From: Verrucomicrobiota bacterium
GTDB lineage: Bacteria; Verrucomicrobiota; Verrucomicrobiia; Chthoniobacterales; UBA10450
Reading direction: 5' to 3'
Length of the DNA: 33,281 bases
Assembly: GCA_003219465.1 (NCBI GenBank)
Contig: QHOX01000118.1
Coordinates: forward strand, 1-33,281
The notes beneath the pieces are model-generated. The model saw only the letters and a program-made list of their open reading frames with translations. It did not search any database and was not told the origin of the DNA. Each line of letters starts with the position of its first letter. The stretch's first letter is position 1. The position numbers and the translations under genes are program-made. Of this stretch, positions 1 to 33,281 are shown piece after piece.

Positions 1-205
1 CCGGTCTCTCGACTGGATGGCTTCGCTCAGGTCCGTGAACCAACCGTTCCCCGCTCGTTAGGCCATGCGATACTGAAATGTGATACTACGCGGGTATATT
101 TGGCGGCGCGAAAGTCAACGTGGGTTCGCGCTGATTTATTGGTTTACCCATGAAAACGCGCGTGATGACGCGTGAGTGGGCGTGAGTAAATCTGCTTGGG
201 CAACG

Positions 206-244
206 TCCCAAACCACGCGCTCTACCAAGCTAAGCTACGCCCCG
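206..244 (-). tRNA. tRNA-Pro(TGG), 5' half only
   Basis: Reading the minus strand from 244, the acceptor strand CGGGGCG is followed by TA, a D-stem GCTT/GAGC around AGCTTGGTA, G26, the anticodon-stem strand CGTGG and the loop TTTGGGA, which gives anticodon TGG (Pro). This matches the first 38 nt of bacterial tRNA-Pro. After the loop the expected CCACG is replaced by CGTTGCCCAAGC, and no T-arm (GGTTCRANTCC) or matching CGCCCCG acceptor strand occurs down to base 1. It is therefore a truncated tRNA, an integration or rearrangement scar, or the 5' exon of an interrupted tRNA whose 3' half lies outside the window. The TTGGG of the loop can pair with CCCAA just beyond it (196-211). Confidence 0.6.
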
Positions 245-321
245 AACTCGCAGGGATTCTTTACCACGGGTAGCGCCTTCCCGCACCGGGAAATTCGGCT
301 ACATTGAGCGAAGAAACCGGG

Positions 322-882
322 ATGAAGATATACGGGCTAATCGTTTCCACAGCGCTGCTAATTGCCGCGCTGATGATGCACGGCCAGGAAGCCGCGCCGC
401 CGTCTGTGGATCTGTTTCCAGAACAAGAGGAAGATGAAGCCAGTCCCACGCCCCCTCCGAACGGTCCTGAACTGCCGGAGCTGAAGCAGCTCGACGACCG
501 TTTCAAGCCGAAGTCGCTGGGCAAGGACGCAGATACCCTGCGGGTACACGTCCTATGGCGGGAATTGAAAAATCGTACGGTCAACGATGCCGAGGTGCAG
601 GCCGCAAAGAAATATGCGCAAGCCGCGCGGACGGATTTGGAAAAACGGAATCGGCTTCGCAACTACTACGACATATATTATCAGCGGATGAGCGCGCTGG
701 CCACAACTCCGGAACTCAAATTGGCGTTACAAGCGCTGAAAACTGCTCAACAGAGCATGTTGGATCAGCCTCGGGTGCGACCGTCGCCGACAGCAGAGCC
801 TTCTGGTACGCCGTCACCGACGCCAACAAGCACGCCTGTAAAGAAAAAAAACAAAGAGAAACACAAAAAAATGCATAAGTAA
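322..882 (+). CDS. Secreted Pro/Glu- and Lys-rich hypothetical protein
   Basis: I do not recognise a domain. The 186-aa product begins with a probable signal peptide (MKIYGLIVSTALLIAALMM then HGQEA), so it should be exported. A Pro/Glu/Asp-rich linker follows (about 24-55), then a charged, probably helical middle (60-145) and a Pro/Ser/Thr linker leading to a strongly basic tail (KKKNKEKHKKMHK). I chose the ATG at 322 because it places the hydrophobic segment directly at the N-terminus; a TTG at 304 would add six residues. Short secreted proteins ending in Lys-rich tails after a PTPTPTP-type linker recur in soil Verrucomicrobia, but that comparison is from memory. No operon partner is evident. 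Confidence 0.7.
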   Translation: MKIYGLIVSTALLIAALMMHGQEAAPPSVDLFPEQEEDEASPTPPPNGPELPELKQLDDRFKPKSLGKDADTLRVHVLWRELKNRTVNDAEVQAAKKYAQAARTDLEKRNRLRNYYDIYYQRMSALATTPELKLALQALKTAQQSMLDQPRVRPSPTAEPSGTPSPTPTSTPVKKKNKEKHKKMHK

Positions 883-883
883 C

Positions 884-900
884 GTCCGGTTTTCCCGGAC
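884..900 (+). terminator. Short hairpin just after a stop codon
   Basis: GTCCGG and CCGGAC form a perfect 6-bp stem around TTTTC, one base after the stop codon at 880-882. A second weak hairpin (GCCGC/GCGGC) follows near 907-923. Neither has a proper T-tract, so intrinsic termination is only possible. Confidence 0.35.
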
Positions 901-1067
901 TGTGTCGCCGCCGTTTGCGGCTGCGGATTTGGATGCGTGCAATGTAGGAACGCGCATCTGCCAAGTTGCCAACATTGCTAAGTGCCGCGCAGTGTGAGAT
1001 CTAGCAAAAGATTTTGCTTGCCGCGTCAGCAGCAGTCTTTTAAACCGTCGCGTAACTCTTCACCGCT

Positions 1068-1514
1068 ATGAACTCACTCATCGAACTCATGCAAACCGTT
1101 CTGTTCATCCCCGCACGCTTGCTCGGGCAGGTCGAGTATTCTTACTCTGCCTCGTCTCAGGGACAGGCGCCGGGGCCACTGTTCTGGATCTTCTGGCTAG
1201 CGTTCATGATCTTAATGATCGCAGCCTGCTGGAAAATCTTTACCAAGGCAGGCCAGCCCGGATGGGCCTCAATTATCCCGATTTATAACTGGTACATCTT
1301 GTGCAAAATCGTTGGCCGGCCTGGTTGGTGGGTTATCCTGTTGTTGATTCCGTTCGTAAACTTCATCGTCGGGATAATTCTTTGCATCGACCTGGCAAAG
1401 AGTTTCGGGAAAGGAGTGGGGTTCGGGATTGGTTTGATTCTGCTAGGAGTTATTTTCTTCCCGATTCTCGGCTTCGGCAGCGCGCAATATCAAGGATCCG
1501 CCGCTGGCCTGTGA
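1068..1514 (+). CDS. DUF5684 integral membrane protein
   Basis: The 148-aa product has an N-terminal segment, a transmembrane helix around residues 38-55, and then the conserved block WKIFTKAGQPGWASIIPIYN (about 57-76). That block is characteristic of the DUF5684 family of small bacterial membrane proteins, often mis-annotated as signal peptidase I. Two further hydrophobic helices follow (WWVILLLIPFVNFIVGIILCI and GFGIGLILLGVIFFPILGFG). Function is unknown. No catalytic Ser/Lys of a signal peptidase is apparent. There is no clear ribosome binding site before the ATG at 1068. Confidence 0.75.
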   Translation: MNSLIELMQTVLFIPARLLGQVEYSYSASSQGQAPGPLFWIFWLAFMILMIAACWKIFTKAGQPGWASIIPIYNWYILCKIVGRPGWWVILLLIPFVNFIVGIILCIDLAKSFGKGVGFGIGLILLGVIFFPILGFGSAQYQGSAAGL

Positions 1515-1612
1515 CGCCGCAAACGGCGCCGCAAGCTGCGTAGGCTTTCATACTGAGTTTGCGACTAGCAGCGAGATAGTCGCTCGTTCTTCCGGATCTA
1601 ACGCGGAAGCAA

Positions 1613-1743
1613 GATGTCGCCTGCTTCGCCTCTCCGCTGGTGAAGGGGAGACGATGAAGCTGAGGGGTTGCTCGTTGCGCTTTCGAAACGATCCCTCACC
1701 CTCCCCTCTCCCTTACGAAGGGCGAGGCGACCCAGGCGACATC
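1613..1743. repeat. 131-bp MITE-like element with 11-bp perfect terminal inverted repeats
   Basis: GATGTCGCCTG at 1613-1623 is the exact reverse complement of CAGGCGACATC at 1733-1743. The symmetry continues inwards with mismatches (TCGCCTC on both arms), and the interior contains further palindromic parts such as TCTCC...GGAGA and a CCTCCCCTCTCCC tract. It fills the space between the DUF5684 gene and the stop codon of the enoyl-CoA hydratase gene. It codes for nothing recognisable. It may act as a folded RNA or bidirectional terminator for the convergent genes. Confidence 0.6.
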
Positions 1744-1748
1744 CGGTG

Positions 1749-2513
1749 CTATTCCGCCCACTTCGGCTTGCGCTTCTCGTTAAACGCCGCGATGCCTTCC
1801 CGCGCTTCATCCGACTCACGCGCCTGCATGTGATATTTTAGCGCGAGATCCACGTCTTCCTTTACCGAATGCCACCACAGCTCCTCTACTAATCGTTTCG
1901 TTTGCGCCAGTGCGCCGGGTGCGCCTTGTAAAGCCGACGCGGCAAATTTTTGCGCTTCACTCATCACATCGTCCGGCGCAACAACCCGATTCACCAAGCC
2001 AATTTCCTTCGCGCGTGCGGCATCGATCAACTCTGCGCTGAACAACAATTCGCGCATGTTTCGTTCGCCCACCTGGCGTCGCAGAAATGTCATAACCAAT
2101 CCAGCAACCAGCCCGCGGCGCACCTCCGGATATCCGATTTTTGTTCTTTCAGCGGCGACAACAAAATCGCACGCCGACATGATTCCCGCGCCGCCTGCAA
2201 CTGCTGCGCCATGCACTGCTGCGACCGTGATCAGCCGCGTTTGGCTGATGACGATCAAAGTGTTGGCCACCATTTCGGCGGTCGAATGCGCTTTCGTGGA
2301 ATCGGCGGCTTCCTTCAAATCCAGACCCGTGCAAAACGCCGCTCCTGCGCCGCGCAATATTAGAACCCGCTGCTCCGGTTGCTCGGAAGCTATGTTGATG
2401 GCCGCGCATAATTCAGTCAGCAACTCGAGAGTAAGCGCGTTCCGGCGCTCCGGCCGGTTCAGAGTTACCACACTTATTTGCGGCGATTCTTTTTCGATTA
2501 AAATAACGGGCAT
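1749..2513 (-). CDS. Enoyl-CoA hydratase/isomerase family protein
   Basis: This 254-aa crotonase-fold protein has the family's usual length. The first oxyanion-hole segment is AAFCTGLDLKE (about 58-68), the second is AVHGAAVAGGAG (99-110), and GYPEVRRGL (127-135) supplies one conserved catalytic Glu position (E130). It should hydrate or isomerise a 2-enoyl-CoA in the cytoplasm. It lies 24 bp downstream of a carboxyltransferase of the methylcrotonyl-CoA carboxylase type, so methylglutaconyl-CoA hydratase (LiuC/AUH role, leucine degradation) is the best inference. The second acid position of classical hydratases is not clearly conserved, so substrate assignment from sequence alone is uncertain. 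Confidence 0.88.
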   Translation of the reverse strand: MPVILIEKESPQISVVTLNRPERRNALTLELLTELCAAINIASEQPEQRVLILRGAGAAFCTGLDLKEAADSTKAHSTAEMVANTLIVISQTRLITVAAVHGAAVAGGAGIMSACDFVVAAERTKIGYPEVRRGLVAGLVMTFLRRQVGERNMRELLFSAELIDAARAKEIGLVNRVVAPDDVMSEAQKFAASALQGAPGALAQTKRLVEELWWHSVKEDVDLALKYHMQARESDEAREGIAAFNEKRKPKWAE

Positions 2514-2537
2514 CGGGATCGTTACATCTGTAAATGG

Positions 2538-4169
2538 CTACGTTTGGATGACTCCGGTGTGGAAATGCGCTTTCGGCATTGGACGCGAGACGTATTCCAA
2601 AAGGCGAATCAGCACGTCGCGCGTTTCGTGCGGTTGAATGATGGCGTCCACCCAGCCGCGAGCGGCGCCATAGCGAATGTCGGTTTGCTCTTCATAACTC
2701 TGTTTCACATTCGCGCGAAGTTCCTCCAGTTCGTCGGGTGACGCTTTCTTGTCGCCGCGCTCGCGCGCCTTGGCGAGAATGGAAAACACTGTGTCCGACG
2801 CTTGCGCGGCGCCCATCACTGCGTAACGCGCATTCGGCCAGGCAACGATGAATCGCGGATCGTACGCCTTGCCGCACATTGCGTAATTGCCGGCGCCAAA
2901 TGATCCGCCTACGATCACTGTGATCTTTGGCACGACGGAATTGCTCACCGCGTTCACGAGCTTCGCGCCGCTGCGAATGATTCCGCTCTCTTCCGCATCG
3001 CGGCCGACCATAAACCCGCTGACGTCCTGAAAGAAGATAATCGGCAAATTTGTCTGATTACAATCCATCACGAAGCGCGCCGCTTTATCGGCACTGTCGG
3101 AATAGATCACGCCGCCCATCTGGATTCCTTGCTTTTTTGTCCTGACCTGCACGCGTTGGTTGGCAACAATTCCCACAGGCCGGTCGGTGATCCGGGCATA
3201 TGCAGTTACGAGCGTTTTGCCGTAATCGGCTTTATATTCGTCCATCGAGTTTTCATCAACCACCGTGGCAAGCAGTTCGCGAGCATCGTAATTTTTGCGG
3301 CCATCGAAACTGATCAGATCATAAACGGTGTCTGGATTTTTCGCCGGCTTCGATGTTTGTGATCTCGGCGGGACCGGCCGTCGCCCCCTACCAGTTGCCT
3401 CGGGCAAGAGCTCGACTAACGAACGAAGACGCTTGAGACACGACGAATCATCTTTTTCAAAAAAGTCCACTGTCCCGCTGATCTGCGAATGCATTTGCGC
3501 GCCGCCCAGTTCTTCCGCATCAACAATCTGACCAATGGCCGCTTTCACCAGGGACGGCCCGGCAAGATATAGGCCGCTGCCCTGGGTCATCAAAATCTTG
3601 TCACACAACACCGGCAGATACGCGCCGCCAGCCACGCAATAGCCCATGATCGCGGCAAACTGCGGCACGCCCGCCGCTGAAATCACGGAATTATTGCGAA
3701 AGATCCGGCCGAAATCATCTTCATCCGGAAAAATTTCATCCTGCATCGGCAGAAACACGCCCGCCGAATCCACGAGGTATATAAGCGGCAGCGCACACTC
3801 AAATGCGATGCGCTGCGCGCGAATCACCTTCTTTGTTGTCGCCGGGAAAAATGCGCCTGCTTTCACCGTCGCGTCGTTAGCGACGATCATGCACGGAACG
3901 CCCTCGACATTGCCGATCCCTGTCACGACTCCCGCCGCGGGAATTTTCCCCCATTGCTCATACATTTTGTACGCGGCCCAGAGGCCGATCTCGAAAAATG
4001 GCGAGTCCTTGTCGAGCAAATGCCGCAGCCGCTCGCGCACCGGCAAACGTCCCATCTTGCGCTGACGCTCGTGTCCGGCCTTGCCGCCGCCTTCACGGAG
4101 CACAGCCTCCTCTTGTGCAATCGCCGCGCAATGCGCGCGCAACACTTCACTCGTGCTCGATCGAGACAT
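2538..4169 (-). CDS. mccB: Acyl-CoA carboxylase carboxyltransferase (beta) subunit, methylcrotonyl-CoA carboxylase-like
   Basis: The product (543 aa from the ATG at 4169; an in-frame GTG at 4181 would add four residues) has the two-lobed carboxyltransferase fold and full family length. The N-lobe contains AAGVPQFAAIMGYCVAGGAY and LYLAGPSLVKAAIGQIVDAEELGGA. The C-lobe contains NLPIIFFQDVSGFMVG and the biotin/CoA-site Gly-rich stretch VIVGGSFGAGNYAMCGKAYD. These resemble the beta subunit of 3-methylcrotonyl-CoA carboxylase more than that of propionyl-CoA carboxylase. It transfers CO2 from carboxybiotin to an acyl-CoA, but needs a biotin carboxylase/BCCP subunit that is not in this window. It is co-directional with, and 24 bp from, the enoyl-CoA hydratase gene, so the two are almost certainly co-transcribed. 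Confidence 0.9.
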   Translation of the reverse strand: MSRSSTSEVLRAHCAAIAQEEAVLREGGGKAGHERQRKMGRLPVRERLRHLLDKDSPFFEIGLWAAYKMYEQWGKIPAAGVVTGIGNVEGVPCMIVANDATVKAGAFFPATTKKVIRAQRIAFECALPLIYLVDSAGVFLPMQDEIFPDEDDFGRIFRNNSVISAAGVPQFAAIMGYCVAGGAYLPVLCDKILMTQGSGLYLAGPSLVKAAIGQIVDAEELGGAQMHSQISGTVDFFEKDDSSCLKRLRSLVELLPEATGRGRRPVPPRSQTSKPAKNPDTVYDLISFDGRKNYDARELLATVVDENSMDEYKADYGKTLVTAYARITDRPVGIVANQRVQVRTKKQGIQMGGVIYSDSADKAARFVMDCNQTNLPIIFFQDVSGFMVGRDAEESGIIRSGAKLVNAVSNSVVPKITVIVGGSFGAGNYAMCGKAYDPRFIVAWPNARYAVMGAAQASDTVFSILAKARERGDKKASPDELEELRANVKQSYEEQTDIRYGAARGWVDAIIQPHETRDVLIRLLEYVSRPMPKAHFHTGVIQT

Positions 4170-4215
4170 ATCCAGAGCCACGCTTAATCTGCGTGAGGGA
4201 CCGAATCAAGCTGAC

Positions 4216-4255
4216 AGAATGAGCAGAATTTTCAGAATAGGATTTTGTTCATTCT
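4216..4255. repeat. Inverted repeat with 14-bp arms between divergent genes
   Basis: AGAATGAGCAGAAT (4216-4229) and ATTTTGTTCATTCT (4242-4255) are inverted repeats with two differences, both G-to-A. As plus-strand RNA, both mismatches become G-U pairs, so a 14-bp stem with a 12-nt loop would form. It lies in the 210-bp gap between the divergent carboxylase and GH15 genes and could be a regulator site or a small repeat unit. No clear -35/-10 boxes stand out. Confidence 0.45.
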
Positions 4256-4382
4256 ACAGATTCTCTGCCAGTCGATGTCAGACGATAAGCACAATGGCTA
4301 CGAAGTCGCTCAAACTTGGGCAAACACTCGCTTCCACTGTTAGGGTCTTGCTGTGCGAATTCGATTAGTCTAACGCTTAGGG

Positions 4383-6773
4383 ATGAGTTCGCCTGACAGT
4401 TCGGTAGCGTTTGGCGCGCCGGGTATTGAGCCGCGCTGGACCTCGAGCGCGAAAGAGGGCGTGGGCACCGCGTATCACACCAGTTGCCGCGTCTGGTTCA
4501 CGCTGAGCCACGGCATCGTAAACGAAATTTATTATCCGCACGTCGATCAACCGAACACGCGCGATTTTCAGTATCTCATCAGTGACGGCGAAACGTTTTG
4601 CCACGAGGAAAAACGCGACCTTGATCAGGTGATCGAATATCCGGAACGCGATTGTCTTTTTTATCGCCTGACAAATTCGGAACCCGGCGGTCGTTATCGC
4701 CTGATGAAACATGTGCTCACCGATCCCCACGGTTCGGTACTACTTGTGCATACAAAACTCGAAGTGTTCGATCAATCGCTGGACGGCAAGTTGCACGTGT
4801 ATGCGTTGCTGGCACCGCACATCGCAGGCTGCGGCACGGGTAATTCCGCGTGGTGCTCGGAAATCGGCGGGCAAAAATTATTTCACGCGCAGCGCGAAAC
4901 CACTCACCTAGTGATGGCATGCAGCACCGACTTCTTATGCCGATCGGTTGGCTATGTCGGCTTCAGCGATGGCTGGCAGGACCTGATGCACAATTTCAAA
5001 ATGGACTGGGAATTTCAGACGGCCGAGCACGGCAACATCGCGTTAACTGGCGAAATCGATCTGCGCGAGAAGGCCGAATTCACAATCGCGGTTGCGTTTG
5101 GTCGAAGTTATCAGAGCGCAGCCACGAAATTATTCCAATCGATGGCCGAATCGTTTATGCGGCATCGCCAGGCATACGCTCGGCAGTGGCAACGCGCGGT
5201 CGTGAATCCCGAATTCGACTTCAGCGCCGATACGTCTGACGGCGGCGGGGAATATCGGCTTAGCCGGTGCGTGTTACTGGCGCATGAGGACAAAGTCTTC
5301 CAAGGCGCAATCGTCGCTTCGATGAGCATTCCCTGGGGCGAAACCAAGGGCGATCTGGATCTTGGCGGTTATCATCTCGTTTGGACGCGCGACTTGGTGC
5401 AGAGTGCAAGCGCGCTGCTCGCCACGGGTCAGACCGGAACGCCGCTGCGCGCGCTGGTTTGGCTGGCGGCGATCCAGCGACCGGACGGCTCATTTCCGCA
5501 AAACAGCTGGATCGATGGGACCGCCTACTGGTCTGGGCTACAGCTTGATCAGGTCGCGTTCCCGATATTGCTAGCGTGGCGCTTGCATAAACACGATGGG
5601 CTCGGCCTGTTCAACCCACGCGTGATGATTGTGCGCGCCGCTGCGCGTCTCATTTTGCAGGGGCCCGTCACCGCCCAAGAGCGCTGGGAAGAAAACGCCG
5701 GCTATTCGCCATCGACGATCGCAGTAGTGATTGCCAGTCTTGCTTCCGCCGCGGAGTGGGCCAAAGAATTTGGCAATACGGACGCTGCGGATTTCATTTT
5801 CGCATACGCCGACTGGTTGGCTGCGCACGTCGAAGAATGGACGGTCACCACACAGGGCGAGCTGGTGAAAGACATTGCTCGCCATTACATCCGAATTAAT
5901 CCAGCCGATCCAAATGCGCCCGATCCGCATGCTGATCCCAACACCACAATGATTCAGATCGCAAATGGTGGCGGACTGCATCCGGCGCGGAATGTTGTCG
6001 GCGGCGATTTTCTTCATCTGGTGCGATACGGCATTCGCCACCCAAACGATCCGCTCGTACGCGACTCAATCGAGGTGATCGATCGCGTTCTCAAACACGA
6101 CCTGCCTCAAGGTCCGGGCTGGCGTCGTTACAATCACGATGGTTACGGCCAAAAAGATGACGGCAGCGCTTACGACGGAACCGGGGTCGGCAGATGCTGG
6201 CCGATCTTAACAGGAGAACGCGGCCATTATGAACTCGCGGCCGGTCGAGATCCAAAACCATTCATCAGAACGATGGAAGATTTTTCCAACGCAGGCGGGA
6301 TGCTTACCGAGCAGGTTTGGGACGGACCTGACTTGCCACATCTGAGAATGAAACGCGGGTGCCCGACAGGCGCTGCGATGCCGCTTTGCTGGTCGCACGC
6401 CGAATACGTTTCGCTCGTGCGCAGCCGCCACGACGGCGTTTGCTTCCATCGTGTGGACCCAGCGTACCAGCGCTACGTCGTGAATCCAGTACCGAACCGT
6501 TTTGAGATTTGGACGCTTCGTCATGCCCTGCGGCGGATTTCGCGCGGCAAAATTTTGCGGATCATCCTCGCCGAAGAGGCGACTATCGCCTCGTCAACGG
6601 ATAATTGGCAGCGGACTAACGAGTCGCAGATGACGCGTCAGGACAAACTGAATCTTTGGTTCGCAGATTTTCCAACCGCCGAATGCCCGGTCGGTTCAGT
6701 GTTTGCGTTTACAATTTTTTGGAAACGCAATCAACGTTGGGAGAACCGCAACTGGGATGTGGCTATTATTTGA
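4383..6773 (+). CDS. Glycoside hydrolase family 15 glucoamylase/glucodextranase-like
   Basis: The 796-aa protein has the full bacterial GH15 architecture. An N-terminal super-beta-sandwich (about 1-280) contains YHTSCRVWFTLSHGIVNEIYYP. The (alpha/alpha)6 catalytic domain (about 290-690) contains HLVWTRDL (331-338), QERWEENAGYSPST around residues 432-445 with the general-acid Glu, and LTEQVWD with the general base E643. A short C-terminal beta domain ends FTIFWKRNQRWENRNWDV. It should release glucose from alpha-glucan non-reducing ends. No signal peptide is visible, which suggests a cytoplasmic role, for example in glycogen or maltodextrin turnover. It stands alone, divergent from the carboxylase operon. 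Confidence 0.92.
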   Translation: MSSPDSSVAFGAPGIEPRWTSSAKEGVGTAYHTSCRVWFTLSHGIVNEIYYPHVDQPNTRDFQYLISDGETFCHEEKRDLDQVIEYPERDCLFYRLTNSEPGGRYRLMKHVLTDPHGSVLLVHTKLEVFDQSLDGKLHVYALLAPHIAGCGTGNSAWCSEIGGQKLFHAQRETTHLVMACSTDFLCRSVGYVGFSDGWQDLMHNFKMDWEFQTAEHGNIALTGEIDLREKAEFTIAVAFGRSYQSAATKLFQSMAESFMRHRQAYARQWQRAVVNPEFDFSADTSDGGGEYRLSRCVLLAHEDKVFQGAIVASMSIPWGETKGDLDLGGYHLVWTRDLVQSASALLATGQTGTPLRALVWLAAIQRPDGSFPQNSWIDGTAYWSGLQLDQVAFPILLAWRLHKHDGLGLFNPRVMIVRAAARLILQGPVTAQERWEENAGYSPSTIAVVIASLASAAEWAKEFGNTDAADFIFAYADWLAAHVEEWTVTTQGELVKDIARHYIRINPADPNAPDPHADPNTTMIQIANGGGLHPARNVVGGDFLHLVRYGIRHPNDPLVRDSIEVIDRVLKHDLPQGPGWRRYNHDGYGQKDDGSAYDGTGVGRCWPILTGERGHYELAAGRDPKPFIRTMEDFSNAGGMLTEQVWDGPDLPHLRMKRGCPTGAAMPLCWSHAEYVSLVRSRHDGVCFHRVDPAYQRYVVNPVPNRFEIWTLRHALRRISRGKILRIILAEEATIASSTDNWQRTNESQMTRQDKLNLWFADFPTAECPVGSVFAFTIFWKRNQRWENRNWDVAII

Positions 6774-6873
6774 AACGCGGTGCTACCGACTTGTCAGCCG
6801 TTGTGACGTGTCGAGGCGTTCGCCAACCCAACGGCTGTTTTGTAACAACACCCCCCACCCGTGCGCTCCATTG

Positions 6874-7053
6874 CTATTTCGGCTTCGCCGCAGTGTCGAT
6901 GCCGTAATCATCCTGCCCCACCCCAACTACAGTGGTCTGATCTGGCGGATAAGGCTTCGGCGGGTACGGTGACTTGAATATCGCGAACGCGTTGGACCCA
7001 ACGAACAGCAGCCAGAGCACGAGGGCGATGATTGCTGGTTCATTTGTTTTCAT
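6874..7053 (-). CDS. Small single-helix membrane protein, Pro-rich tail
   Basis: The 59-aa product has one hydrophobic helix (about residues 7-24, AIIALVLWLLFVGSNAFAIF), then a Pro/Tyr-rich stretch (SPYPPKPYPPDQT) and a short hydrophilic C-terminus. It could be membrane-anchored, or exported with the helix acting as signal sequence (SNAFA is a plausible cleavage site). I start at the ATG at 7053; an in-frame TTG is at 7059. No family is recognised and no Shine-Dalgarno sequence is visible, so the call rests on compositional plausibility and lack of overlap. Confidence 0.45.
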   Translation of the reverse strand: MKTNEPAIIALVLWLLFVGSNAFAIFKSPYPPKPYPPDQTTVVGVGQDDYGIDTAAKPK

Positions 7054-7281
7054 GCTCAACCGTACCGACTACCGTGTGGTGTCGCGACGGCGCTGTGATG
7101 GATTTTACTCTGCCACGCGAGAAAGAATGCACGCTGCCTCTCAGTCGGCTGCGGTCGGCTCGAAACTAGTCGCGGCTATGACGTATCTCGAACGAGGCAT
7201 TCCGCATACCCCGCGAGAGGGACACGAAAATCTCGCGAACGCGAAATAGCGCTGCTGTTTAGAACGCAGTTACTCTCACGC

Positions 7282-7503
7282 ATGAAAACGATCGAGCTTC
7301 CAAGGGCATTCCCGCTACGCACGCTAATAGTCTGTTTCACAATCTGGCTAATTGCGACTGAGATCCTTGTCTTTGATCAGATCAAATTTGACAGCAGAAC
7401 TCGCCTGCTTGAGCAAGCTGCGCGGGCGCTTCATGGACCAGAGGTTATCGTTCCAAACGAACCGTCCCACGTTCCAAGCGGCGCAAAAATGCAAACCTTG
7501 TGA
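7282..7503 (+). CDS. Small membrane protein (73 aa), hypothetical
   Basis: It starts MKTIELPRAFPLRTLIVCFT and has one transmembrane helix (about residues 14-31), followed by a charged segment of about 40 residues predicted to lie outside the membrane. No family is recognised. It is upstream of another tiny protein with the same MKTI start; the TGA stop (7501-7503) overlaps a GTG by two bases, which may or may not be used. It could be a stress or sensor-type microprotein, but nothing in the sequence proves function. Confidence 0.45.
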   Translation: MKTIELPRAFPLRTLIVCFTIWLIATEILVFDQIKFDSRTRLLEQAARALHGPEVIVPNEPSHVPSGAKMQTL

Positions 7504-7664
7504 ACCAACGATCCGGCAATAGTTCAGTCATGGCGAGTAACGTTTTCGCGGTTACCACTTGGTTCTCATCCTGCAGGGGGAGCAGTGATTGTCTCGGAAG
7601 TGGCAAACCAAAATCCGACACACGCGCAATCGCAGCAGGCGAATCGAAGAATACGGTAAAGCGT

Positions 7665-7814
7665 ATGAAAACGATTGTTCAAACCGCAGCCGTAGCGCGT
7701 GAGGCCATTCCGTTAAGAGAAATGATTCCGTTCTGGTTCGCCGTTTCCAGCCCGCTAATCGGCGTGATCATGGGCTTGCTTGGCGCGTGGTTCGTTACAT
7801 GGCTTAACGCGTGA
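7665..7814 (+). CDS. Very small membrane protein (49 aa), hypothetical
   Basis: The product starts MKTIVQTAAVAREAIPLREM and is followed by one long hydrophobic helix (FWFAVSSPLIGVIMGLLGAWFV) that ends at the C-terminus. The frame is open back to a GTG at 7500, but the extra 55 residues look non-coding (Ser/Cys/Arg-rich), so I prefer the internal ATG at 7665, which has GGTAAAG eight bases upstream. It sits just upstream of the receiver-domain gene on the same strand, so co-transcription is possible. Confidence 0.4.
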   Translation: MKTIVQTAAVAREAIPLREMIPFWFAVSSPLIGVIMGLLGAWFVTWLNA

Positions 7815-7844
7815 CATCCCGTAACCAATGTGCATTCATGGATC

Positions 7845-8321
7845 ATGCAAAAATTGATGGCAGCAGATTTCCTCCCGGCGGTCTCTGGCGCTGAGTTGCC
7901 TCCGCTGGAATCAGTCAGCGGCTCAGCGGCCAAGGGAGAACGACGGATCCTGATTGTCGATGACGATGCGAACAGCACACATCTTGTAAAAATCCTTCTC
8001 GAAAGATCCGGCCCATATCTGGTGCTTGAGGAAAACGATGCCACACAGGCGCACCAAACTGCCCGCAGTTTCAAACCGGATTTGGTTTTGCTGGACGTCG
8101 CAATGCCGAAGAAAGATGGAGGCGAAGTAGCGGCACAAATCCAAGCCGATCATGAATTGCATAACACGCCGATAATTTTTCTAACGGCGTTGGTCACGAC
8201 AAATGAGGCAAAGAGCGGGCTTCACATCCAGGGAAATTCATTCGTCGCGAAACCAATCAACATTCCCGAGTTGATCGGCGCGATTCAACAACATCTGCCT
8301 GCGCGCACAGAGTTGCAATAA
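7845..8321 (+). CDS. Stand-alone receiver (REC) domain response regulator
   Basis: The 158-aa product has a 30-residue unstructured N-terminus and one CheY-like receiver domain to the end. The acidic pocket is D39/D40 (ILIVDDD), the phospho-acceptor is D84 (LVLLDVAMPKKDGG), the switch Thr is T114 (IIFLTAL) and the conserved Lys is K136 (VAKPI). There is no output domain, so it should act by protein-protein contact like CheY, CpdR or DivK. No histidine kinase is nearby. The start is uncertain: a GTG at 7830 and an ATG at 7857 are also in frame. It converges on the Rieske/FAD gene with a 76-bp gap. Confidence 0.88.
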   Translation: MQKLMAADFLPAVSGAELPPLESVSGSAAKGERRILIVDDDANSTHLVKILLERSGPYLVLEENDATQAHQTARSFKPDLVLLDVAMPKKDGGEVAAQIQADHELHNTPIIFLTALVTTNEAKSGLHIQGNSFVAKPINIPELIGAIQQHLPARTELQ

Positions 8322-8397
8322 AGTTGACCCTTGGGGGCCGAGGCACCCGACCGGTTGAGCAGCGTATCGCGTCCGCCCGGCCGCGCACTGTGGCAAA

Positions 8398-9927
8398 TCA
8401 TGCTGGGCGAAATTCTTCGCCGCTCTCAAGTGCTAGTTCGGCTTTCAGATTTTCCCGGTCGCGACCGATGCTCGCCAGGGCGCTGACTTTGTCGCCAGAG
8501 CGGAAAATCACCGAAGCATCTCTTGCTTTCAAATCGCCGGACACACTCGAGCAATCATCGCTGCTGCCGTGACCCACATAACGGATCTGCAGGTCGAAAT
8601 GATTGCTCCAACAGAATGGCGGCACGACAAACGGCTCGCGTGCACCCAGAATGTTGCGCGCAGCAGTTTGACCCTGGCGCTGAGCTACAACCCAGTGTTC
8701 CACGCGAATCCGTCCCGCGCGCGGATCGGGCCAGCGTGCGATGTCACCCGCGGCAAAAATTCCCGGCACGTTCGTTTCCAAAAACTGGTCCACCAATACA
8801 CCATTGTCAGTCGTGATGCCGGCTTGCTCTGCAAGATGTGTGTTTGGGCGAACGCCGATTCCGACAACAACCAAATCGCAGTCCAATTTCGATCCGTCGT
8901 CAAGCTGCACATCTCGCTCGTGAATTGCTGCGGGCGTTCGACCGAAATGAAATTTCACGCCATGCGCTTCATGCGTTTCACGAACCAGGTTGCCCATCTC
9001 CTGTCCCAGCACTTTCCCGAGCGGCGGAGATTCTCTTCCGACCACCGTGACTTCCAATTTCCGCTCCCGCAACGACCACGCCACTTCCAGCCCGATAAAG
9101 CTTGAGCCGATGACGACAGCGCGGCTTGCATTCTTCGCCTTCTCAATAATGCGCCGGCTATCGTCGAGGGTTCGCAGGTAGCAAACGTGGTGCGAATCGT
9201 CGCCGGGAATCCGAAACCGCACAGGCTCGGCACCAGTCGCCAACAAAAGTGCGCCGTAGCCTAACGAATCCCCGTCCGATAGCGTCACCTGTTTCGCTTG
9301 TGGATTAATCGCCGTGACGGTGGTGTTCGTAAGCGAATCAATCTTTTGTTCGCGATAGAATTCCGGCGGCCGCAACGGAATCCATTCCTCGGGCGCGCTG
9401 CCGGCGAGATAATCCTTCGAGAGATTCGGTCGATCGTAGGGCAGAAATTGATCCGCGCCGATCATCGTAACCGGCCCGTCGTAGCCTTCGCGACGCAACA
9501 TTTCAGCCGCTGCGCCGCCCGCTGCGCCCGCTCCGACGATCACAACGCTCGCCGGAGATGATTTCGGTCTCCGATCCGCTTTTTTGTCAATCTTGCCGGT
9601 CACGAAAAATCGTTCGCCGCGTTTCTCGATTTTATAGCAGGCGACGTCAGTTAAGGCGGGCGCTGAAATCGCTTCGCCCGTGCGCAAATCGAAGCGTGCA
9701 TGATGCCATGGGCACCGCACCGTGCAATCGACCATCAGCCCTTTCGCCAGCGGTCCGCCGTAATGCGTGCACGTTGCGCCAATGGCGAAGAGGTCTTCAC
9801 CGCGCCTCGCGACAAGAACCGGTTCGCCGAATGCATGTCCTAAAAGCATTTCTCCGTCGGACACCTTTTCAGTCCCACAACCTCTTTCGAAGTCAGGTCC
9901 TTCCAGCTCGCTCGATGCTTCAGCCAT
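8398..9927 (-). CDS. Rieske [2Fe-2S] / FAD-dependent pyridine nucleotide-disulphide oxidoreductase (AIFM3-like)
   Basis: The 509-aa fusion has an N-terminal Rieske domain (about 12-110) with both cluster motifs, CTHYGG (C53, H55) and CPWHH (C72, H75). A class-I FAD oxidoreductase follows: FAD-binding GAGAAG at 132-137, NAD(P)H-binding GSSFIG at 274-279, and the second FAD motif GIFAAGDIARW. The layout matches AIFM3/NirD-ferredoxin-reductase-like proteins that pass electrons from NAD(P)H to a Rieske centre or ferredoxin. The start at 9927 is fixed by a strong Shine-Dalgarno (GGGAGGAG about 9 bases upstream). The upstream in-frame extension to 10041 looks non-coding. The gene lies 70 bp downstream of the creatininase gene and is probably co-transcribed with it. 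Confidence 0.92.
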   Translation of the reverse strand: MAEASSELEGPDFERGCGTEKVSDGEMLLGHAFGEPVLVARRGEDLFAIGATCTHYGGPLAKGLMVDCTVRCPWHHARFDLRTGEAISAPALTDVACYKIEKRGERFFVTGKIDKKADRRPKSSPASVVIVGAGAAGGAAAEMLRREGYDGPVTMIGADQFLPYDRPNLSKDYLAGSAPEEWIPLRPPEFYREQKIDSLTNTTVTAINPQAKQVTLSDGDSLGYGALLLATGAEPVRFRIPGDDSHHVCYLRTLDDSRRIIEKAKNASRAVVIGSSFIGLEVAWSLRERKLEVTVVGRESPPLGKVLGQEMGNLVRETHEAHGVKFHFGRTPAAIHERDVQLDDGSKLDCDLVVVGIGVRPNTHLAEQAGITTDNGVLVDQFLETNVPGIFAAGDIARWPDPRAGRIRVEHWVVAQRQGQTAARNILGAREPFVVPPFCWSNHFDLQIRYVGHGSSDDCSSVSGDLKARDASVIFRSGDKVSALASIGRDRENLKAELALESGEEFRPA

Positions 9928-9997
9928 AGAAATATCTCCTCCCTCTAACAAAGAATCGCACGCAACCGACCTGAGCGCCTTGCCACGTTTGTTGTTG

Positions 9998-10699
9998 TTA
10001 ATCCCACCCGTTCGTAAGCAGCTCGCGCGTTTCTTCCACACCTATGCGCCAGATCTTCAACATCTGTTCGTCGTCGCGCTGATACCGCCCGCCATAGTTG
10101 CCGTCCTTGAGATGTTGCCGCACTGATTTCGGATCGAGGCGCCGCAGTTTCTCCGGATCGCTCATCGGCTTCTGTTCCGCCGGCACGCTGACCTTTGCCA
10201 GGCGCGTCCATGGAAAATTTTCCATCCACGACGCGTGCGAAGCGACGGGATCAATGGCCTGCACTTGTGCCCAGACTCTTGGCGCATTCCACCAGTTGTG
10301 AAACTTGACGCGCACACCCGAGTGATCTGCCATCCATTCGCCAACCAAACCTTGCGCAGGCGTGTTGCCGCCATGGCCGTTAACGATCAGGATGCGCTTG
10401 AACCCCTGCTCCGCCATCGCATCGAGGATGTCGCGGATAACAGACAAGTACGTTTCCATCCGCAAGCTCATCGTTCCCGGAAACCCGCGAAAATACGGCG
10501 TGATTCCGTAGGCCAGGACGGGAAACACAGCCACGCCCAGTGGTTCGGCCGCTTCGACAGCCAGTCGTTCCGCCAAAATGCTGTCCGTGCTCAAACTCAA
10601 ATAAGCATGTTGTTCCGTGCAGCCCAGTGGCAGCACCGCCCGGTCATCGCGCCCAAGGTACTCCTCCACCATCATCCAATTCATTTCGCTGATTCGCAT
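9998..10699 (-). CDS. Creatininase family amidohydrolase
   Basis: The 233-aa product has the usual family length. The metal-binding pattern is visible: GCTEQH (E29, H31), the Asp in STDSILAERL (D39), and NGHGGN (H109) after a beta strand KRILIV. Family members hydrolyse cyclic amides such as creatinine, formylamides in riboflavin/F420 pathways, or the mycofactocin leader (MftE). Which substrate applies here cannot be told, as no mycofactocin or creatine genes lie near. The start at 10699 begins MRISEMNW; ATG 10684 is an alternative. It lies immediately upstream of the Rieske oxidoreductase. Confidence 0.85.
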   Translation of the reverse strand: MRISEMNWMMVEEYLGRDDRAVLPLGCTEQHAYLSLSTDSILAERLAVEAAEPLGVAVFPVLAYGITPYFRGFPGTMSLRMETYLSVIRDILDAMAEQGFKRILIVNGHGGNTPAQGLVGEWMADHSGVRVKFHNWWNAPRVWAQVQAIDPVASHASWMENFPWTRLAKVSVPAEQKPMSDPEKLRRLDPKSVRQHLKDGNYGGRYQRDDEQMLKIWRIGVEETRELLTNGWD

Positions 10700-10780
10700 G
10701 CACCAAAGTTGATCCACAGAGTCCGCAGATTCACGCAGTTTTGTTGCCGATTCTCTTTTCCTGGATCGGCTATTAAGCGG

Positions 10781-10873
10781 GAAAGCGGCGGCGCACCGCC
10801 GCACCCAAAAGGTGGCCGCGAATGTTGCGCAATTTGGCGCTTGGGTTGTGGAGTGCAGCGCGGCTGCGCTGCT
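10781..10873. repeat. Pair of inverted REP-like hairpins
   Basis: Two perfect 7-bp hairpins with 4-nt loops: GCGGCGG-CGCA-CCGCCGC (10785-10802) and GCAGCGC-GGCT-GCGCTGC (10855-10872). Read on opposite strands, both fit AAAGC-RGCG...CGCYGCAC(T)CCA, so they are two diverged copies of one element in inverted orientation, as in BIMEs. They occupy most of the 200-bp gap between the creatininase and BtuF-like genes. Confidence 0.55.
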
Positions 10874-10897
10874 TTGCCATTGCTCTGGTCGGCTAGC

Positions 10898-11824
10898 TCA
10901 GCGAATCCGTACCACGCGCCGATCATCAGGTCCGCGCGAAACGAACTCGGGAAATTCTCTCGGGTGCAAAATTCCTGCGAGAATTTCCAGACTGTCCACA
11001 ATGCGAGGGCCGGGACGCGCGAAGTATGCGCTGGCATTTACGACGTACACTTGGCCGCCATCCGCAGCGGGAATCGAACCAAAACCAGGAAATCGCCTGA
11101 GCAATTCGTAATCGCGCCGCGCTCGATCAATGTCGTATCCGCAAAGTGCAAGCACGATAATCTCTGGACGCGCATTCAACACTTGCTGCCACTCGATCTG
11201 TGCCGACGGCTGATGCTTTCGCCCTAACGAATCGTGCCCGCCCGCAATGTCGACGAGTTCCGGTCCCCAATGACCTGAACAAAACGGCGGATCTACCCAT
11301 TCCATCAGAAAACAGCGTCGTCGATCCAGAATCCTCGCTGCGTGTTCGCGTACATTCTCAACGCGTTCCGATAAATTTTTGATCAATTCTTCCGCGCGTT
11401 CGGGTACCTCACACGTCTCCGCCACGCGTTGGATGTCGTCAAAAATATCGGCCAGACTTGTTGGCTCGAGGTTCACCACTTCAGGCGGGCCCGGCAAAGT
11501 TTGCGCGAGCTCCGCCACAGTCCCATAACCGACTGCGCAAACATCACATAATTTCTGCGTGAAGATAACGTCCGGCCGCAGCTTGCGCAGGAGCCACTCG
11601 TCAATCGTGTAGATCGTGCCGTTGTCGCGCAGCGCCTGCCGCACCCATTCATTCACTTCACGACTCGTTAGGGGAGTATTGTGAACCGGACAACCAGTGA
11701 CGCGTGGCCGGTCGTTTGCTGCGTTCGGAAAATCGCACTCATGGGAAACGCCGACGATATTGTCCATTAAACCAAGCGCGGCGGCGATTTCGGTCGCGGC
11801 GGGCAGCAGTGAAACGATGCGCAT
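10898..11824 (-). CDS. BtuF-like cobalamin-binding periplasmic-binding-fold protein
   Basis: The 308-aa product starts MRIVSLLPAATEIAAALGL, the hallmark opening of the BtuF/FepB-type (TroA-like) fold, with DNIVGVSHECDFP next and RPDVIFTQKLCDVCAVGYG in the N-lobe. A long connecting helix (about 135-165) and a C-lobe with ARPEIIVLALCGYDIDRA follow. Such proteins bind vitamin B12 or an iron complex. There is no signal peptide or lipobox, and no permease or ATPase gene beside it, so it may be a cytoplasmic corrinoid-binding protein instead of a classical transporter subunit. An ORF extension to 11884 lacks support. Confidence 0.83.
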   Translation of the reverse strand: MRIVSLLPAATEIAAALGLMDNIVGVSHECDFPNAANDRPRVTGCPVHNTPLTSREVNEWVRQALRDNGTIYTIDEWLLRKLRPDVIFTQKLCDVCAVGYGTVAELAQTLPGPPEVVNLEPTSLADIFDDIQRVAETCEVPERAEELIKNLSERVENVREHAARILDRRRCFLMEWVDPPFCSGHWGPELVDIAGGHDSLGRKHQPSAQIEWQQVLNARPEIIVLALCGYDIDRARRDYELLRRFPGFGSIPAADGGQVYVVNASAYFARPGPRIVDSLEILAGILHPREFPEFVSRGPDDRRVVRIR

Positions 11825-11909
11825 TACTCGTAACGATACACACCTGTCGCATTCAGAGTAATGCAGCGATGACTGACAATGCACCGCTGCGCGCTAGCAG
11901 AAGCAAACC

Positions 11910-12623
11910 TCATAGCCGAATTGGCTTGTTTTGCTTAAATAATTCCAGATGCCGCTGGATCTTTTTGGAATCCGCCTCTGAGATGTCCTTTACAGCCAAC
12001 GCTTGCTGTGCATATCGCATCGCGGAGTCAAAATCACCTGTCTCCGCGTACGCTGCCGCAAGAGTGTCGATCATGTGCTCGTCTTTCCAAACCATGATGC
12101 TGCACGCGGCCTTCGCGTCTTTGACCGCCTGCTGCCCATTCCGAAAGGAGTGGTCGGGGCAAGTCGCCAGAAACCAGGCTCGATCGCTCAGTGCCCGAGC
12201 AAGGGTGACATTGCGTGGATGGAGTGAAACCAGATAGTTAAACTCCTTCGACGCTTCCGCGTATTTCCTCAGGCGGGAATTGATTTTTGCACGCAGCAGA
12301 GCAGCCTCGACGCAGCCCCGATACTGCCGGAGCGCTTCATTGCAATCCTGAATTGCTAGCTCGTATTTGCCCTGACTCGCGAAAATTTGCGCGCGAACGT
12401 AAAGCGCCGGCCACATTGTGGGATCGACCTGAAGAGCTGCATCCACATTACGCTTTGCACCAGCAAGATTGCCATTCTTGAGCTGATCTTGCGCATCTGT
12501 AACCAATTTCATCGCCGCCCGCAGCCTCGCCGGGGGGTTAACAATGATCGGTACGCTTCCGCGCACGACTGTCACCGAGGTTAAGATCACAATAAACAGT
12601 GCAAAGACACTTGAGAGTTTCAT
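11910..12623 (-). CDS. Exported TPR-repeat protein
   Basis: The 237-aa product has a signal peptide (MKLSSVFALFIVILTSVTVV, cleavage near RGS). About four to five tetratricopeptide helices follow: DAQDQLKNGNLAGAKRNVDA, ALYVRAQIFASQGKYELAIQ, AALLRAKINSRLRKYAEASK and DTLAAAYAETGDFDSAMRYA. The C-terminal unit (AWFLATCPDHSFRNGQQAVK and later RHLELFKQNKPIR) is a form seen repeatedly in planctomycete and verrucomicrobial TPR proteins. It probably scaffolds periplasmic protein contacts. It is 17 bp downstream of the frameshifted membrane gene on the same strand. Confidence 0.82.
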   Translation of the reverse strand: MKLSSVFALFIVILTSVTVVRGSVPIIVNPPARLRAAMKLVTDAQDQLKNGNLAGAKRNVDAALQVDPTMWPALYVRAQIFASQGKYELAIQDCNEALRQYRGCVEAALLRAKINSRLRKYAEASKEFNYLVSLHPRNVTLARALSDRAWFLATCPDHSFRNGQQAVKDAKAACSIMVWKDEHMIDTLAAAYAETGDFDSAMRYAQQALAVKDISEADSKKIQRHLELFKQNKPIRL

Positions 12624-12640
12624 TTAGGCTAACTGATCAA

Positions 12641-13323
12641 TCAATCTGTAAGTAAAAAGGCAACAGCGTAACAAGCAAAAATCGATAGCCCGCCGGTTAG
12701 GCCAGCGACCACGGCCACCGGCCACGAGCCGCGCCGCAGTGTTTGCGCAAGTAATGCGAGCGCAACCGCGATCCCGAACTCACCGACAATGATGTACCAA
12801 GGCGTGAACGAAATCATTCGGCAACCGCTGTATTGCCACCAATGAATCCGGCGCGCCATTTCTTCGTAGAACGGAATGTTGATGGCACCCAGCATGCCGA
12901 TCATGACGAGGCCGATGTTGCCGAACCGCTCCCACAATCGCAGCCCGATGTAGCCGAACTGGACCGCCACAACTTCCCACGCCAGCGGCATCCACAGCGG
13001 TGAGCGCCAGACCATCGGGCCGCCGCCGATGGAGTAATCGAGTGTGCGCGTGTAATCGACCAGCCACGCGTCAGCGGCAAGCTCCGTGAGTCCGACTACA
13101 ACGCCGAAGAGAAGAAATCGCGCGAGCAATGCGTCACGCCTAACGACTGTAAACCCAACGAGCAAACAATTATCGACAAAATTAAGAGCGGCGCCCGTAG
13201 CCAATCCGACCACGGCGCAAACGTCAGCAGCGAAACCATGACGACGTTGATGACAATATTCGCGATAACAACAAGCAGGCGCTCGCGTTCGAGCCCGGAG
13301 TCATGCACGTTCATGAGCGACAT
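12641..13323 (-). pseudogene. Multi-pass membrane protein, frameshifted (single-base deletion)
   Basis: Two overlapping frames join into one sensible protein of about 227 aa. Frame one runs from ATG 13323 to the Trp codon at 13201-13203 (MSLMNVHDSG..., first TM helix, FAPWSDW). Frame two continues ATGAALNFVDNCLLVGFTVV... to 12641. One missing base, plausibly a G in the TGG|CT context at 13199-13203, separates them. Joined, it has five to six hydrophobic helices plus conserved-looking loops (DYSIGGGPMVWRSPLWMPLA and INIPFYEEMARRIHWWQYSG). Function is unknown. The downstream part is intact, so either the sequence has an indel error or the gene is recently broken. Confidence 0.65.
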
Positions 13324-13431
13324 ATTTCCGCTCTAGCGAGTGAGGCGATGAGAGTCAATCACGTTGCCCGTTGCGGCTCTGTAGGGCGTCTGTAATGGAG
13401 CGCTGAACAAAGCGTGCGTGAAGTCTCATTA

Positions 13432-13563
13432 TGTCATTCTGAGCGAAGCGAAGAATCTCAGATCAAATTTCGGATCGGCGCACAACGAAAATGGGAGCCG
13501 GAGATGTTTGAAATCCTGGCCTCATGCTTCGCATTTCGTTGCAGCGCTCCGCTCAACCTGACA
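13432..13563. repeat. 132-bp MITE-like element with 18-bp imperfect terminal inverted repeats
   Basis: TGTCATTCTGAGCGAAGC (13432-13449) matches 14 of 18 bases of the reverse complement of GCTCCGCTCAACCTGACA (13546-13563). The left end is followed by GAAGAATCTC; this word is a frequent intergenic repeat in soil bacterial genomes (from memory). A further exact 9-bp inverted pair, GGAGCGCTG (13397-13405) and CAGCGCTCC (13542-13550), overlaps the structure. It occupies the divergent promoter region between the membrane-protein and acyltransferase genes. Confidence 0.5.
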
Positions 13564-13606
13564 CGCGTTCTTGACTAACATAGTTTGGGGCTGTTAAGCC
13601 CATGCC

Positions 13607-14710
13607 GTGAAACGGCTCCTTTGGATCGATATTTCAAAGGGCCTCGCCATTCTGTTCGTCGCTTATTTTCACTTTTTCGCGACCTACTTCCAACATGGCG
13701 TGCTTCCGCCGCCTGATTGGAACAACATCGCGGCGAGCACATTGACGATCCTCAGACTCGCCTGGTTCAAAATATCAGGCCTAGGTTTCCATGCAGTCGG
13801 CGTGTTCATCATTCTGAGCGGGTGGACGCTGATGCAATCAACGCTCCGTCGTGCAGAGACCGGAAAAATTGACTGGGGCGCGTGGTATCGGGCGCGGTCC
13901 CTGCGGCTTTACCCGATGTATTGGGTCGCGCATTTGGTGTATCTGGTGTCGCCTTTTGTTGCCCGCCTCGAGCCGGTGGATGATCGCATCATCCTAAGCT
14001 TGCTCGGCCTGCGGTTCATCGATATCCAGATGAACTTCATGTATCTCAACGCGGCGTGGTGGTATTTCTCCATGCTGATCCAGTTCTATGTGATCTTTCC
14101 CCTGCTCTTCTGGACGGCGCGTCGCAGTGGGCCATGGCTATTCTTGCTAATCGGATGTGCCGCGGGATTTCTTGCGCGCTACGTGTTGCTCGTCCTCTGG
14201 CCGCAAAACGGATTGTGGGTACTCGGCGGTTTCGCAATTTGTCGTTTGCCGGAATTTGCGCTCGGAATGTCGCTAGCAATGTGGCATACGCAATCGCCCG
14301 CGCGCCTGGAATGGTTTCTTCTTCGCGGCGCAGGATTCGTAGCCGGCCTGGTCCTTTACCCTGCGGCACTGCAACTTTACCATGGACTTTACCCCTACAT
14401 CTTTGTCGATTTCGCCACAGGCGCGTGTTGCATGTTGGAAATTGTCGGAATCGCTGGATTTATTTCGCTATTTCAGGGGCCGGCGAAACTGTTTGGTCTG
14501 GTGGGACTTTATTCGTACGGGCTTTATCTCACTCATCAACCGTACGTCATTTGGTTGGGGCTGCGCATTCGTGAGGTCCCAATCTGGATATTCCTGTTGA
14601 TCTGTATTCCGACTCTGGCTGTTCTCAGCGCGTGGGGAATGGTTTTGGAAAAAGGAACCAACGCGCTCGTGAACAAACTCGTCTCATTCAGAAAACCAGC
14701 GCGCGACTAG
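13607..14710 (+). CDS. Acyltransferase 3 family integral membrane protein
   Basis: The 367-aa protein starts KRLLWIDISKGLAILFVAYFHFF, the typical opening of OafA/NolL/OpgC-type acyltransferases with the conserved R/K-D-K-G-like segment and a His in the first helix. About ten transmembrane helices follow, with FHAVGVFIILSGW and the YRARSLRLYPMYW motif (R-rich loop) characteristic of the family, ending in GLYSYGLYLTHQP. It should transfer an O-acyl group to a cell-surface carbohydrate. The start codon is GTG (13607). A hairpin GGGCT-GTTA-AGCCC ends just before it and could mask initiation. The gene stands alone. Confidence 0.88.
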   Translation: MKRLLWIDISKGLAILFVAYFHFFATYFQHGVLPPPDWNNIAASTLTILRLAWFKISGLGFHAVGVFIILSGWTLMQSTLRRAETGKIDWGAWYRARSLRLYPMYWVAHLVYLVSPFVARLEPVDDRIILSLLGLRFIDIQMNFMYLNAAWWYFSMLIQFYVIFPLLFWTARRSGPWLFLLIGCAAGFLARYVLLVLWPQNGLWVLGGFAICRLPEFALGMSLAMWHTQSPARLEWFLLRGAGFVAGLVLYPAALQLYHGLYPYIFVDFATGACCMLEIVGIAGFISLFQGPAKLFGLVGLYSYGLYLTHQPYVIWLGLRIREVPIWIFLLICIPTLAVLSAWGMVLEKGTNALVNKLVSFRKPARD

Positions 14711-15147
14711 ACGTTTCTCTTTTCGATTTCCTTCCTGCAGCACGCGCAGTTCGGCGATGGCTTCGTAATCCTTTCGGGAGAGTCTTGTGGTTCTGGGTGT
14801 CAGACCTCACGATTTACACCGGTGTCGAGGCGCTTGTGTCAAGCGCCGTCGGTTTGGGTTCGGCGTTTGACACAAACGCCACTACATCAACATCATATCG
14901 GTAGTCGTGCTCGTTGGCCACGGTTGCATTTTCAAATTGAATTTGCCGGCGATTCGACCACGTCCTGTACGGACGAAAGCGCCATAAATGCTGGATCAAA
15001 TAGCAGTGTAACGGATACGCAATATTCCGTAAGAAAAAGCATCCGCCAATAATCTGAGTCGCTATAGCATAATTACCCTAGGGCGGGTTGCCCAAAGGGA
15101 TGGAGCCAAAAGTAAGGGAAAAATTCAACCAGAAAGAGATCACCACT
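14711..15147. other. Intergenic region of 437 bp
   Basis: No supported gene. It holds the double palindrome at 14829-14880 and otherwise unremarkable sequence. A Shine-Dalgarno-like AGAAAGAGAT (15131-15140) precedes the HAF-repeat gene. Confidence 0.5.
14829..14880. repeat. Two related perfect palindromes (REP pair)
   Basis: GGCGCTTG-TGT-CAAGCGCC (14829-14847) and GGCGTTTG-ACA-CAAACGCC (14862-14880) each form a perfect 8-bp stem with a 3-nt loop. The second is the inverted copy of the first with G/C-to-A/T changes at the same position on both arms, so each stem stays paired. They are 14 bp apart. This is the architecture of a bacterial interspersed mosaic element. Confidence 0.65.
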
Positions 15148-16131
15148 ATGAAAACACGAAATCTGTTTATGAACATTCTGGGGATATTCATTGCGCTACT
15201 CCTCGCCGGAACCGTTGCCCCGGCGGCAACGATTACAGTGCTTGGGACGTTCGATTTCCCCGGGACCGGGAATAATACACTCCCGCAAAAGATTAATGAC
15301 GGCGGGCTGATCGTTGGAATTGTCGTTGACTCAGCTGGAGTGAGCAAGGGCTGGCTTCGGGCGCGTTCGGGCAACTTCAGTGCGGCGTTCAGTGACCCTA
15401 ACGACACCGGCAATTTCACGGAGGGTCGGGGGATTAATAATTCGAAAGTCGTCAACGGCGATTACCTCGACGGAGCCACTGCCACCTTGCACGGTTACCG
15501 TCTATTCCACGGGACCTTTACGAACTACGATGCCCCCAATGCGACGCAAACGATACCGCTCGGGATAAACAATGTGGGCGACTTCTGCGGTTCTCTCGTC
15601 CTCAGTGATGGCAGCCAAGTGGCGTTTCTCAATCTCTCTGGGAACGTCACCAGGTTCTCCATCCCTGGCGCAACCGCGAGCCTTGCTTATTCACTTAATT
15701 CGTCAAATCAGGTCGCCGGTTACTACATAGACGCCGCCGGAGTCACCCACGGCTTTCTCCGTGCTAGCGACGGCACCCTTAGCTTTCCAATCGATCCTGC
15801 CGGTTCGACTGGATCGATCCTGTTTGCAAATAACGATGCGAATTGGGTCGTAGGCAGATATACTGATAGTTCCGGCATAACTCATGGGCTCTTTTTCGAG
15901 ACCCCGGACACCATCCTGACCTTTGACTACCCTGGTGCGGCGGGCTTCACGTCGCTCAACGGTGTCAATCAAAATGGATACGTCTCTGGTCGTTATCTTG
16001 ATTCGGCGGGAATTGCCCACGGGTTCCTAGGCATAATAAGCAGCGGCACAGCTCAACCTGAGCAGAGAAAGTCGCCGGTGAAGCCGGTCAAACCGGCCTA
16101 CCCAGTACGCCTGGGAGCACCCGCCTCTTAA
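15148..16131 (+). CDS. Secreted HAF-repeat protein
   Basis: The 327-aa protein has a signal peptide (MKTRNLFMNILGIFIALLLA, then GTVAPAA). The rest is built of repeats of about 35-45 residues with the pattern INxxGxVxGxYxDxxGxxHGFL: for example YYIDAAGVTHGFLRA, RYTDSSGITHGLFFE and RYLDSAGIAHGFLGI, separated by DYPGA/FDFPGT strands. This is the extracellular HAF repeat type, probably beta-propeller-like; function is unknown. The ATG at 15148 is chosen for the signal peptide and the upstream AGAAAGAGAT; an ORF start at 15088 is less likely. The C-terminus is Pro/Lys-rich (RKSPVKPVKPAYPVRLGAPA). Confidence 0.85.
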   Translation: MKTRNLFMNILGIFIALLLAGTVAPAATITVLGTFDFPGTGNNTLPQKINDGGLIVGIVVDSAGVSKGWLRARSGNFSAAFSDPNDTGNFTEGRGINNSKVVNGDYLDGATATLHGYRLFHGTFTNYDAPNATQTIPLGINNVGDFCGSLVLSDGSQVAFLNLSGNVTRFSIPGATASLAYSLNSSNQVAGYYIDAAGVTHGFLRASDGTLSFPIDPAGSTGSILFANNDANWVVGRYTDSSGITHGLFFETPDTILTFDYPGAAGFTSLNGVNQNGYVSGRYLDSAGIAHGFLGIISSGTAQPEQRKSPVKPVKPAYPVRLGAPAS

Positions 16132-16182
16132 ACACGAGTTTAGGCCAGGACAAATCTGGAATCCTTCCTGCAGACTAGTTTT

Positions 16183-16222
16183 CCGGCGTATGGGAGGCCG
16201 AGCATCGTGCCTCCCGCGCCGG
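16183..16222. terminator. Strong two-part hairpin between convergent genes
   Basis: An inner stem GGGAGGC (16192-16198) / GCCTCCC (16209-16215) is extended by an outer stem CCGGCG (16183-16188) / CGCCGG (16217-16222) across a small internal loop. It lies 50 bp after the HAF-repeat gene and 125 bp beyond the convergent cupin gene. There is no T-tract on either strand, so intrinsic termination is uncertain. Confidence 0.4.
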
Positions 16223-16346
16223 CGCTCCAGTGTTTGAGTTCGCCGGTCGTCTTAAAACACTAGCTTCGGAAAGGGCCGGTTGAAAGCGCCGTCCCCACCC
16301 GTCCTTTTTCGCTGCATTCGCCGCTTCCAAGTATTAGGCGGGCGAC

Positions 16347-16808
16347 TCAGCTGTTCCGTGGCCACTTCACATTGGCGAGTTCGTCAGGCAATTGCTTGGG
16401 ATCAACGGGATAAACGAGCGACAGATCCATCTTGGATTTGGAGCCTTGCAAGAATTCCAGTTCCTCCGGCGCACCGACGATCAGCCAGAGGACCTCGGCA
16501 TCGGTATCGTTGAACACCTGACGCAATTGGCTAGGTCCGACCAGCACCCCGCCGTACTTCTGCACAGTTAACGCGTCATTGCCGACCCGCATCCGGCCAG
16601 TGCCTTCGAGCACAAAATAAAATTCTTCCGCACGGATGTGTTTGTGCAGTGTGCTCGCGCTTTTCGGCGGCAATCGCCATAGTCGCGCGCCGATGTTCTC
16701 ACTGCCGGTGCGCTCCAGATAATCGGCGGTCGGAATTTTCATCAAGTTGGAAGGTCGCCAGTGAAGGTCTTCCGGATTGATGAGATAATAACCTTGAATC
16801 GCTTTCAT
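16347..16808 (-). CDS. Cupin 2 domain protein
   Basis: The 153-aa product has a single cupin barrel at about 40-120. Motif 1 is LHKHIRAEEFYFVLEGTGRM (G(X)5HXH(X)3-4E type, with metal-binding His and Glu), and motif 2 follows around GGVLVGPSQLRQVFNDTD, in which the usual His is Gln. The latter part of the domain and the C-terminal tail (DLSLVYPVDPKQLPDELANV) are unassigned. Such proteins act as isomerases, dioxygenases or small-ligand binders; no substrate can be given. The start is the ATG at 16808. Confidence 0.82.
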   Translation of the reverse strand: MKAIQGYYLINPEDLHWRPSNLMKIPTADYLERTGSENIGARLWRLPPKSASTLHKHIRAEEFYFVLEGTGRMRVGNDALTVQKYGGVLVGPSQLRQVFNDTDAEVLWLIVGAPEELEFLQGSKSKMDLSLVYPVDPKQLPDELANVKWPRNS

Positions 16809-17384
16809 CAACGAGTTGAGTAAGAGTAGCCGTATAAGCTAGGCTTCGCCAGGTTCAGCGACGATCGACATCGCACACTGCACCTGGGTTAATTCTAATG
16901 GGTGGGTTTTCCGAACGCTGTTTTCATCGTCACGACAAGAGCACTGTCGCCTTGTTCCAAATTCCCTCAGCTACGACCAACGCAGATTCGGCGCGGGCGA
17001 GTCTCGCGGATTGACCGGCCCACCCCTGCATACGCTGCAGGTCTCCGGTCTTCTGCTCATGCAATCGCATCGGATTCGTTAGGCCACACTGCACCGGATA
17101 CGGAGCCGGTTCCGGCGCATCCGATGCAAGCGCTGCTTTCGCGTATTGGGTCGCGATGCTGCGGCCCGGTCGGCCCGGGGCTCAAACTTGCAAGTGAAAT
17201 CAACCCTTGTGTCAAGCCCTGGTCTGCGAAGGCGGGTCATTCGGATTTCGTTTTTAGAAGATTCGATTCTTAGTTTCCGCCTGGTGCCTCTCGAAAGAGA
17301 GAGCCGCCATCTCCCCTTACGTCGGACCGCAAAATCCTACCGACTCGCAATGGCAGTAGAGCGGTCCGAGGACGAGGCTCGGCC
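16809..17384. other. Long intergenic region with nested inverted repeats
   Basis: No gene with convincing composition is seen in these 576 bp. An inverted pair GCATCGGAT (17067-17075) / ATCCGATGC (17119-17127) encloses a perfect hairpin GCCGG-TT-CCGGC (17105-17116) and one copy of the GCCTAACGA word on the minus strand (17076-17084). The 3' end carries the promoter and leader of the next gene, with GAGGACGAGG upstream of its ATG. Confidence 0.45.
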
Positions 17385-18374
17385 ATGAAAACAATTACAT
17401 TATTGGGCTTAGGAGGGGCGGCTTTTCTCAGTCTTGCTCAACCAACATTGGCAGGTCCTCATGGCGGCGGAGGCGGTTTTAGTGGCGGTGGCCACTTTGG
17501 CGGTGGCGGCCGCGTCGGCGGCTTTGCTGGCGGCGGCTCTCGCGCTGCGCCAGTCTTCTCCGGTGGCGGCCTTCGAACAGCGCCGGCTTTCCGAGGTGCA
17601 TACTTTACCGGCCGAAGTTTCAGCAGACCAAGTGCGGCACCTCGATTCTATTATGGCGGTTCTGGAATGCCAGCTGTGAGGTCGCGTGGGTTCACTGCTT
17701 CGGGCACCAGATCAATAGCTTCGACCCGTGGCAGGATCTCGGCGATTGGACAAAATCGCCCCGGGTCGCTCCCAAGGCAAAACATGCGACTCGCAAACTC
17801 GCAAGTCGCAGCGACAAATCGGCAGCTAAATCGTACCGGCTCAATGACAGGGCGGAACCGGGTTTCGGATCCGCGGACTTCAGCAGTAAACCGTCAGTCG
17901 TTCGCCAAGAACCATGCGTCCGAGCGGCATGACGCGAACAACTGGCATCGCGATTGGGACAGGCGTCGCGCGCACTTTGATCACAACCGGGTGTTTGTCT
18001 TTATTGACGGTTTCTGGTGGGGACTTTACCCGTGGGATTACTATCCTTACTACGACTACGGCTACCCGTACGACTACTACGACGGTTACCCGTCTGACTA
18101 TTACAACGGTTACCCATACAGTTACTACGATCCTTCCTACCCATCTGACTATAACGACCAGCGGGCCTATGGCGGTTCACAGCAATCTGTGGTCAATGCA
18201 ACAGTAAGCGCTGTCCAGTCGGAGCTTACGAAGCTTGGTTACTATAACGGCACGATCGACGGAGTACTCGGTGACGAGACAGGAGCCGCTCTTGCACGTT
18301 ACCAGCAAGACCAGGACATAAGCGTTACGGGGACCGTTAACGCGGCTACGCTTCAATCGCTGGGAATCCGATGA
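17385..18374 (+). CDS. Secreted Gly- and Tyr-rich protein with C-terminal peptidoglycan-binding domain
   Basis: The 329-aa protein has a signal peptide (MKTITLLGLGGAAFLSLAQP, TLA), then a Gly-rich low-complexity zone (about 24-60) and a basic Ser/Arg/Asn-rich middle. A hydrophobic anchor VFVFIDGFWWGLYPWDYYPY precedes a Tyr/Asp/Pro repeat zone (about 215-265; YPYDYYDGYPSDYYNGYPYS). A PG_binding_1 domain closes it (about 270-329; LTKLGYYNGTIDGVLGDETG and VTGTVNAATLQSLGI). It probably sits in the periplasm or cell wall attached to peptidoglycan. Repeated Gly and Tyr codons make the DNA locally repetitive. Confidence 0.85.
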   Translation: MKTITLLGLGGAAFLSLAQPTLAGPHGGGGGFSGGGHFGGGGRVGGFAGGGSRAAPVFSGGGLRTAPAFRGAYFTGRSFSRPSAAPRFYYGGSGMPAVRSRGFTASGTRSIASTRGRISAIGQNRPGSLPRQNMRLANSQVAATNRQLNRTGSMTGRNRVSDPRTSAVNRQSFAKNHASERHDANNWHRDWDRRRAHFDHNRVFVFIDGFWWGLYPWDYYPYYDYGYPYDYYDGYPSDYYNGYPYSYYDPSYPSDYNDQRAYGGSQQSVVNATVSAVQSELTKLGYYNGTIDGVLGDETGAALARYQQDQDISVTGTVNAATLQSLGIR

Positions 18375-18832
18375 TGAGATTGCACATCCTCCTCTTTAGA
18401 CCGCCACGCGAGACGACGGAAGCGAGCACCGAGCGTGGTGCTGACTTCCGGTTCGGTAGCCCCGGAAAGGCGAAGTGATACCGGCCCGTCGCTTCCTAAC
18501 GAGACAAAGAGCTGCTGAAAATGAACGGCACATTTCCGCACTGAAAGCGTTTTTTCCGCAACCACTGCTAAAACAAACGGAGCTCTTCCAGCACGGCCCA
18601 CCGGGGTGATGCAAAAAGCATCACGGCAATCGCCAATCGGCATTATCTGCAAGCCGGCAAGCAATTATAGACTGCTCGTATGAATAAGGGGGCTGACGGA
18701 AGAACAGCAGCTCACAGGCAAAATTAACGCCGACCAAACCAATGAAACTGGAAGCGTTCGCATATAACGGAACCGAAATCCGAAAATCAAAAAACAAACC
18801 GAACTGATTCAATCAACAAAGAAAGTACATCT
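18375..18832. other. Intergenic region of 458 bp
   Basis: No convincing gene; minus-strand open frames here lack any recognisable motif. A hairpin TTCCGG...CCGGAA near 18446-18470 could end the preceding transcript. One CTAACGA word lies at 18496-18502. Confidence 0.4.
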
Positions 18833-20084
18833 ATGAAACTGGGTTTTATTTGTCTTGGTCTGCCAGGCCACCTCAACCCAATGACTACCCTGGCGCGTCA
18901 ACTTCAGGCGCGCAATCACGAGGTTGTCTTCCTTTATTCGTCAGGCGCTGCCGGGCTACCGTTTGTTCGTGGTCCCGAGAAGGATCACATCAACGAAAAG
19001 CTACCAGAGATGAGCAAAAAGGAGGGACAGGATTGCCTTGCAATTTTCTATTCGCGCAGTGCTGACTCAAACGGAGGCGATATTGAAATCATTGCCCGCA
19101 ATTGTGCAGGAAAACGGGATCGATGCGCTGATAATCGATATAGTTCAGTTCTATGCAGAATTGGGTGCGCTGCAGTTAGGCATGCCGTATGTGCATGTAT
19201 CAACCGGAGTGCACCATGACTACTCTGGTTACACTCCACTTTGCCTGTATGGCTGGCCCCATGAGACAACTCCTGCCGCTCTGGCCAGAAACCGAGAAGG
19301 TGTCGCAAAGTGGGCTAACTTGTTAGAAAGCATAAATGGAGGCATCAAGGCACATGCCGAAAGCCTTGGACTTAAAATCGACTGGAACGATCTCTCTTCC
19401 ACTCTTTCGCCGTTTGCGTCGATTACGCAGGTCCCACGAACCTTCGACTTTGAAGGTTCTCATTGGCCTTCGCAGTTCGACCACACCGGCCCATTCCACA
19501 ACGGCAAAGGCCGGGAGAAGGTGGATTTTCCTTGGGAGCGATTAACGGGAGAACCACTTATCTACGCTTCGATGGGGACGATTTTGAACGGCCAGGTGGA
19601 TGTCTTCCGCACTATCGTAGCTGCGGTGGCGAAGACTAAAAATTTACAACTCGTGCTTTCTATCGGCGATCAAGTCGATCCGAAGCAGATCGGACCCGTT
19701 CCAAACAATGCCATCATCGCAAAGCGAGTGCCACAATTGGAGTTGCTGAAACAAACCACAGTTTGCATTACCCATGCCGGGTTGAACACCGTGCTCGAAT
19801 CTTTGGCTCAAGGCGTTCCGCAATTAGCCATCCCCATAACCTATGATCAACCGGGGGTCGCAGCGAGGATCGCGCACCAAAAGACCGGTGCAGTCACCTC
19901 ATTAGCTGGGTTAACCGCCGACCACCTCGCATTCATTTTAGAGGAGGTGCTGACCAACCCAGCCTATCGAGAGAATGCACGTAAATTGCAGAAAGCGATC
20001 ATTGAGGCCAACGGACTTTCAGTCGCCGCTGACCTAATAGAGGAATCTCTTGGGACGGGTAAAAAAGTCAACGCAGCAGCCTAG
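18833..20084 (+). pseudogene. MGT-type (GT1) glycosyltransferase, frameshifted (single-base insertion)
   Basis: The first frame (18833 to about 19036) gives MKLGFICLGLPGHLNPMTTL..., the N-lobe start of UDP-dependent GT1 enzymes with the GHLNP motif. The frame then shifts by one base within TGCCTTG (19034-19040) and continues LQFSIRAVLTQTEAILKSLP to 20084. Removing one C restores about 416 aa, the normal family length. The C-lobe contains the donor-sugar region ITHAGLNTVLESLAQGVPQLAIP and ITYDQPGVAARI. Intact relatives glycosylate lipids, carotenoids or macrolide-like acceptors. Because the rest is well conserved, an indel error in the sequence is as likely as true inactivation. Confidence 0.75.
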
Positions 20085-20301
20085 TCCCGTGAAGAGTCCG
20101 CCAAGAATCGAAGCGAAACACATGAGATCACCAGACCCGGCTCGAGCACGATCGTGTGCGGAATCATCGGATATTGGATCTTGTCGTTATAGTTCCGAAA
20201 GCTTCCGGTGTCTCCCGGTGTGATCGGAAAGTTCGTAGTCGGGAAACCGAGATCCAGATACTATGTCAGATCGCATGGAAGAACTTCCTTCTTATCATGT
20301 A

Positions 20302-20952
20302 CTAAGCGTCCGGTTTCCAGAGACGCTTGCGAAAGTAAGCTCGCCAGCTCTCAGGGAGCGCGGGTAGCTCGCTCACGCGCTGCAGAAGGTCCTGCTTCGC
20401 CGCGTCGGCGGTGTAGAGCTCGACAATGTCAGCGACGGTGACGCCGTTCTTATCGCGCGCTATTAGTTCGATAGAATCGCCAGCGGCCACCTCTCCCTCC
20501 TTGGCAACGGCAAAGTAAAAGCCATTGCGACCGCTATGCAGAAAGCGTTTAATTATATCCGCGCGGCCGAAGCGAATACCTAGCTTGAAACACGGCATCC
20601 TGGGTTGAGTTACAACGAACTCTGCCGAGCCGACGCGAAACCGGTCGCCGATATGAACGGCTCTGTCGTCGAGCCCGCCTTCCGTGGTGAAGTTTTCGCC
20701 GAAAGCTCCCCAGCCCAGCTCCGCGGCCGGAAGTTCGTCGCGCCAGAACGCGTAGTGTTCCGACGGGTAAACGTAAACCGCCTTGTCGACTCCTCCATGT
20801 ACCGTCAGGTCAGATTGCTCATCGCCATCTAAGTTCAGCTTCGTAAGATGCACTCGGCCGGGCACAGGCGCTTTGAAGATCGACGTGCGAATGGTCCGTC
20901 CTTTCCATTCCAATTCGCGCGGAAGGCCTACGTTCACGGACAAGAGTTTCAT
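20302..20952 (-). CDS. MOSC domain protein (YiiM-like)
   Basis: The 216-aa product has the YiiM-type layout. The N-terminus is MKLLSVNVGLPRELEWKGRT, the conserved GDEQSDLTVHGGVDKAVYVYP block (about 43-63) is followed by GENFTTEGG, and the cofactor-region Cys is in QPRMPCFKLG (about C120). Family members use a Moco/sulphur-carrier Cys to reduce N-hydroxylated compounds or traffic metal-sulphur groups. C-terminal helices (VELYTADAAKQDLLQRVSEL) resemble the YiiM 3-alpha domain. It heads towards a convergent gap with the glycosyltransferase. Confidence 0.88.
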   Translation of the reverse strand: MKLLSVNVGLPRELEWKGRTIRTSIFKAPVPGRVHLTKLNLDGDEQSDLTVHGGVDKAVYVYPSEHYAFWRDELPAAELGWGAFGENFTTEGGLDDRAVHIGDRFRVGSAEFVVTQPRMPCFKLGIRFGRADIIKRFLHSGRNGFYFAVAKEGEVAAGDSIELIARDKNGVTVADIVELYTADAAKQDLLQRVSELPALPESWRAYFRKRLWKPDA

Positions 20953-20989
20953 TTTGGTTCCGGCTTCTGTTTTGATTGGGCTGTTCTGT

Positions 20990-21472
20990 CTAGAAGCCCA
21001 AGTCGCTCAATCCAGGATGTCCATCAGGCCGGCGTCCGAGCGGCCAGTGGTATTTACGATCTGACTCCTGAATCGGGAGATCGTTGATCGACGCAAACCG
21101 CCGGGCCATGAGCCCGTCGTCATTGAACTCCCAGTTCTCGTTGCCATAGGAACGATACCAGTGGCCCGAGTCGTCGTGCCACTCGTAAGCGAAGCGCACA
21201 GCAATACGATTTTCCGTGTAAGCCCAAAGCTCTTTGATGAGCCGATAGTTCAATTCCTTCGCCCACTTCCGCTTTAGAAACTGGATAATCTCCTGTCGTC
21301 CATTCGGGAACTCAGCCCGATTTCTCCAGCGCGAGTCAATCGTGTAAGCTAGCGCCACTTTTTCCGGATCACGAGTATTCCAGGCGTCTTCAGCCAAGCG
21401 CACCTTTTGAATCGCACTTTCGCGCGTGAACGGAGGCAAAGGGGGGCGGGTTGGCTTCGTTGCAGTTGTCAT
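20990..21472 (-). CDS. DUF1348 / NTF2-like (SnoaL fold) protein
   Basis: The 160-aa product carries the DUF1348 signature: [20 protein letters not shown], then [37 protein letters not shown] and [19 protein letters not shown]. The fold is a cone-like NTF2 barrel; the biochemical role is unknown. The start at 21472 is supported by a strong AAGGAGAAG about six bases upstream. It is on the same strand as the MOSC gene, 37 bp upstream of it, so these are likely co-transcribed. Confidence 0.85.
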
Positions 21473-21612
21473 AACTTCTTCTCCTTTAGATACCGGTTTA
21501 CCTCTACCCTGAAATCAGACATCGCCATTCTTACCCTTGGGCGATCACATTCGGACCGATTAAGACGAGCAACGCCGATTTCCTCGCTATTATTCGCACG
21601 TTCATGGCTAGC

Positions 21613-22367
21613 TCAGAAATCCTGGGCGGTGGGCCGAATGACGATTTCATCGATTTCCACATCCGCCGGTTGCTCGATGGCGTAAGCAATCGCGCGCGCG
21701 ATCGAATCAGCCGGAATAGCCTTCGTCGTCTTGTAGAACTCGCGCAAGTTGTTCCTGGTCGCTTCGTCCGAGCTGCTTTCCGGAAGCTCCGTGGCAACAG
21801 CACCAGGAGAGATTATCGTGCAACGAATGTTTTCGGAATGTAGTTCCATTCTGAGTCCTTCAGTCAACGTGCGGACTGCGGCTTTCGCAGCGCAGTAAAC
21901 CGTTCCGCCAGGCGCGAACACTTTGATGCCGAAAACGGAAGCCATGTTGATGATGTGACCCTGCTTTTGCCTTAGCATGATCGGCAGCACCGCGGCTACG
22001 CCATACAAGAGGCCCTTGATGTTCACATCGATCATCCGCTCCCATTCATCGACCTTGAGCGCCGCCATAGGCGCGATAGGCATGATACCGGCGTCGTTCA
22101 CAATGACATCGACGGGTCCGAAGTTGTCGACAGCTCCTTTGACAAGCGCTTCCACTTCAGGGCGCTTCGTGACGTCGACCGCAAACCCGATAGCTTTCTC
22201 TCTGCGGCCGAAATCTCTTTCACTACTGCGTCGATCCGGTCCTTACGCCGTGCACCCAGGACGACTCTCGCTCCGTGTCGCGCAAGGAACTTCGCGGTGC
22301 TTTCTCCAATGCCGCTGCTGGCTCCAGTAATTACTACAACCTTATCTGCAATATTTGTCGTTCTCAT
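21613..22367 (-). pseudogene. Short-chain dehydrogenase/reductase, frameshifted (single-base deletion)
   Basis: Frame one (22367 to about 22200) gives [20 protein letters not shown]... with the TGASSGIG nucleotide-binding motif and [18 protein letters not shown]. The frame then slips near GAGAGAAAG (22194-22202) and continues [19 protein letters not shown] to 21613. Joined, it is about 251 aa with NDAGI (NNAG position, second Asn replaced by Asp), the catalytic Ser in INMASVFG, YCAAKAAV (Tyr-x-x-x-Lys) and the C-terminal TAQDF. Without the slip it would be a full NAD(P)-dependent SDR. Whether the break is real or a base-calling error cannot be told here. Confidence 0.78.
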
Positions 22368-22454
22368 TTTCTATTTCCGCCCATCCGCATACTTTTCTAA
22401 GGTAGGAATCACAGGTTTCATATTAATTTGGAGACCCATCGGGGGCGGCCTGAC

Positions 22455-22913
22455 TTAACTGGCATCGTTTTTAAAACGGTCGAGCGCCATTTCGGTATAT
22501 TGGCCGACTTCGATGAGGTACCCGTCGGGATCACGCATGTAGCAACGCCATTCCGAGCCGTGATTGTCTAGCGGCTCGGTAAGAAAGAAGGCGCCTTTGT
22601 CGCCCCATTGTTTGTAGCAGGCCCAGATGTCGGCGACACGCAAGTTGAGGAAGCTATTCACTTTGTTGGGATCCGACGGTGTTTCGAGAAGGACCTCAGG
22701 CTTGTCGGGAGTCGGGCCACCGCCGGAATTGAGGATGATCCAGGTATTAGCCAGCTTGATGTAGCAGGGGTTTTCCGCCTTGATCACTTTCCCGCCAAGA
22801 ATGCGGACATAGAAATCCTTCGATTTTCCCTGGTCCTTTACCGTGAAGAAGTGCGTGGCGAAGAATCCTTCGTGTGCAATCGGCGCGTCGGGTAAATCAA
22901 CGGTTGTACTCAT
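22455..22913 (-). CDS. VOC (glyoxalase/bleomycin resistance-like) family protein
   Basis: The 152-aa product has one pair of beta-alpha-beta-beta-beta modules. The N-terminal module starts FFATHFFTVKDQGKSKDFYV, and the C-terminal one ends GSEWRCYMRDPDGYLIEVGQ, where the last Glu is the usual metal ligand and DPDGYLIE is the VOC signature. The middle (LLETPSDPNKVNSFLNLRVA) matches lactoylglutathione-lyase-like proteins. The substrate is unknown. It is upstream of the SDR gene on the same strand. Confidence 0.85.
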   Translation of the reverse strand: MSTTVDLPDAPIAHEGFFATHFFTVKDQGKSKDFYVRILGGKVIKAENPCYIKLANTWIILNSGGGPTPDKPEVLLETPSDPNKVNSFLNLRVADIWACYKQWGDKGAFFLTEPLDNHGSEWRCYMRDPDGYLIEVGQYTEMALDRFKNDAS

Positions 22914-23023
22914 GGTTTTGTGTGTACTAGTAGTAACGCAATGTGCTTCATTGTCGGTAATTCGTTGACATTGCTATCTCCCGAGCTCTAAGCCCAACAT
23001 TTCAGAAGAATTCCGCCGCCGCG

Positions 23024-24005
23024 TCAGTACCGCTCAGCCGCGAAGACCGATTCGGGATCTGAGCCGGAAACTTTGCCGACTCCGATCCACCCAATTCGGC
23101 TGACCAGGGCGCCGATCAAAAACGAGAGCGCTGCCAAAGGAATGAAACCAAAGAAACGGAGAACGAGCGCGAGCGGACCGTTCAACACTAATGCGAATCT
23201 GCCAGCCAGTACCATGTTCGTGAATCGCGCGATCGGCTGCGCCGTGTTTATCGATACTGAGCCAAACGAGGAGCGCGAGCTCAACCGTGGCAGCGTAAAA
23301 TCCGAGAGAGTTGAGCGCCGCGATTCGGTGTCCCAGCAATTCCAGCACGGCGGCGGCGGACCCCAGGCCGGCAGTTCCAAAATGAATTGGGAGCAATGTG
23401 CGATGTAAAAACCACGCGGGAATCGCCGTTGCTCCGATGAGCACACCAGTATAAGTCGCGAGCAAAGTTCCAAGAATTGCCGCACCAGAAATGAAAATCC
23501 CAGCAGCCACGCGCAGAAGTTGACCCAGCGCGCCTGGAATAATCTCATGCGCGTGCAATTCGAGCGCGATCGAACCTGAAACCACGCACGTGCCAAATGC
23601 CGTCAAAATCCACGCGCCCATCGACATGGCGGAGCGATGTTTGAAAACGCGCAGCATGTTGAGGAAGAGATGCGGCCGGCCGAGATCCATAATCAGAAGA
23701 ATTGGCGAAAGAACCGCGCCGGCCACGGCCGCACTCCACATCGCTGCGCGTGCAAGATCGACCTGATGAAACAAGACCGCGCCGAAAGCGATCACTGCCG
23801 ACATACCGCCGATTCCGCCAAAGAAAAAGTAGAGCGGAACTTCCCACGTCCAGACCGGCGGTTTAACCACCGGCTGGCCGTAATAGCCGGGTTTTCGCGG
23901 TATCGGCCCACCGACAACGTCGACGCCGCGACCGGGGACGACTCCCTCCTGCCAGGCTTTCTCGCGCAGTTGTTCAAGCCGCTGTTCTGATGCAGGGGTG
24001 TTCAT
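23024..24005 (-). pseudogene. nrfD: NrfD/PsrC-type membrane subunit of formate dehydrogenase, frameshifted near the 3' end
   Basis: The frame from 24005 (MNTPASEQRLEQLREKAWQE) encodes conserved GYYGQPVVKPPVWTWEVPLY, then several transmembrane helices and IMDLGRPHLFLNMLRVFKHR, typical of NrfD-like quinone-interacting subunits. After about 252 codons the frame loses meaning (HGTGWQIRISVERSARAR). A one-base shift at the AAA run (23247-23249) restores a natural NrfD end: NTAQPIARFTNMVLAGRFAL to SDPESVFAAERY at 23024, about 326 aa in total. The start ATG overlaps the preceding stop codon by one base (TGATG), indicating coupling with the iron-sulphur subunit. Confidence 0.78.
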
Positions 24006-24877
24006 CAAGAGGAAAATGCGAATGCCAGCAGCGTCACAATGAGCGAGGCGATTGCAGTCGCGAAGGCCGCAGTCCACGCAGATTTCAAATAAATTGTCGG
24101 CACCTGCGGTTTTGGCGGAAGCCCGTAAGCTTCGGGTTCGCCCAGGATCAGGAAGAAAGCGTGAATGCCACGCACGGAAGTTTCGGTCGGGTCATAAAGT
24201 TGTGCGTCATCGTAACCGTGCTGGTGCAGTTCATTGACGCGCTGCGTTGCTCGTGCACGCAAATCGTCAAGGCGACCGAACACGATCGATTCGGTCGGAC
24301 AAACCTTCGCGCACGCCGGAACGAGTCCGCTCTTTTGTCGATCGTAACAAAACGTGCATTTGAATGCGCCGCCGGCATCGGGTAACGGCGCAGGGCGGCG
24401 ATCGATCACGCCGAAAGGACACGAGACGACACAGTATCCGCATCCATTACACACATCGTCCTGCGTGAAAACGGTGCCGGTTTCCGTGCGAACAATCGAC
24501 CCCGTCGGACAGGCTTCAAGGCAGCCGGCTTCTTCGCAATGTTTACAGACGTCCGAGAGAAAAACCCAGCGAAACGGATCGGCTTCAGGGCCGTTGCCTA
24601 ACGAGTGAGAGCCGACGATCTGGCCTCCTTTTTGTCGATCCTGTTCGAGAAACAAAACGTGCCGCCACGTGGAAGCGCCGAGATGGCCAGTGTTGTCGTA
24701 GGAATTTCCCGTCCACGTGAAGCCGTCGTCCGGAACTTCATTCCATTCTTTGCATGCGACCTCGCACGCTTTACAACCGATGCAGACTGTCGGGTCAGTG
24801 AAGAAACCGACTTCGACGTGATCCCGCACAAACGTGTGCCGGCGCTGGTTCGTGCTCTGTGTGCCCTCGCCGATCAT
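24005..24877 (-). CDS. fdhB: Formate dehydrogenase iron-sulphur (beta) subunit
   Basis: The 290-aa electron-transfer subunit has four Cys motifs for [4Fe-4S] clusters: CIGCKACEVACKEWN (C32-C42), CKHCEEAGCLEACP, CNGCGYCVVSCPFG and CTFCYDRQKSGLVPACAKVC. A C-terminal transmembrane helix (AWTAAFATAIASLIVTLLAF) anchors it, as in FdnH. It passes electrons from the catalytic subunit to the NrfD-type membrane subunit. The start at 24877 is chosen because CCAGGTCTT precedes the ATG; upstream frame to 24928 begins with TTG and is less likely. It lies 94 bp downstream of the catalytic subunit gene. Confidence 0.92.
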   Translation of the reverse strand: MIGEGTQSTNQRRHTFVRDHVEVGFFTDPTVCIGCKACEVACKEWNEVPDDGFTWTGNSYDNTGHLGASTWRHVLFLEQDRQKGGQIVGSHSLGNGPEADPFRWVFLSDVCKHCEEAGCLEACPTGSIVRTETGTVFTQDDVCNGCGYCVVSCPFGVIDRRPAPLPDAGGAFKCTFCYDRQKSGLVPACAKVCPTESIVFGRLDDLRARATQRVNELHQHGYDDAQLYDPTETSVRGIHAFFLILGEPEAYGLPPKPQVPTIYLKSAWTAAFATAIASLIVTLLAFAFSS

Positions 24878-24971
24878 AAGACCTGGTGTGGACGGGACGC
24901 TGGTCCGTCTGCGACTTGCGTTCCACAATTTTGGTGCACCCGACGGACGCGCTCGACCACTCCTGGCGCCC

Positions 24972-27900
24972 TCATTCTTTTCCTTCCATCGCGAGACCGC
25001 CGCCGCGCGTAGTCACGCTGCGCCGCGGTTCCTCGGGATGTAGAACGGGCGGGCCTGTTTGGGGCGCGTATTTGTTTAGGAAGTCGGCGAACGCGCGGCC
25101 ACCGGGCAATCGGCCCGGCACAATGTTGCAGGTGCACGCTTTCGCTTCCATGATCGTCACATTCGGTTCGCCGGAGATCGAGAGAAGATCATTGGCGGCG
25201 CCGCCGCGTACGAGACCGGCTGTTCCATAGTGATAGGGCAATGCAACCTGGTGTACTGTTCTTCCATTGAGCTGCAATGGTCGAATCCGGCGACTAACGA
25301 GCGCGCGCGCTTCAATCGCTGCACGTAAAGTAACAATGCAAACATGATCGCCGTTGCGAATCTTGAGCTCACGTGCAAGCTCCAGCGAGATTTCGGCGAA
25401 CATTTCCGGCTGCAATTCCGAGAGGTGACTCAAAAAGCGCGACATGCCGCCGGCAGTATGATGTTCGGTCAGCCGATAGGTGGTCAGCACAAATGGAAAT
25501 CTCGAATCACCCGGCGGCGCAAACCGATTGTCTGGACGCGGGAACCAATGCTCCGGCGGATTGGTGTCGCGCGAATAAAGTTCATTCGATACGGGCGACT
25601 CAAGCGGTTCGTAATGCGTCGGGAACGGGCCGTCCTTCAAGCCTTTTGGCACGTAGATCCAGCCCAAGCCGTCCTCGTGCAGGATAAACGGCGCATCACC
25701 TGGAATTGCATCGAGACCTTCAGCGCCTACCTCTGGCTCATAGTCCGGAGCTTTTCCTTGTACAAAGCCGGCAACGTCGATACCGGTCCATTTTTCCGAG
25801 TCCCACCACACAAGTTTTTTCCGTTCGCTCCATGGACGGCCGTCCGGCCGCGCACTGGCGCGATTGTAAATGATTCTACGATCGCTCGGCCACGCGAAGC
25901 CCCAGCCGTGACCGAGGTAATCTCTCGATTTCCGTGCGTTTGCCTTGTTTACGCCATCGCGACCGAACACGCCGGAGTAAATCCAAGCGCCGCATGCAGT
26001 GGATCCGTCAGCTTTCAATTCCGCGAAACCGTCCACCTGCGGGCCGTGATGCGTATTGCCATCGCGATCTACACCGAAAACGACGCCCTCGCTCCCACCG
26101 CGCTCAGCGCCCGCGGCTACAGGTTGCGTGTACCAGCCGTTGATCTCGGCGAGCACAGCTTCCATTTGCGGCTCGCCCAGTTTGTCCTCCGGATACCACC
26201 AATCGAGCGCGCGCAACGGTTCATCGAGCGGATTGTTTGATGTTTTCGCTTTGGCGATTAGACGCAAAGCCAATCGGTGCATGAACCACGCATCCGAGCG
26301 CGCGTCATCTGGCGGGTCCACAGCCTTCTCGCGCCACTGCAAGAGTCTCTGCGTGTTTGTGAATGCGCCTTCCTTTTCGGCGTGACCGGCCGCGGGGAAA
26401 AAGAAAACTTCAGTTTCGATCTCCTCCGACTTCAGCTCGCCACGCTCGATTTCAGGTGATTCGCGCCAGAAATTTGCAGACTCAATTTCGACCATCTCAC
26501 GCACGACTAACCATTTCAGTTTCGAGAGCGCTGTTCGCTGCAGCCGCGAGTTGGGCGCGCCGACAGCAGGATTTTGCCCCATCAAAAACATGCCCTCCAT
26601 TTTTCCATCGAGCATGTCGTAGAGGTACTCGAAAAAGGAATGGTTGCCCGTGAGTTTGGGGAGCCAGCCGTAGCCGAAATCATTTTCTGCGGTCGCGCGC
26701 TTACCGTAGTACGCCTTGAGTGTACTCACGATGTATTTCGGGTAGTTCGACCAGAGGCCAGTTTTTTTCGTGTAGTTATCGAGATATTGCTGAAGCGTGT
26801 CATCGCCTTTGCGCGGCATCGTGAGATAGCCGGGCAAAATGTCGTACAGCGTCGGAATATCGGTCGAACCTTGGATCGAAGCGTGACCGCGCAACGCAAG
26901 AATCCCGCCGCCGGGCCGGCCAATATTTCCAAGCAGCAATTGCAAAATCGCGGCCGCGCGAATGATCTGCACGCCTTTCGAATGCTGAGTCCAACCGACG
27001 GCGTAGCAGACCGCAGCGGTCCTCTCCGGACCGGATGCAGCAGCGAGCGCATGCGCCACCTTGTGAAAAAGGTCCGGCGGAATGCCGCAGATTTTCTCGA
27101 CCATCTCCGGTGTGTAGCGAGAGAAGTGCCGTTTCAATTTCTGAAAGACGGATTGCGGATCTTGCAATGTGAGATCGCGTTGCGGGCGGCTCAGATCGCC
27201 GCCTTTGTAAAGCCAACTGTCGCCTTCGTAAGCACGCTTCTCTGCGTTCCAGCCGGAGAAATAGCCGTCTCCGTTATCTTCAGGGTCGCGGTATTCGTCG
27301 GACAAAATGCACGAGGCATTCGTGTAATGAACGACGTAATCGCGAAAGAAGAGCTCATATTCGATCAAGTGGTTGATGAGTCCGCCGAGAAAAACAATGT
27401 CTGTGCCGGCACGGATCGGCACCCAGATATCGGCCAGCGCGCTGGTGCGCGAAAATCTTGGATCCACATGGATGATTGTGGCGCCGCGTTGCTTTGCTCT
27501 CATCACCCAGCGAAAACCGACTGGATGCGCCTCGGCCATCGATGAGCCTTCGATCAAAATGCAATCGGCGTTCGCGAGATCTTGTTGCGCGGTCGTAGCT
27601 CCGCCCCGGCCAAAAGAGGTGCCCAGACCGGGCACCGTGCTGCTATGTCATATCCGGGCCTGGTTGGATATGCACACCATGCCTAGGCCTCCGGTAAAAA
27701 GCTTTTTGATCAGATAATTTTCTTCGTTGTCGAGCGTAGCGCCGCCGAGATGGCAGATCGCAGTCGTGTGATTGATGGTCTGATTGTCGGTCTTGTGCAC
27801 GAATGTGCGTCTGCGCGATTCCCAAACCCGGTCCGCCACCATGTCCATGGCGCGGTCGAGCGACATCTCCTGCCATTCCTTCGCATGTGGCGCGCGATAT

Positions 27901-28214
27901 TTCATTTTAGTTTCGCGTCGCGAATGCGTCAGCAGTTGATACGATGCCGCGCCTTTTGGGCAAAGATTTCCCTGGCTGATCGGTGATTCCGGATCGCCTT
28001 CGATCGAAATCAGTTTTCCGTCTTTGTGATAAATCAGCTGACCACAACCAACACCGCAGTACGGACAGACCGATCGCGCAATCTGTGCGTCATCAATGCG
28101 CGCACGCAGCATGCGCGTTTTTTCGGACATCGATTCGAACCCGGTTCCGTCTTTGCCTTCTCGAATTTGGCGCAGGAGCGGCCATTTAGAAAGCAAAGCG
28201 CTTAGAGAGGCCAT
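24972..28214 (-). CDS. fdhA: Formate dehydrogenase catalytic (alpha) subunit, selenocysteine-containing
   Basis: One continuous frame of about 1080 aa is interrupted by a single TGA (27648-27650) that I read as selenocysteine, residue 189. Upstream: CPYCGVGCG (C50, C53, C57) and NLCPKG (C85) bind a [4Fe-4S] cluster. At the active site the sequence reads SNQARI-U-HSSTVPGLG, aligning with Sec196-His197 of E. coli FdnG (NQARV-U-HGPTV). Downstream: TSFGRGGATT, MAEAHPVGFRWVM, VDPRFSRTSALADI (bis-MGD binding), and a C-terminal MGD domain ending at 24972. It oxidises formate to CO2. No twin-arginine signal is seen at the N-terminus. The start may be the ATG at 28214 or a TTG at 28235. It would be mis-annotated as two ORFs without Sec decoding. 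Confidence 0.9.
27618..27636 (-). promoter_or_regulatory. Bacterial SECIS element (Sec insertion hairpin) for the formate dehydrogenase
   Basis: On the mRNA, 11 nt after the UGA, GGUGCCC-GGUCU-GGGCACC forms a perfect 7-bp stem with a 5-nt loop. The loop is GGUCU, as in E. coli fdhF; the distance from UGA to GGUCU is 18 nt, the same as in fdhF by my recollection of that sequence. The bulged U of the E. coli element is absent (a G-C pair instead). It lies inside the coding sequence and would bind SelB. Confidence 0.85.
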
Positions 28215-28287
28215 GGCAGAATTCTGCTGTGTCAATCTTTAGGAATACACGAAGTCACCGTCCATCGCACGAACACATTTAGAAGAA

Positions 28288-28629
28288 GTGAAGGAACAAT
28301 CTGATCACGCCGATTCGACATTGAGCGAAACCATGGTCGCTCGCATTGAAATTCAGCAGCTGGGAGATCCCAGCCATCAAAAGGAAATAACCGATGCGGT
28401 CGAAGCTTTAGACGGTGTGATCGAACTCAAAATAGAAAAGGGAGCGCTTCACGTCTCTTACGATCCGCTGGCCACGAGTCAGAAGAAAATCGAGGAGGCC
28501 ATTCGCTCGACCGGCAGCACGGTCAAAGCCGCGGCCACGGATACAGAAACCGCGCATCTCGACCTGCCAGCGCAGCCGATAGTAGAGCAAACTCCCGTCG
28601 AAAACGCACACCACGACGAACACTCCTGA
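28288..28629 (+). CDS. Heavy-metal-associated (HMA)-like small protein
   Basis: The 113-aa product has an HMA-like ferredoxin fold of about 65 residues: VARIEIQQLGDPSHQKEITD, AVEALDGVIELKIEKGALHV and YDPLATSQKKIEEAIRSTGS. The CxxC metal site of true HMA domains is replaced by LGDPSH, so copper binding by the standard motif is excluded. The C-terminal 40 residues are disordered and end in a His/Asp/Glu-rich tail (NAHHDEHS) that could bind metal weakly. GTG at 28288 is preceded by AGAAGAA; an ATG at 28333 is an alternative start. It is divergent from the formate dehydrogenase gene, 73 bp away. Confidence 0.68.
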   Translation: MKEQSDHADSTLSETMVARIEIQQLGDPSHQKEITDAVEALDGVIELKIEKGALHVSYDPLATSQKKIEEAIRSTGSTVKAAATDTETAHLDLPAQPIVEQTPVENAHHDEHS

Positions 28630-28714
28630 TTGTCGCGTCCTCCGACTACAAGATTATTTCAAGCGAGCGACCAAGTAATGAGGAGTATCCGCTCGCGCGT
28701 TTAAGCTCCTGAAT

Positions 28715-28742
28715 TCTGACTTCCGACCTCCGACCTCTGACT
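28715..28742 (+). repeat. Heptameric tandem repeat, four units
   Basis: TCTGACT, TCCGACC, TCCGACC and TCTGACT follow one another exactly (consensus TCYGACY). It lies between the HMA-like gene and the convergent GreB gene. Short heptamer tandems of this sort are known as STRR in filamentous cyanobacteria. Confidence 0.6.
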
Positions 28743-28814
28743 TGTGGCTTCCTGTCTCTCAACCCTCACTTGTCACGCCGTAGTTTCAACGAAGGAGAAA
28801 CCATCACCTTTCAC

Positions 28815-29261
28815 CTATGCCTTGATCTTCATAATTTTCGCACTTCGTCCATCATCGAGTTTAATCCAGTTGCCCACGTCCGCGTTCAGCAGCGCCTTGC
28901 CGAGCGGAGAAATCCAACTGACGCCGTCTCGTTCGAAATCGAGTTCGTCGACGCCGACGATGGTAAACGTTTCGGTCGCGCCTTTCTTATCCTTCACCGT
29001 TACCGTTGCGCCAAACGTGACGCTGTTCGACGGAGCATCCGGAGGATCAACAACATGGACCGATGCCAGAATTTGTTCGAGTTCGATGACGCGCTCGCTG
29101 GCGGCGTTTGTCGCGCGAAGCTTCTGCAGTTCGTTGCGCAGACGCTTCGCGCCGCGCGCAGTGATGTAATTAGTCGCCCCCGGCGGCAGCCCTGACCCCG
29201 ATCGCTTCCGTCCGCTGCGCTCCGGAAGATCGACATCCTCTTTAACGAACGCCCTGCTCAT
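28815..29261 (-). CDS. greB: GreB-like transcription elongation factor
   Basis: The 148-aa product starts MSRAFVKEDVDLPERSGRKR, a typical GreB opening, followed by YITARGAKRLRNELQKLRAT, the N-terminal coiled-coil (about 30-65, shorter than the usual ~75). The C-terminal FKBP-like domain has SVTFGATVTVKDKKGATETF, then VDELDFERDGVSWISPLGKA, LLNADVGNWIKLDDG. It should rescue backtracked RNA polymerase through the secondary channel, though whether the acidic coiled-coil tip is intact is unclear. It stands alone on its strand. Confidence 0.85.
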   Translation of the reverse strand: MSRAFVKEDVDLPERSGRKRSGSGLPPGATNYITARGAKRLRNELQKLRATNAASERVIELEQILASVHVVDPPDAPSNSVTFGATVTVKDKKGATETFTIVGVDELDFERDGVSWISPLGKALLNADVGNWIKLDDGRSAKIMKIKA

Positions 29262-29310
29262 TCAGAAAAGTATCGCACTGACGTCATCGGGCGTCCTCAT
29301 CCGATGTGTA

Positions 29311-30069
29311 TCAACGCGCCGTGAATCCCCCGTCGACAAGCAGACTGTGCCCCGTAACAAACGACGCTCTGTCGGAACAAAGCCATAATACCGCCTCTGC
29401 TACTTCGTCGACTCGCCCCAGGCGGCCGATGGGATGCAAGGTGGAGAGGTCGTTCTTTTCCATACTCAACCCCGCGGCAATTCGGTCGACCATCTCCGTA
29501 TCTATCACTGCCGGGTTGACCGCATTTACCCGGATCCCTTGCGCGGAGTACTCCAACGCGGCGGTCTTGGTAAGACCGATCACCGCGTGCTTCGACGCGA
29601 TGTAAATCCCGATGTTTGGAAACCCAATTAATCCGGCCACCGACGCGCAGTTGACGATGGCGCCGCCGCAGCGGTCCAGCATCCGCGGAATCTCGTACTT
29701 CATAGAGAGCCAGACGCCTTTGACATTAATGTCCATCACCGCGTCGTAGTTGGCTTCGGTCTGCTCAACAAGCGGTCGCACTTCGCCCTCTATGCCGGCG
29801 TTGTTAAAAGCCAAATCGAGTCCTCCGTATTCGCTAACCGCATGCTTCACCAGCGCCTCGATATCGGCCGCAACCAGCACGTCGGTTCGCCGAAAGCTGG
29901 CCGTCCCACCCGCTGCGCGGATCATCGAAACAGTTTCCTCTCCTCGCTGGACGTTGCGATTACCGATCACGACTCGCGCACCATCGCGAGCAAACGCCAG
30001 CGCCGCGGCGCGGCCGATTCCTGAACCTCCGCCGGTTACTAATGCGACCTTGCCTTCAAACTCTTTCAT
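29311..30069 (-). CDS. Short-chain dehydrogenase/reductase (SDR family)
   Basis: The 252-aa protein is intact and of classical SDR length. Cofactor motif GGGSGIG (about 14-20), D62 in the RRTDV segment, structural NNAG (89-92), catalytic Ser in NCASVAGLIG and the Tyr-Lys pair in YIASKHAV. The C-terminal SFVTGHSLLVDGGFT is typical of glucose 1-dehydrogenase/3-oxoacyl-reductase-type members. It uses NAD(P) to oxidise or reduce an alcohol/ketone; the substrate cannot be specified. It is the second SDR in the window and is not closely related in detail to the frameshifted one. Confidence 0.9.
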   Translation of the reverse strand: MKEFEGKVALVTGGGSGIGRAAALAFARDGARVVIGNRNVQRGEETVSMIRAAGGTASFRRTDVLVAADIEALVKHAVSEYGGLDLAFNNAGIEGEVRPLVEQTEANYDAVMDINVKGVWLSMKYEIPRMLDRCGGAIVNCASVAGLIGFPNIGIYIASKHAVIGLTKTAALEYSAQGIRVNAVNPAVIDTEMVDRIAAGLSMEKNDLSTLHPIGRLGRVDEVAEAVLWLCSDRASFVTGHSLLVDGGFTAR

Positions 30070-30192
30070 GTGTCATCTCGTTGTTTTCGAATGCCGACTG
30101 GTTCGCATACTACTCGAAGGGCGTGCGCCGGGTCACGTCTTTTGGTAGGACCCGCTTGGCGTGATGTCCGCGCTGGCACGAATGCTACTGAT

Positions 30193-32628
30193 TCACTCCG
30201 CGCGCAGTGCAATCATCGGCGCGATGCGACTAGCTCTGCGCGCCGGGACCCAGCAGGCGAGAAACGCGATGCTCAACAACAGTAAGGCGACACATGTGAA
30301 GGTGATCGGATCGGAACTGCTCACGCCGTAGAGCAGGCTCTTCATCATGCGCGCGCCGCCGAAGGCAATGAGTAGCCCACATAACGAACCAATCGCGGCG
30401 AGCACCATGCCTTGTTTCAGGATGAGCTTCTGCACATCGGAAAGCTGCGCGCCGAGCGCCATGTGCAATCCAATCTCTCGCGTGCGTCCCGCGACCACGT
30501 GCGACATGACACCGTAAATCCCGACCGCCGCGAGAATTAGGGCGAGGACACCGAAACTGCCGAGCGCGATTGCGGCCATGCGCGCAGGGAAAAGTGATGT
30601 GCCCATGTGCTCTTGCAGTGTCTTTGCTGCGTAAACGGAAATCGACGGATCGAGTTTTTGCACTTCACCGCGCAACGCGGCTAACACCTGCCGCGGATCA
30701 CCGTGCGTGCGCGCCACGAGCGTAACCGTGCCGCTATAATCCTGATATAGCGGAGTGTAGACCGCGGGCTTGGGATCTTCGCCTAACGAGTTATATTTTC
30801 CGTCGGGCACAACCCCAACGATCTCGGAAAAGGGATCCTTAGGCCCATGCCAGTTGAAGCGTCGCCCGATCGGGTCCCTTCCATTGAAAAACTTTTTCGC
30901 GAACGTCTCGTTCACGGTCGCCAAGCGGCTTTCCTTCTTGTTTTCGTCGTCACGAAAATCACGGCCACGTAGTGGAATACCCATCACATCGAAGTAACCG
31001 GGGCTGCTCTCGATTGGTATCGCGATCGGCAACGTGCTCGCACCTTTGAACTCCGTGCCTTCGATATAGATCGAGCTGTCGTTGTAGTTCAATCCCAGCG
31101 GGAGGTAATCAGTCAGCGCCGCGCTTTCGATTTGCGGCAACGCTCGCGCTCGCTCAAGAACCTGCTTCTGAAACGCGCGTCCGCGTTCCTCGTTGTAGCC
31201 TTGCAAGCTGACATCGAATGAAATCGCGACCGCGTTTTCTGGATTGAATCCGGGCCGCATCTTCTGAGCGGCTTGCAGACTGCGCACAATCAGACCGGCG
31301 CCGATGAGCAGGACCAACGAGAGGCTCACTTGCGCCACAACGAGGAAGTTGCGCAAACGCGAACGACGGAAACCGGCCATCGATGATTCGTCCTTCAACG
31401 CAGGCACGAGTTGCGGCTTTGACGATTGCAGCGCCGGAATGAGGCTAAAAAGAATTCCCGTCGCGATCGAGAGCAGCAGCGCGAAGCCGAGAACGCGCCA
31501 GTCCGTGCGCAGATCGAAGAGCAAAGTAACGTCGCTCGGTAGGCGAATGCCTCTCACAGCGCTATTGATTGCGGAAGCTAGGAATACGCCAGCCGCGCCG
31601 CCGCCGAGTGAAATGAGAAGACTCTCAGTGAGCAGTTGTCTGACGAGTCGTTGCCGGCTCGCGCCGACTGCGAGCCGCACGGCAATTTCGCGTCGCCGCG
31701 CCGTCGCACGCGCAAGCAGTAGACTGGCAAGATTCACGCATGCAAGCAAAAGCACGAGCGCCCCCACAGCCGCGAGCACTCCAGTGAAGGCAAAGACAGA
31801 ATTCGCAATATCGGGAATAAACAAACCGGGTTTGCCCAGCCGGATTCCGCGGCCGACGTTCTCCGGGTAATCCTTCGCCAATTGCGCAGTCAGCGTCTCG
31901 AGCTCAGCCTTCGCTTCGGCGAAGGACACTCCGGGCTTCAACCGGCCGACGGTAAAGAGATTGCTCGAGTCGCGCTTGTCGATCCACCTGCTCCCAGGTT
32001 CGATCGTCTTCGCCATCATGATCGGAATGAACATCTCCGGATCGTAGGCGACTTCGGTGCCTATAAATCCTTTTGGCGCAACGCCGATGATAGTGAAAGG
32101 CCGGCTGTTGAACTCAACCGTTTTCCCCACGATCGCCGGATCGCCGCCGAAACGGTGTTGCCAGCAATTGTAACTGATCACGGCAACGGGATGTGAATCA
32201 GGCGTCTGATCTTCTTCGGGTAAAAATGCGCGCCCGAGCATCGGCTTCACGCCGAGAACATCGAAGTAATTCCCGGAAACGAGATACCCCCAGACGCGCT
32301 GGCTGGAGTTGTTGACTGTGAGACTGCTGACGACAACGCGATAAACAAACAGACCGGAGAAGACGGTGTTCCGATCGCGGTAATCTTTGTAATTTGGATA
32401 CGATTGCAGCGACCAATCCGCGCCGTTGTGCAGTGTGCCGTAAAGCTCGACCAATTGCGAAGGCTCTTTCACCGCGAGCGGCCGCAGCAGAGCCGTATCG
32501 ACCAAACTGAAGATCGAAGTGTTAGCCCCGATGCCGAGCGCCATCGAAATGATGGCGAGCGCGGCAAAGCCGCGCTGTTTCATGAGTTGGCGAAAACCGA
32601 AGCGGATATCCTGCAGAAGTGTTTCCAT
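30193..32628 (-). CDS. ADOP-family duplicated FtsX/MacB-type ABC transporter permease
   Basis: The 811-aa protein contains two tandem MacB-like periplasmic/FtsX units, as in the acidobacterial duplicated orphan permease family. The first begins METLLQDIRFGFRQLMKQRG with a TM helix (FAALAIISMALGIGANTSIF), a large periplasmic domain and a three-helix FtsX block (ALVLLLACVNLASLLLARAT). The second repeats this, ending AFLACWVPARRASRIAPMIA. No ATPase gene lies beside it, which is typical of these orphan permeases. The start at ATG 32628 is chosen; a GTG at 32661 would extend it by 11 residues. It probably moves a peptide or lipid, or serves in stress signalling. Confidence 0.93.
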   Translation of the reverse strand: METLLQDIRFGFRQLMKQRGFAALAIISMALGIGANTSIFSLVDTALLRPLAVKEPSQLVELYGTLHNGADWSLQSYPNYKDYRDRNTVFSGLFVYRVVVSSLTVNNSSQRVWGYLVSGNYFDVLGVKPMLGRAFLPEEDQTPDSHPVAVISYNCWQHRFGGDPAIVGKTVEFNSRPFTIIGVAPKGFIGTEVAYDPEMFIPIMMAKTIEPGSRWIDKRDSSNLFTVGRLKPGVSFAEAKAELETLTAQLAKDYPENVGRGIRLGKPGLFIPDIANSVFAFTGVLAAVGALVLLLACVNLASLLLARATARRREIAVRLAVGASRQRLVRQLLTESLLISLGGGAAGVFLASAINSAVRGIRLPSDVTLLFDLRTDWRVLGFALLLSIATGILFSLIPALQSSKPQLVPALKDESSMAGFRRSRLRNFLVVAQVSLSLVLLIGAGLIVRSLQAAQKMRPGFNPENAVAISFDVSLQGYNEERGRAFQKQVLERARALPQIESAALTDYLPLGLNYNDSSIYIEGTEFKGASTLPIAIPIESSPGYFDVMGIPLRGRDFRDDENKKESRLATVNETFAKKFFNGRDPIGRRFNWHGPKDPFSEIVGVVPDGKYNSLGEDPKPAVYTPLYQDYSGTVTLVARTHGDPRQVLAALRGEVQKLDPSISVYAAKTLQEHMGTSLFPARMAAIALGSFGVLALILAAVGIYGVMSHVVAGRTREIGLHMALGAQLSDVQKLILKQGMVLAAIGSLCGLLIAFGGARMMKSLLYGVSSSDPITFTCVALLLLSIAFLACWVPARRASRIAPMIALRAE

Positions 32629-32813
32629 ACGCCGCGCGAGGTTCTGTATTGTGAGATGCACCGCAGGCGCGCTTTGGATTCAGGAAACTCGCGAAGCCAT
32701 GAAAGTGTCATCTGGAAACCACGAGACCAGGAAGGATTTACGGATCGGTTCCATTTTTCTGGATTCCTGGCTTCAAGATTGAAAAATCTTCCCGTGTTCC
32801 TCTGACTCTTTGT

Positions 32814-32848
32814 ACTTCATAATTCTTACTTCTTAATTCTTACTTCGT
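32814..32848 (+). repeat. Heptameric tandem repeat upstream of merB, five units
   Basis: ACTTCAT, AATTCTT, ACTTCTT, AATTCTT and ACTTCGT are consecutive heptamers, so AATTCTTACTTC recurs exactly at 32821 and 32835. The tract ends 6 bp before the merB start codon and so includes its leader and likely ribosome binding region. A TCTGACT unit at 32801-32807 equals the heptamer at 28715. Confidence 0.6.
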
Positions 32849-32854
32849 TGATCC

Positions 32855-33281
32855 ATGAGTTTCGATACGCAGACGAAACTGGCGATTTACCGGCACTTCG
32901 CCGAGACAGGGCGGAGGCCATCGCTGGAGGTTATCGCTGAACGTGTTGGCGCCGACGTCAGCAGCGTTCGCGAAGCCTATCTCAGGCTGCGCGTTCAGCG
33001 AGTGTTGGTGTTGGAACCCGATGGAGAGTCTATTCGAATGGCTCCGCCATTTTCCGGCGTCCCGACTCAACATGTCGTAATCATCGATGAGACAAGGTAT
33101 TTCGCTAATTGCGCCTGGGATTCGTTAGGCATACCGGCGGCGCTGCATCGCCCGGGGCAGGTTCATTCCCGCTCCGAGCTATCCGGTGAACCGCTCTCCC
33201 TGGAGATTGGCTTGGAAGGTCCGCCGCCCTGTAGCTGGCTTTTTCATTGCCTTGTCCCCGCGGCCAGGTGGTGGGACGACA
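32855..33281 (+). CDS. merB: Alkylmercury lyase (MerB) family protein, N-terminal part
   Basis: The frame from ATG 32855 runs to the window end without a stop, giving at least 142 aa. The N-terminus is a helical, winged-helix-like segment (about 8-52, IYRHFAETGRRPSLEVIAER). The catalytic core follows: FANCAWDSLGIPAALHRP holds C86 and D89 at the spacing of the E. coli MerB Cys96/Asp99 pair, and VPAARWWDD precedes the point where the last catalytic Cys should lie, beyond the window. MerB cleaves carbon-mercury bonds by protonolysis; family members without the full triad have other roles. The next residues are needed to decide. Confidence 0.83.
   Translation, partial: MSFDTQTKLAIYRHFAETGRRPSLEVIAERVGADVSSVREAYLRLRVQRVLVLEPDGESIRMAPPFSGVPTQHVVIIDETRYFANCAWDSLGIPAALHRPGQVHSRSELSGEPLSLEIGLEGPPPCSWLFHCLVPAARWWDD

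What the first reader, a model, noticed from the sequence alone, without database searches (positions are those of the whole stretch)
24972..28214. Formate dehydrogenase is a selenoprotein with an in-frame UGA and a bSECIS hairpin
Seen: a single TGA (27648-27650) divides a continuous formate dehydrogenase frame exactly at the active-site position (QARI-UGA-HSST). 11 nt later a perfect 7-bp hairpin has loop GGUCU, and UGA-to-GGUCU is 18 nt. Known: E. coli FdnG/FdhF have Sec at this site and the fdhF SECIS uses a GGUCU apical loop at the same spacing. Inferred: the UGA is decoded as Sec, so this lineage must have SelA/SelB/SelC/SelD. This would be split or called a pseudogene by default annotation. 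The lack of the bulged U seen in E. coli may mean a differently tuned SelB.
Basis: partly seen in the sequence, partly recalled or inferred. Interest (0 to 1): 0.85.

Follow-up and report, generated by a model that had tools for sequence, protein, structure and literature searches.

The report
Selenocysteine formate dehydrogenase in soil Verrucomicrobia
This soil bacterium very probably reads one stop codon in its formate-oxidising enzyme as the rare amino acid selenocysteine, and its genome carries the genes needed to do so; this is a well-known trick found in a little-studied group, and the codon just before the stop looks as if it is part of the signal.

Summary
Observation and main interpretation hold. 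One TGA (27648-27650, minus strand) interrupts an open formate dehydrogenase frame at the active-site position; a 7-bp hairpin with GGUCU loop starts 11 nt later. The MAG (Chthoniobacterales) has tRNA-Sec(UCA), selD, selA and selB in one cluster. TGA stands in 26 of 27 loci read from its relatives' search, own included, and 72 of 75 from named records. The three TGC genes are Streptomyces that lack the GGUCU loop and selA. Over 44 distinct sequences of the clade one hairpin pair, joining two synonymous sites, is G-C/U, C-G or U-A/G. Synonymous variation is lowest around the UGA. Two more selenoproteins, SelW/Rdx-like and SelD, are encoded. The bulged-U difference is real and clade-wide (U17 paired in 43 of 44 here, 3 of 21 in Pseudomonadota and others); its meaning for SelB is untested. 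Unexpected: codon -1 is AUA in 52 of 53 Ile cases, against 3% elsewhere in these genes. A real selenoprotein of a known kind, plus one lead on upstream context.

The parts
24972..28214 (-). fdhA, formate dehydrogenase catalytic subunit (1080 aa) with Sec at residue 189 in the reading from ATG 28212-28214
   Evidence: NCBIfam NF041513 1522.6 bits (cut-off 1400) and TIGR01553 979.7 bits (cut-off 814.2); best solved relatives 1kqf (nitrate-inducible FDH) and chains named selenocysteine-containing FDH alpha
27648..27650 (-). Sec codon UGA
   Evidence: aligned with the site that solved Sec-FDH chains show as X or C; TGA in 26 of 27 loci (own included) and 72 of 75 loci (partly the same genomes)
27618..27636 (-). 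bSECIS hairpin, 7 bp, apical loop GGUCU at 27625-27629
   Evidence: covariation
27651..27653 (-). codon -1, AUA (rare Ile codon), nucleotide-conserved upstream context of the UGA
24005..24928 (-). fdhB, iron-sulfur subunit
   Evidence: TIGR01582 180.5 bits, below its cut-off 334.7; Fer4 domains
23034..24077 (-). fdhC, NrfD-type membrane subunit
   Evidence: PF03916 NrfD 57 bits over cut-off 25.8

Best explanation
fdhA is a selenoprotein gene. The ribosome reaches UGA at the metal-ligand position; SelB with GTP and Sec-tRNA(Sec) binds the GGUCU hairpin 18 nt downstream and inserts Sec instead of terminating (inferred from the E. coli system, recalled). FdhA works with an iron-sulfur subunit and an NrfD-type membrane subunit as a membrane-bound formate dehydrogenase, probably facing the cytoplasm because no twin-arginine signal is seen (by eye). 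Shown: frame, UGA, hairpin, conservation, covariation of one pair, complete sel cluster, FdhD chaperone gene. Inferred: actual Sec insertion, enzyme activity and direction.
For: Frame and hairpin. tRNA-Sec with anticodon TCA, 66.4 bits over gathering 47 (the second match over gathering, 51 bits, is a tRNA-Leu by ARAGORN). selA 476 bits, selB 308 bits, selD 362 bits, each over its cut-off, all within C80:4049-8535 with the tRNA. FdhD present. TGA in 26 of 27 and 72 of 75 loci. By my reading, 38 of the 44 genomes (own included) with a piece of this orthologue at 66% identity or more have selA, against 14 of the other 73. The 3 TGC homologues form one clade inside the Sec genes, lack the GGUCU loop and most of the upper stem, and show no selA, whereas 33 of 37 TGA genomes do (32 over cut-off). 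Hairpin pair between two synonymous sites, 44 distinct TGA sequences: GC 21, GU 3, CG 15, UG 1, UA 3, GG 1. Lowest synonymous variation of the gene.
Against: The hairpin's folding energy is unremarkable for its composition. Only 1 of the 7 pairs shows two-sided change, 3 never vary, and two of the five covariation measures do not exceed shuffles. 6 of 44 genomes with the orthologue show no selA; one of them, G074, is 99% complete and has only a 304-aa TGA-bearing piece. 4 of 37 TGA genomes outside show no selA. One relative (L042) reads TCA at the site, near a contig end. fdhA and the sel cluster are on different contigs of a MAG with 5.5% contamination. No protein or translation evidence was available.
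Confidence: 0.97

Rival explanations
1. The TGA is a real stop: a decaying pseudogene or two separate proteins.
For: Table 11 splits the gene into two ORFs; G074 carries only a short TGA-bearing piece and no selA.
Against: TGA recurs at one exact position in genes from six phyla (phyla as given) while the frame stays open on both sides; one hairpin pair covaries; full Sec machinery.
Confidence: 0.01
2. UGA is decoded by a standard tRNA (for example Trp) or by a genetic-code change, not as Sec.
For: None found.
Against: A UCA tRNA-Sec with SelA, SelB and SelD is present; TGA apparently also ends fdhA itself; the alternative state in homologues is Cys, without selA.
Confidence: 0.01
3. Assembly or sequencing error of TGC/TGT.
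For: Draft MAG, 413 contigs.
Against: The same codon stands in many other assemblies, including records titled as strains such as Conexibacter arvalis DSM 23288 and Solirubrobacter deserti.
Confidence: 0.005
4. The AUA at codon -1 is only shared ancestry or codon bias, not part of the signal.
For: All sequences belong to one FDH superfamily; in Pseudomonadota the 4 of 10 pattern hits that I judge by eye to be FDH genes all have AUC; 8 of 88 actinobacterial TGA matches have AUC.
Against: 20 other conserved Ile columns of the same genes are nearly free of AUA (at most 4 of 43) while codon -1 is AUA in 52 of 53; the third bases of the Ala and Arg codons just upstream are A or U in only 16 and 31 of 88, against 79 of 88 at -1.
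Confidence: 0.3

Closest known systems
E. coli fdhF / fdnG SECIS (SelB-dependent bacterial SECIS)
   Same: Sec UGA in formate dehydrogenase; hairpin just downstream; GGUCU loop, 18 nt from the UGA as in fdhF (fdhF spacing recalled; the SECIS string ggttgcaggtctgcacc seen in a passage of PMC3834832)
   Different: 7 uninterrupted base pairs; U17 pairs with A or G instead of being bulged (bulge in E. coli recalled; U17 faces C in 18 of 21 distant homologues)
E. coli formate dehydrogenase N (FdnGHI, PDB 1kqf) and selenocysteine-containing FdhAB
   Same: Catalytic subunit aligns over residues 41-1031 with 1kqf; the Sec site aligns in the two Sec-FDH chains shown
   Different: No twin-arginine signal seen by eye; membrane subunit is NrfD-like, not cytochrome b (recalled for FdnI)
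Actinobacterial formate dehydrogenase NF041513
   Same: Passes the curated cut-off (1522.6 against 1400 bits); about 51-57% identity to Solirubrobacterales, Streptomyces and related genes
   Different: Verrucomicrobial genes form their own clade in a quick tree

Membership tests
Bacterial SECIS (consensus model as printed in PMC13188914, passages read) | 3-9 nt apical loop and 4-16 bp upper stem | tested here: met
   5-nt loop, 7 bp
Bacterial SECIS (consensus model as printed in PMC13188914, passages read) | at least one G in the first two loop positions | tested here: met
   GGUCU
Bacterial SECIS (consensus model as printed in PMC13188914, passages read) | 16-37 nt between UGA and loop | tested here: met
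   18 nt
Bacterial SECIS (consensus model as printed in PMC13188914, passages read) | MFE at most -7.5 kcal/mol | tested here: met
   -14.8 kcal/mol for 45 nt of the window
E. coli-type fdhF SECIS | bulged U at position 17 (recalled) | tested here: not met
   U17 pairs with A31 here; over 44 distinct sequences of the clade UA 32, UG 11, UU 1
Formate dehydrogenase alpha subunit, Sec-containing | profile match over curated cut-off | tested here: met
   TIGR01553 and NF041513 over cut-off
Formate dehydrogenase alpha subunit, Sec-containing | Sec at the metal-ligand position followed by His | tested here: met
   U-H aligned with the Sec site of solved chains; that this residue binds the metal is recalled
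Formate dehydrogenase alpha subunit, Sec-containing | formate oxidation or CO2 reduction activity | not testable with these tools
   no assay
Sec-decoding trait | selA, selB, tRNA-Sec and selD in the genome | tested here: met
Sec-decoding trait | Sec actually inserted | not testable with these tools
   no protein data

The most novel reading that the evidence does not exclude
The Sec insertion signal of this FDH clade extends upstream of the UGA: a rare AUA codon at position -1 (elsewhere AUU or GUU; A or U at -1 in 79 of 88 actinobacterial TGA matches) is selected for Sec decoding, for example by slowing the ribosome as it meets the SECIS hairpin or by weakening release-factor action. The SelW-like gene (GUU in all 17 Val cases of 18 genes) and SelD (GGG in 12 of 18) also show non-random codons there.
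Probability: 0.5. Interest if true: 0.55.

Novelty: new member of a known kind. Interest (0 to 1): 0.33.

Why it matters
It shows Sec use with three selenoprotein families in a soil group known here mostly from MAGs, where default gene calling cuts FdhA and would cut SelD and the SelW-like protein at the UGA. Sec and Cys versions with matching presence or absence of loop and selA make a natural experiment. The codon -1 pattern is directly testable in E. coli Sec reporters and, if real, would help selenoprotein prediction and expression.

Tried and rejected
Folding energy as evidence for the hairpin: rejected, z = 0.22. Rfam on the window: 0 matches at gathering score. An extended helix upstream of the UGA: RNAalifold on 84 columns predicts only 6 pairs of the same hairpin. 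An unknown selenoprotein to explain the 14 genomes with selA and no fdhA orthologue: stretches of up to 20 kb around selA from 13 of them were scanned with 7 others and own C80; the only conserved TGA frames that I could read as genes were SelD and a SelW/Rdx-like protein (found in 11 of the 13); the other clusters (25 largest shown) were judged by eye to be shadow frames. Rest of those genomes not scanned. A general rule of AUA before Sec UGA: rejected for Pseudomonadota. A rule 'never G at -1': rejected, SelD has mostly GGG and one FDH has AUG. Literature, listings with titles and abstract starts only: selenocysteine with Verrucomicrobia and formate dehydrogenase, 9 papers; selenocysteine with Chthoniobacter, 2 papers; no title there pointed to this finding, and none of them was opened. 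The string Verrucomicrob occurs 0 times in the main texts of PMC13188914, PMC5029168, PMC12013277 and PMC5330540 (word search, passages seen). On upstream codon context: searches (listing; no paper), passages of PMC3834832 and PMC8704476: nothing on the codon before a bacterial Sec UGA seen, though older work is cited there that I could not read. Searches were listings, from which only the papers named here were opened. SelB residues at the RNA were not compared; only shows that SelB aligns with E. coli SelB over its length.

Full report
What is there. The minus-strand frame 28214-24972 encodes a formate dehydrogenase catalytic subunit interrupted by one TGA at 27650-27648, residue 189. Default calling gives two ORFs, 27648-28235 and 24972-27635. 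The protein passes NCBIfam NF041513 and TIGR01553. Its best solved relatives are 1kqf and chains named selenocysteine-containing FDH alpha subunit, and in the two alignments shown their Sec site (X or C) aligns with the UGA. Downstream follow an iron-sulfur subunit (24005-24928) and an NrfD-type membrane subunit (23034-24077).

The hairpin. GGUGCCC-GGUCU-GGGCACC begins 11 nt after the UGA, loop at 18 nt. It meets the four criteria of the bacterial SECIS model quoted in PMC13188914, with -14.8 kcal/mol for 45 nt. Energy alone says nothing (z = 0.22), so I tested evolution. In 17 full-length Chthoniobacterales genes (chosen by me from the 30 loci), 429 degenerate codon columns have an invariant amino acid. 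The 12-column window from codon -5 to +8 has the lowest synonymous variation of 418 windows (ratio to expectation 0.43), and the 16 lowest windows all lie within codons -9 to +34.

Covariation. On 35 sequences chosen by me (the window, two more loci, and 32 of the 75), 96.3% of cells pair and the covariation score 0.254 exceeds all 500 shuffles and all slid versions. The number of pairs with two-sided change (1) and the number of pair types do not exceed the shuffles, and three pairs never vary. Left out of that set were the TGC genes, Pseudomonadota, L134-L137, L155, L156, L045, L118, L129 and further verrucomicrobial loci. I therefore recounted without choosing: all 72 TGA loci of the near clade, 44 distinct 45-mers. 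Loops are GGUCU 41, AGUUU 2, GUUCU 1. Pair 4, joining the third bases of the Val and the second Gly codon, is GC 21, GU 3, CG 15, UG 1, UA 3, GG 1; pair 1 is broken in 6 of 44. In the 26 TGA loci of the far group (21 distinct; Pseudomonadota, Myxococcota, Acidobacteriota and three actinobacterial genes), U17 is unpaired in 18 of 21 and the outer pair is mostly absent. So the unbulged stem is a property of this clade and not of the window alone.

The machinery. The MAG (4.19 Mb, 413 contigs, 88.8% complete, 5.5% contaminated) has tRNA-Sec (UCA), selD, selA and selB at C80:4049-8535 and FdhD. In five relatives (G051, G052, G058, G064, G068) selA and fdhA lie on one contig, 4.1 to 5.0 kb apart, which speaks against a contamination artefact (my reading).

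Sec against Cys. Among 30 loci, 27 contain the site: 26 TGA, own included, and 1 TCA (L042, 145 bases from a contig end). Among 80 loci from named records 75 contain it: 72 TGA, 3 TGC; some of these are the same genomes as. The three TGC genes are Streptomyces, form one clade among Sec genes in a quick tree, read GGC or GGA instead of GGU in the loop, pair poorly in the upper stem, and their genomes show no selA (0 of 3), against 33 of 37 TGA genomes, 32 over the cut-off (40 of the 59 loci L104-L162 were given). Among 117 genomes, selA is found in 38 of 44 with a piece of this orthologue and in 14 of 73 without (my reading; pieces of 66% identity or more counted; the match list is cut at weak matches).

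Other selenoproteins. Upstream of the tRNA in C80 lies a 78-aa Rdx/SelW-like protein with CVVU (68.7 bits), and SelD carries Sec as CAGU. Their hairpins, found by eye and not tested against shuffles, have loops AGUUU at 21 nt (18 of 18 genes) and GUU at 33 nt (18 of 18 TGA genes). The SelD stem shows changes on both sides (position 5: GC 7, CG 9, UG 2; position 6: CG 7, AU 5, UG 3, GU 1, GC 1, AG 1; of 18), but position 4 is unpaired in 5 of 18, own genome included. The SelW stem hardly varies and its position 5 is a C-A mismatch in 8 of 18, own included. In the one relative with a Cys SelD (L177) only 3 of 9 pairs remain. One SelB must serve three loops that share a GU.

An unexpected point. 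In the alignment of 79 loci, codon -1 is AUA in 52 of 53 genes with Ile there, against 84 of 2585 other Ile codons of the same genes; in 20 other conserved Ile columns AUA never exceeds 4 of 43. With Val there (26 genes, among them 4 Streptomyces, 3 of those TGC) it is GUC 18, GUU 7, GUA 1 and never GUG, which is 680 of 1623 other Val codons. In 396 actinobacterial genomes a pattern gave 91 matches, 88 with TGA: AUA 59, AUU 13, AUC 8, GUU 7, AUG 1. The -1 base is A or U in 79 of 88, while the third bases of the Ala and Arg codons before it are A or U in 16 and 31 of 88; the 3 TGC matches read GUG, GUG and AUU. The 30 of the 91 matches that I read in context were all FDH-like; the other 61 were not read. 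Results against a universal rule: Pseudomonadota with Ile there have AUC (4 of 4 that I judge real among 10 pattern matches in 398 genomes), and SelD has GGG in 12 of 18. The sequences are related, so no formal probability is given. I regard selection at codon -1 as likely and its role in Sec insertion as plausible but unproved.

Verdict. The finding is correct as far as sequence can show: a conserved Sec formate dehydrogenase with a bSECIS and full machinery. PMC13188914 (passage) calls FdhA the most widely distributed selenoprotein family among bacteria, so the kind is well known. What I have not seen in the papers searched is the group, its set of three selenoproteins, and the codon -1 pattern.

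Noticed in passing
27651-27653 and relatives: Codon before the Sec UGA is AUA in 52 of 53 Ile cases although AUA is about 3% of the other Ile codons in these genes; A/U at -1 in 79 of 88 actinobacterial TGA matches.
   Followed up: partly
L022:3651-3884 (+), contig C80 of the same genome: SelW/Rdx-like 78-aa protein with CVVU; TGA and AGUUU loop in 18 of 18 genes read.
   Followed up: yes
L022:4221-5276 (+): SelD is itself a Sec protein with a hairpin whose loop lies 33 nt downstream; one relative (L177) has Cys and keeps 3 of 9 pairs.
   Followed up: yes
G074:C2:643294-644205: A TGA-bearing fdhA piece (query residues 1-304) in a 99% complete relative without selA match: possibly a remnant after loss of Sec decoding.
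   Followed up: no
G000:C357:3344-4204 and G000:C292:4653-5347: A second partial fdhA (83% identical C-terminal piece) and a second fdhD in two pieces in the same MAG: paralogue or a mixed strain.
   Followed up: no
L045 and L120: FDH SECIS loop variant AGUUU (Ser-Leu instead of Gly-Leu), the same loop as in the SelW-like gene.
   Followed up: no
L042, relative G029: TCA at the Sec position with an otherwise intact hairpin, 145 bases from a contig end: sequencing error or a true change.
   Followed up: no
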